Assembly: GCA_013362315.1 (NCBI GenBank)
Contig: JABFWL010000287.1
Coordinates: 1 to 41,026 of the forward strand
Reading direction: 5' to 3'
DNA length: 41,026 nucleotides
DNA from: Catenulispora sp.
Lineage (GTDB): Bacteria; Actinomycetota; Actinomycetes; Streptomycetales; Catenulisporaceae
Shown: one piece after another, positions 1-41,026 of the stretch
Layout: each line of letters begins with the position of its first letter
How positions within the stretch are numbered: the stretch's first letter is position 1
The notes under the pieces: generated by a model
What the model saw: the letters and a program-made list of their open reading frames with translations, nothing else
Database searches by the model: none
Told to the model about the DNA's origin: nothing
Program-made: the position numbers and the translations under genes

Positions 1-1376
1 GCGACTCGACGCTGACCCCTGAGGAAGTCCTCATGTCGGAGTCGCAGGAGCGGATGATGGCGGTCGTCGAGCCGGCCAAGGTCGAGGACTTCCTCGCGGT
101 CTGCGAGAAGTGGGACGTCACCGCCACCGCAATCGGCGAGGTCACCGACAGCGGCCGGCTGCGCATGTGGTGGCACGGCGAGCTGATCGTGGACGTGCCG
201 CCGCGCACCCTGGCGCACGAGGGCCCGGTCTACAACCGGCCCTTCGCCCGACCGCAGTGGCAGGACGCGCTGCAGGCCGACGAGCCGACCCCGGAGCGCC
301 TGAAGCGCCCGGGCAACGCCGAGGAGCTGCGCGCCACGCTGCTGCGGCTGGTCGGCTCGCCGAACCTGGCCGACAAGACCTGGGCCGTGGAGCAGTACGA
401 CCACCGGGTGCAGGGCAACACGGTCCTGGGCCACGGCGAGGACTCCGGCATGGTGCGCCTGGACGCGGCGCTGCCCGGCACGTCGCTCGGCGTGGCGCTG
501 GCCACCGACGGCAACGGCCGGTACGCCAAGCTCGACCCGTACCAGGGTGCGCAGCTGGCGCTGGCTGAGGCCTACCGCAACGTGGCTGCCACCGGTGCCA
601 AGCCGCTGGCCGTCACCGACTGCCTGAACTTCGGCTCGCCGGAGGACCCGGACGTCATGTGGCAGTTCGCCGAGGCCTGCCGCGGCCTCGCCGACGCCTG
701 CCTGGAGCTGGGGACCCCGGTCACCGGCGGCAACGTGTCGTTCTACAACCAGACCGGCGAGGTGAACATCCACCCGACCCCGGTGGTCGGCGTGCTCGGC
801 GTGATCGACGACGTGGAGCGCCGGACCCGGATGGCGTTCGAGCGCGAGGGCGAGATCCTGCTGCTGCTCGGCGACACGCGCGACGAGTTCGGCGGCTCGG
901 AGTGGGCTCACGAGGTGCACGGGCACCTTGGCGGGCGTCCGCCGCGGGTGGATCTGGCGCGGGAGCGGGTGCTGGGTGAGGTGCTGATCGCTGGTTCCCG
1001 GGACGGGATGGTGTCCGCGGCGCACGATCTGTCTGATGGCGGGCTGGCTCAGGCGGTGGTGGAGAGCTGCTTGCGGGGCGGGCGCGGGGCGCGGTTGGTG
1101 CTGCCGGAGACGGATGCGGATGGGGGTGTGTTGGACCCGTTCGTCGCGCTGTTCTCGGAGTCGGCGGGGCGGGCGGTGGTGGCTGTGCCGCGGAGTGAGG
1201 AGCTGCGGTTCACGGATATGTGCGTGGCGCGGGGGCTGCCGGTGGCGCGGGTGGGGGTTGTGGATGGGGATGTTTTGGAGGTGCAGGGGCAGTTCACGGT
1301 GGGGTTGGAGGAGCTGCGGGCGGCGCATACTGCGCCGTTCCGGAAGTTGTTCGGGTATTCGGTGGTGGATGTGTGA
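1..1376 (+). CDS. purL: Phosphoribosylformylglycinamidine synthase II, 3' part (PurL)
   Basis: This is the C-terminal 457 residues of the large ATP-dependent subunit that converts FGAR and glutamine to FGAM, the fourth step of de novo purine synthesis. The frame is open from base 3, and the ATG at 33 is internal (the residues before it read TLTPEEVL), so the gene begins left of the window. Visible PurL features are [13 protein letters not shown], the [12 protein letters not shown] motif, FGGSEW and the [12 protein letters not shown] stretch of the AIRS-like C-terminal domain. It belongs to the small-PurL type that works with PurS and PurQ, presumably encoded upstream. From about base 900 onward the third codon positions become less GC-rich and the coding strand very G-rich. 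A strong hairpin follows the stop. Confidence 0.97.
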
Positions 1377-1415
1377 GGGCGTGAGGGTGTGAGGGTGAGG
1401 TTAGGCGACTGAGCG

Positions 1416-1448
1416 GAAGAGGGCCCCTGCTGAGCGGGGGTCCTCTTC
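1416..1448. terminator. Bidirectional intrinsic terminator between purL and the NlpC/P60 gene
   Basis: A 12-bp stem pairs 1416-1427 (GAAGAGGGCCCC) with 1437-1448, with one G-T wobble and a 9-nt loop, and is followed by TT on the plus strand. It lies between two convergent genes and touches the stop codon of the minus-strand gene, so it can end transcripts from both sides. Confidence 0.75.
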
Positions 1449-1449
1449 T

Positions 1450-2364
1450 TTAGTCCCTGACGCTGTTGTAGCGGTAGGGCTCGTAGGTGCCGAAACCGTT
1501 GTAGTAGGGATAGGGGATCACGTGGTGGAGGGTTCCCTGGGGGCAGAGTTCGAAGCCCACGTAGGAGTTGTGTGCGTAGTCGGCCCAGCGGTCGAAGAGG
1601 ATGACGTGTCCTGTGGCGACGTCGGTGTTGATGAGGACGTCTCCTGGGCGTAGGTCTTCTTTGGCGATGCGGTGGGAGATCTGGGGCATCGTCGAGGTGA
1701 CCATTGAGTCGCGCAGGCCCCAGCACATTGAGACGTAGCCGGAGCAGTCGGTGCGGTAGCCCTCGTGCCAGTTGCCCTGGTTGTAGGGGACGTGCTGGGT
1801 GACCCAGTGTTCGGCGCGGGCGAGGATTTGGCGGCGGAAGCGGCCTAGGGTGCCGAGGGCGGTTTCTGAGAGGTCGCGGGGTTCGGCCGGGTGCCAGAGG
1901 TCCGAGGTGGGGTCGGTGGGGGGTGAGTTGGGGGAGGCCGTGTCGCAGGCGGTTTTGGAGGTCGCGGCGGAGTAGGGGGCGGTGTCGGAGATTGTGGTGG
2001 CGGCGTTGGCGCAGGAGGGGGCGGTGCCGAAGCCGGTCAGCGGTGCGGAGGGGGGCAGGGTGGGGATCGCGGCGTGGACGTTGGCGTCGGCCTGCTCGTA
2101 GGTGCTGTGGGTGCGGCGGATGCGGGCCGCGTCTTCGACGAGTTCGCGGACCAGGCGGTCAGTTGCTGATTCCAGAGCGGACAGGCCGGAGGACTCGGCG
2201 GAGAGGTGGGGGTCGTCGGCTGCGGCCTCGGCGATGTGGCGGAGGAGGTTGCCGATTTCGGCGAGTTCGCGGGCGAAGCCGTCCCAGGCGGAGGCTAGCC
2301 ATTCGAATTCTGGGCCTAGGGCGTAGAAGGCGGCGGGGGCTCCGGGGGCTGGGTCGGGGGTCAT
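1450..2364 (-). CDS. WXG100-like helical domain fused to NlpC/P60-type peptidase domain
   Basis: The protein has 304 residues. Residues 15-100 are predicted helical and resemble ESX-type substrates (AWDGF, then a THSTYEQADAN ending typical of such domains). Residues 105-165 are a Ser/Thr/Pro-rich linker, and 175-304 look like an NlpC/P60 cysteine peptidase, with a candidate nucleophile Cys207 in DCSGYVSMCW and His253 in GHVILFD. This family usually cleaves peptidoglycan stem peptides. No signal peptide is visible, which fits export by an ESX/type VII system or a cytoplasmic role. Its start codon overlaps the stop of the upstream WXG100-like gene (ATGA at 2361-2364), so the two are translationally coupled and probably act together. 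No ESX ATPase or membrane component is in the window. The peptidase assignment rests on the two motifs only. Confidence 0.75.
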   Translation of the reverse strand: MTPDPAPGAPAAFYALGPEFEWLASAWDGFARELAEIGNLLRHIAEAAADDPHLSAESSGLSALESATDRLVRELVEDAARIRRTHSTYEQADANVHAAIPTLPPSAPLTGFGTAPSCANAATTISDTAPYSAATSKTACDTASPNSPPTDPTSDLWHPAEPRDLSETALGTLGRFRRQILARAEHWVTQHVPYNQGNWHEGYRTDCSGYVSMCWGLRDSMVTSTMPQISHRIAKEDLRPGDVLINTDVATGHVILFDRWADYAHNSYVGFELCPQGTLHHVIPYPYYNGFGTYEPYRYNSVRD

Positions 2365-2747
2365 CGGGCGTAGCTCGACGATAACGAGGTGGGGCTGGCG
2401 GCCGCGGGCATGGTGGGTGGTTCAGTGCTGCTGGAGGGCGCTGGGGCACCCGTCCGGGCTGGACCCGTCGCCGCTGCGTGGAAGCGGTCTGCCGATGCTC
2501 GCAGCGCGACTGCCAGTTGGAGGCACTCCTGGGAGCGTTCGGTGGCTCGCGCACGGAAGCCTTCGGCGGCGCGCCCGGACCAGGTGACCTGGGCTGTGGC
2601 GCGCACGATCGCGGCTGACAGCTGGTCCATCCGGTGCGCCTGGGCGTCGATCGCGGCGGCTAGGGCTGCGCGCGCGGGAGTGGGCTCCGGGCCGGTGGCG
2701 GGCGCGGTGGCGACGACGGATGCGGCGGGGGTCTGGGCGGTGATCAC
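2361..2747 (-). CDS. WXG100-like small protein
   Basis: The 128-residue protein has a central helix-turn-helix hairpin with a W-x-G signature (Trp56-Ser57-Gly58, in VTWSGRAAEGF) of the kind seen in ESX/type VII substrates. Both ends are Ala/Pro/Thr-rich and look disordered, so it is longer than the usual 100 residues. It starts with GTG at 2747. A TACGGT hexamer lies 9 nt upstream of it on the minus strand, consistent with an almost leaderless transcript. It overlaps the NlpC/P60 gene by ATGA, suggesting an obligate pair in which this protein is a partner or chaperone for the helical N-terminus of the other. The pair sits between purine genes, so it may be a late insertion into an ancestral purL-purF neighbourhood. 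Confidence 0.7.
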   Translation of the reverse strand: MITAQTPAASVVATAPATGPEPTPARAALAAAIDAQAHRMDQLSAAIVRATAQVTWSGRAAEGFRARATERSQECLQLAVALRASADRFHAAATGPARTGAPAPSSSTEPPTMPAAASPTSLSSSYAR

Positions 2748-3045
2748 GGTGACAGCACCGTAGTCGCGAAAGGGGCGGATCGTCGCACCTCGGGAGGCTG
2801 ATTCACCGGATTGGATGAGTTTGGTGAGGGTGTGGGGGGTGGCTTGCGGTTGATCTGTGGTTACTAGCTTTTATTACGGACCGGGGGGAACAAACCGAAC
2901 ACCGGGCGAGGTGCGCCGGCTGCGCTGGCCATGTCGCTTCAGGCGGGCCTTCGGGGGGTGGAGGTGGGCGCGTTGGGCGGCTCCGGGTACTGCTAAGCGG
3001 ACCAAAACATCCCGATTGGCCCTGCCTCGTCGTCTCAGTGCTCGA

Positions 3046-3051
3046 TATATT
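3046..3051 (+). promoter_or_regulatory. -10 hexamer TATATT of a leaderless promoter
   Basis: TATATT ends 6 nt before the ATG at 3058, so transcription should begin on or next to the A of the start codon. No ribosome binding site is present. The rest of the 310-bp gap from 2748 to 3057 shows no convincing gene; it holds the divergent promoter region of the WXG100 pair and this gene. Confidence 0.5.
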
Positions 3052-3057
3052 CCCGGC

Positions 3058-3825
3058 ATGCCGAAGACTCGTCGTCCGCAAGCCGTCAAAGTTCGTCAGG
3101 CTGTTGTCAAGCAGTGGCAGGCGCATGTCGACTATGCCGCTGCTTTGACTGCGGAGCAGCTCGCTGCGCCGTCGGTGCTTGCTGGGTGGGATGTGCGGAC
3201 GCTTGTCGGGCATGTCGCCTACACCGTGCACAGCTTGCAGACCTGGTCGGCGCTGCCGGTCAGCGGGGTCGAGGCCGAGGTGTTCGACTGGATGACCGGG
3301 ACGCCGACCGCCGCCGCCGCGGTCGACGCCGTCACCCGGGAGCTGGTGGCCGAGGGTGTGGTGCTGGCCGACGAGCTGGCCGAGGCGGAGAAGGTGATGG
3401 CTCGGTATGGGGATGAGGAGCCGATCGCCATGCGGTTTGGGGGGATGCGGTTTGACGACTTCCTGGTCTCGCGGATTGTGGAGGCCGTGGTGCATGGCGA
3501 TGACCTGGAGCGGTCGGTGGGGCGGGAGTTTCCGCATGAGCGGGAGGCGTTGGCTATCGCGGTGCGGCAGTTGGCCGATGCGATGGCGGCTAAGGTGCCG
3601 GGGAATTCTGTGGAGTTGAGGGTGCCGCCGTTTGCGGCGGTGCAGTGTGTGGCTGGGCCGCGGCATACGCGGGGGACGCCGGCGAATGTTGTGGAGATGG
3701 CTCCGAAGACCTGGATTCGGTTGGCTGCTGGGCGGTTGAGCTGGGATGAGGCTGTGGCGGAGGGGCTGGTGTCGGCGTCTGGGTCGCGGGCTGATCTTGC
3801 GGAGTTCCTTCCGTTGATGGGGTGA
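3058..3825 (+). CDS. Sterol carrier / maleylpyruvate isomerase (DinB-like, MDMPI) family protein
   Basis: The protein has 255 residues when started at the ATG at 3058. The upstream open frame has no family similarity, and a leaderless -10 sits 12 nt upstream. The N-terminal half is the four-helix DinB/MDMPI fold: GWDVRTLVGHVAYTVH carries the usual metal-binding His position, and the EAVVHGDDLERS segment carries a second His. The C-terminal part (about 160-255) corresponds to the SCP2-like region of the actinobacterial sterol-carrier family. Members are often mycothiol-dependent enzymes of unknown substrate. A homologue lies just before purF in Streptomyces-type genomes, so the position is conserved, but no link to purines is shown. 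Codon use is less GC-rich at third positions than in the purine genes after it. Confidence 0.75.
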   Translation: MPKTRRPQAVKVRQAVVKQWQAHVDYAAALTAEQLAAPSVLAGWDVRTLVGHVAYTVHSLQTWSALPVSGVEAEVFDWMTGTPTAAAAVDAVTRELVAEGVVLADELAEAEKVMARYGDEEPIAMRFGGMRFDDFLVSRIVEAVVHGDDLERSVGREFPHEREALAIAVRQLADAMAAKVPGNSVELRVPPFAAVQCVAGPRHTRGTPANVVEMAPKTWIRLAAGRLSWDEAVAEGLVSASGSRADLAEFLPLMG

Positions 3826-3894
3826 GGCGGTCGGTTGGGGGACGAAAGTCAGGAAATGCTTATTGGGTGTGGAGGATCATCACCCTGCGTGGCT

Positions 3895-3900
3895 TAGACT
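3895..3900 (+). promoter_or_regulatory. -10 hexamer TAGACT of the leaderless purF promoter
   Basis: TAGACT ends 6 nt before the GTG start of purF at 3907. There is no Shine-Dalgarno sequence, which supports a leaderless transcript. No clear -35 box was found at normal distance. Confidence 0.5.
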
Positions 3901-3906
3901 CGTGGT

Positions 3907-5424
3907 GTGATCCACCATTCCGGTTCCCGCCCCGGTGACGGCAGACTCACCCACGAACTCGACCCCCAGGACACCGGGCCGCAGGACGCCTGCGGCGTCT
4001 TCGGTGTCTGGGCACCTGGCGAGGAGGTCGCGAAGCTCGCGTACTTCGGCCTCTACGCCCTGCAGCACCGCGGTCAGGAGTCGGCCGGCATCGCGGTGTC
4101 GAACGGCAAGCAGATCCTGGTCTACAAGGACATGGGCCTGGTCTCCCAGGTCTTCGACGAGGCGACCCTGCAGTCGCTGCAGGGGTACCTGGCCATCGGC
4201 CATGCCCGCTACTCCACGACCGGGTCCTCGGTGTGGGAGAACGCACAGCCGACGTTCCGGGCCACCGCGCACGGGGCTTTGGCGCTGGGGCACAACGGCA
4301 ACCTGACCAACACCGGTGAGCTGGCGCGGCTGGCCGCGGAGCGGCGGTCGGTGACCGGCGTCACCGACAAGCACGCCATGACGTCCGACACCGGGCTGAT
4401 GACCGAGCTGCTGGCCTCCTACCCGGACCGGTCCCTGGAGGACGCGGCGGTGGAGGTGCTGCCGCAGCTGCGGGGTGCCTTCTCGCTGGTGTGGATGGAC
4501 GAGACCACGCTCTACGCGGCGCGCGACCCGCAGGGGGTGCGGCCGCTGATGCTGGGCCGGATGGACCGCGGGTGGGTGGTGGCCTCCGAGCAGGCCGCGC
4601 TGGACACCGTCGGTGCCGGGTTCATCCGGGAGATCGAGCCGGGCGAGCTGATCGCGGTCGACGAGAACGGGCTGCGCTCCCGCAAGTTCGCCGAGCCGCA
4701 GCCCAAGGGCTGTGTGTTCGAGTACGTGTACCTGGCGCGGCCGGATGCCACGATCGCCGGGCGCAACGTGCACGCGGCGCGGGTGGAGATGGGCCGCATC
4801 CTGGCCCGGGAGGCGCCGGTCGAGGCCGACTTGGTGATCGCCACGCCGGAGTCCGGGACCCCGGCCGCCATCGGCTTCGCCGAGGAGTCCGGCATCCCGT
4901 TCGGCCAGGGCTTCGTGAAGAACGCCTACGTCGGGCGCACCTTCATCCAGCCCAGCCAGACCCTGCGCCAGCTCGGCGTGCGGCTGAAGCTGAACCCGCT
5001 GCGCGAGGTGATCGCGGGCAAGCGGCTGGTCGTGGTGGACGACTCCATCGTGCGCGGCAACACCCAGCGCGCGGTGCTGAAGATGCTGCGCGAGGCCGGA
5101 GCCACCGAGGTCCACCTGCGGATCTCCTCGCCGCCGGTGAAGTGGCCGTGCTTCTACGGCATCGATTTCGCGACCCGGGCCGAGCTGATCGCCAACGGCC
5201 TGAACACCGAGGAGATCGCCAAGTCCATAGGCGCCGACTCGCTGGCCTACATCACCCTGGACGGTATGACCGCCGCCAGCGGGCAGAGCGCCGACCGGCT
5301 GTGCCGGGCCTGCTTCGACGGGGTGTACCCGATCGCGCTGCCGGAGGAGGAGCTGCTGGGCAAGCACCTGCTGGAGCTCACGGTCGACCCGCTGGCCCAC
5401 ACCGACGCCCTGTCGCGGCCGTAG
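3907..5424 (+). CDS. purF: Amidophosphoribosyltransferase (PurF)
   Basis: PurF transfers the amide nitrogen of glutamine to PRPP to give phosphoribosylamine, the first committed step of purine synthesis. The protein has 505 residues. A 28-residue propeptide precedes the catalytic nucleophile Cys29 in DACGVFGVW, which must become the N-terminus by self-processing. The class II glutaminase domain continues to about residue 250 (ALQHRGQESAGIAV, GHARYSTTG, GHNGNLTN, YAARDPQGVRPL), followed by the phosphoribosyltransferase domain with the PRPP loop VVVDDSIVRGNT. C-terminal cysteines (in SPPVKWPCFYGIDF and LCRACFDGVYP) suggest the iron-sulfur cluster of the Bacillus-type enzyme. The GTG at 3907 was chosen because it fits a leaderless -10 and leaves a normal propeptide. 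purM follows after 59 bp, so the two likely form an operon. Confidence 0.97.
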   Translation: MIHHSGSRPGDGRLTHELDPQDTGPQDACGVFGVWAPGEEVAKLAYFGLYALQHRGQESAGIAVSNGKQILVYKDMGLVSQVFDEATLQSLQGYLAIGHARYSTTGSSVWENAQPTFRATAHGALALGHNGNLTNTGELARLAAERRSVTGVTDKHAMTSDTGLMTELLASYPDRSLEDAAVEVLPQLRGAFSLVWMDETTLYAARDPQGVRPLMLGRMDRGWVVASEQAALDTVGAGFIREIEPGELIAVDENGLRSRKFAEPQPKGCVFEYVYLARPDATIAGRNVHAARVEMGRILAREAPVEADLVIATPESGTPAAIGFAEESGIPFGQGFVKNAYVGRTFIQPSQTLRQLGVRLKLNPLREVIAGKRLVVVDDSIVRGNTQRAVLKMLREAGATEVHLRISSPPVKWPCFYGIDFATRAELIANGLNTEEIAKSIGADSLAYITLDGMTAASGQSADRLCRACFDGVYPIALPEEELLGKHLLELTVDPLAHTDALSRP

Positions 5425-5483
5425 CGCCCGGGCGCCTGCCGAAGCCGACCGACGCCTCGAAGCCGACACCGAAGGAAACGCAC

Positions 5484-6590
5484 ATGTCTGGAGCCACGTA
5501 CGCCGCCGCCGGCGTCGACATCGAGGCCGGTGACCGGGCGGTCGAGCTGATGAAGGAGTGGGTCGCCAAGACCCGGCGCCCGGAGGTGCTCGGCGGCATC
5601 GGCGGCTTCGCGGGGCTGTTCGACGCCTCCGCCCTGAAGGCCTATGACCGGCCGCTGCTGGCCACCTCCACCGACGGCGTCGGCACCAAGGTGGCGATCG
5701 CGCAGCGGCTGGACCGGCACGACACCATCGGCCGGGACCTGGTCGGGATGGTGGTGGACGACCTGGTGGTGTGCGGGGCCGAGCCGCTGTTCATGACCGA
5801 CTACATCGCCACCGGCAAGGTCGTCCCCGAGGTGATCGCCGGGATCGTCAAGGGCGTCGCCGAGGGCTGCGTGCTGGCCGGCTGCGCGCTGGTCGGCGGC
5901 GAGACCGCGGAACACCCGGGGCTGCTGGCGCCCGGGGAGTACGACGTGGCCGGGGCCGGCACCGGCGTGGTCGAGGCGGGCAAGGTGCTCGGCGCCGAGC
6001 GGGTGCGCGAGGGCGACGTGCTGGTCGCCATGGCCTCCTCCGGTGCGCACTCGAACGGGTACTCGCTGCTGCGCCACGTGTTCTTCGACGTGGCCGGCTG
6101 GCAGCTGGACCGCGAGGTGCCGGAGTTCGGCCGGACGCTGGGCGCGGAGCTGCTGGAGCCGACCCGTATCTACTCGCTCGACTGCCTGGCCTTGATCGCC
6201 GCGCTGGAGGGTGACGGCGAGCCCGGGGTGCACGCGTTCTCGCACATCACCGGCGGCGGCGTGGCCGCGAACATCGCCCGGATCATCCCCGCCGGGCTGG
6301 AGGCGCGGCTCGACCGCGCCACCTGGACCCCGCCGGCGGTGTTCAGCACGGTCGGCGCGCTCGGCGGCGTGGCGACGCTGGAGCTGGAGAAGACGCTGAA
6401 CATGGGCGTCGGGATGGTCGCGGTGCTGCCCGCGGAGTCGGTGGACCCGGCGCTGCGGCTGCTGGCCGAGCGGGGACTGCCGAGTTGGGTGTGCGGTGAG
6501 GTGGTGGCCGCCGCGGAGGGCGGCTCGACGGTCGGAGGCGCGAAGGGCGGCGACGGAGCGGCCTCGCTGCACGGGGACTACGCGAAGTAG
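5484..6590 (+). CDS. purM: Phosphoribosylformylglycinamidine cyclo-ligase (PurM)
   Basis: PurM (AIR synthase) closes the imidazole ring, converting FGAM and ATP to AIR. The 368-residue protein has the expected motifs: YAAAGVDIEAGD at the N-terminus, STDGVGTKVAIA, the VVDDLVVCGAEPLFMTDYIA stretch, LVGGETAEHPG and ITGGGVAANIAR. The ATG at 5484 has a GAAGGA ribosome binding site at 5471-5476. Length is normal except for a Gly/Ala/Ser-rich tail after about residue 340, which is poorly conserved in actinobacteria. It is the second gene of the purF-purM unit and is closed by a hairpin. Confidence 0.97.
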   Translation: MSGATYAAAGVDIEAGDRAVELMKEWVAKTRRPEVLGGIGGFAGLFDASALKAYDRPLLATSTDGVGTKVAIAQRLDRHDTIGRDLVGMVVDDLVVCGAEPLFMTDYIATGKVVPEVIAGIVKGVAEGCVLAGCALVGGETAEHPGLLAPGEYDVAGAGTGVVEAGKVLGAERVREGDVLVAMASSGAHSNGYSLLRHVFFDVAGWQLDREVPEFGRTLGAELLEPTRIYSLDCLALIAALEGDGEPGVHAFSHITGGGVAANIARIIPAGLEARLDRATWTPPAVFSTVGALGGVATLELEKTLNMGVGMVAVLPAESVDPALRLLAERGLPSWVCGEVVAAAEGGSTVGGAKGGDGAASLHGDYAK

Positions 6591-6622
6591 GAGCCCCGCG
6601 GCTCCCACGAAGGTTCGTAGGG

Positions 6623-6649
6623 CGCCTCGGCCACTTGGTGGCCGGGGCG
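6623..6649 (+). terminator. Terminator hairpin after purM
   Basis: A 12-bp stem pairs 6623-6634 (CGCCTCGGCCAC) with 6638-6649 through a TTG loop and one wobble pair, then TCTTA. It lies 33 bp after the purM stop. Confidence 0.65.
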
Positions 6650-6714
6650 TCTTACCATATGAGACCAGAGTCGCACGCGCCGTTGCCGAACCCGCAGCAG
6701 CCGGGGCGTGACGA

Positions 6715-6740
6715 AGGCCCGTCCCTTGCGGGACGGGCCT
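6715..6740. terminator. Terminator hairpin in the convergent purM / DUF3073 gap
   Basis: A perfect 11-bp stem (AGGCCCGTCCC at 6715-6725 with 6730-6740) and a TTGC loop stand 33 bp after the stop of the minus-strand DUF3073 gene. It most likely ends that transcript and backs up the purM terminator. Confidence 0.7.
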
Positions 6741-6772
6741 ACTCAACCGGTGCTCGCTGGCCCGGTCCAGCC

Positions 6773-7048
6773 TCAACCGCGACGGTGGTGACTGCGGTGG
6801 GAGCCGCCGTCGTCCGTGCTGTCGTAGTCGTCGTCATCGTCGGCGTAATCGGCGTACTTCGCGTACAACTCGTCGTCGTCCGCGTCGTCGTCGTCCTGCG
6901 ACGCTGGCTCGGCGGAATGCCCGTTGGACGTGTGGACGCCGTCTTTTTGCAGCTCACGCTGGAGTTGCGCAAGATCGGTCCCCACGTCGCGGTACTTCAG
7001 GTCTCGGGCGACCCGCGTCTGCTTGGCCTTGGCCCGGCCGCGCCCCAT
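6773..7048 (-). CDS. DUF3073 family protein
   Basis: This 91-residue protein begins with the conserved actinobacterial DUF3073 N-terminus (MGRGRAKAKQTRVARDLKY), a short basic helix. The middle is predicted coiled, and residues 50-80 are almost entirely Asp/Glu/Tyr/Ala, ending in a His/Arg/Ser tail. The sharp split into a basic head and an acidic tail suggests binding to nucleic acid or ribosome-like partners, but the family has no established function. A good ribosome binding site (GAGGGGG, 7057-7063 on the minus strand) precedes the ATG. The gene sits between purM and valine dehydrogenase, the same place as in Streptomyces. Confidence 0.9.
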   Translation of the reverse strand: MGRGRAKAKQTRVARDLKYRDVGTDLAQLQRELQKDGVHTSNGHSAEPASQDDDDADDDELYAKYADYADDDDDYDSTDDGGSHRSHHRRG

Positions 7049-7280
7049 TGGCTCGACCCCCTCAACGATCGGGGCTGGTCTGCCCCTGCTCCGGTCACAC
7101 GGTCATTCGTGAGAATTTCACGGTACCTGTTTCCCCAACCGATCGGTACGAGCCATACGGCTGATCGGCACGAACAGGTGTAGCCGACCGCGTTACTCGG
7201 GTGTCACAGGCACGACCCCACGATAGCGCTTATACCCGCATCGATGCCACGCGCCACCGGGGGGATCTGCGCCACCTGGT

Positions 7281-7308
7281 GTCCCGTGACGGATTTCCGG
7301 CGCGGGAC
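7281..7308 (-). terminator. Terminator hairpin after valine dehydrogenase
   Basis: GTCCCGTG at 7281-7288 pairs with 7301-7308 (8 bp with one wobble), and the loop holds a smaller CGG/CCG stem. It starts one base after the stop codon of the minus-strand dehydrogenase gene. Confidence 0.5.
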
Positions 7309-7309
7309 G

Positions 7310-8458
7310 CTAGCGGAGGTACACGCCGCGCAGGCGGCCGACGTCCCGCATCCGGCGCTCGGCGAGCCGGTCGGCGGCGACCGACGGCGGCACTCCCTCC
7401 CGCTCGGCCAGGGCGTAGATCCGCCGGGTGGTGTCGAAGATTCCCGAGGCCCGCCGCTTGGCGCGCTCGAAATCGAAGCCCTGGCTGTGTCCTGCGGGGG
7501 ACACCCCCGCACCCCCGATTTCATCGGCGACCTGGATCACGCCGCCGGCGTTCACCAGGTAGTCGGGCGCGTAGAGGATGCCGCGCGCTTCCAGCTGCTT
7601 CTCCACGCCGGCATGTGCCAACTGGTTGTTGGCCGCGCCACAGACGATCTTCGCGGAGAGCGCGGCGACCGTGGCGTCGTCGAGCGCGCCGCCGAGGGCG
7701 CACGGGGCGTACACGTCCAGCTCGGAGGCGATCAGCTCCTCAGTAGAGGCGACGATCTCCACCTGGGCGTAGTTGTCCCGCAGCCACTGGATCGCGCCCT
7801 CGTAGGGGTCGGTGGCGACGATCGCGGCGCCGTCCTCGATCAGGTGTCCGACCAGGTAGCGGCCGACCTTGCCGATCCCGGAGATGCCCACACGCTTGCC
7901 CGCCAGCGACGGCGTACCCCACAGGTATTCGGCAGAGGCGCGCATACCCTGGAAAACACCCCATGCGGTGAGGACCGAGGAGTCGCCGGCGCCGCCGGAC
8001 TCCACCGAGCGGCCGGTGACGAACGTCGACTCGCGGGCGACGATGTCCATGTCCTGCACGTAGGTGCCGACGTCGCACGCGGTGTAGTAGCGCCCGTTCA
8101 GCGACTGCACGAAGCGGCCGTAGGCGCGCAGCAGCGCCTCGGACTTGATCTCCGTCGGGTCCCCGATGATGACGGCCTTGCCGCCGCCGAGGTCGAGGCC
8201 GGCGAGCGCGTTCTTGTAGGACATGCCGCGCGACAAGCGGAGGACGTCGAGAAGGGCGTCGCGCTCGCTGGCGTAGGGGAAGAACCGGGTACCGCCGAGG
8301 CCGGGGCCGAGGAGGGTGTTGTGCACCGCGATGATGGCCTTGAGGCCGGTCTCCTCGTCACGGCAGAAGACGACCTGCTCGTGGTCGTGGGCGAATACCT
8401 CGGATACCTCGCTGACGTCGTCTTGCTCGCTGACGCCGTTGTCAGGCTTGTCAGGCAC
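7310..8458 (-). CDS. vdh: Valine/leucine dehydrogenase (Glu/Leu/Phe/Val dehydrogenase family)
   Basis: The NAD-dependent enzyme oxidatively deaminates branched-chain amino acids to 2-oxo acids, feeding branched fatty acid and polyketide starters in actinomycetes. The 382-residue sequence shows the glycine-rich substrate loop [10 protein letters not shown], catalytic lysines Lys82 (GMSYKNAL) and Lys94 ([12 protein letters not shown]), the DVGT motif near 129, and the Rossmann fingerprint GISGIGKVG at 191-199. GAANNQLA and [17 protein letters not shown] complete the cofactor domain. An acidic N-terminal extension of about 20 residues precedes the core. The GTG at 8458 has AGGAG 8 nt upstream. 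It is named vdh from its synteny with Streptomyces valine dehydrogenase; leucine preference cannot be excluded. Confidence 0.9.
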
Positions 8459-8672
8459 TGCGTTGCTCCTGATGGTGACTGGTGGTCGGGAGGCTTGCTG
8501 TGGTGCTGGCGCACACCCCGCGGTGCTGGGCGGTTCGAGGATCGCCCGAAATCCACCCCCGCGCCTGGAGCGTGCACGGAGAAGCCTATTCCGTGCGCGG
8601 GGGTATGTGCGGCGGCCCCCGCCGTCTCCGCTCTCCGGCGCATACCGCCCGCATTGGTGAGAGCATCACTAG

Positions 8673-9539
8673 GTGCGCGCATCCTCCAGCGGCGCGATCC
8701 CCGCGCCCTACACGGCCTACCTGCGGGTCTATGAGCCGCTGGCCGCTTTCCCCGCTGGTGAGCGCACGGAATGGGAGGAGTGGCTGGCGCGCAATCCCGA
8801 GGGCGCGACGCTGGCCCGGGAGCAGGCTCTGGCGCTTCGGGCGCTGGTCGCGGTGCCGCCGATCGCTGTCCCGGAGAACGAGGACCGGATCGCTTATGTG
8901 ATGCGGACAAGCGAGGCAACGCTTGTCTGTCCCTGGCAATCGCGATTGAGGTCCTGGCTCGCACTGACCGAACTGCGGGCGATGCACGGGGACGGCGGAG
9001 TCCGGCTCTACTGGCCGCAGGCCGTCTTGGACCGTGCGGACACGGAGTACGACCGGTGGTGGGCCGAGGACCCGGAGGCACTTCCGCACATCCTGACGTC
9101 CTCGTGGCAGATCCCGATCCGCTGGCTCGTCCTGTTCGGACAGGAGGACGGCGTGGCTGGGGAGGGTCACTCGCTCATGTTTCGGACACCGATGAGCTCG
9201 GCGCGGAAGCGGTGTGCCAGGGGGCTGAGGGTTCTGAAACGGGCCTTAGGGGCCGGGCCGCTTGTGGAGGCCGTGCAGACCCTGGGGATGTGGCTGGAGG
9301 AATTCCATCCGCGGTCGGTGGTGGAACTCGACTACGGGGGGCTCATGGGTTTGCTCGTGGCGCAGGGCGCTGTCGGGGCCGAGGAACGGCAGGGGGGCGT
9401 CGTCATGGACTGCTCGGTGCGGTACGTCGCTGAAGGGCTCGCGGCGCTCGCGGAAGGCGACGACGCTGCGGTCACTTCCGCTTACCTTCGGTACCGCGTG
9501 AAGTGGGACGCCGTGCGGCTCTTGGCCCGGGCCAACTAA
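8673..9539 (+). CDS. Conserved actinobacterial protein of unknown function next to bldC
   Basis: I do not recognise a domain in this 288-residue protein. It is rich in Trp, Arg and Glu and looks soluble and helical; there is no signal peptide or membrane segment. The start is uncertain: GTG at 8673 is the longest reasonable choice and no clear ribosome binding site precedes it. A protein of similar size lies between valine dehydrogenase and bldC in Streptomyces-type genomes, so the position is conserved, which argues that it is real and useful. It is transcribed divergently from the dehydrogenase. Its role cannot be inferred from sequence. Confidence 0.75.
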   Translation: MRASSSGAIPAPYTAYLRVYEPLAAFPAGERTEWEEWLARNPEGATLAREQALALRALVAVPPIAVPENEDRIAYVMRTSEATLVCPWQSRLRSWLALTELRAMHGDGGVRLYWPQAVLDRADTEYDRWWAEDPEALPHILTSSWQIPIRWLVLFGQEDGVAGEGHSLMFRTPMSSARKRCARGLRVLKRALGAGPLVEAVQTLGMWLEEFHPRSVVELDYGGLMGLLVAQGAVGAEERQGGVVMDCSVRYVAEGLAALAEGDDAAVTSAYLRYRVKWDAVRLLARAN

Positions 9540-9771
9540 GCGTGATCAGGGGTCTTCCGCCCGGGCGGCACCCGTGCCAAGATCATCGCCTGGGGTCGAA
9601 TCCGGACACCGCGGGTGAAGCAACCGCCTGATGGCGTCCTCGATCGACACAGCGTTACGGGGGTGAAGCTGTCCGTATATCGGCCCCTACGTCCGGGGTC
9701 GGCCGGTGCGGGTTTTGTGTATCGATTTTATAGATATCGCCCACGGCGCCTGTCGGATGGTGTACTTGTAC

Positions 9772-9800
9772 TGTGAACGACAAGCCGTTCGTCCTATAAC
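9772..9800 (+). promoter_or_regulatory. Possible bldC promoter in a 367-bp gap
   Basis: TGTGAA (9772-9777) and TATAAC (9795-9800) stand 17 bp apart and would give a leader of about 100 nt for bldC. The gap from 9540 to 9906 contains no credible ORF. It also holds an AT-rich patch (TATAGAT at 9729-9735), unusual here, and a GAACG...CGTTC inverted repeat at 9775-9790 overlapping the proposed promoter. The assignment is tentative. Confidence 0.3.
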
Positions 9801-9906
9801 CGACACGGCCGCACGGTCTTCCCGGGACCGGGCAAACGAGGCTATCGGGGAGGGTCCACGAGAAATCGGGCGCGCTGGGCGCCCGTTTCCGTCAGGAGGA
9901 GTCCAT

Positions 9907-10110
9907 ATGACCGCACGTACGCCGGACGCTGAGCCTCTGCTCACGCCTGCCGAGGTCGCCACGATGTTCCGCGTCGACCCCAAGACGGTCACGCGCTGGG
10001 CCAAGGCCGGCAAGCTGACCTCGATCCGCACGTTGGGGGGCCACCGCCGCTACCGCGAGCAGGAGGTGCGCGCTCTGCTGAACGGCATCCCGCCGCAGCG
10101 TGAGGGCTGA
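9907..10110 (+). CDS. bldC: Developmental regulator BldC (MerR-like helix-turn-helix)
   Basis: BldC is a small DNA-binding protein related to the MerR head domain that controls the onset of differentiation in Streptomyces by binding direct repeats cooperatively. This 67-residue copy has the helix-turn-helix at 12-33 (LTPAEVATMFRVDPKTVTRW) and the wing at 41-49 (RTLGGHRRY), and lacks the MerR dimerisation helix, as BldC does. The ATG at 9907 was chosen over the longer frame because AGGAGGA lies at 9894-9900 with ideal spacing and the protein then matches BldC length. Its presence suggests a sporulating, mycelial actinobacterium. Confidence 0.93.
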   Translation: MTARTPDAEPLLTPAEVATMFRVDPKTVTRWAKAGKLTSIRTLGGHRRYREQEVRALLNGIPPQREG

Positions 10111-10158
10111 GACGTTCAGAGCATCCCGTCTTAGAACCCAACGGGGGACCTATAGGGG

Positions 10159-10190
10159 ACGCTCCAAGGGTCGGGCCTCTTGGAGCGTTT
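10159..10190 (+). terminator. Terminator after bldC
   Basis: ACGCTCCAAG at 10159-10168 pairs perfectly with 10179-10188 around a 10-nt loop and is followed by TT, 48 bp past the bldC stop. Confidence 0.75.
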
Positions 10191-10262
10191 CGCTCAAGTC
10201 CCGTTCACAGCATGGCCCCTCCGCCCCGAACTCCCGCTGGCGGCCGTGTTGAAGAAAAACGT

Positions 10263-10298
10263 AACGCCCGCCACCTGGGCGAACCGGTGGCGGGCGTT
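10263..10298 (-). terminator. Terminator of the glycan operon
   Basis: A perfect 13-bp stem (10263-10275 with 10286-10298) is followed on the minus strand by ACGTTTTTC, a classic U-run. It stands 54 bp past the stop of the last gene of the minus-strand operon that starts at 15601. Confidence 0.8.
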
Positions 10299-10352
10299 GT
10301 CGTGTCTGGTATTCGCCGGACGCGCTTACTGCTCGCGAGACCAGTAGACCCG

Positions 10353-11066
10353 CTAATGGCCGACGCGCAGGCGTTCGGGTTCGGGGACCGGCTTCTTCCG
10401 GTGGGCGCCGAAGGGGCGGTAGCTCTTCGGAGCCAGTAGGTACCAGGCGGTGGCGAGGATGAACAGGACCGTGCGACCCAGGGTGGGACGGTCCAGGAAC
10501 TTCTTGTCCGTGGACACTCGCAGCGGGACGAGTATGGACAGGTAGTAGCTCTCCGGATCCGGTACGTCCTCAGGCAGCGTCACGTTGTCCCGCAGCCGGA
10601 TCTGCACCGGTCCGGTGAGGCCGGGGCGGTGGGCGAAGATCCAGCGGCAGTCCGGCGGATACCGCTCGGCGAGCCCCGGCGACTCCGGGCGCGGGCCGAC
10701 CAGGGTCATGTGGCCCAGCAGGATGTTGAGGAGCTGCGGCAGCTCGTCGAGAGAGGTGCTGCGGATGAACCGGCCCACGGCGGTGATGCGCGGGTCACCC
10801 CGCGCAGTCACGTCCGGGCCGCCTGTGGACATCCGCATAGAGCGGAACTTGTAGAGCGTGAAGACGCGGCCGCCCTCTCCAACTCGTACTTGCCGGAAGA
10901 GCACCGGGCCACGGCTCGTCGCGCGCACCGCCCCGGCCACCGCCAAGAGCAGCGGCAGCGTCACCAGCAGCGCCGTGACCGAGACCAGGATGTCCAGCGT
11001 GCGCCGGCCCGAGGACGGACGGACCGGGACTTCTGAGGGTTGCCAGACGGTGTCCACGGCGGTCAT
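10353..11066 (-). CDS. Sugar-phosphate transferase, monotopic phosphoglycosyl transferase family
   Basis: The protein moves a sugar-1-phosphate from a nucleotide sugar to undecaprenyl phosphate, the first membrane step of many surface-glycan pathways. With the ATG at 11066 it has 237 residues: a re-entrant membrane helix at 23-46 ([20 protein letters not shown]), then [21 protein letters not shown], the catalytic Asp107-Glu108 pair in [13 protein letters not shown], and GPRPE at 124-128. This is the small PglC/WcaJ-C core without the N-terminal four-helix extension of larger members. A second hydrophobic stretch (198-212) lies near the C-terminus and is unusual for PglC. The start overlaps the stop of the lipoprotein gene by ATGA (11063-11066); the longer frame upstream is only its shadow. 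Confidence 0.9.
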
Positions 11067-12295
11067 CCGGTGCCGGCGGCGCAGAAGACGCCGGTGAAGG
11101 CCTGAGAGATGGCGGCGATGTCCTGGCCCACAGAGCCCAGGCTGGAGCTGGGGGTGTAGTGGGTGAACAACTGGACGCCCCGCGCCTTCTCGGCCTTTAG
11201 CGCATCCCACAAGGCATTGGTCTCGTAGCCCGGAGACATCTGATACACGGGCCTGCCGGTCTTGCCATAGACCTGGGAGAAGGACCACGTGTCGACGGCC
11301 TTGGCTCCGGCAGCCGTCGGCACGTCGATGAAGTCCGGCACCAGGGCGGCGGCGGTCGCGACGTCGGGGATGGTGTCGGTGTTCCACGACAGCGCTTTGC
11401 GGGTGTTCACGATCACCTTCTTGTCCCAGCCACGCCGCTGGACCTCAGCGAAGGCGGCCTGCTGCGCTTGTGCCCGGGTGACTTTGAAGTTCTTCTGGTA
11501 TTGCTCCGGCCGCAGCATGTCGGTGGTGATGTCGAGCTCGTCGACGTAGCCGGAGTCCACGATCCGGTCGATGGTGCCGAGGTCGAGCCGGGCGTCGTTG
11601 CCGGCGTTGTCGGACAGGCACTTGGCTCGGCCGGCCGCTGTGGAGCCTGGGACGCACCCCAGGTCGTAGCCGATCACGTCGATGAGGATCAGTTTTCCGG
11701 GCGCGGCGGCGTGCAGCGCGGCGCGCGCGTCGTGCAGGAAGCGCAGGGCCTCCTCGGGGGAGGCCGTCGAGGTCTGCGGGTTCTGGCCCAGCTCGTCGGC
11801 GATCTTGAAGCCGACGACGCCGGGATCGGCGGCGGCTTCGGCGGCGAGTTGCCCGATGGTGGTGGCGAACCTGTCCGGACCGGTCTTCCAGGCCTTCACC
11901 AGGTCGGTCTCGATCCAGACCTTCAGTCCTGCGGCATCGGCGGCCTTCATGGGGGCGGTCCATTTGTCGAGGCTCTTGGTGTAGGGCGAGATGGGGGTGG
12001 CCCACGCTGGATAGTCGGGGGGGACGCCGCCGGGGAGGGCCGGTGTGCCCTTGGCGTCGGATGCGGTGGGGGCTGTGGCGGCGGTTCCGGCGGCGGTCGG
12101 GCTGCTACCGCTGGCTCCGCTGATAGCGCTCTGCGATGGCGCGGCTCCGACGGGCGCCTCCTTGCCGGTGCTGGAGCTGGCTAAGGTCGTGCTGTCCGTG
12201 CTGCCTTCGCCGCTTTTGCAGCCCGTGAAGAGCGTCACCGTCATCCCGCAGGCGACGATGGCTGCGGCGGTTCTCTTTACGCTTGCCAGAGCCAT
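11063..12295 (-). CDS. Secreted lipoprotein with a likely TIM-barrel domain
   Basis: The 410-residue protein has a lipoprotein signal peptide (basic MALASVKR, hydrophobic core, lipobox LFTGC with Cys26), a Ser/Thr/Ala/Gly linker to about residue 92, and a C-terminal domain of alternating strands and helices. Strand-like motifs such as GLKVWIETDL, VVGFKIADELG, LILIDVIGYD, ELDITTDM, KVIVNTR and FIDVPTA recur at regular spacing, as in a (beta/alpha)8 glycoside-hydrolase-like barrel. The Asp-Glu in IADELG sits where clan GH-A enzymes carry an acid/base Glu, but no family match is claimed. It overlaps the kinase gene by 19 bp and the phosphoglycosyl transferase by 4 bp, so it is made together with a glycan pathway and may trim, bind or anchor its product outside the membrane. 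Confidence 0.7.
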   Translation of the reverse strand: MALASVKRTAAAIVACGMTVTLFTGCKSGEGSTDSTTLASSSTGKEAPVGAAPSQSAISGASGSSPTAAGTAATAPTASDAKGTPALPGGVPPDYPAWATPISPYTKSLDKWTAPMKAADAAGLKVWIETDLVKAWKTGPDRFATTIGQLAAEAAADPGVVGFKIADELGQNPQTSTASPEEALRFLHDARAALHAAAPGKLILIDVIGYDLGCVPGSTAAGRAKCLSDNAGNDARLDLGTIDRIVDSGYVDELDITTDMLRPEQYQKNFKVTRAQAQQAAFAEVQRRGWDKKVIVNTRKALSWNTDTIPDVATAAALVPDFIDVPTAAGAKAVDTWSFSQVYGKTGRPVYQMSPGYETNALWDALKAEKARGVQLFTHYTPSSSLGSVGQDIAAISQAFTGVFCAAGTG

Positions 12296-13401
12296 GTCCT
12301 GTCCCTCTCCTCCGCGAAGGCGGCCAGGGCCGCGCGGTAGCCGTCGCGGAACTCCGGGACCGGCGCCCGCTGCGCCTGGTCCATCAGGAAGCAGCTGAAG
12401 AGGATCGGCGTGAGCGCCGGGTCGATGCCGAGCGCTGCCTCCCGGTCCCGGATGAAGCTCCGGACGAGTTCGGGGAACCAGCCACGCCCCCAGTAGGTGT
12501 GGCCGAAGCCGAGGATGTTGGGCCAGGCGGAGTAGGAGCGCCAGCGGCCTGTGGGGTCCTCGCGGCCCGGATGCCCGGGGACTTTGCCGTTGCCCCAGGG
12601 CCGGGTGCGGTCGAGGTAGAAGCCGTATGAGGTCGGGAACTTGTAGACGTCGTGGGTTGGGGTGCCGGCTGGGGTTCCGAGTTCCCAGTCGACGACGCCG
12701 GTGACTGTGGGGGCGGTGCTGCGAGCGCTCGCGCTTGTTCGCGTACTCGTCCTGGTGCTCGTGCCGCCGAGCAGCACGTTGCCCATCCAGTAGTCGCCGT
12801 GGACTCCGGTGACTGGAACCTTCGCGTCACGTAGCGCTGTCATCCGGTCTTCGAGGAGTGTGAACAGCGACTCTTCGCGAGCGGTGCAGCCGACCCGGTG
12901 GCGGTACAGCTCTAGGAGTGGCGTGAACTCGATTTCGCGCCACTCGGCGACTGAGAGAGGCGATCGGGCGCTTTGGCGGTGGAAGGAGTCGAGCCATGCG
13001 GCAGCCGCGGTGAAGTCCACTGCGACGGCGTTGCGGCTGGAGACGTGGCCCGGGGTGTAGTAGCCGACGGTCATGGGGCGTCCCGGCAGCGCGCTTTGCG
13101 CGAGGCAGAGGCGTCCGGCTATCGGGAACACGCCGAGCGGTCGCGGGATCTGGGAGCGTAGGCCGCTGTCCCAGAAGTGAGTGAGCACGTCGGATTCGCG
13201 CCGCAGCTGCGCGTCGTTCTCTGGGCTGCGGCCGGTCTTCACGATCACTGACAGAGTGCCGTGCCGGTCGAACAGCAGCAGCACGACTTTGGCGTTCGAG
13301 GCTTTGTCGAAGCCGACGACCACGCCGCTTTCCGGGGCAGGGCCGGGGAGACCGAAGTGTGGCCAGTGTGCTGCGAGGGCGGCGCAGAGGGCGGTGATCA
13401 T
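12277..13401 (-). CDS. APH-family (aminoglycoside phosphotransferase-like) small-molecule kinase
   Basis: The 374-residue protein has the kinase fold of the APH/choline kinase group: Lys55 in the ATP-binding sheet (VIVKTG), Glu69 as its likely partner, the Brenner motif HGDYWMGN with His201, Asp203 and Asn208, and GVVDWE with Asp238 as metal ligand. A Thr/Ser/Arg low-complexity insert (about 213-230) lies between the catalytic loop and the metal motif. Within the glycan operon a sugar or amino-sugar substrate is more plausible than an antibiotic, but that is inference from context. ATGA overlaps with the upstream gene (13398-13401) and a 19-bp overlap with the lipoprotein gene show tight coupling. 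Confidence 0.8.
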   Translation of the reverse strand: MITALCAALAAHWPHFGLPGPAPESGVVVGFDKASNAKVVLLLFDRHGTLSVIVKTGRSPENDAQLRRESDVLTHFWDSGLRSQIPRPLGVFPIAGRLCLAQSALPGRPMTVGYYTPGHVSSRNAVAVDFTAAAAWLDSFHRQSARSPLSVAEWREIEFTPLLELYRHRVGCTAREESLFTLLEDRMTALRDAKVPVTGVHGDYWMGNVLLGGTSTRTSTRTSASARSTAPTVTGVVDWELGTPAGTPTHDVYKFPTSYGFYLDRTRPWGNGKVPGHPGREDPTGRWRSYSAWPNILGFGHTYWGRGWFPELVRSFIRDREAALGIDPALTPILFSCFLMDQAQRAPVPEFRDGYRAALAAFAEERDRTWLWQA

Positions 13402-14105
13402 GGCGAGTCCGGCGGTTCGGCGCGGCGAGCGGGCGGGATGACAGCCCGGGGCAGGGCGGGGCGCACACCGACGACCGCGTATGCCGGGGCGAGCCGGAAG
13501 CGAAGCATCGGCGGCACGGCTTGTGCGCCGTGCTGCATCGTGGACAGCAGGATCTGCTTGAGCCGGCCCTTCAGCTTCGAGGTGGAGTCCGTGTAGGGGA
13601 AGAGGATGTTTTGCAGTACGTAGGCCAACTCCGCTCCCGATGCGCTCACTGGGATGAGGAGCGCTGGACAGCGTTGGTCCGGTATCGCGATGTATTGATT
13701 CGTCACGGTGAAGCCGGCGCTGGATAAGGCCGCACTGGCGGCTTTCAGGCTCAGGGTTCCGGCGGCGAAAGGGCTGGCGGGGTAGTGCCGGTTGCCGAAC
13801 GCCGCGAACAGGGCGCCGGCCGGCTGTACGGCGCCGGCCAGCCGTTTCAGCAGCTGCTCAGGGCGGGTCCGCAGTACGGTGCTCCATCCGCTGAGGTCTG
13901 CGACCACGACCGACTCATAAGGGCCCTCTGCTATTGCCGACTTCAGGAACGCTGCGGCGCTTCGCGGGTCCGTCCGGGCGTCGGCCAGCGACGCTGTTAC
14001 AGCGCCGGGCAGGGTCTCGCGGTGCGAGGCGAGGATCAGCTGGCCGGCGGCCTCGGGGAGAACGAAGCGCCAGTTGAGGGCACGCGCGTCCAAGGGGTCG
14101 GTCAT
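13398..14105 (-). CDS. Methyltransferase-like protein of the glycan operon
   Basis: With the ATG at 14105, coupled by ATGA to the flippase stop, the protein has 235 residues. The pattern resembles the C-terminal part of class I SAM methyltransferases: a strand-acidic turn VVVADLSGW, a PEQLLKRLAGAVQPAGALFAAFGN segment like the post-motif III helix and strand, and a late ITNQY/ALLIP strand pair. A glycine-rich motif I is not obvious, so SAM binding may be lost or altered. The N-terminus LNWRFVLPE is reminiscent of proteins found beside actinobacterial polysaccharide genes. A catalytic role is unproven; it may be a degenerate or accessory subunit. Confidence 0.6.
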   Translation of the reverse strand: MTDPLDARALNWRFVLPEAAGQLILASHRETLPGAVTASLADARTDPRSAAAFLKSAIAEGPYESVVVADLSGWSTVLRTRPEQLLKRLAGAVQPAGALFAAFGNRHYPASPFAAGTLSLKAASAALSSAGFTVTNQYIAIPDQRCPALLIPVSASGAELAYVLQNILFPYTDSTSKLKGRLKQILLSTMQHGAQAVPPMLRFRLAPAYAVVGVRPALPRAVIPPARRAEPPDSP

Positions 14106-15601
14106 GAGGTCGCTCTCAGGTAGCCGGAGACGGAAGCTTTGACAGAGGTGCTGGTGAAGGAGACGGCCTTGCCGGTCGAGCGCGAGCGCTGCCACAGGAA
14201 GATGCCGATCAGTGTCGGTACGTAGAGAGCTGCCGCCAATACCAGCCGGGCCGGGAACGGCCAGTGCTGCGAGGCGAGTAGGCCGAGGGCCATGGGCGCT
14301 GTCGCCAGGGCGGGCGTGAGCAGCGCGCCGACCAGGGCGGAGGCCCCGATCCAGGTGCGGAGTTGGGTCGCGTTGACGCCGAGCAGGAAGGTTTCGGTGA
14401 TCAGCGTCGCGTAAGCCGCGCCGTCGTAGGAGAACCGCGGTATCAGCGCGATCGAGGCACCCAGGTTCACGACGACGGCCCAGATGGTGGTGGCGCTGCG
14501 TTCGCGTTGGTGGTTGACCGCGGTCATCGCGGTGCCGATGGTGTGGCTGAGCATCCGGACCGGGATCACCAGCGCCAGCACCATCATGCAGTGGGCGGCG
14601 GGGGCGGCTTTGTGGCCGCCCATGAAGATCAGGAGCTGGCCGGCGACCAGGGCGCCGCCGATGGCGAGGGGCACGCCGAGAACCCCCTGGGCGCGCATCG
14701 CCGCGTCGCGCAGCGCGCAGAGGGCCGCGGGGCGGGCGGGCCAGGCTCGGGACATGCGCGGGAAGATGGCGTTGTTGATCATGCGGGCGAGGATGTTGAG
14801 CTGGAAGACCAGGCTGGCGCCGACGTTGTAGAGGCCGACCGCTGCGGTGCCTTTGAAGGCTTCGAGTACTAGCCAGCCTTGGCGGGTGTAGAGGGTGGAG
14901 CCGACGTCGCCAGCAGCGAAGGTCAGGGCGCCGCGGAAGAGGGGGAAGAGGAAGCGGCCGTGGGGGCGTGGGAGGAGGAGGCGGTGGGTGAGGCGACAGG
15001 CGTGGTACCAGGCGACGGAGGCTCCTAGGAGTCTGGTGAGGAGGAACGCCAGGAGGACGGTTGTTGGGCCGTGGTGGAGTTTGAGGATGGTTATGGCTGA
15101 TAGGAGGAACGTCAGTTCTTGGATCCAGGTGGCTGCCGCTTCCAGACGCATGCGGTCGAAGGCCCAGAAGCCTGCGAAGACCAGGCGGCTGACGGCGTCG
15201 AAGGCGCTGGCCGTCATCGACAACGCGATAGCTGTCCCGGTGCTGTGGTCACCTTCGCAGAGCATCCAGATGGGGAGGAACAGCGCTGTCCACAGTGCGC
15301 CACAGGCCAGTGCCAGGAAGGCGGTGGATTCCAGCCAGAGCGGGGTCTTGGTGAGGTCACGAGTCAGGGTCCTGGTGAGCAGGTTCGGGATGCCCCAGCA
15401 CATGAAGGTGTAGGTGATCATCGCGACGGTTTGGGCCACGGCGAACTTTCCGGCTGCTGCGGTGCCGCCGAACCGGAAGATCAGCTGGCCGGCTACGAAG
15501 GTGCCGGTCATGCGGGCCAGGAAGGAGGTCAGCTGCCAGAACGAGGAGGCGATGACGCCTTCGACGCTGGCTTTGCCTGCTCGCGCCGCGTCGGCGGTCA
15601 T
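14102..15601 (-). CDS. Polysaccharide flippase-like membrane protein (MOP/Wzx superfamily)
   Basis: The 499-residue protein contains about 12-14 hydrophobic segments evenly spread over its length and short charged loops, the pattern of Wzx/MurJ/MATE-type transporters that flip lipid-linked sugars across the membrane. The N-terminal helix (FWQLTSFLARMTGTFVAGQL) and a gap-rich second half with ARMINNAIFPRMSRAW resemble RfbX-like members. It is the first gene of a five-gene operon and is followed without gap by the methyltransferase-like gene. The ATG at 15601 has GGGGGGTGG about 7 nt upstream. The lipid-linked product of the phosphoglycosyl transferase at the end of the operon is its likely cargo. 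Confidence 0.85.
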   Translation of the reverse strand: MTADAARAGKASVEGVIASSFWQLTSFLARMTGTFVAGQLIFRFGGTAAAGKFAVAQTVAMITYTFMCWGIPNLLTRTLTRDLTKTPLWLESTAFLALACGALWTALFLPIWMLCEGDHSTGTAIALSMTASAFDAVSRLVFAGFWAFDRMRLEAAATWIQELTFLLSAITILKLHHGPTTVLLAFLLTRLLGASVAWYHACRLTHRLLLPRPHGRFLFPLFRGALTFAAGDVGSTLYTRQGWLVLEAFKGTAAVGLYNVGASLVFQLNILARMINNAIFPRMSRAWPARPAALCALRDAAMRAQGVLGVPLAIGGALVAGQLLIFMGGHKAAPAAHCMMVLALVIPVRMLSHTIGTAMTAVNHQRERSATTIWAVVVNLGASIALIPRFSYDGAAYATLITETFLLGVNATQLRTWIGASALVGALLTPALATAPMALGLLASQHWPFPARLVLAAALYVPTLIGIFLWQRSRSTGKAVSFTSTSVKASVSGYLRATS

Positions 15602-15629
15602 GACGAAGCCACCCCCCTGCGTCTGCGTG

Positions 15630-15683
15630 TGAGTGAGCTGATCAGGGCTCTGGTGCTACTGGTAGCCCTGGTTCACTTACTCA
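15630..15683. repeat. Large imperfect inverted repeat in the leader of the glycan operon
   Basis: Twenty-base arms at 15630-15649 and 15664-15683 match at 14 positions, including CAGGGCT/AGCCCTG next to the 14-nt loop and TGAGT/ACTCA at the outside. It lies 29 bp before the flippase start on the minus strand. It could be an operator for a dimeric regulator or an RNA hairpin in the leader. Confidence 0.45.
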
Positions 15684-15769
15684 GAGTTGCGCCCGGTTTG
15701 GGCGGGCGAATCGGTAGGGAGGGTGAGGATGGGTACGTAGTGTGTCTGGACGAGTGACGAGAGCCACCC

Positions 15770-16528
15770 CTACGGCAGCACGTTCACCGCCCGCGCCGCC
15801 ACCAGCGCCACCGTCACCAGGGACACCACCGACTGCGACATCATCGTCAGCTTCGCCCACGACGACATGGGCAGCGTGTCGGTGGGCGAGAACGCGGTGG
15901 AGTTCGTGAACGACAGGTAGGCGTAGTCGACGAAGCCCGGCTCCCAGTCCTCGTGGGCCTTGGACGGGTCGGTCATCTGCGGGAACAGGAAGTCCGGGTA
16001 GGGCTTGCGGGCCTGTGCGCGGGAGAACGGGCCGCCGCGGTCGAACTGCCAGTAGAAGAGTGCGTAGGCCAGCACGTTGGTGATCCAGATCGCGAGGCCG
16101 GAGCCGAGCAGGGTCTGCGCGTAGTTGCTCGGGTCGGTGCCGGTGTGGTGGTGCAGGATCTGGTGCACCAGGCGGGCGATGGAGCCGAAGTTGGCGGCGG
16201 CCACCAGCAGCGTCAGGACGATCGAGGCCCAGCGGATCAGCGGGTGCTCGCGCTGGAACCGCACCGGGTTCGCGGCGATCAGGCCGCCGAGCAGCAGCAC
16301 CTCCAGGACCGGCAGCAGATAGCGCGGTTGCAGGGCGTAGCGGTCGGGCAGCGCCAATTGCAAAGCGATCGCCAAGAGTACGCCAAGAGTCACCGGCCAC
16401 CGCGGTTCGCCGGTGGTCAGGCGCAGCCACGCCGGTATCTTGCCCGGGTCCCAGTGCAGGCCCGGGACGTGGGGCGATGGCCGGTGGTGCTCCGGGTCCG
16501 GACAGCTGGGGTCGTGGTGCTCTTGCAT
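15770..16528 (-). CDS. DUF1345-like multi-pass membrane protein
   Basis: The 252-residue protein has a polar His/Pro-rich N-terminus (about 40 residues) and some five to six hydrophobic helices. The segment FVDYAYLSFTNSTAFSPTDT resembles the pore-like region of DUF1345 proteins (a DYLYFSFT...SDT pattern), which has been compared with ion-channel pore loops. The C-terminal helix MMSQSVVSLVTVALVAARAV ends the protein. Function is unknown. The ATG at 16528 is preceded by TACCCT at leaderless distance, and the gene is divergent from the zinc-ribbon protein. Confidence 0.7.
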   Translation of the reverse strand: MQEHHDPSCPDPEHHRPSPHVPGLHWDPGKIPAWLRLTTGEPRWPVTLGVLLAIALQLALPDRYALQPRYLLPVLEVLLLGGLIAANPVRFQREHPLIRWASIVLTLLVAAANFGSIARLVHQILHHHTGTDPSNYAQTLLGSGLAIWITNVLAYALFYWQFDRGGPFSRAQARKPYPDFLFPQMTDPSKAHEDWEPGFVDYAYLSFTNSTAFSPTDTLPMSSWAKLTMMSQSVVSLVTVALVAARAVNVLP

Positions 16529-16534
16529 GGGCCG

Positions 16535-16540
16535 AGGGTA
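16535..16540 (-). promoter_or_regulatory. -10 hexamer TACCCT of a leaderless promoter
   Basis: On the minus strand TACCCT ends 6 nt before the ATG at 16528, and there is no ribosome binding site. Confidence 0.4.
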
Positions 16541-16619
16541 GCGCCGGCGTCACCGCGCAAACAGGCCTTGCCTCAGTGTTCTAAAGTGGGCGGGTCTGCC
16601 CGAGGGGGTTCTCAGAACC

Positions 16620-17906
16620 ATGGAGACTTGTCAGCGCTGCGGGACCGTCCTGCCGACGGCGCCGGGCGCCCGGTACTGCCCGAATTGCGGCGAGATGTAC
16701 GCGTCGGCTTCGGACCCGACGCAGGCCTTCGCCGCTGTCGGACGCGGCACCGGCGCGGGCGTCGGGGTCGGCGCTGACGACAGTGCGGTGACCGGTCCGG
16801 GCGCCATGTCCGGTCCGGGCGCCATGTCCGGTTCGACCGGCATGACGTGGGACCTGCCTCCGCAGCAGAGCCCGACCAAGCCGTTCCCCGTGCAGGGCAA
16901 CCCGAGTTTCGGCCCGGCTCCGATGGATCCCGACCACTACGCCGAGTTGTTCCGGCCGGAAGGCGGCGCGCCGGCCAACCCCAACGCCACCCAGGTCATG
17001 CCCCCGGTCGCCCCGGTTGCCCACGGTGCGCCGGCCATGCCCGGCGCCGCTCCGCCCCCCGGCGCCGGATACGGCCAGCCCGCCTACGACCAGCCGATCG
17101 ACTACCAGGCCGGCGGCGGCGGAGCGTACTCCGAGCCCTACGACGGCCCCTATGCCGACGACTACGACGCCGAGCCGGCACCGCGTCCGCGCTCCAGCCG
17201 CGCGGCGATGATCGGCATCGGGGTGGCCGCCGGCGCGGTCCTGGTCATCGTGGTCTCGCTGATCACCCTCGGCGGCGGCAATCCCACCCCGGCCGCCGCC
17301 CCCGGCAGCAGCGCCACCGAGGTGGTCACCCCGACTTCCACCGGCACCAGCGCCCCGGCCACCAGAGGCGACCCGACCACGTCGGCGTCCTCGTCCTCGA
17401 CGGCCCCGACCACCACCGCGCCGTCCACCGCCCCGCATCCGCCGGGGACCCTGGCGCTCGGCGTCACCGGCAACGACGTCAAGTGGCTGCAGAGCCGGCT
17501 CAAGCAGCTGCATCTCTACAACGGCGAGATCAGCGGCACCTTCGACGCGGCCACCCAGGCCGCGGTCGTCGCCTTCCAGAACCGGACGCATCCGGCCGAC
17601 CCGTCGGGCGTCGTCGGCCGCTCCACCAAGACCGCGCTGATCGCGGCCGGCTCCAAACCGCAGCTGAGCCTGCTGAATCAGGGTGGCGGGGAGAAGCACG
17701 GAAAGGGCGCGAACCCAGAGGACGTCAAGCGGCTGCAGCACGCGCTGTCCTCGGCGCTGAACACAAGCGTGAAGGCCACCGGCGTGTTCGATATGGACAC
17801 CTTCGGCGCGGTGGTGCAGTACCAGGCCGCCATGGGCCTCGGGCCGGACGGCGTTGCTGGAGACAAGGTGTGGAGCGCCTTGCAGCAGGGGAGGATCGTC
17901 GGCTGA
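16620..17906 (+). CDS. Membrane protein with N-terminal zinc ribbon and two peptidoglycan-binding domains
   Basis: The 428-residue protein starts with a zinc ribbon (Cys4, Cys7, Cys20, Cys23), then a long disordered region rich in Gly, Pro, Ala and Tyr (30-190), one membrane helix near 192-220 (AAMIGIGVAAGAVLVIVV), a Ser/Thr/Pro linker, and two PG_binding_1 repeats (about 277-345 and 361-428; first repeat motif VKWLQSRLKQL, second VKRLQHALSSAL). The order places the ribbon in the cytoplasm and the wall-binding part outside, so it may tie an internal partner to the cell wall. An 18-bp tandem duplication inside the disordered region (16794-16829) doubles GPGAMS. GAGGGGG lies 11 nt before the ATG. 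Confidence 0.85.
   Translation: METCQRCGTVLPTAPGARYCPNCGEMYASASDPTQAFAAVGRGTGAGVGVGADDSAVTGPGAMSGPGAMSGSTGMTWDLPPQQSPTKPFPVQGNPSFGPAPMDPDHYAELFRPEGGAPANPNATQVMPPVAPVAHGAPAMPGAAPPPGAGYGQPAYDQPIDYQAGGGGAYSEPYDGPYADDYDAEPAPRPRSSRAAMIGIGVAAGAVLVIVVSLITLGGGNPTPAAAPGSSATEVVTPTSTGTSAPATRGDPTTSASSSSTAPTTTAPSTAPHPPGTLALGVTGNDVKWLQSRLKQLHLYNGEISGTFDAATQAAVVAFQNRTHPADPSGVVGRSTKTALIAAGSKPQLSLLNQGGGEKHGKGANPEDVKRLQHALSSALNTSVKATGVFDMDTFGAVVQYQAAMGLGPDGVAGDKVWSALQQGRIVG
16794..16829 (+). repeat. 18-bp tandem duplication within the zinc-ribbon gene
   Basis: GGTCCGGGCGCCATGTCC occurs twice head to tail (16794-16811 and 16812-16829), in frame, adding one copy of a Gly-Pro-Gly-Ala-Met-Ser unit in a disordered segment. 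Confidence 0.9.
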
Positions 17907-17918
17907 AGGGGCGCAGGC

Positions 17919-17962
17919 TCCAGCGCTTATCCGCCTCCAGCGCTTCTGCCCCTAGCGCTTCT
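17919..17962. repeat. 17-bp degenerate repeats at the 3' end of the TfoX-C gene
   Basis: TCCAGCGCTT recurs at 17919 and 17936, and a shortened AGCGCTTCT at 17954 includes the stop codon region of the minus-strand gene. The first two units match at 14 of 17 positions. It looks like duplication of the last codons and stop of the gene into its 3' flank. Confidence 0.6.
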
Positions 17963-18257
17963 TCGGCGCGCGCAGCTCCGAGGCATCCTTCAACCCGACC
18001 TCGACAAGCATCGCGTCGCGCTCCGCCCGCGGGATCGAGGTCCAGCGCTGGCCGCGTAACGCGCCCTCCAACGCCAGCAGCATGTGCGCGCACTCATTGC
18101 CCTCGGCGGTGTCGGCGATCAGCTGCCACACCTCGATGGCGCCGCGCTCGCGGACCTCGTCCAGGGTCGTGACGCCGACGTCGCGCAGCCGCTGTGTCAG
18201 GACCGGCCCTATGTTCACGGCGTTCTGGATCGGGGTTACCGTCTCAGTCGAACTCAC
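17952..18257 (-). CDS. TfoX C-terminal domain protein
   Basis: The protein of about 101 residues matches the C-terminal domain of TfoX, a helix-hairpin-helix-like fold: NIGPVLTQRLRDVGVTTLDEVRERGAIEVW is split here as NIGPVLTQRLRDVG and TTLDEVRERGAIEVW. The N-terminal TfoX domain is missing, as in many actinobacterial stand-alone versions. The role is unknown; a nucleic-acid or protein-contact function is possible. The start is uncertain: GTG at 18257 begins just upstream of the domain but GGAGG is very close to it (2 nt), while GTG at 18317 gives a longer form overlapping the JAMM stop. Either way it follows the JAMM gene closely and is likely cotranscribed. Confidence 0.7.
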   Translation of the reverse strand: MSSTETVTPIQNAVNIGPVLTQRLRDVGVTTLDEVRERGAIEVWQLIADTAEGNECAHMLLALEGALRGQRWTSIPRAERDAMLVEVGLKDASELRAPKKR

Positions 18258-18306
18258 GCCTCCAGCCTGACCCGGCGGCGCACACCGGGCATCTCGGACT
18301 GACCCG

Positions 18307-18750
18307 TCAGGGGGCACCGACCGGGTCGCCGTCGGTCGGCACCACCGTCACCGGCTCCTCGGTGATCTCGCCGTCGACGATCCGGAACGAGCGGAACTGA
18401 AAATCGCCGAGTTTGTCCGCGTCGCGGGTGGACACCAGCACGTAATGCGCATTGGGCTCGGCGGCAAGACTGATATCGGTCCGCGACGGATAGGCCTCGG
18501 TCGAGGTGTGGGAGTGGTAGACGATCACCGCCTCCTCGTCGCGGCTGTCCATCTCCTTCCACACTTGGAACTGCTCGTGGGAGTCCATGTGGTAGAAGGT
18601 CGGCGAGCGCGCGGCGTTCGTCATCGGCACGAAGCGCACCGGCCGGTCGGAGCCCTCGGGCCCGGCCACGATCCCGCAGGCCTCGTCCGGGTGGTCGGCG
18701 CGGGCGTGCGCGACGATGGCGTCGTAGATCTCCTGCGGGAGGGTCAGCAT
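18307..18750 (-). CDS. JAMM/MPN+ metallopeptidase (Mec-like)
   Basis: The 147-residue protein has the full JAMM zinc site: Glu23 (HPDEACGIVAG) and His79, His81, Ser89 and Asp92 in YHSHTSTEAYPSRTD. In mycobacteria, Mec of this family cleaves the CysO-cysteine adduct in a cysteine synthesis pathway; others remove ubiquitin-like modifiers. Here no CysO-like ubiquitin-fold protein or CysM is adjacent, so its substrate must be encoded elsewhere or differ. The start at 18750 is preferred over the longer frame (18798), because TACCGT lies at leaderless distance (7 nt) and the family begins at LTLPQEIYDAIVAHA. Confidence 0.88.
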   Translation of the reverse strand: MLTLPQEIYDAIVAHARADHPDEACGIVAGPEGSDRPVRFVPMTNAARSPTFYHMDSHEQFQVWKEMDSRDEEAVIVYHSHTSTEAYPSRTDISLAAEPNAHYVLVSTRDADKLGDFQFRSFRIVDGEITEEPVTVVPTDGDPVGAP

Positions 18751-18757
18751 GGGATCC

Positions 18758-18763
18758 ACGGTA
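18758..18763 (-). promoter_or_regulatory. -10 hexamer TACCGT of a leaderless promoter
   Basis: On the minus strand TACCGT ends 7 nt before the ATG at 18750 of the JAMM gene; no ribosome binding site is present. Confidence 0.4.
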
Positions 18764-18827
18764 GGCCAACCACCCGATCGGCCGCACCGCCGCTTCAACC
18801 GGTGGGATCGGCGGCAGGGGTAGGGGC

Positions 18828-20324
18828 ATGACGAGCAGCACCGGAAGCACCGGCGGCAAGAGCAGCACGGGCACGGGCAGCACGGGCGGCACCGGCGTCA
18901 CGGGCAACGGGGACGGCAGGGGCCGCACGGAGGCGCCGGCGCCCGCCGTGACGCCGCGCATCGTCTTCATCGCGGCGGCCGCGGCGCTGGGCGGCTTCCT
19001 GTTCGGCTACGACTCGGCGGTCATCAACGGCGCCGTCACCGGCATCCAGCACGACTTCAAGGTGGGCAGCGGCACCACCGGCTTCATGGTGGCCGCGGCC
19101 CTGCCGGGCGCCGCCGCCGGCGCCCTCACCGGCGGCTGGATGGCCGACCGCATCGGCCGCATCCGCGCCATGCAGATCGCGGCGGTGCTGTTCACCGCCA
19201 GCGGCGTCGGCTCCATGTTCGCCTTCCACACCTGGGACCTGACCCTCTGGCGGATCATCGGCGGGTTCGCCATCGGCATCGCCTCGGTGATCGGCCCGGC
19301 CTACATCGCCGAGGTGTCGCCGCCGGCCTACCGGGGGCGCCTGACCTCGTTCCAACAGCTGGCGATCGTGCTCGGCATCGCCGTCTCGGCGCTGGTGAAC
19401 TACCTGATCGGGCTGGCCGCCGGCGGCACCAACACCGAGCACGTGGCCGGGCTCGCGGCCTGGCGCTGGATGCTCGGCGCCGAGACGGTCCCGGCGGTGG
19501 TCTACGGCGTGCTGGCCACAATGCTGCCGGAGTCCCCGCGCTATCTGGTGGCGATCGGCGAGGACGAGCGGGCCCGCACGGTGCTCACCGAGGTGGAGGG
19601 CGCCAGGACGGTCGTCGCCGACCGCATCGCCGAGATCCGCGAACAGCTGGCCGGCGAGGTCAAACCCAAGCTCACCGACCTGCTGACGCGCAGCCGCCAC
19701 AACCTGCTGCCGATCGTGTGGATCGGCATCGGCCTGTCGGTCTTCCAGCAGTTCGTCGGCATCAACGTGATCTTCTATTACAGCTCCCTGCTGTGGCAGT
19801 CGGTCGGCATCGACACCTCGAACTCGCTGCTGATCTCGATGGTCTCCGCCGTGGTGAACATCGCCGGCACCATCGTGGCGATGGCCTTGGTGGACCGCGT
19901 CGGCCGCCGGCCGCTGCTGCTGTTCGGGTCCGGCGGGATGGCCTTGTCGCTGGGACTGACGGCGTGGATGTTCTCCTACTCCACCAGGGTGGCCGGCAAG
20001 ACCACGCTGCCGAAGGGCCACGGCATCACAGCCCTGCTCAGCGCCAACGCCTACGTGTTCTTCTTCGCGATGTCGTGGGGCGTAGTGGTGTGGGTGCTGC
20101 TCGGGGAGATGTTCCCCAACCGCATCCGGGCCCTGGCCCTGTCCGTGGCGGCCTGCGCACAGTGGCTCGCCAACTGGCTGGTCACGGTGTCGTTCCCGTC
20201 GCTGTCGCGCTGGAGCCTGACCGGCGCCTACACGCTCTACGCACTCGCGGCGACGATTTCCGTACCGTTCGTGTACTACCTGGTCAAGGAAACGAAGGGT
20301 AAGACGCTGGAATCGATGGGATAG
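18828..20324 (+). CDS. Sugar porter, MFS superfamily (GlcP/XylE type)
   Basis: The 498-residue proton-coupled sugar transporter has twelve membrane segments and the sugar porter signatures: GGFLFGYDSAVINGA in helix 1, the DRIGRI loop 2-3, PAYIAEVSPPAYRGRL after helix 4, PESPRYLV before the central loop, QQFVGINVIFYYSS in helix 7, the DRVGRRPLLL loop 8-9, and a C-terminal KETKGKTLE. Glucose or another hexose or pentose is the likely substrate. Residues 1-35 form a Ser/Gly/Thr low-complexity head not seen in relatives, and the true start might be further in. It is divergent from the JAMM gene. Confidence 0.9.
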   Translation: MTSSTGSTGGKSSTGTGSTGGTGVTGNGDGRGRTEAPAPAVTPRIVFIAAAAALGGFLFGYDSAVINGAVTGIQHDFKVGSGTTGFMVAAALPGAAAGALTGGWMADRIGRIRAMQIAAVLFTASGVGSMFAFHTWDLTLWRIIGGFAIGIASVIGPAYIAEVSPPAYRGRLTSFQQLAIVLGIAVSALVNYLIGLAAGGTNTEHVAGLAAWRWMLGAETVPAVVYGVLATMLPESPRYLVAIGEDERARTVLTEVEGARTVVADRIAEIREQLAGEVKPKLTDLLTRSRHNLLPIVWIGIGLSVFQQFVGINVIFYYSSLLWQSVGIDTSNSLLISMVSAVVNIAGTIVAMALVDRVGRRPLLLFGSGGMALSLGLTAWMFSYSTRVAGKTTLPKGHGITALLSANAYVFFFAMSWGVVVWVLLGEMFPNRIRALALSVAACAQWLANWLVTVSFPSLSRWSLTGAYTLYALAATISVPFVYYLVKETKGKTLESMG

Positions 20325-20373
20325 CCAAGGTAAGGAGGTCGCGCAGCGCCGTCGCACAGCGCAGGATGGAACT

Positions 20374-20886
20374 ATGGGCCTTGACTTCCCGATCGATCCG
20401 GAGACCCTGCGAGAGACCGTCGCCGATCCGGATGCCCTCGCGGCGCGCCTGAGCGAGCTCGGCGCCCAAGACCTGGACGACCATCCCGAGACCCGCGCCG
20501 AGTACGCCACGCTGCTGCGGATCGCGGGCCGGCTCGACGAGGCCGTGCTCGAAGCCGAACTCACGCTCGCCGCCGCCGACATGTCCGGCGACCTGCACCA
20601 GATGGTCCGCGCCCAGCTGCTCGTCGGCCATGCCCGGCAGTACCGCGGCGAGTGGACGCAGGCCGACACGATGTTCCACCGCGCCGAGAAGCTGGCGCTG
20701 TATCTGGACGACGACACCTTGGTGGCAGCCGCCGCGCACCATTCCGGACGGAGCTTCTACGACCAGGGCAAGCATGTGGAGGCGGCGCTGCGCTTCCGGC
20801 TGGCGCTGGAGATCAACGAGCGGACCGGGAGTGCGAAGGCGGGCGCCTCGCGCGATGCGCTCAAGGCGGCCATGGGGAAGCTTTAG
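20374..20886 (+). CDS. Tetratricopeptide-repeat protein
   Basis: The 170-residue soluble protein consists of helical pairs with TPR spacing: residues 40-70 (ETRAEYATLLRIAGRLDEAV), 80-110 and 115-145 (YDQGKHVEAALRFRLALEI). Such proteins usually hold partners together. Nothing else identifies the function. Its ATG is preceded by CAGGAT at the leaderless distance, 12 nt upstream. It is convergent with the M56 peptidase gene. Confidence 0.75.
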   Translation: MGLDFPIDPETLRETVADPDALAARLSELGAQDLDDHPETRAEYATLLRIAGRLDEAVLEAELTLAAADMSGDLHQMVRAQLLVGHARQYRGEWTQADTMFHRAEKLALYLDDDTLVAAAAHHSGRSFYDQGKHVEAALRFRLALEINERTGSAKAGASRDALKAAMGKL

Positions 20887-20902
20887 TGACTTCGCAGCGG
20901 CG

Positions 20903-21826
20903 CTACCGCAGCACGAACCAGGTCGGGCCGGCGACGAGGAGGACGGCGGCGAGCCACACGGCGGGACCGACGAGGCGTTCCGGGAGCGTCGGCACACCGG
21001 GCCGGACCAGTCGGCGGACACGGTCCAGGGTCGGGGTCGACGCCGCCCCGGCCACCGCCCCCGCCGCGCGCTGATGCGGGACCGGCCCCGCGGTGCCGCC
21101 GATGGCGACCAGCGCTCGGGCCAGCGCCGGCCGGCCGACGGCGCGGACGGCGTGGTCGTCGGCGAGCATTTCGACGAGGGCGGTGACGGCGGCGGTCGCG
21201 CGGTGGGCCGGCGGCAGGGGCAGCGCCGACTCCCAGGCGACGAACGGCTGGACGACGAGCTCGTGGCGCCAGCGCGCGTGGGCACGTTCGTGGGCGAGGA
21301 CGGCTTCGAGCTCGTCAGGGGCGAGGGCGGCGATGGTGCCCTCGGTGATGACGATGCGCGTCCTGGTGCCGGGCAGACAGTAGGCCGCGGGTGCGGCGTG
21401 TTCGAGCACGCGGAGCTGGCGGTCGGCATGCTCGGCGGCGAGGTCGACGGCGTTGCGCTGGCGCCGCAGGTCGCGTTCGATCCGGAGCGCCGAGAGCAAC
21501 GTCACACCGACCAGCCGCAGAGTGAGCACTGCGGCGAGCGCCAGGGCGGTCTCCTGACCCAGCCCGAGCGCTTCCGGCACCCGCAGATGCACGGCGTCCC
21601 GAGCGAGCTCGGCCAACCCGTTCCGCAGCTGCCCGTCGAGCGGCGCGACCCCGATCGCCAACGGCGCCCCGATCAGGGAGAGCCCGCCGGCGATGCCCAC
21701 GGCCTGCCATAACGCGATCGCCGCCCTGGGGTGGCGCCGCGGCCATACGGCGCGGGCCAGGAACACCGGGATCGGCCACCCCAGAAGGATTGCGAGGACA
21801 GCCAGCGGCCAGGCGTCAGCGAGCAT
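20903..21826 (-). CDS. M56 (BlaR1/MecR1-like) membrane metallopeptidase
   Basis: The 307-residue protein has membrane helices near 5-25, 37-60, 93-115 and 286-304 around a cytoplasmic zinc protease domain with HExxH (His179, Glu180, His183 in LAHERAHARWRHE) and a probable third ligand Glu219 in VEMLADDHAV. It lacks the extracellular penicillin-sensor domain of BlaR1, like many actinobacterial partners of BlaI. In the classical system this protease responds to a signal by removing the BlaI repressor. Its gene follows blaI by 102 bp on the same strand, and the pair faces cydAB, so the signal may be respiratory rather than a beta-lactam. Confidence 0.88.
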   Translation of the reverse strand: MLADAWPLAVLAILLGWPIPVFLARAVWPRRHPRAAIALWQAVGIAGGLSLIGAPLAIGVAPLDGQLRNGLAELARDAVHLRVPEALGLGQETALALAAVLTLRLVGVTLLSALRIERDLRRQRNAVDLAAEHADRQLRVLEHAAPAAYCLPGTRTRIVITEGTIAALAPDELEAVLAHERAHARWRHELVVQPFVAWESALPLPPAHRATAAVTALVEMLADDHAVRAVGRPALARALVAIGGTAGPVPHQRAAGAVAGAASTPTLDRVRRLVRPGVPTLPERLVGPAVWLAAVLLVAGPTWFVLR

Positions 21827-21928
21827 GAGCGTGAGCGGCGCTCGGGCCGCCGACAGAGCCGGCGGCGCCAGTAGCGCTCGGGCCGGCCATGGCGTTCATG
21901 GTCCCAGTCTCCCAGCCTTCCCGGCCGC

Positions 21929-22318
21929 CTACTCCTCCAGCTCCGCCAAGGCCGCACGCAACAGCGCCGCCTCCTCCGGCGACACCGCCCCGGCGAAGCG
22001 CACCAGCGCCGAGCGGCGGTCGTCGGTGGTCTCCAGAACGGCCAGCATCGAGGCCGCGACGACGTCGTCGCGGCTGCTCACCGCGCGGTAGCGGTGGGCG
22101 CGGCCGGCCCGCTCGCGGTCGACGAAGTCCTTGCGGCGCAGGCGGTCCAGAACGGTCAGCACGGTGGTGGCGGCGAGCTCGCTGCCGCCGTCCCGGGCGG
22201 CCAGGCGCTCGACGATCTCCTGCGCGGTGCAGCCCTCGGGCCGGGTCCACAGGACGTCCATCACCGCGCGTTCCAGCTCGCCCAGCCGTCGGGGGGTGCC
22301 TGCGCGCTCGTCCGCCAT
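21929..22318 (-). CDS. BlaI/MecI/CopY family repressor
   Basis: The 129-residue protein has the winged helix of BlaI at residues 12-75 (LGELERAVMDVLW, TAQEIVERLA, TTVLTVLDRLRRKDFV) and a dimerising C-terminal helix pair. The ATG at 22318 was chosen since the longer frame runs into the regulatory region and a -10 (TAGAGT) sits 7 nt upstream, so the mRNA is probably leaderless. Two palindromes with TAC/GTA half-sites lie in the divergent gap, one overlapping this -10, so the repressor should control itself, the M56 gene and cydAB. In Mycobacterium tuberculosis the orthologous BlaI has been linked to ATP synthase genes, which makes a respiratory target credible. Confidence 0.9.
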   Translation of the reverse strand: MADERAGTPRRLGELERAVMDVLWTRPEGCTAQEIVERLAARDGGSELAATTVLTVLDRLRRKDFVDRERAGRAHRYRAVSSRDDVVAASMLAVLETTDDRRSALVRFAGAVSPEEAALLRAALAELEE

Positions 22319-22325
22319 GAGGGTT

Positions 22326-22331
22326 ACTCTA
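22326..22331 (-). promoter_or_regulatory. -10 hexamer TAGAGT of blaI
   Basis: On the minus strand TAGAGT ends 7 nt before the blaI ATG and overlaps the left half of operator 1, a layout expected for autorepression. Confidence 0.45.
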
Positions 22332-22342
22332 CAACCGGTAGA
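22328..22342. promoter_or_regulatory. BlaI-type operator 1
   Basis: TCTAC-AACCG-GTAGA is an interrupted palindrome with 5-bp arms. It shares its TAC/GTA half-sites with operator 2 and covers the blaI -10. Confidence 0.6.
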
Positions 22343-22344
22343 AC

Positions 22345-22361
22345 TTCTACGGACCGTAGAA
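22345..22361. promoter_or_regulatory. BlaI-type operator 2
   Basis: TTCTACGGACCGTAGAA is a perfect 17-bp palindrome, 18 bp centre to centre from operator 1 and 18 bp before the cydA ATG, so a bound repressor would block cydA transcription. Confidence 0.7.
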
Positions 22362-22378
22362 ACATTGAGGGGTGCACC

Positions 22379-23803
22379 ATGCTCGGCAGCACGCTCACCG
22401 ACGCCCGGATCCAGACCGGCTTCTCGCTGGCCTTCCACATCGTCTTCGCCGTCTTCGGGGTCGGCCTGCCCTGGCTGCTCATCGTCACCGAGGGCCGCTG
22501 GCTGAAGACCGGCGACGCGGTCTGGCTGGCGCTGACCCGCAAGTGGGCGCGGGTGATGGCGGTGCTGTTCGCGATCGGCGCGGTGTCCGGGACCGTGCTG
22601 TCCTTCGAGTTCGGCCTGCTGTGGCCGGCGTTCATGGCCCGCTACGGCGGCGTGCTCGGACTTCCCTTCACCCTGGAGGCCTTCGCCTTCTTCGCCGAGG
22701 CCATCTTCATCGGGCTGTACCTCTACGGCTGGAAGCGGCTGTCACCCCGGGCGCACTGGCTCACGCTGTGGCCGATCGCGATCTCCGGGACTCTGTCGAC
22801 GCTGTTCATCGTCACCGCGAACGCGTGGATGAACGTCCCGACCGGGATCAAGGAGGTGAACGGCAAGGTCGTCTCCGCCGAGCCGCTGGCGCCGCTCACC
22901 GGCCCGGGCGCCCTCCCCGAATCGCTGCACATGCTGCTCGCCGCGATCATGTGCACCGGCGGTGTGGTCGCCGCGGTCTACGCGGTCGGCATGCTGCGCG
23001 GCCGCCGCGACGCGTACCACCGGCGCGGCTTCCGGGTGGGGCTGGTCACCGTGCTGGCGGCCGCCCCGGTGCAGCTCGTGGTCGGCGACCTCGCGGCCCG
23101 CGTGGTGGAGAAGTACCAGCCGGCCAAGCTGGCCGCGATGGAGGCGCTGCCGCACACCCGGGATCACGCGCCGCTGACCCTCGGCGGCATCTACGACCCG
23201 GACACCGGCAAGACGCGCTTCGGTATCGAGCTTCCGGACGGACTGTCGCTGCTGACCGGCTTCCGCACCGACAAGACCATCCGAGGCCTCGACATCCTGC
23301 CGGCCAAGGAGCAGCCCGCGACCCCGGTGGTGCACCTGGCGTTCGACACGATGGTGGGCGCGGGCATGGCGATCCTGGCACTGGCCGCGCTGCTGGCCGT
23401 GGTCGCACTGTGGCGGCGCCGCAAGGGAGTCCGTCCCCTGATCCCCCTGGCGAAGCCCTGGCTCATCGCCGGGGCGCTCACCGGCCCGGCGGCGATGGCC
23501 GCGATGCTGGCCGGCTGGGAGGTCACCGAGGCCGGCCGGCAACCGTGGATCGTGTACGGCCGGATGACGGTCCGCGAGGCTGCGACGACCAGCGGCGGCA
23601 TCGCCTGGTCGCTCGTCGCCACGGTGCTCGTCTACCTGGGACTCGCCGCGGCGCTGGTGCTGATCCTGCGCCGGCTGGCCACCGGCGCGCCGCCGAGCTC
23701 GGCAGCCGGCTCCGACGGGCCGCCTCCGCAGGACCCTGACGAGGACGGTGCCACCGAACCGCGGCACACTGAGCGCCCCGAGCTGGAAGGAGCGGCCCGA
23801 TGA
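22379..23803 (+). CDS. cydA: Cytochrome bd ubiquinol/menaquinol oxidase subunit I (CydA)
   Basis: CydA holds the quinol site and hemes of the high-affinity terminal oxidase used at low oxygen. The 474-residue subunit has His20 in FHIVFAVFG as heme ligand, the quinol-loop motif EKYQPAKLAAMEA, HMLLAAIMCTGG and the signature GRQPWIVYGRMTV. The quinol loop is of the short type usual in actinobacteria. The C-terminus ends in a Pro/Glu-rich tail of some 45 residues. GAGGGG lies 6 nt before the ATG, and two BlaI-type operators lie upstream. cydB overlaps its end by ATGA. Confidence 0.96.
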   Translation: MLGSTLTDARIQTGFSLAFHIVFAVFGVGLPWLLIVTEGRWLKTGDAVWLALTRKWARVMAVLFAIGAVSGTVLSFEFGLLWPAFMARYGGVLGLPFTLEAFAFFAEAIFIGLYLYGWKRLSPRAHWLTLWPIAISGTLSTLFIVTANAWMNVPTGIKEVNGKVVSAEPLAPLTGPGALPESLHMLLAAIMCTGGVVAAVYAVGMLRGRRDAYHRRGFRVGLVTVLAAAPVQLVVGDLAARVVEKYQPAKLAAMEALPHTRDHAPLTLGGIYDPDTGKTRFGIELPDGLSLLTGFRTDKTIRGLDILPAKEQPATPVVHLAFDTMVGAGMAILALAALLAVVALWRRRKGVRPLIPLAKPWLIAGALTGPAAMAAMLAGWEVTEAGRQPWIVYGRMTVREAATTSGGIAWSLVATVLVYLGLAAALVLILRRLATGAPPSSAAGSDGPPPQDPDEDGATEPRHTERPELEGAAR

Positions 23804-24798
23804 CCGCCGTGAACCTGCTGCTCGCCGTCATCATCTGCGCGCTGGCCGCCTACGCCCTGCTGGCCGGGGCCGACTTCGGCGCCGGCGTCTGGGACCTGCT
23901 GGCTCGCGGCCGCCGCGCCGATCGCGAACGCCGCCTCATCGCGCACGCCCTGGGACCGGTCTGGGAGGCCAACCACGTCTGGCTGATCTTCGTGATCGTG
24001 GCCACCTTCAGCGGCTTCCCCACCGCCTTCGGCCTCATCGCCCGCGGCTTGGAGCTGCCGCTGGCCTTCGCCCTGGCGGGCATCGTGCTGCGCGGTGCCG
24101 CATACGTCTACCGCGCCTACGGCGAGGGCGCCGCCGGTCCGGACACCCTGTGGAGCCGCGTGTTCGCGGTGGCTTCGTCGGTGACACCGTTCATGCTTGG
24201 CGTTAGCGGCGCCGCCCTGGCCACCGGGAAGGTGACGGCCGACTCCGGTCCGCTGGCGCCGTTCGACTCGGCGTTCACCATCGTGTCGGGCGTGTTCGCT
24301 GTTATCGTCACGGCGTTCTTGGCCGCGGTGTATCTGTGCCACGACGCTGGAACGGATGCGGACACCGAGGACCTGGTACCGGTCTTCCGGCGCAAAGCTC
24401 TCGCCGCGGCGACTCTGGCCGGCCTGGTGAGCCTGGCTCTGCTGCCGCTGCTGTATCAAGATGCGCCGACGGTGGCGCACCGGTTCACCGAACGGTCGAT
24501 CCCGTTCGTGGTTCTGGCAGCAGCATGCGGCTTCGGCTCCATCGCGGTGATCTGGAAGCGCCGCTACGTCCTGGCCCGCGCCACTGCCGCGACCGCCGTC
24601 ATTGCGGTACTCCTGGGCTGGGCCGCCGCTCAATACCCTGACCTGGCCGTGGGCGCGGCGACGGCCCGCGACTCGGCCGCCGGAGCAGCCAACCTGCACG
24701 CCCTGCTGATCGCCATGGCCTTCGGCATGACGGTGATCCTGCCGGCCTTCTTCCTCCTGCTGAAGGTGTTCTCAGGACCCGAAGCCAAACCCGAGTAG
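23800..24798 (+). CDS. cydB: Cytochrome bd oxidase subunit II (CydB)
   Basis: The 332-residue membrane partner of CydA shows the family signature near its N-terminus (LLAGADFGAGVWDLLARG, ALGPVWEANHVWLIF, RGAAYVYRAYGEG) and about eight to nine hydrophobic helices. Start and cydA stop overlap (ATGA at 23800-23803), so translation is coupled. The cydCD transporter genes that often follow are absent here, so heme/thiol export for oxidase assembly must be encoded elsewhere. Confidence 0.96.
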   Translation: MTAVNLLLAVIICALAAYALLAGADFGAGVWDLLARGRRADRERRLIAHALGPVWEANHVWLIFVIVATFSGFPTAFGLIARGLELPLAFALAGIVLRGAAYVYRAYGEGAAGPDTLWSRVFAVASSVTPFMLGVSGAALATGKVTADSGPLAPFDSAFTIVSGVFAVIVTAFLAAVYLCHDAGTDADTEDLVPVFRRKALAAATLAGLVSLALLPLLYQDAPTVAHRFTERSIPFVVLAAACGFGSIAVIWKRRYVLARATAATAVIAVLLGWAAAQYPDLAVGAATARDSAAGAANLHALLIAMAFGMTVILPAFFLLLKVFSGPEAKPE

Positions 24799-24910
24799 GT
24801 AAAGAGGGACCCAAGGATCGCACGTATATTCCAAAACCTAGTCAAGATCCCGGCCGGACTTAGTCACACCGCTTCCGGACCGGCAGCGCCCTACGGTTAC
24901 CTCTTGCCCC

Positions 24911-26068
24911 ATGGCCCTGCCGAAGCCCATCCGCCTCTGGGGGCTGTCATTCGTCACCGCCGCCGTCGTGGCCGCCGGTGCCGTGGCGGCCTTCACCGCG
25001 GGTGCCGCCGGCAGCGGCACGATCACCGCCCGGTATGCCAAGACAGCGGACTGGGGCACCGGCTCCGCACCCGCCTCGACCACCGCACCGCCCTCGACGA
25101 CTACGCCACCCCCGACCGCCGCGGCCCCCTCGCCCAACACGCCGCCGACCGGCACGAGCACCGTTCCGCCCCCGAGCCCTGCCTCCGCGCCCAACAGCTC
25201 CGCCTACAAGTTCGCCCCCTACGTCGACACCACCCAACGCCAGGACCTCGGCGCCCTGGCCTCAGCAGCCGGCGTCAAGTACCTCACCGCAGGCTTCGTC
25301 CTCTCCGACAACGGCTGCACTCCCGCCTGGAACGGCAGCAGCGAAGACCCCGCCTTCACCGCCAGACTCAAAGCGGGCCTGTCCGACCTGCGCGCCCAGG
25401 GCGGTGACGCCATCGCGTCCTTCGGCGGCGCCAACGGCACCGAACTGGCCCTGGCCTGCCCCGACGAGACCAGCCTCAAGGCCGCCTACCGCACCGTCAT
25501 CGACGAGTACGACCTCACCCACCTCGACTTCGACATCGAAGGCACCGCCAGCGCGAACCAGCCCTCGACGACCCGCCGCTGGCAGGCCCTGGCTCAACTC
25601 CAGTCCGACTACGCCGCGGCGGGCAAGACCCTCGACATCTCCCTGACCCTGCCGGTCCTCCCCTCCGGCCTGACCCCGCAGGGAGTAGACGTGGTCTCCA
25701 CCGCAACCGCGACCGGCCTCAAACTCTCGGTCGTCAACATCATGGCCATGGACTACGGCGACTGGGCCGCCCCCAACCCCGCCAACCGCATGGGCTTCTT
25801 CGCCGAACAGGCCGCCCAATCCCTCCACGCCCAGCTCAAGCCCCTCTACCCGGCCACTCCCGACCCCCAACTGTGGGCCATGATCGGCATCACCCCCATG
25901 ATCGGCCCCAACGACACCGCCGGCGAAACCTTCCAACTCGCCGACGCCCAGACCCTCACTCGTTTCGCCACCCAGCACCATCTCGGCCGCCTGGCCATGT
26001 GGTCTCTGCCCCGCGATGCGAACTCCGCCTACGAGTTCTCGCACACCTTCGAGGCATTCACCGGCTGA
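24911..26068 (+). CDS. Secreted GH18 family (chitinase-like) protein
   Basis: The 385-residue protein has a signal peptide (positive MALPKPIRLW, hydrophobic 11-31), then a short stretch ITARYAKTADWGTG (38-51), a Pro/Thr/Ser linker to about 98, and a GH18 barrel. The catalytic motif HLDFDIEG holds Asp206, Asp208 and the acid Glu210, though the first Asp of the DxxDxDxE motif is Thr203. Downstream NIMAMDYG and MWSLPRD match the beta-6 and beta-8 motifs. It probably acts on chitin or a related GlcNAc polymer outside the cell. The stretch at 38-51 resembles the first strand of a CBM2 carbohydrate-binding domain and seems to be a remnant. No strong ribosome binding site is seen. Confidence 0.85.
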   Translation: MALPKPIRLWGLSFVTAAVVAAGAVAAFTAGAAGSGTITARYAKTADWGTGSAPASTTAPPSTTTPPPTAAAPSPNTPPTGTSTVPPPSPASAPNSSAYKFAPYVDTTQRQDLGALASAAGVKYLTAGFVLSDNGCTPAWNGSSEDPAFTARLKAGLSDLRAQGGDAIASFGGANGTELALACPDETSLKAAYRTVIDEYDLTHLDFDIEGTASANQPSTTRRWQALAQLQSDYAAAGKTLDISLTLPVLPSGLTPQGVDVVSTATATGLKLSVVNIMAMDYGDWAAPNPANRMGFFAEQAAQSLHAQLKPLYPATPDPQLWAMIGITPMIGPNDTAGETFQLADAQTLTRFATQHHLGRLAMWSLPRDANSAYEFSHTFEAFTG

Positions 26069-26159
26069 ACCGCCGCGCCCCCACCGTGAGCGGCCGGCGG
26101 GCCCCAGCCACCCGTCCAGGTCGGCGCCTGGTTCTGGCTTTCAGGACTCGACGTCCCGC

Positions 26160-27020
26160 CTACCACGACCTCGTCACCGCGACCAACCGCTCCCGCACCC
26201 GCACCACCGGCGCCGACCGCGACCGCTGCCCCCGCACCGCCACATAGACCGTGCGGATCGGCGGGATCTCCGGATCATCCAGCAGCACCAGCGTCCCGGC
26301 CGCCAGTGCCGGCGCGCACAGCGGGCGCGGCAGCACCGCGGCGCCGCAGCCGCTGACCGCCGCATCGAGAACGCCGCGCAGGTCGGGGATGACCAGCGCG
26401 GCGTCGGAGGGCGGTTTGGCGTCGTATACCGAGGACCAGTAGAGCCGTATGTAGGGAAGATCCTCTGCGAGGTCCAGCAGCGGTACGCGGTTCGTGCGGT
26501 CGAACGGCTTCCAGCGTGGTGCGCCGACCAGTGCGTACTCCTCGTCGGTGAGCGGCACCGCGCTGACGCCCGGCAGCCGGGGCCGGGAGGTGGCCAGGGT
26601 CAGGTCCAGGCGGCCGGCCGCCAGCCGGGCCAGCAGATCGTCGGTGCGGCCGGCCGCCACGACCACGCGAAGGCCCTCGTCCACCAACGGGGCGAGGGCC
26701 GGAAGCAGCAGGGTCGCGGTGAGAGAGGCCGGGCAGCCGATGCGGACCGGGCCCTGCGCGGCGGCCGGGACCAGCGCGTCCTGGGCGATCGCGGCGAGCG
26801 CGTCCAGATGCGGTGCCACCGAGCGCGCCAGGTCGTCGGCGGCGGCGGTGGGCGCCACGCCGCGCGGCAGCCGGACGAACAGCTCGCGGCCGACGCGCTG
26901 CTCCAGTGTCCGGATCTGCGCGGTGACGGCGGGCTGGGACAGGCCGAGGTCCGCGGCGGCCCGGGTCAGGGAGCCGGCGCGGTGGACGGCGAGGAACGTC
27001 CTCAGCAGCGCGAGATCCAT
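26160..27020 (-). CDS. LysR family transcriptional regulator
   Basis: The 286-residue protein has the N-terminal winged helix (MDLALLRTFLAVHRAGSL and AAADLGLSQPAVTAQIRTLE) and a C-terminal periplasmic-protein-like effector domain from about residue 90. The ATG at 27020 is preferred over the GTG at 27026 because a TATCCT -10 at 27034-27029 on the minus strand would begin transcription between them. Its target is unclear: both flanking genes are minus-strand regulators or the GH18 gene, so it may act elsewhere. Confidence 0.88.
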   Translation of the reverse strand: MDLALLRTFLAVHRAGSLTRAAADLGLSQPAVTAQIRTLEQRVGRELFVRLPRGVAPTAAADDLARSVAPHLDALAAIAQDALVPAAAQGPVRIGCPASLTATLLLPALAPLVDEGLRVVVAAGRTDDLLARLAAGRLDLTLATSRPRLPGVSAVPLTDEEYALVGAPRWKPFDRTNRVPLLDLAEDLPYIRLYWSSVYDAKPPSDAALVIPDLRGVLDAAVSGCGAAVLPRPLCAPALAAGTLVLLDDPEIPPIRTVYVAVRGQRSRSAPVVRVRERLVAVTRSW

Positions 27021-27123
27021 CGCCACCCAGGATAGGGGCTCCCAGCCCCGGCGAATCAGGGGTTTTCGGTCCAGGTGTCCGGCAGCCGCCGCGGTGGCCG
27101 CCGCAAGCCGGTACGGTCCCGGC

Positions 27124-27720
27124 TCACCCCTGCTCCAGCACCCGCAAGGCGGTCGCGACCAGCAGCTCGGTCAGCTCCTCGCCCTCGGGATATCCCGCGC
27201 TGCCCGGCGGCGCCGGATCAGCCTGCGGCTCCACCCGCCGCGCCACCGCGAACCCCTGCGCGATGGCGCCGAAGGCGGCGGAGGCCAGCACGTAGTCGAC
27301 GGGTCGCGGCCGCGGCCCGGCCAGCTGTCGCACGATGTCCCGCCGCAGCTTCACCGAGCGCTCCACCAGCTCCGCGGCGGCCAGCGAGGCGTGGTCGTTG
27401 GCGACCAGCTGGAACACCGCCTGGTGCCGACTCAGCACATCCACATAAGAACGCAGCAGCGTGTCCCGGTCCGGGGCGCTCGCCACGAGCACTTCGAACT
27501 CGTCGATCAGCGGCTGCGTGATCGACTTCAGCAGCTCCTGCTTGGACGCGTAGTGGTAGTACAGCGCGGCCTTCGTGATGCCGAGGCGGTCGGCGATCTC
27601 GCGCAGCGAGGTCTTCTCGTATCCGTGCAGCACGAACAGCTCCAGCGCGACCTGCTGGATGCGTTCCTTGGTGCCGACGGCGTCGTGCGCGGGACGGCTG
27701 TGCTCCATACCAGAAGCCAT
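27124..27720 (-). CDS. TetR family transcriptional repressor
   Basis: The protein has about 198 residues and the TetR helix-turn-helix (KERIQQVALELFVLHGYEKT, SLREIADRLGITKAALYYHY, SKQELL) followed by an all-helical ligand domain. Possible starts are ATG 27750, 27720 and 27708; 27720 has GGAA 6 nt upstream and was chosen. It is divergent from an MMPL exporter with a near-perfect palindrome in between, the normal layout of a repressor that controls an exporter and itself. The very long open frame on this strand beyond 27750 is a shadow of the MMPL gene. Confidence 0.9.
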   Translation of the reverse strand: MASGMEHSRPAHDAVGTKERIQQVALELFVLHGYEKTSLREIADRLGITKAALYYHYASKQELLKSITQPLIDEFEVLVASAPDRDTLLRSYVDVLSRHQAVFQLVANDHASLAAAELVERSVKLRRDIVRQLAGPRPRPVDYVLASAAFGAIAQGFAVARRVEPQADPAPPGSAGYPEGEELTELLVATALRVLEQG

Positions 27721-27786
27721 ACCCGATTCCGGCTGTGACTTGTGTCTCATGTGGCGAACCGGGGGCCCTTTCCGGGAACTTAGTCT

Positions 27787-27804
27787 ACTTGCCGCACGGT
27801 AAGT
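27787..27804. promoter_or_regulatory. Probable TetR operator for tetR and MMPL
   Basis: ACTTGCCG-CA-CGGTAAGT is an 18-bp palindrome with one mismatch per arm. It overlaps by one base TAGACT (minus strand, 27787-27782), a good -10 for the tetR gene. Confidence 0.65.
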
Positions 27805-27870
27805 TTGTGAAAGCTTGCACGAGATGTATCGCGTATCGAGAACAGAAACCGCCACCCAGGAGCTCTGCCC

Positions 27871-30078
27871 ATGTTCGGACGGCTCGGACGCTTCGTCGTC
27901 CACAACCCGTGGAAAGTCATCGTCGGCTGGATAGTGGCGGCCGTGGCGCTCGTCGCACTCGGCCCCTCCCTGTCCAGCGTCACCAACGACAACCAGTCCT
28001 CGTTCCTTCCGCACAAGTATGAGTCCGTGCAGGCCAAGGACGCCCTCGACAAGGCTTTCCCGTCCGCGTCCGGGCAGACCGCGACCATCGTGGTGCGGCC
28101 GGTCAGCGACGGCGCCACGCTGTCCCAGGCCGACCAGAAGAAGATCACCGATCTGGCCGCGACGGTGACCGGCGACAAGGTGGCCGGCATCGCCGGCGTG
28201 CAGGCCGGCCAGGTCGCCCCCAAGCAGACCTCCCAGCTGATGTTCGCCAAGCTCGTCGCCGACCAGGGCGATCAGAAGGCGAGCAGCGACGCGGTCAAGG
28301 CGCTGCGCGCCGACCTGGCCGCCAAGCTCAACGGCAGCGGCCTGAAGGCCGAGGTCACCGGCGACGCCGCGATGGGCCTGGACACCCAGGACTCCTCCAA
28401 CAAGGCCACCAGCATCGTCATGATGGCCACCCTGCTGCTGATCATCGTGCTGATGGGCTTCATCTTCCGCGGCGTGATCGCGGTGCTGCTGCCGATCCTG
28501 TCGGTGTTCCTGGTGATGATGGTCTCCCAGCCGGTCATCGCGCTGATGTCCAAGGCGTTCGGCCTGCACGTGCAGTCGTTCCTGGAGATCATGCTCGTCG
28601 TCGTGCTGTTCGGGATCGGCACCGACTACATCGTGTTCCTGCTGTTCCGGCTCCGGGAGCGGCTGCGGGCCGGCGACACCATCGAGGAGGCCGTGGTCAC
28701 CACGGTCGAGCGGGTCGGCGAGGCCATCGCCTCGGCGGCGGCCGCCGTCATCATCGCCTTCAGCGCCCTGGCCCTGGCCACCTTCAAGGCCTTCACCTCC
28801 CTCGGCCCGGCGCTGGCGATCGCGGTGTTCGTGATGCTGCTGGCCGGCCTGACCCTGGTGCCGGCGCTGATGGTGAAGCTGGGCACGAAGATCTTCTGGC
28901 CGGGCAAGAAGTGGCGGCGGATCCCCAGCGCCGGTCCCGCGCGCCGGGCCGGCAACCTGGTCGGTGCGAAGCCGCTGGCGGTCACGCTGGTGTCGTTCGT
29001 CATCATGGCGGGCCTGGCGATCGGTGCGGTCGGCTTCAAGGCCGACTACGACCAGCAGGCGCAGCTGCCGGCGAATGTCGAGTCCACCAAGGCGATCAAG
29101 GACATGCAGGCCGGCGGGTTCCCCCAGGGCGCCACGGCCGCGACCGACGTCATCGTCACCGCCACCGACGGCAAGCCGCTGGACAAGGCGGCGCTGGAGC
29201 AGTACGCGCAGCGCGTCGGCGCGGCCTCGCCGGAGATGGGCGGCGTGATGCCGTTCCCGGCCCGCGACGGCAAGCCGGCGCAGAACGTCGCCTACAACGC
29301 CGACGGCACCGCCGCGCACATCCAGGTGCTGACCAAGGACTCGCCGTTCGCCGCCAAGGCGATGAGCGCCGTCAACGGCCCGCTGAAGAACCTGGCGCAC
29401 TCCGCCGCTCCGGCCGGGAGCACGGCCCTGGTCGGCGGGGCGACCGCGGCGCTGTCCGACATCCAGGCCGCGAACAGCCGCGACCTGAGCGTCATCCTGC
29501 CGGTGGCCGCCGCGCTGATCTTCCTGGTGCTGGCCCTGCAGCTGCGCGCGCTGGTGGCGCCGCTGTACCTGATGGTCGCGGTGGGCCTGGGCTACGCCGG
29601 CACCCTCGGCGCCTCGGTCCTGATGTTCCAGAACCTGCAGGGCAAGCCCGGCATGATGTTCATGCTGCCGGTCATGGTCTACCTGTTCGTGGTGGCGATC
29701 GGCACTGACTACAACATCCTGATGATCTCCCGGCTGCGGGAGGAGGCCCGCGAGGGCAACCCGCCGCGCCGGGCGGCCGCGCTGGCCGTGGAGCACGCCG
29801 GGCCCTCGGTGGCCTCGGCCGGCCTGATCCTGGCCGGCACCTTCGCCTCGCTGATGCTGGGCGGGCTGGCCATGATGCAGCAGATCGGCTTCGCGGTGTC
29901 GGTCGGCATCAGCATCGCGGCGTTCCTGATGTCGATGTTCCTGGTGCCGGCGTTCACCGCGCTGATCGGGGACAAGGCCTGGTGGCCCGGCCACAAGATG
30001 GTCGGCGGGAACGCCCACGGCGGCGAGCCGCCGGTCGGCCACTACGACGAGGACATGGTGGGCGCCGGGGTGCGATAG
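27871..30078 (+). CDS. MMPL/RND-family exporter
   Basis: The 735-residue protein has the 12-helix RND-like plan of MmpL/YdfJ transporters: one N-terminal helix, an external domain (about 40-170), five helices, a cytoplasmic link near 355-365, helix 7, a second external domain, and five helices. Each half has the proton-relay motif (GIGTDYIVFLLFRLRER and IGTDYNILMISRLREE). Substrates are usually lipids, glycolipids or drugs. AGGAG precedes the ATG. The TetR gene and palindrome upstream suggest induction by its substrate. A terminator follows the stop. Confidence 0.92.
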   Translation: MFGRLGRFVVHNPWKVIVGWIVAAVALVALGPSLSSVTNDNQSSFLPHKYESVQAKDALDKAFPSASGQTATIVVRPVSDGATLSQADQKKITDLAATVTGDKVAGIAGVQAGQVAPKQTSQLMFAKLVADQGDQKASSDAVKALRADLAAKLNGSGLKAEVTGDAAMGLDTQDSSNKATSIVMMATLLLIIVLMGFIFRGVIAVLLPILSVFLVMMVSQPVIALMSKAFGLHVQSFLEIMLVVVLFGIGTDYIVFLLFRLRERLRAGDTIEEAVVTTVERVGEAIASAAAAVIIAFSALALATFKAFTSLGPALAIAVFVMLLAGLTLVPALMVKLGTKIFWPGKKWRRIPSAGPARRAGNLVGAKPLAVTLVSFVIMAGLAIGAVGFKADYDQQAQLPANVESTKAIKDMQAGGFPQGATAATDVIVTATDGKPLDKAALEQYAQRVGAASPEMGGVMPFPARDGKPAQNVAYNADGTAAHIQVLTKDSPFAAKAMSAVNGPLKNLAHSAAPAGSTALVGGATAALSDIQAANSRDLSVILPVAAALIFLVLALQLRALVAPLYLMVAVGLGYAGTLGASVLMFQNLQGKPGMMFMLPVMVYLFVVAIGTDYNILMISRLREEAREGNPPRRAAALAVEHAGPSVASAGLILAGTFASLMLGGLAMMQQIGFAVSVGISIAAFLMSMFLVPAFTALIGDKAWWPGHKMVGGNAHGGEPPVGHYDEDMVGAGVR

Positions 30079-30104
30079 GCGCCGTCTTCCTGCTGGAGAA
30101 CAAA

Positions 30105-30143
30105 GCCCCGCTGTCACTCCCCGTGACAGCGGGGCGCTTCTTT
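30105..30143 (+). terminator. Terminator after the MMPL gene
   Basis: A perfect 13-bp stem (GCCCCGCTGTCAC at 30105-30117 with 30123-30135, loop TCCCC) is followed by GCTTCTTT. Confidence 0.85.
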
Positions 30144-30201
30144 CCCGCCCACTTCCCATAGCCACGCGTCAAGGAGCCGCTGCACGGCGCAGTCGTTCTC
30201 T

Positions 30202-30207
30202 TATGCT
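30202..30207 (+). promoter_or_regulatory. -10 hexamer TATGCT of a leaderless promoter
   Basis: TATGCT ends 6 nt before the ATG at 30214 of the aminopeptidase gene, without a ribosome binding site. Confidence 0.45.
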
Positions 30208-30213
30208 CAGTAC

Positions 30214-31515
30214 ATGCCGATATTCGATCGCGCCCACACGGACGACCTCCTGACCTTCCTCGCGGCCTCTCCGACCCCGTACCACGCGGTCCGGAACGCG
30301 GCCGCCCGGCTGGACGCCGCGGGCTTCCGCCAGCTGCGGCAGACGGCGGGCTGGGAGACGGCCGGCCCAGGCGGCTATTACGTGATCCGGGGCGCGGCGC
30401 TGATCGCCTGGCACGTGCCGGAAGGCGCCGCGCCGCACGCCGGCTTCCGCGTGCTCGGCGCGCACACCGACTCCCCGAACCTGCGGGTCAAGCCGCTGCC
30501 CGACACCGGGGTCGCGGGCTTCCGCCAGGTGGCGGTGGAGCTCTACGGCGGGCCGCTGCTGAACTCCTGGCTCGATCGCGACCTGGGCCTGGCCGGCCGG
30601 CTGGTGTTGCGCGGAGGCGACGCCACCCTGGTGCACGTGGACCGGGCGCTGATGCGGGTGCCGCAGCTGGCGGTGCACCTGGACCGCGGCGTCAACGACA
30701 CCGGGCTGCTGCTGGACAAGCAGCAGCACCTGACCCCGGTCTGGGGCCTGGGCCCGTTCGAGGACGGGGCCCTGCTGGAGTTCGCGGCCAAGGAGGCCGG
30801 GGTCGCCGCCGCCGACGTCCTGGGCTGGGACCTGATGCTGCACGACGTCACTCCGCCCACCTACCTGGGCCGCGACCAGGAGATGATCGCCGCTCCCCGG
30901 ATGGACAACCTGGTCTCGGTGCACGCCGGCGTGCAGGCGCTGATCGCCGCGACCGCCGGCGGCGGCGCGTACGGCCCGGCCGCGCCGATCCCGGTCCTGG
31001 CCGCCATCGACCACGAGGAGACCGGCAGCGAGTCGGACACCGGCGCCGGCGGCCCGCTGCTGGGCACCGTCCTGAGCCGCGTCGTCCACAGCCAGCTGGC
31101 CGGCAGCTCCGACGACTACGCCCGGGCCCTGGCCGCGACCGTGTGCATGTCCAGTGACATGAGCCACGCGGTGCACCCGAACTACCCCGAGCGCCACGAG
31201 CCCGGCCACCGCCCGCGGCTGAACGCCGGGCCGGCGCTGAAGATCAACGTCAACCAGCGCTACGCCACCGACGGCCTCGGCCGGGCGATCTGGACCGACG
31301 TGTGCGAGCGCGCGGGCATCCCGAGCCAGTACTTCGTGAGCAAGAACTCGATGCCGTGCGGCACCACGATCGGGCCGATCACCGCGGCGAAGCTCGGGGT
31401 GACGACGTTCGACGTCGGCATCACCTCGCTGTCGATGCACTCGGCGCGGGAGCTCGGCGGGGCGGATGACCCGTTCCTGCTGGCGTCGGCGGCGACGGTG
31501 TTCTTCGGTGAGTAA
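30214..31515 (+). CDS. M18 family aminopeptidase (ApeB-like)
   Basis: The 433-residue cytosolic zinc aminopeptidase of the aspartyl aminopeptidase family removes N-terminal residues, preferably acidic ones. Metal and catalytic motifs are all present: GAHTDSPNL (His and catalytic Asp), PRMDNL (bridging Asp), DHEETGS (catalytic Glu and metal Glu), SSDMSHAVHPNY and the C-terminal SMHSARE (His). The start ATG at 30214 fits a leaderless -10. Length is normal and nothing is odd. It is a single-gene unit between the MMPL terminator and the methyltransferase gene on the opposite strand. Confidence 0.95.
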   Translation: MPIFDRAHTDDLLTFLAASPTPYHAVRNAAARLDAAGFRQLRQTAGWETAGPGGYYVIRGAALIAWHVPEGAAPHAGFRVLGAHTDSPNLRVKPLPDTGVAGFRQVAVELYGGPLLNSWLDRDLGLAGRLVLRGGDATLVHVDRALMRVPQLAVHLDRGVNDTGLLLDKQQHLTPVWGLGPFEDGALLEFAAKEAGVAAADVLGWDLMLHDVTPPTYLGRDQEMIAAPRMDNLVSVHAGVQALIAATAGGGAYGPAAPIPVLAAIDHEETGSESDTGAGGPLLGTVLSRVVHSQLAGSSDDYARALAATVCMSSDMSHAVHPNYPERHEPGHRPRLNAGPALKINVNQRYATDGLGRAIWTDVCERAGIPSQYFVSKNSMPCGTTIGPITAAKLGVTTFDVGITSLSMHSARELGGADDPFLLASAATVFFGE

Positions 31516-31521
31516 GGGCTC

Positions 31522-32328
31522 TTAGCCGCAGTCGTCCGCTCGTACTCGCTGAGCTCGGCGGCGCACGCCTTCCACCGTGGAGGAACTCGCGCGCCGCCGG
31601 AACGCGGCCAACGTGTACACCGGATCCGGCCGCTCGACGTCCTGGTCCGGCAACGCTGCCAACTGTCGGCAGAGTTCTGCGATCGCCTCCGGATCCGCGT
31701 TGCGGCTCCAGGATAATCGCTCCCGGACCGCGTGCGCCCAAGCCTGCGGCGTCCGCCCCTGGCCATGGCCCACATATCCGGCCGTGGCGGCGAACTCCAA
31801 GCCGGCCTCGGCAGCGATCGCCCGTACCAGCTCGAAGCTGTCGGTCGGCTCCGGAGCGAGATCGCGACGCGCCGCCTGGAGCAGCGCCCCGACATCGCTC
31901 GCGGTGCTGAAGGCGGCCGAGTTCTTGTCCACGCTCGTCACCAGCACTCCGCCAGGCCGCAGAACACGGGCCGCCTCGCCGATCGCCGCCTCCACCACCG
32001 GTGCGTCCACCAGATGCAGCAGCCACATGAACGTCACCGCGTCCGCCACGCCGGCCGCGATCGGCAGCCGCGTGGCGTCACCGCGCGCCACGGCGTTCAG
32101 CCGGGGCCGCGCCAGGGCGAGCATCCCGGCCGAGTAGTCGACGCCGATCACCATGCGGCCCGGCCGCTTCAGCAGCTCCGAGACGATTCCGGTGCCGCAG
32201 GCCACGTCCACCAGCACGGCGGCGTCCGCAGGCACCAGTTCCGACAGTGCAGCCGCGGCGGCCTCGGCTCGCTCCAGACCTCCGCGTGTCTCGTCGTACC
32301 GGGCCGCTTCGAGATCGTAATCAAGCAC
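31522..32328 (-). CDS. SAM-dependent methyltransferase (class I)
   Basis: The 268-residue protein has motif I VLVDVACGTGIVS, the motif II acidic residue in VIGVDYSAGML, DAVTFMWLLHLV, and the post-motif LRPGGVLVTSV, all typical of Methyltransf_11/25 proteins. The substrate is unknown. The GTG at 32328 was chosen since the family begins at LDYDLEAARYDETRG and TATCGT ends 6 nt upstream on the minus strand. The much longer upstream open frame has no support. Confidence 0.88.
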   Translation of the reverse strand: MLDYDLEAARYDETRGGLERAEAAAAALSELVPADAAVLVDVACGTGIVSELLKRPGRMVIGVDYSAGMLALARPRLNAVARGDATRLPIAAGVADAVTFMWLLHLVDAPVVEAAIGEAARVLRPGGVLVTSVDKNSAAFSTASDVGALLQAARRDLAPEPTDSFELVRAIAAEAGLEFAATAGYVGHGQGRTPQAWAHAVRERLSWSRNADPEAIAELCRQLAALPDQDVERPDPVYTLAAFRRRASSSTVEGVRRRAQRVRADDCG

Positions 32329-32334
32329 GCCCCG

Positions 32335-32340
32335 ACGATA
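32335..32340 (-). promoter_or_regulatory. -10 hexamer TATCGT of a leaderless promoter
   Basis: On the minus strand TATCGT ends 6 nt before the GTG at 32328 of the methyltransferase gene. Confidence 0.4.
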
Positions 32341-32460
32341 CGGCGCACCTAACGTGCGCGCCGATGAGTTTCGGCTGCCCTGGTCGTCTGAACCCACGAC
32401 AAGGACACGACTGTGGCAAAAGAGCGCCAGAGCGCCACCACCGCGACCAAGGAGCAGACC

Positions 32461-32871
32461 ATGTCCGACCTCATCACCGTCTCCGTCACCCGCATCGTCA
32501 ACGCCTCCTGCGACAAGGCCTGGCGTGCCGAGACCGAGCCCCGGTACTTCGAGCAGTGGTTCGGCGCCAAGCCCGGCTCGGTCCGCGCCGACCTGCGGAC
32601 CGGCGGCACGTGGAGCGCGACCGTCACCCCCGGCGGCCAGGAGGTCGAGCTCGAAGGCCGCTACGTCGAGGTCGTGGAGAACCGCCGCGTCGTCATGACC
32701 ATCCCCAACGGCCCCGAGATGCTCGACGTGGCCGTCGACTTCACGGACCTCGGCGACGGCCGCACCGAGGTCACCACCAGCACCCGGGTCGCGGCCGAGG
32801 CCAAGGCGATCGTCGAGGAGACGGCCGGCGGGATCCTCGCCGAGGTCGCCAAGATCGCCGAAGCCCTGTGA
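32461..32871 (+). CDS. SRPBCC / AHSA1-like protein
   Basis: The 136-residue protein has the helix-grip fold of the START/Bet v1-like superfamily: VTRIVNASCDKAWRAET, YFEQWFGAK, GGTWSATVTPGG and a long C-terminal helix (AKAIVEETAGGILAEVAKIA). Members bind small hydrophobic ligands or act as AHSA1-like cochaperones. The ATG at 32461 follows GGAG by 6 nt; a GTG at 32413 with AAGGA at 32401-32405 would add 16 residues of no known domain. It ends at a 15-bp hairpin. Confidence 0.82.
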   Translation: MSDLITVSVTRIVNASCDKAWRAETEPRYFEQWFGAKPGSVRADLRTGGTWSATVTPGGQEVELEGRYVEVVENRRVVMTIPNGPEMLDVAVDFTDLGDGRTEVTTSTRVAAEAKAIVEETAGGILAEVAKIAEAL

Positions 32872-32890
32872 GCTGCTCGCGAACCTGACC

Positions 32891-32926
32891 GTCGCGTGCG
32901 TACTCCGCACAGAGTACGTACGCGAC
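32891..32926 (+). terminator. Terminator after the SRPBCC gene
   Basis: A 15-bp stem (32891-32905 with 32912-32926, one G-T wobble, loop CGCACA) lies 19 bp past the stop; only a weak pyrimidine run follows. Confidence 0.6.
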
Positions 32927-33010
32927 CTCCCCCAGCCGGACGTCCTCCCACGCGCGCATGACGCAGGATCGCGGTAAGCAGGAACCAGGACCCCGACGCA
33001 GGGAGAACCC

Positions 33011-33874
33011 ATGCAACCGCGCACCTTCCGCTTCGCCGTCGTGGCGGCGCTGGCGCCGACCGCCCAGGACTGGCAGCAGTTGGCCCGGCGCGCCGAACAC
33101 CTCGGTTACAGCACCCTGCTGACCCCGGACACGCTGACCACGCTGGAGCCGTTCACCGCGCTCACCGCCGCGGCCGCGGTCACCGACACGCTGCGCGTCG
33201 GCACCTTCGTGCTGCCCGCGCCCTTCTACACACCCTCGGAGATCGCCTGGCGCGCGCTGGCGCTCGACCTGCTTTCCGGCGGCCGCCTCGACCTGGGGCT
33301 CGGGGCCGGGCGGCCGGCGGCCGAGACCGAGGTGGTGCACCGCGAACGTCCCTTCGGCACCCCGGCCGAGCGCATCAAGCAGCTCTCCGACGCCATCCGC
33401 ATCGTCAAGCAGGAGGTCGCCGCCGCGGCCGAGGGCCGTTCGCTGCTCAAGCCGGTCCAGCGCCCGCACCCGCCGATCCTGCTCGCCGCCGCCGGCCGCC
33501 GCATGTTCCAGCTCGCCGCCGCCGAGGCCGACATCATCACCCTCGGCCTGGACCCGCGCACCTCCGAGGAGGGCCTGGCCGAGAAGGTCGCCGAGCTGCG
33601 GGCCATCGCCGGGTCCCGCTTCGACGACATCGAGCTGAACTTCAACGTCTCCGGAGTCGGCACCGACCTGCCCGACTTCCTGCGCCACCAGATGGGCGTC
33701 GATCCGGCCGAGCTGGTCAAGACCGGCGCCCCGGCCGTCCTGACCGGCACCCCCGCGGAGATGGCCGACAAGCTCCGCCGCCGCCGCGACGAGCTGGGCA
33801 TCTCCTACATCGCCGTGAACGGCATGTTCATGGAGCAGCTGGCGCCGGTGGTGGAGCTGCTGGCCGGTACCTGA
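33011..33874 (+). CDS. LLM-class F420-dependent oxidoreductase
   Basis: The 287-residue TIM-barrel enzyme is of the luciferase-like group that typically uses coenzyme F420 in actinobacteria. It shows FRFAVVAALAPTAQDWQQLA at the first strand/helix, TLRVGTFVLPAPFYTP, GRLDLGLGAGRP, the PILLAAAGRRM strand, and a C-terminal VLTGTPAEMADKLRRRRDEL. The GAGR and LLAAAG motifs are usual for the MSMEG-type branch with the name TIGR03621-like, but the substrate is unknown. GGGAG stands 5 nt before the ATG. A hairpin follows. Confidence 0.9.
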   Translation: MQPRTFRFAVVAALAPTAQDWQQLARRAEHLGYSTLLTPDTLTTLEPFTALTAAAAVTDTLRVGTFVLPAPFYTPSEIAWRALALDLLSGGRLDLGLGAGRPAAETEVVHRERPFGTPAERIKQLSDAIRIVKQEVAAAAEGRSLLKPVQRPHPPILLAAAGRRMFQLAAAEADIITLGLDPRTSEEGLAEKVAELRAIAGSRFDDIELNFNVSGVGTDLPDFLRHQMGVDPAELVKTGAPAVLTGTPAEMADKLRRRRDELGISYIAVNGMFMEQLAPVVELLAGT

Positions 33875-33969
33875 GGCTCGGCCGGTGCGGGAACGGCGAA
33901 ACGTTCAGTGCCATCTGGACCTGCCACGGCTCTTCGAGGAACCCGGGAGCCGCGAGCGCCTGTCACCCA

Positions 33970-34007
33970 CGGGTAGTGCGGCCGGCCAGAGCCAGCCGCA
34001 CTACCCG
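33970..34007. terminator. Bidirectional terminator between the LLM gene and rsr
   Basis: CGGGTAGTGCGGC at 33970-33982 pairs perfectly over 13 bp with 33995-34007 (loop of 12 nt). It stands between two convergent genes, 12 bp past the rsr stop. Confidence 0.6.
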
Positions 34008-34019
34008 TCGCCGCCGATT

Positions 34020-35621
34020 CTAGAACGGCCAGGCGACGTCCTGCCCCTCGGCGAGCAGCCCGAACATCGTGAACACCTTGTCCGAGAAGCCGCCGATCTC
34101 GAACCGGTTGGTCTTGTTCGGAGGCAGCGCGCTGCGGCCGTAGCCGGAGGTGTTGATGCCGAACACCGGTACCGAGTCCGGGATGAACGCGTCCGCGCCC
34201 TTCCCCTTGTCGTAGTAGTACGGGAACGTCTGCATGTCGCTGACGATCACCACCCGGTCGTGGCCGCTGTAGGCGGCCTTCACCGACTCCACGATCCGGG
34301 TGCCGTATCCGACCTCGCCGACCCGCTTCGTGAACGCCTCCATCGAGCGCAGCATGCTGCCGCCCTTCGGCGCCTGGTGGCGGAACACGCCGTCGGCGAA
34401 TCCGACCAGATCAACCGAGCCGGAGCCCGCCGAGCCGGAGCCGCCAGTACCGTCGGCTGCAGCCTGCGCACCGCGGAAAGCCAGCGCCACGCCGATCAGC
34501 GCGCCGATGTCCACGTGCCGCACCTGCGAGCGCGCCGACACCGTGGCGCCCATCGACCCGGAGGTGTCGACCAGCACCAGCGTGCGCCCCGGCAGCGCCG
34601 GGATCCCGGCGACCGCGTGGCCCAGCGCGCCCTCCAGCGCGTGGCCCCACCGCAGCGACGGCGCCGCCCGGTAGGCCGACAGCCACCGGTACGGCAGCAT
34701 CCGCGACTTCGCCACCTGGCCGGCGTCCAGGAACCGCGCGCAGATCCGCCACGCCACCTCGTCCGCGACCTCGGCCTCGTCGAAGTTGCGCAGGTTCCGG
34801 GCCAGCGCCATCAGCCCCATCGACGGGATCACGGCCTCCCAGGCCGCGGCGTCCATCGGACCCTGCAGCCAGCCGGCCAGCGCCTCCCACGTCATCCCGG
34901 CCGCGGCCAGCCGCTCCGCGCCGCCGCCGGCGAGCAGCACCGCGCGCCGCTCGGCCACCGGCAGCGCCAGCAGCTCCGCGCGCTTGGTCAGCGTGCCCAG
35001 CGCGGCCGGCACCGGGTTGTCCCGGTTGTGCCGGCGGTCCAGCGCGTGCCGGAACAGGTCGCCCTGCCACGGCTTGTCGGCCGCGGCCACCGGGTGCACC
35101 AGGTCGATGACGTCGGCGAAGCGGAAGCCCTTGGCGTCCGAGTCGTACTTGGCCAGCGAGTACTCCGAGTACAGCCGGGCCACGGCGTCGGCCACTCCGC
35201 GCTTCACCGGCTTCGGCAGCGCGCGGCCGTGGCGCCCGGTCCAGTAGGCCAGCACCTCGCCCGGCTCGTCAGCCCGCTGACACGCGGCCGCGATCAGCTG
35301 CCGGTTCTGGCCGGACAGGCCCACCTGCAGCCGCGCCCAGACCGCCTCGCACGCCGCGACGACCGATGCCGAGCGCATGTTCGCCTCCGAGCGCAGCCAG
35401 GTGACGAACCGCAGCAACCACTGCGGGTCCTCGAGCGCGACGGTGTGGACCAGGTCGCGGTAGCGCTGGTCGCGGACGTCGGCGCTCTCGTAGAACGTGT
35501 CCTCGCCGACCATGTTCGTGACCGCGAGCAGGAACAGGTCCGACTTCGCATCGCGCTTGTAGGCCTTGCCGCCCTCGAAAGTCGTGGTGGAAGAGTTCTG
35601 TGCCTTGTTGAACTTCGCCAT
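34020..35621 (-). CDS. rsr: Ro60 homologue, TROVE domain RNA-binding protein (Rsr)
   Basis: This is a bacterial orthologue of the ring-shaped Ro60 autoantigen, which binds Y RNAs and misfolded RNA ends and, in Deinococcus, joins PNPase for RNA degradation and stress response. The 533-residue protein has the TROVE HEAT-repeat ring (from FEGGKAYKRDAKSDLFLLAV to about 330), then a von Willebrand A-like domain with the MIDAS motif DTSGSMG (about 349-355), VDLVGFADGVF and VVIVSDMQTFPYYY. A Gly/Ser-rich insert of roughly 15 residues lies in the vWA domain. The ATG at 35621 was chosen because a GGTGAT Shine-Dalgarno sequence (35634-35629) stands 7 nt upstream; ATG 35630 and GTG 35633 overlap it. A candidate Y RNA ends 20 nt before this start. 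Confidence 0.93.
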   Translation of the reverse strand: MAKFNKAQNSSTTTFEGGKAYKRDAKSDLFLLAVTNMVGEDTFYESADVRDQRYRDLVHTVALEDPQWLLRFVTWLRSEANMRSASVVAACEAVWARLQVGLSGQNRQLIAAACQRADEPGEVLAYWTGRHGRALPKPVKRGVADAVARLYSEYSLAKYDSDAKGFRFADVIDLVHPVAAADKPWQGDLFRHALDRRHNRDNPVPAALGTLTKRAELLALPVAERRAVLLAGGGAERLAAAGMTWEALAGWLQGPMDAAAWEAVIPSMGLMALARNLRNFDEAEVADEVAWRICARFLDAGQVAKSRMLPYRWLSAYRAAPSLRWGHALEGALGHAVAGIPALPGRTLVLVDTSGSMGATVSARSQVRHVDIGALIGVALAFRGAQAAADGTGGSGSAGSGSVDLVGFADGVFRHQAPKGGSMLRSMEAFTKRVGEVGYGTRIVESVKAAYSGHDRVVIVSDMQTFPYYYDKGKGADAFIPDSVPVFGINTSGYGRSALPPNKTNRFEIGGFSDKVFTMFGLLAEGQDVAWPF

Positions 35622-35641
35622 GGTTGCCATCACCCCGTGAT

Positions 35642-35816
35642 AAAAAGTGCCCTTCCGAGACCGAATCGGCTGCGGTACATGGGTACGTCGGCGCAGGTTG
35701 CCCTACAAAGACGCCTTGGACTTGAACCAAAGACCCTTACCAGAGAAGTAACCGCTGCCTGCGCACCGGAAGGTGTTCACAGAATGCCGTCGGAGCGCTT
35801 CGGACGTCCAGCCGAT
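35642..35816 (-). ncRNA. Candidate Y RNA with tRNA-like module (YrlA-like) upstream of rsr
   Basis: All pairs below are read on the minus strand. A 7-bp stem GCGCAGG (35764-35758) / CCTGCGC (35697-35691) closes a 74-nt module, the size of a tRNA. Inside it is a T-arm copy: CTTTGG-TTCAAGT-CCAAGG (35732-35714), matching GGTTCRANTCC, and a TTAC/GTAA arm with a 7-nt loop (35751-35737) followed by TGGTAA-like D-loop sequence. No normal anticodon arm or CCA end exists, so it is not a tRNA. Outside, two long helices compete: ATCGGCTG (35816-35809)/CAGCCGAT (35672-35665) and CCTTCCG (35773-35767)/CGGAAGG (35657-35651), the latter extended by GTG/CAC and followed by TTTTT (35646-35642). A GTCCGAAG element (35805-35798) resembles the Ro-contact sequence of known Y RNAs. 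The 5' end cannot be fixed; the lower limit is 35780. Confidence 0.65.
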
Positions 35817-35824
35817 ATTGCGGT

Positions 35825-35830
35825 TAAGAT
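35825..35830 (+). promoter_or_regulatory. -10 hexamer TAAGAT of a leaderless promoter
   Basis: TAAGAT ends 6 nt before the ATG at 35837 of the DUF2568 gene and lies next to the 5' part of the divergent Y RNA. Confidence 0.45.
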
Positions 35831-35836
35831 CGCGCC

Positions 35837-36229
35837 ATGCTCCCCAAGCCGCTGCATGTCGTCAACGAAGCGCTCGCCTTCGTGCTGGAACTCCTCGCGC
35901 TCGTCCTGCTCGCGTTCTGGGGCTTCAAGACCGGCTCGAACAACGCCGTCCATCTGCTGCTCGGCATCGGCGCCCCGGCGCTGATGATCGTCGTCTGGGG
36001 CGCCTTCGCCGCGCCGCGCGCCCGGTTCCAGCTGCCGATGGCCGGGGTGCTCGCGGTCAAGGCGGTCGTGTTCGGTGCGGCCACCGCCGCCGGATACGCC
36101 GCCGGGTGGCACGTGTTCGCGATCGTCTTCGCCGTGCTGGCCGCGGTGAACACCGTCGTCGCCGCGTTCGACCGGGAGTCGTTGAAGAACGTGACGGCAC
36201 GGGAAGCGGCGTCCAAGTCAGTCCCCTGA
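35837..36229 (+). CDS. DUF2568 (YrdB-like) membrane protein
   Basis: The 130-residue protein has four hydrophobic helices (about 8-28, 38-57, 66-85 and 90-110) and matches the YrdB/DUF2568 pattern: VNEALAFVLELLALVLLAFW, IGAPALMIVVWGAFAAPRA and the tail DRESLKNV. It is a small inner-membrane protein without known function. It starts at a leaderless ATG and is divergent from the Y RNA and rsr. Confidence 0.85.
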   Translation: MLPKPLHVVNEALAFVLELLALVLLAFWGFKTGSNNAVHLLLGIGAPALMIVVWGAFAAPRARFQLPMAGVLAVKAVVFGAATAAGYAAGWHVFAIVFAVLAAVNTVVAAFDRESLKNVTAREAASKSVP

Positions 36230-36341
36230 TTCTCCTCATGGCAGACGAGAGCACTCCCGCGGTCCTCGCGGGACGACTTCGCACTCTGACCTGAGGACGA
36301 CGCCGTGCTGGCGGCTGCGGCGCGCCGGCACGGCGTCTCGG

Positions 36342-38102
36342 TCAGTTCGGGGAGCCGCTACTTCGCGGCGGAGGCGCCGGGACCGTTTCTGCGGCTGGGG
36401 TGCGCTGAGGTGGCGGACCGAGCAGAGCTTCGGGAGGCAGTGCGGCGGCTGGCGGCGGCGCGGCGGGAGACGGCGGGGTAGCGGGCTGAGTGGCAGCGAG
36501 CTGGATGGCAGCGGGCTCGGCGGCGGCAGGCTCGGCGGCCGGCTCGGTAGCCGTGGCCGGCGCGCCGGCCTTCGGCGCCCGGAACCCGCTCACCACCAGC
36601 ACGGCGCCGATCGCGACCGCGGCCGCCGCCCACACCAGCCCGACGTGCATCGCGTGCACGAACGCCACATCCGCTTGATGTGCCAGACCGGCCGGCCCGT
36701 GCTGCCGGGCGACGTTGCGGGCGAGCTCCGCGGAGGTCTCAGCCTGCTGTTTCAGCGGCGCGGGCAGCTCCGCCGTAGCACCGTGGACCGCGCGCCGGTA
36801 GACGATCGACAGCACGGTGCCGCCGACCGCGATACCCAGCACGCTGCCGGTCTGCCGCATGGTGGCGTTCACCGCGCTGCCGGAACCGGCCTGCGCCAGC
36901 GGCAGCGAGCTGAGCACCGCGCCGGTCAGCGGCGAGATGGTCATGCCGATCGCCGCCGCCTGCACGACCAGCACTCCGACATACAACGGGATCGGGGTGT
37001 GCAGGCCGAAGCGGGAGAAGACCAGCATCGTCGTGGTCGCCACCAGCAGCGTCGTGCCCGCGACCAGCCGCACCGAGGTGCGCCGGGCCAGCCGGGCGGC
37101 GATCGGCGCGCCGGCCACCACGCCGAGCGCGCCGGGCATGCCGAGCAGCGCGGCGTGCAGGGCCGAGTACCCGCGCACGCCTTGGAGGTAGAAGGCGAAG
37201 TAGTAGCCGGCCGCGCTCAGCGCGAGGAACACCATGCTCAGCGCGATGTTGCCGGCGGCGAACTGGCGGTGCCGGAACAGCCGCGGGTCGAAGCTGGGAT
37301 ACGCCAGCCGCAGCTCGACGACCAGGAACGCGGCGGTGAACAGGACGCCGCCGAGGATCGTGCCCCAGACCGCCGGTTCGCCGAGCGTGCCGTCCTGGCC
37401 GGCCCGGATCAGGCCGTAGGACAGCAGGCCCAGACCCGCTGTGGACAGCACCAGGCCGGGGAAGTCCAGGCCCCGCTTCTGGGGCGGGCGGAAGTTCGGC
37501 ACGGTGCGGGCGATCGCGACCAGGCCGAGCGCCACCACCGGGACGTTGATCAGGAACACCGAGCCCCACCAGAACCGGGCGAGCAGCAGCCCGGCCAGCA
37601 CCGGTCCGGCGGCGATGCCGACCCCGGCGAAGCTGCCCAGGACGCCGAAGGCGGCGGGGCGCCGCGCGGGCTCGAAGGTGAAGCTGACGGTGGCCAGCGT
37701 CGCCGGGATCAGCAGCGCGGCGCCCAGGCCCATCACGGCGCGGGCGGCGATCAGCTGCCCGCTGTCCTGCGAGTAGGCGGCGCCGATCGAGGCCAGGCCG
37801 AACAAGGCCATCCCGGTCAGCAGGGTGTTGCGATGGCCGAAGCGGTCGCCGAGCGCGCCGCCGGTGAAGGTGGCGGTGGCCAGGACCAGGGTGTAGGAGC
37901 CGGTGGCCCACTGCAGCTGGCCGGGCGAGGCGCCGAGGCCCCGGACGGGATCGGCGAGCGTCTCGTAGGCGGTGGTGAGCGCGGTGCCGTCGATCCAGAT
38001 CAGGACCTGGGCGAAGATCAGGACGGCCAGCACCAGACGCTGGTGGCGTCCGGCCGGCGGGCTGGCGGACTGTGGGCTGTCCGGCTGTGGGCTATGGGAC
38101 AC
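36342..38102 (-). CDS. MFS multidrug exporter, DHA2 (EmrB/QacA) type
   Basis: The 586-residue proton antiporter has about fourteen helices: helix 1 has IWIDGTALTTA (a variant of the DxTIVNVALP motif), then LQWATGSYTLVLA, the GDRFGHRN loop, the motif C region GVLGSFAGVGIAAGPVLAG and FLINVPV, and a C-terminal Ala/Pro-rich tail of about 75 residues that is unusual. The GTG at 38102 (VSHSPQPDS) follows a GGGGGG run on the minus strand; a TTG at 38168 would add 22 residues. It is divergent from a marR gene with two palindromes between them, so a drug-like ligand probably induces it. Substrates cannot be told from sequence. Confidence 0.9.
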   Translation of the reverse strand: MSHSPQPDSPQSASPPAGRHQRLVLAVLIFAQVLIWIDGTALTTAYETLADPVRGLGASPGQLQWATGSYTLVLATATFTGGALGDRFGHRNTLLTGMALFGLASIGAAYSQDSGQLIAARAVMGLGAALLIPATLATVSFTFEPARRPAAFGVLGSFAGVGIAAGPVLAGLLLARFWWGSVFLINVPVVALGLVAIARTVPNFRPPQKRGLDFPGLVLSTAGLGLLSYGLIRAGQDGTLGEPAVWGTILGGVLFTAAFLVVELRLAYPSFDPRLFRHRQFAAGNIALSMVFLALSAAGYYFAFYLQGVRGYSALHAALLGMPGALGVVAGAPIAARLARRTSVRLVAGTTLLVATTTMLVFSRFGLHTPIPLYVGVLVVQAAAIGMTISPLTGAVLSSLPLAQAGSGSAVNATMRQTGSVLGIAVGGTVLSIVYRRAVHGATAELPAPLKQQAETSAELARNVARQHGPAGLAHQADVAFVHAMHVGLVWAAAAVAIGAVLVVSGFRAPKAGAPATATEPAAEPAAAEPAAIQLAATQPATPPSPAAPPPAAALPPEALLGPPPQRTPAAETVPAPPPRSSGSPN

Positions 38103-38172
38103 GGCAGCGACCCCCCAAGGATCGGTTGCGACGCATGAGAAGCATGACGAGTGCTTACGGATCGACAAGCGG

Positions 38173-38200
38173 CTGACAACGCGGCACGGCGCGCTAGAAT
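38173..38200 (+). promoter_or_regulatory. marR promoter
   Basis: CTGACA (38173-38178) and TAGAAT (38195-38200) stand 16 bp apart, close to consensus. Transcription would start near 38207, inside the first operator. Confidence 0.6.
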
Positions 38201-38216
38201 CGACAGGTACCTGTCG
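38201..38216. promoter_or_regulatory. MarR operator 1
   Basis: CGACAGGTACCTGTCG is a perfect 16-bp palindrome directly after the marR -10 and covering the likely transcription start. Confidence 0.7.
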
Positions 38217-38237
38217 GATTACCAGCCTGGCAAACTC

Positions 38238-38251
38238 GTCAGGTACCTGTC
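38238..38251. promoter_or_regulatory. MarR operator 2
   Basis: GTCAGGTACCTGTC repeats the core of operator 1 with one change, 36 bp downstream centre to centre. Both sites lie between the divergent exporter and marR genes. Confidence 0.7.
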
Positions 38252-38276
38252 AATCGTGAGGGTGGAGTATCCCGTT

Positions 38277-38750
38277 ATGTCCATGTCTGACAAGGCCGGG
38301 AACGACGGCGTCGTCACCTTCCTGGTCCGCCACGTGTGGCTCGGCATGCGCGCCGCCATCGAGGGCGAACTCGCCGCGTTCGGCCTGACCGTGCCCCAGT
38401 TCGCGACGCTGATGATGTTGGAGAGCAGCCCCGGCATGTCGATCGCCGAGGTGGCGCGGGCCTGCGGCAGCACCCGTCAGGCCGCGAACGAGATGGTCGC
38501 CGGGCTGCAGGCGCACGGCTTCGTGGTGCGCTCGCCGCACCCGACCGACCGCCGGGCCCAGCAGCTGCACGCCACCGAGGCCGGGCTGGAGGTGTTCCAC
38601 AAGGCCAAGCCGGCCGTCCGGCGGCGCGAGGAGGAACTGGAGAACGGGCTCAGCCCGGAGCTGCGGAGGGCGGCCCGGGAGTGGATGATCGAGTTGGCGT
38701 CGGCGTGCACGGTGCAGGAGTGGGAACTGAGAAGCCCCTCAGAGACCTGA
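38277..38750 (+). CDS. MarR family repressor
   Basis: The 157-residue protein has the MarR winged helix: FGLTVPQFATLMMLESSPGM, SIAEVARACGSTRQAANEMV as recognition helix, and the wing GFVVRSPHPTDRRAQQLHAT, between N- and C-terminal dimer helices. The ATG at 38277 has GGTGGAG 9 nt upstream; ATG 38283 is also possible. It should bind the two GwCAGGTACCTGTC palindromes upstream, blocking its own gene and the DHA2 exporter until a ligand releases it. Confidence 0.92.
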   Translation: MSMSDKAGNDGVVTFLVRHVWLGMRAAIEGELAAFGLTVPQFATLMMLESSPGMSIAEVARACGSTRQAANEMVAGLQAHGFVVRSPHPTDRRAQQLHATEAGLEVFHKAKPAVRRREEELENGLSPELRRAAREWMIELASACTVQEWELRSPSET

Positions 38751-38773
38751 TCTCAGCAGCTTGATCCACCGCC

Positions 38774-38820
38774 TCCTAGATCTCGCTGACTCCTAGATCT
38801 CGCTGACTCCTAGATCTCGC
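38774..38820. repeat. 17-bp tandem repeat over the stop codon of the DUF6882 gene
   Basis: TCCTAGATCTCGCTGAC occurs at 38774-38790 and 38791-38807, exactly alike, and its first 13 bases at 38808-38820. The third copy contains the stop codon and last codons of the minus-strand gene, so the end of the gene has been copied twice into its 3' flank. Confidence 0.95.
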
Positions 38821-39529
38821 TTCGGCTCCCCAGCGACTCCTTGCCGATCGCGCCCATCGACACCGCGCCGATCCGACCCTGCTGATCGAACTGCACGGTC
38901 GCCGTGGCCGCACCGGGGAGCTCGGCGTAGATGGTGTCGCCCTCCTGCCGCCACGGCAGCTGGAAGTGGTGGAAGTACCCGGCCACCACCTCGAACGCCG
39001 AGCGGTTGAAGAACTGGGACCCGGCCATCAACAGCCGCGGCAGTGCTATCGGGTCCGGACCGGCCACCGGGACCTGCGGATCGTCCGGGACCATGAAAAG
39101 CCGCCCGGTCTCGTTGGCCTGCACCCCGATGTAGCCGTCGGCGCGTAAGACGCCCATCGCTCCGAACGCCAGCATCTCGGCGGCATACCGGGGGTCATCG
39201 AAGCCGGACAGGTCCACCAGCTCTTCGGAGAACTCGGGCACCCCGTACTCCAGCCCGAAGCCCCGCAGCGCCTCAGCCGCCGCCACCACCGGCAGCTTCC
39301 CGAACCCGGGATTGGCCCAGCCCCACAGCCAGGAACCCTCCGCGGTGTCGAAGCTGCCGAGGACGCTGATCCGCAGCTCCCGCCCCGACTGCCGGTACCG
39401 GCGCTCATCGAGGTTCACCGTCCAGGGGCCGATCGGCAGGAACTCGTTGAACTCCTCGATCTGGCGCCTGCCCCAAGCCGCGTGGGGCTCCGCCATACGG
39501 AGGAAGGCATCGCTGAACGAAGAAGTCAC
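38810..39529 (-). CDS. DUF6882-like protein
   Basis: The 239-residue soluble protein resembles the DUF6882 family: WTVNLDERRYRQSGRELRIS strand region, FDTAEGSWLWGWANPGF, and a repeat-like AAEMLAFGAMGVLRADGYIG. The second half has Trp- and Phe-rich strand pairs. Function is unknown; related proteins are often scattered near toxin immunity or unknown genes, but nothing here supports that. The GTG at 39529 fits a leaderless -10. Its last codons and stop are in a 17-bp tandem repeat. Confidence 0.7.
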   Translation of the reverse strand: MTSSFSDAFLRMAEPHAAWGRRQIEEFNEFLPIGPWTVNLDERRYRQSGRELRISVLGSFDTAEGSWLWGWANPGFGKLPVVAAAEALRGFGLEYGVPEFSEELVDLSGFDDPRYAAEMLAFGAMGVLRADGYIGVQANETGRLFMVPDDPQVPVAGPDPIALPRLLMAGSQFFNRSAFEVVAGYFHHFQLPWRQEGDTIYAELPGAATATVQFDQQGRIGAVSMGAIGKESLGSRSEI

Positions 39530-39535
39530 GTATCG

Positions 39536-39541
39536 ACACTA
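39536..39541 (-). promoter_or_regulatory. -10 hexamer TAGTGT of a leaderless promoter
   Basis: On the minus strand TAGTGT ends 6 nt before the GTG at 39529. Confidence 0.4.
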
Positions 39542-39694
39542 GCGGGGCGCGGCTGCTTCTGTCGGGGCGATGTCTCAAGCAGCGCGGTTATGCGCAGGTG
39601 GGAGCTTGATCTTCCTTCTTGGCGGCCGGGGCGGAGCTTCTGCCGGTGCCTGTCGGCGGCCGGCGTCCGTCTTCGCCCGACGACCGATGTGCGG

Positions 39695-40735
39695 TCAGGC
39701 GATGACCCGTCCGCGCAGAATGATGCGGCTGGGGTGAGCCAGCGACCCAGGATCCGCGGTCGGGTCGGTGTCGTAGGCGACGAGGTCGGCTGGCGCCCCA
39801 TCGACCAGTCCCGGCAGGCCGAGCCACGACCGCGCGGCCCACGACGCAGCCCCCAAAGCCGCCTCAGCCGGCAGCCCCGCCTGAAGCAGCCACTCCACCT
39901 CGCCGGCCACGGTGCCGCACGGGAAGCTGTCCGTCCCGGCGAGAACGGTGACGCCGGCCTCGTGCGCCGCCCTGACGTTGGGCAGCAGGCCCTCCCAGCC
40001 CGAAAGCCACCAGTCGCGACGGGCACTCGGCCGCTCCGCCCGCCGCCGCTCCACGCCGGCGCCGAAGACACTGAGCGTCGGGACGAATGCGGTGCCCTGC
40101 GCGGCCATCCGGTCGAGCAGTGCCGGGTCCAGGTGCATGCCGTGCTCCAGGCTGTCGACCCCGGCGAGCACCGCGTTGCGGCTGCCGTCAGCGGTCTGAC
40201 AGTGCGCGGCCACCCGCCCGCCGATCGCGTGCACGGCCTCGACCAACTCGGTGAAGACATCCAACGGCAGCGCCGGATCCGCGTGCTTCCAGTCGGCGAT
40301 CACCTTGCACCAGCCGGACGACGCCCGCGCCTCCTCCACCGCGGCCGCCACCACCTCCGCCTCACTCACATCCCGGCCGAACCCGGGCAGGAACCGCCCC
40401 GGCGTCGCCAGCCACCGCCCCGCCGACCGCACGCGCGGCAACTCCGGATCCTCATCCACCCACCCCGGAACCCGCACAGCAGTCCCCGGCGTACGGACGA
40501 GCAGCACCCCGGCATCGCGATGCTCGACCAGGTGCCGACGCAGCACCTCATCACTGAACGGCGCCGTGAATTCCTCAGTACCCGGATGCGTGTGCACGTC
40601 CACAAGCCCCGGCAGCAGCCACCCACCGTCGACGACCCGCTCAGCGCCCGGCACCGGATCGGTCCGCAGCACCTCCCCGTCGACCCAGAACGTCCGCTCC
40701 TCGCGCTCCGGCAGGACGATGCCGCGTATCTCCAC
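39695..40735 (-). CDS. Imidazolonepropionase-like amidohydrolase
   Basis: The 346-residue metal hydrolase of the amidohydrolase superfamily has VDVHTHPG (metal His pair), a Lys in CKVIADWKH that may be the bridging residue, AHCQTADG and LEHGMH (metal His), and AGTDSFPCG (metal Asp). The N-terminal beta-sandwich part is short but complete (IRGIVLPE ... DGGWLLPGL). The substrate is unknown. The GTG at 40735 overlaps the CTAG target site of the mobile element upstream, so the gene lies directly against it. The open frame continuing into the element is not part of the gene. Because of the insertion, the nearest purine-rich stretch (AGGAA in the terminal repeat) is about 13 nt from the start, a poor ribosome binding site. 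Confidence 0.88.
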   Translation of the reverse strand: MEIRGIVLPEREERTFWVDGEVLRTDPVPGAERVVDGGWLLPGLVDVHTHPGTEEFTAPFSDEVLRRHLVEHRDAGVLLVRTPGTAVRVPGWVDEDPELPRVRSAGRWLATPGRFLPGFGRDVSEAEVVAAAVEEARASSGWCKVIADWKHADPALPLDVFTELVEAVHAIGGRVAAHCQTADGSRNAVLAGVDSLEHGMHLDPALLDRMAAQGTAFVPTLSVFGAGVERRRAERPSARRDWWLSGWEGLLPNVRAAHEAGVTVLAGTDSFPCGTVAGEVEWLLQAGLPAEAALGAASWAARSWLGLPGLVDGAPADLVAYDTDPTADPGSLAHPSRIILRGRVIA

Positions 40736-40953
40736 TAGACGATTGATTCCTGGGGGTTCCGGCATCCAGAACCGCAGCCGAAAAGCAGTCTTGCGAAACG
40801 GCTCAGCAGCAAGCCTGGGCGTCACGGACGGCCACCCGCATCCTGGTTGGCTGTGGGTGGTCGGCCGGGGCGGCCAGGCGCAGCTGATCAGCCACTGCCG
40901 CGAAGCGGCCAACAGATACAGCGCGCCGGTACCCCCAGGAATCAATCGTCTAG
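40735..40953. mobile_element. MITE-like element with 19-bp TIRs and CTAG target duplication
   Basis: Perfect 19-bp terminal inverted repeats, ACGATTGATTCCTGGGGGT at 40739-40757 and its complement at 40931-40949, bound a 211-bp element. CTAG stands immediately outside on both sides (40735-40738 and 40950-40953), as a 4-bp target duplication like those of IS5-type elements with CTAG targets. The interior of 173 bp encodes no transposase or other domain I recognise; one frame is open on the minus strand by chance or as a remnant. A transposase must be supplied in trans. The repeat could also be a recombinase-invertible segment, but the CTAG duplication favours transposition. Confidence 0.75.
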
Positions 40954-41026
40954 CTCTGCGCCATGTCGACGAACCGCGAGTAATGGCCCTGGAACGCCAC
41001 CGTGATGTTCGCCGTCGGACCGTTAC
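40950..41026 (-). CDS. 3' end of an unidentified gene
   Basis: The last 24 codons of a minus-strand gene are visible, running off the right edge and ending in TAG at 40952-40950 (tail TVAFQGHYSRFVDMAQS). The product is not recognised. The stop codon lies in the CTAG copy of the mobile element. Removing the element and one CTAG would give AGCTAGTGGAG, with stop TAG and the amidohydrolase GTG overlapping by one base, so the two genes were probably cotranscribed before the insertion. Confidence 0.6.
   Translation of the reverse strand, partial: NGPTANITVAFQGHYSRFVDMAQS

What the first reader, a model, noticed from the sequence alone, without database searches (positions are those of the whole stretch)
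35642..35816. Candidate tRNA-mimicking Y RNA directly upstream of a Ro60 (rsr) gene
Seen: a 74-nt module on the minus strand closed by a perfect 7-bp stem, with a T-arm of exact tRNA type (GGTTCAAGTCC) but no anticodon arm or CCA, then a T5 run 20 nt before the rsr start. Known: Y RNAs with tRNA-like modules (YrlA class) are encoded near Ro60 genes in many bacteria. Inference: this is the Y RNA partner of this Rsr, unannotated so far in the sequence as given.
Basis: partly seen in the sequence, partly recalled or inferred. Interest (0 to 1): 0.85.

Follow-up and report, generated by a model that had tools for sequence, protein, structure and literature searches.

The report
Y RNA gene beside bacterial Ro60
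Just upstream of a bacterial Ro60 gene lies what is very probably a small-RNA gene of the known Y RNA kind; its presumed Ro60-binding part is strongly conserved, while its tRNA-mimicking part is cut down here and missing in several sister species, as if it were a swappable module.

Summary
Comparison with rsr leaders of nine same-genus genomes and 29 class-wide loci defines a 129-nt RNA, window 35648-35776 (-): terminal stem CCTTCCG/CGGAAGG, second stem GGC-A-GCGG/CCGC-A-GCC, TACTTC, and an inserted module. Covariation is strong (9 of 14 and 25 of 31 pairs change on both sides). A model built without the window finds it at 63.4 bits, E 8.5e-11. In 296 class genomes that model rings in 24, all among the 37 with rsr, in none of the 259 without. 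The proposed 7-bp closing stem is not conserved (1 of 40, 0 of 21). The T-arm is, with compensatory changes; the module folds as T-arm plus closed acceptor-like arm without a D-arm. Of ten same-genus rsr leaders, six have no module, three the reduced one, one a full permuted-tRNA module; each of the ten genomes also carries a full tRNA-mimic Y RNA elsewhere. Rfam YrlA reaches its cut-off at none of those tested. Verdict: a reduced variant of a known kind (bacterial Y RNA, YrlA-related). Expression and Rsr binding untested.

The parts
35648..35776 (-). Y RNA gene, about 129 nt, ends set by the conserved terminal stem
   Evidence: R1 model 63.4 bits, E 8.5e-11; next window hit E 0.13. R2 82.5 bits (the window was in the R2 training set)
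35767..35773 (-). stem 1 (presumed Rsr-binding), 5' strand CCTTCCG
   Evidence: pairs with 35651-35657; helix covaries in A1 and A2
35651..35657 (-). stem 1, 3' strand CGGAAGG
35752..35759 (-). stem 2, 5' strand GGCAGCGG, with a mismatched A in the middle
35668..35675 (-). stem 2, 3' strand CCGCAGCC
35745..35750 (-). TACTTC after stem 2; invariant in all 21 rows of A1 and all 40 rows of A2 (TACTTC was part of the pattern that collected the rows, so this invariance is partly built in)
35733..35736 (-). closing stem of the module, 5' strand GGGT (pairs with ACCC 35681-35684); place of the anticodon stem in full modules
   Evidence: MFE and centroid; same stem predicted in L002, not in L003
35681..35684 (-). 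closing stem of the module, 3' strand ACCC
35715..35731 (-). T-arm TTTGG-TTCAAGT-CCAAG
   Evidence: aligned with T-arms of 39 other rows: helix 3 has 99.5% of cells paired and 3 of 5 pairs with two-sided changes
35686..35714 (-). acceptor-like arm, closed by a GCAA loop (GCGTC..TGTAGG-GCAA-CCTGCG..GACG)
   Evidence: MFE and centroid; longer stem at the same place in L002; L003 differs
35781..35786 (-). -10-like CATTCT
   Evidence: CATTCT in 8 of 10 and CATCCT in 2 of 10 same-genus rsr leaders, 4 to 6 nt before the stem-1 region; sigma-70 consensus scan finds nothing
35805..35810 (-). -35-like TGGACG, 18 nt before CATTCT
   Evidence: TGGACG in 5 of 10 leaders, TGGCGn in 3, TAGACG in 2 (read by eye)
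35642..35646 (-). T5 run; possible terminator in this species only
   Evidence: present; not conserved in sister leaders
34020..35621 (-). rsr (Ro60 orthologue, TROVE); start taken as ATG 35619-35621, the conserved M(A/V/S/T)KFNK
   Evidence: PF05731, 4.4e-9; two solved TROVE proteins, about 1e-23; start shared by the ten orthologues

Best explanation
The element is the gene of a bacterial Y RNA, partner of the Rsr (Ro60) encoded 26 nt downstream. Shown by comparison: a two-stem core that covaries and goes with rsr, and an inserted module whose T-arm and acceptor-like arm correspond to the minihelix half of a circularly permuted tRNA, without the D-arm. Inferred: the transcript starts at about 35776 from the conserved -10-like box; Rsr binds the terminal stem; the module is the effector-binding part, which in the reduced form offers only a T-arm/acceptor minihelix. 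The RNA would gate the Rsr ring and, through the module, tether or aim a partner such as PNPase or a tRNA enzyme. Full tRNA mimicry would be left to the stand-alone Y RNA encoded elsewhere in the same genome.
For: Conserved element in 10 of 10 same-genus rsr leaders. Covariation: 21 module-less RNAs, 96.9% of cells paired, score 0.340 against a shuffled mean of 0.117; 40 module-bearing RNAs, 94.4%, 0.535 against 0.165; 0 of 500 shuffles reach the score in either set, and slid versions collapse. R1, trained without the window (but with six same-genus leaders), finds it at E 8.5e-11. R1 rings in 24 of 296 class genomes: 24 of the 37 with rsr, 0 of the 259 without; in the family in exactly the 10 of 14 with rsr. 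Of stretches fetched by the core pattern, 43 of 53 viral-contig stretches (52 contigs) and 64 of 80 returned genome loci hold an Rsr match. The same core with a full permuted tRNA occurs in the same genome at C11. [quoted passage not shown] smegmatis (PMC4726728); YrlA is 90-150 nt, a long end stem plus a tRNA-like domain (PMC8394870).
Against: No transcript, Rsr binding or effector was tested. 12 of the 24 genomes in which R1 rings had given rows to R1. 13 of 37 rsr genomes gave no R1 hit under that scan's stricter filters; 6 of 29 class rsr loci show no core by pattern; in the family scan R1 misses the L007 leader, which R2 finds. R2 is less specific: at E <= 0.01 it rings in 13 of 14 family genomes, 3 of the 4 without rsr among them, there at 53.8 bits or less. 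Rfam's YrlA model does not recognise the element. The module of L003, third member of the reduced group, folds differently and its first T-stem pair is a mismatch, so the reduced module may be drifting. The promoter-like boxes are not seen before the C11 copy.
Confidence: 0.88

Rival explanations
1. Cis-acting leader: the Y RNA core sits in the rsr 5' untranslated region and Rsr binds it to control its own synthesis; it need not be a free small RNA.
For: The core ends 21 to 27 nt before the rsr start in the four leaders that carry a module, the window among them; no conserved terminator follows; no sigma-70 consensus promoter was found.
Against: The same core is encoded away from rsr in the same genus and in tandem arrays; in the six module-less leaders 56 to 129 nt lie between it and rsr. 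The two ideas can both be true.
Confidence: 0.25
2. Decaying relic: the rsr-linked module is no longer needed because the stand-alone YrlA-type RNA does the work; only the Rsr-binding core is still selected.
For: Six of ten same-genus leaders have no module; each of the ten genomes has a full-module RNA elsewhere; L003's module folds differently.
Against: The T-arm of the window trio keeps most of its pairing through compensatory changes; a D-arm-less layout recurs in separate stand-alone Y RNAs (three copies read: L118, L120, L121).
Confidence: 0.35
3. Intrinsic terminator or chance hairpin upstream of rsr, unrelated to Y RNAs.
For: T5 run after a hairpin-rich stretch. The consensus scan lists one terminator-like site, but that is the T-arm hairpin at 35714-35732 with its own T-rich tail, not the T5.
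Against: Covariation, model hits and rsr co-occurrence; the T5 is not conserved.
Confidence: 0.02
4. A tRNA pseudogene or tRNA-derived insertion.
For: T-arm of tRNA type.
Against: ARAGORN finds no tRNA; in relatives the order T-arm, acceptor arm, D-arm is permuted and lies inside a conserved two-stem core.
Confidence: 0.02

Closest known systems
YrlA (Y RNA-like A; Rfam RF02553), Salmonella and Mycobacterium smegmatis
   Same: rsr partner; long stem made from the 5' and 3' ends; tRNA-like module. In full-module relatives of the window RNA T-arm, closed acceptor arm and D-arm follow in permuted order with no free CCA end (that YrlA lacks a free CCA end is recalled, from a 2018 structure paper not held)
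   Different: The window RNA lacks the D-arm and is not reported by RF02553; in the family's genomes the best RF02553 match is 50.4 bits against a cut-off of 69
Deinococcus radiodurans Y RNA (tether of Rsr and PNPase)
   Same: Rsr-binding lower stem and a separate effector part; tether and gate (PMC4726728 and PMC7790460, passages)
   Different: Not compared by sequence here
Salmonella rsr-yrlBA-rtcBA operon RNAs
   Same: two Y RNAs beside one rsr, as the short plus long pairs seen before several actinobacterial rsr genes
   Different: RNAs upstream of rsr here; rtcB neighbourhood not examined; YrlB not compared

Membership tests
bacterial Y RNA (Rsr/Ro60-bound RNA) | terminal stem pairing the RNA's 5' and 3' ends, conserved by covariation | tested here: met
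bacterial Y RNA (Rsr/Ro60-bound RNA) | genetic link to rsr | tested here: met
   26 nt upstream of rsr; R1 rings in 24 of 37 rsr genomes and 0 of 259 others
bacterial Y RNA (Rsr/Ro60-bound RNA) | physical binding to Rsr; existence as a small RNA | not testable with these tools
   needs RNA-seq and immunoprecipitation
YrlA (RF02553) | score at or above the Rfam gathering cut-off | tested here: not met
   nothing at the cut-off in the window nor at E up to 10 at the element; 0 of 14 family genomes; 0 of the 20 class rsr loci given, of 29 held
YrlA (RF02553) | T-arm | tested here: met
   35715-35731
YrlA (RF02553) | closed acceptor-like arm | tested here: inconclusive
   predicted in the window and L002; L003 differs
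YrlA (RF02553) | D-arm | tested here: not met
   R2 aligns the acceptor/D region at low posterior, with a 7-position gap in the D-loop and non-standard pairs; in the fold one nt lies between acceptor-like arm and closing stem. Present in the same genome's C11 RNA

The most novel reading that the evidence does not exclude
Actinobacterial Rsr uses one conserved Y RNA handle with exchangeable heads: none, a T-arm/acceptor minihelix, or full permuted mimics that resemble different tRNAs (class I, and Leu-, Asp/Glu- or Gln-like by recalled consensus), with two to five copies before rsr in 18 of 29 class loci. Heads are gained and lost within a genus. Rsr would thus be aimed at different partners or sets of damaged tRNAs by a small kit of decoys, and the window RNA would be a minihelix head.
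Probability: 0.35. Interest if true: 0.75.

Novelty: new variant of a known kind. Interest (0 to 1): 0.5.

Why it matters
What the tRNA-like head of bacterial Y RNAs does is not settled in what I could read: a 2021 review says it binds PNPase (PMC8394870, passages), while a 2020 study says roles were studied only in Deinococcus and offers possibilities, such as decoying a tRNA nuclease (PMC7790460, passages). A genus in which the rsr-linked RNA exists with a full head, a reduced head and no head, beside a full-head copy elsewhere, is a natural deletion series for that question. The models made here also pick up Y RNAs that Rfam's cut-off leaves out in the loci tested.

Tried and rejected
Rfam at gathering level and at E up to 10: nothing at the element; only weak unrelated hits, all below cut-off, in 14 genus loci. 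RF02553 in own genome: the second hit, C144 (29.5 bits), lacks the core and is a tRNA-like element after a DUF7873-like gene. RF02553 below its cut-off is unspecific: it rings in 13 of 14 family genomes and in 7 of 14 well-known control genomes, and R2 rings in 3 of 4 family genomes without rsr; so for 'full-module copy elsewhere' I counted only R2 hits above 100 bits. Genes beside stand-alone Y RNAs (ORF translations looked at by eye, no family search): ABC sugar transporter and others, no RNA-repair gene recognised. Sigma-70 scan: none. Papers: Chen 2014, Wang 2018, Sim and Wolin 2018, Sim 2020 are not held, so what they say of actinobacteria or of module-less Y RNAs was not checked. Searches listed papers that mention Yrl RNAs in M. 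smegmatis and other mycobacteria (PMC4726728, PMC9569102) but, in the listings and passages seen, none on module-less or arrayed actinobacterial Y RNAs; that does not show it is unpublished.

Rows dropped: 81 pattern hits in 45 of 70 loci; 76 had a 3' stem by the script's rule, 5 did not, L007 among them. A1 = the 17 short RNAs of the script plus 4 added by hand (L012, L013, L043, L044). A2 = 40 of 59 long ones; 19 were left out as near-copies or as lacking a full module (for example L042:1082-1196, L043:3299-3416, three of L046, L066:3482-3595), so A2 leans towards full modules. L007 is in neither.

Full report
What is there. On the minus strand, 26 nt before the conserved start codon of an rsr gene (TROVE, PF05731 4.4e-9; two solved TROVE proteins, about 1e-23), lies a conserved RNA element at 35648-35776. 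The rsr start is best put at ATG 35619-35621, since the ten same-genus orthologues share M(A/V/S/T)KFNK. That is an inference.

Relatives. A search of 14 genomes of the family found rsr in 10, all in the window's genus and the window's own among them. Upstream of all ten orthologous rsr genes stands the same element, roughly CACCTCCCG-GTGCGCAGGCAGCGG-N-TACTTC ... CCGCAGCC..GATCT-CGGGAG. A class-wide search found rsr in 37 of 296 genomes; 29 of these loci were held as L042-L070. By pattern, 23 of the 29 have at least one core, 18 have two to five, and 6 have none.

Structure and covariation. Stem 1 joins the two ends; stem 2 has a mismatched position in its middle. In 21 module-less RNAs 96.9% of cells pair, 9 of 14 pairs change on both sides, and the covariation score is 0.340 against a shuffled mean of 0.117. 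In 40 module-bearing RNAs, with T-arm, acceptor arm and D-arm included, the values are 94.4%, 25 of 31 pairs, and 0.535 against 0.165. In both sets 0 of 500 shuffles reach the score, and sliding the partners by 1 to 3 columns destroys the signal. Related rows inflate such counts, and the rows were picked by a pattern over stem 2's 5' side and, for most, by a pairing stem 1; the stem-1 percentage is therefore partly built in, while the pairs of stem 2, T-arm, acceptor arm and D-arm were not selected for by a pairing rule.

Independent detection. Model R1, built from the module-less RNAs without the window (six of its 21 rows are same-genus leaders), finds 35648-35776 at 63.4 bits, E 8.5e-11; the next window hit is E 0.13. 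In 296 class genomes R1 rings at E <= 0.001 in 24. All 24 are among the 37 rsr-positive genomes and none of the 259 others rings; 13 rsr-positive genomes are missed. Twelve of the 24 had contributed rows to R1, so the weight lies on the 0 of 259. In the family R1 rings in exactly the 10 of 14 genomes with rsr, though not at the L007 leader. The core pattern also turned up in 53 stretches of viral contigs (52 contigs) and in 119 stretches of genome contigs (scan stopped at its limit; 80 loci returned). An Rsr match lies in 43 of the 53 and 64 of the 80, and a pairing stem 1 in 48 of 53 and 69 of 80. Among the viral stretches, a short copy (about 75 nt) and a long one (about 140 nt) often stand as a pair before rsr. 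A phage paper seen in passages reports that Y RNAs had been found in mycobacteriophages (PMC12282133).

The window's module. Folded at the conserved ends, the window RNA gives stem 1, stem 2, then a junction with a closing stem GGGU/ACCC, the T-arm, and an acceptor-like arm capped by GCAA (z -2.18, 4 of 200 shuffles as good). L002 folds the same way; L003 does not, and its first T-stem pair is a mismatch. In the three, T-stem pairs change from U-A to C-G. There is no D-arm. A similar layout (T-arm then a closed hairpin, no D-arm) is seen in stand-alone Y RNAs of about 110 nt in three sister genomes that I read (L118, L120, L121). Folded whole, L118 and L121 show the T-arm and hairpin and L120 does not; folded as modules alone none of the three shows the T-arm.

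A series within one genus. Of the ten orthologous rsr leaders, six (L004, L005, L006, L008, L009, L010) carry the core with no module, three (window, L002, L003) the reduced module, and one (L007) a full permuted module (read by eye; R2 96.3 bits). On the Rsr tree the full-module row is sister to a module-less row (100/99), the six module-less rows need two changes, and the reduced group is one group at 80/76 support. So the module has been gained or lost more than once. Each of the ten genomes has a full-module Y RNA outside this leader (R2 above 100 bits; one such sequence per genome read, all with a D-arm). In the window's own genome it is G000:C11:4548-4686 (127.3 bits), and a third copy is at C765:473-613 (93.8 bits). 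R2 also rings at 53.8 bits or less in three of the four family genomes without rsr; I take those for other tRNA-like elements but did not read them.

The letters are present, but the 7-bp stem GCGCAGG/CCTGCGC is found in 1 of 40 and 0 of 21 rows, with a 6-bp version in L002 as well, and both arms overlap other conserved or predicted helices. The T5 run is not conserved.

Known families. Rfam's YrlA model (cut-off 69 bits) misses the window element and reaches its cut-off in 0 of 14 family genomes and 0 of 20 class loci given of 29 held. By features, the full-module relatives work like YrlA: end stem, T-arm, closed acceptor arm, D-arm. The window RNA fails the D-arm test and so is filed as a Y RNA related to YrlA, not as YrlA proper. 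[quoted passage not shown] smegmatis (PMC4726728), that YrlA is 90-150 nt with an end stem and a tRNA-like domain said to bind PNPase (PMC8394870), that Y RNA tethers Rsr to PNPase in Deinococcus and that the role in Salmonella was not addressed (PMC7790460), and that yrlA was predicted in some mycobacteria (PMC9569102). Four key papers are not held.

How it most likely works. Shown: conserved two-stem core, link to rsr, variable head. Inferred: a promoter at TGGACG-N18-CATTCT (35805-35810, 35781-35786), kept in form across the ten leaders though not a sigma-70 consensus and not seen before the C11 copy, starts the RNA at about 35776; Rsr binds stem 1; the head recruits or mimics. Which partner is bound is unknown; PNPase and tRNA enzymes are candidates by analogy only. 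Self-control of rsr by the leader remains possible beside this.

Noticed in passing
L124 3950-4227 (own genome contig C144) and L125 3500-3850: After a DUF7873 gene (PF25283 shown for L125; the C144 protein looks alike by eye) stand tandem tRNA-like elements in permuted order (T-arm, closed acceptor, D-arm) without the Y RNA core; they ring weakly with the YrlA and R2 models. Perhaps a second class of permuted tRNA-like RNAs.
   Followed up: partly
L031 1646-1826 (-), G010: A Y RNA core carrying an insert of about 105 nt that is not a tRNA mimic by eye and contains CGTCCCTAAGGTAG, which resembles by recall a 23S rRNA motif.
   Followed up: no
L046 3475-3598 and 3611-3736 (-): Two tandem Y RNA cores whose heads look like long G+C-rich hairpins instead of tRNA mimics.
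   Followed up: no
L048 1226-1377, L049 3124-3279, L059 (third copy): Heads with TGTGGCGGAACGG.AGACGCGCC and a longer variable region, like tRNA-Leu by recalled consensus; others look Asp/Glu- or Gln-like.
   Followed up: no
L126-L178: Y RNA core pattern in 53 stretches of viral contigs, 43 with an Rsr match in the same stretch; whether these are phage genes or host DNA around prophages was not settled.
   Followed up: partly
L004, L005, L006, L008, L009, between Y RNA and rsr: A hairpin of the form GGCCG....CGGCC lies between the module-less Y RNA and rsr in these five species and not in the window (by eye).
   Followed up: no
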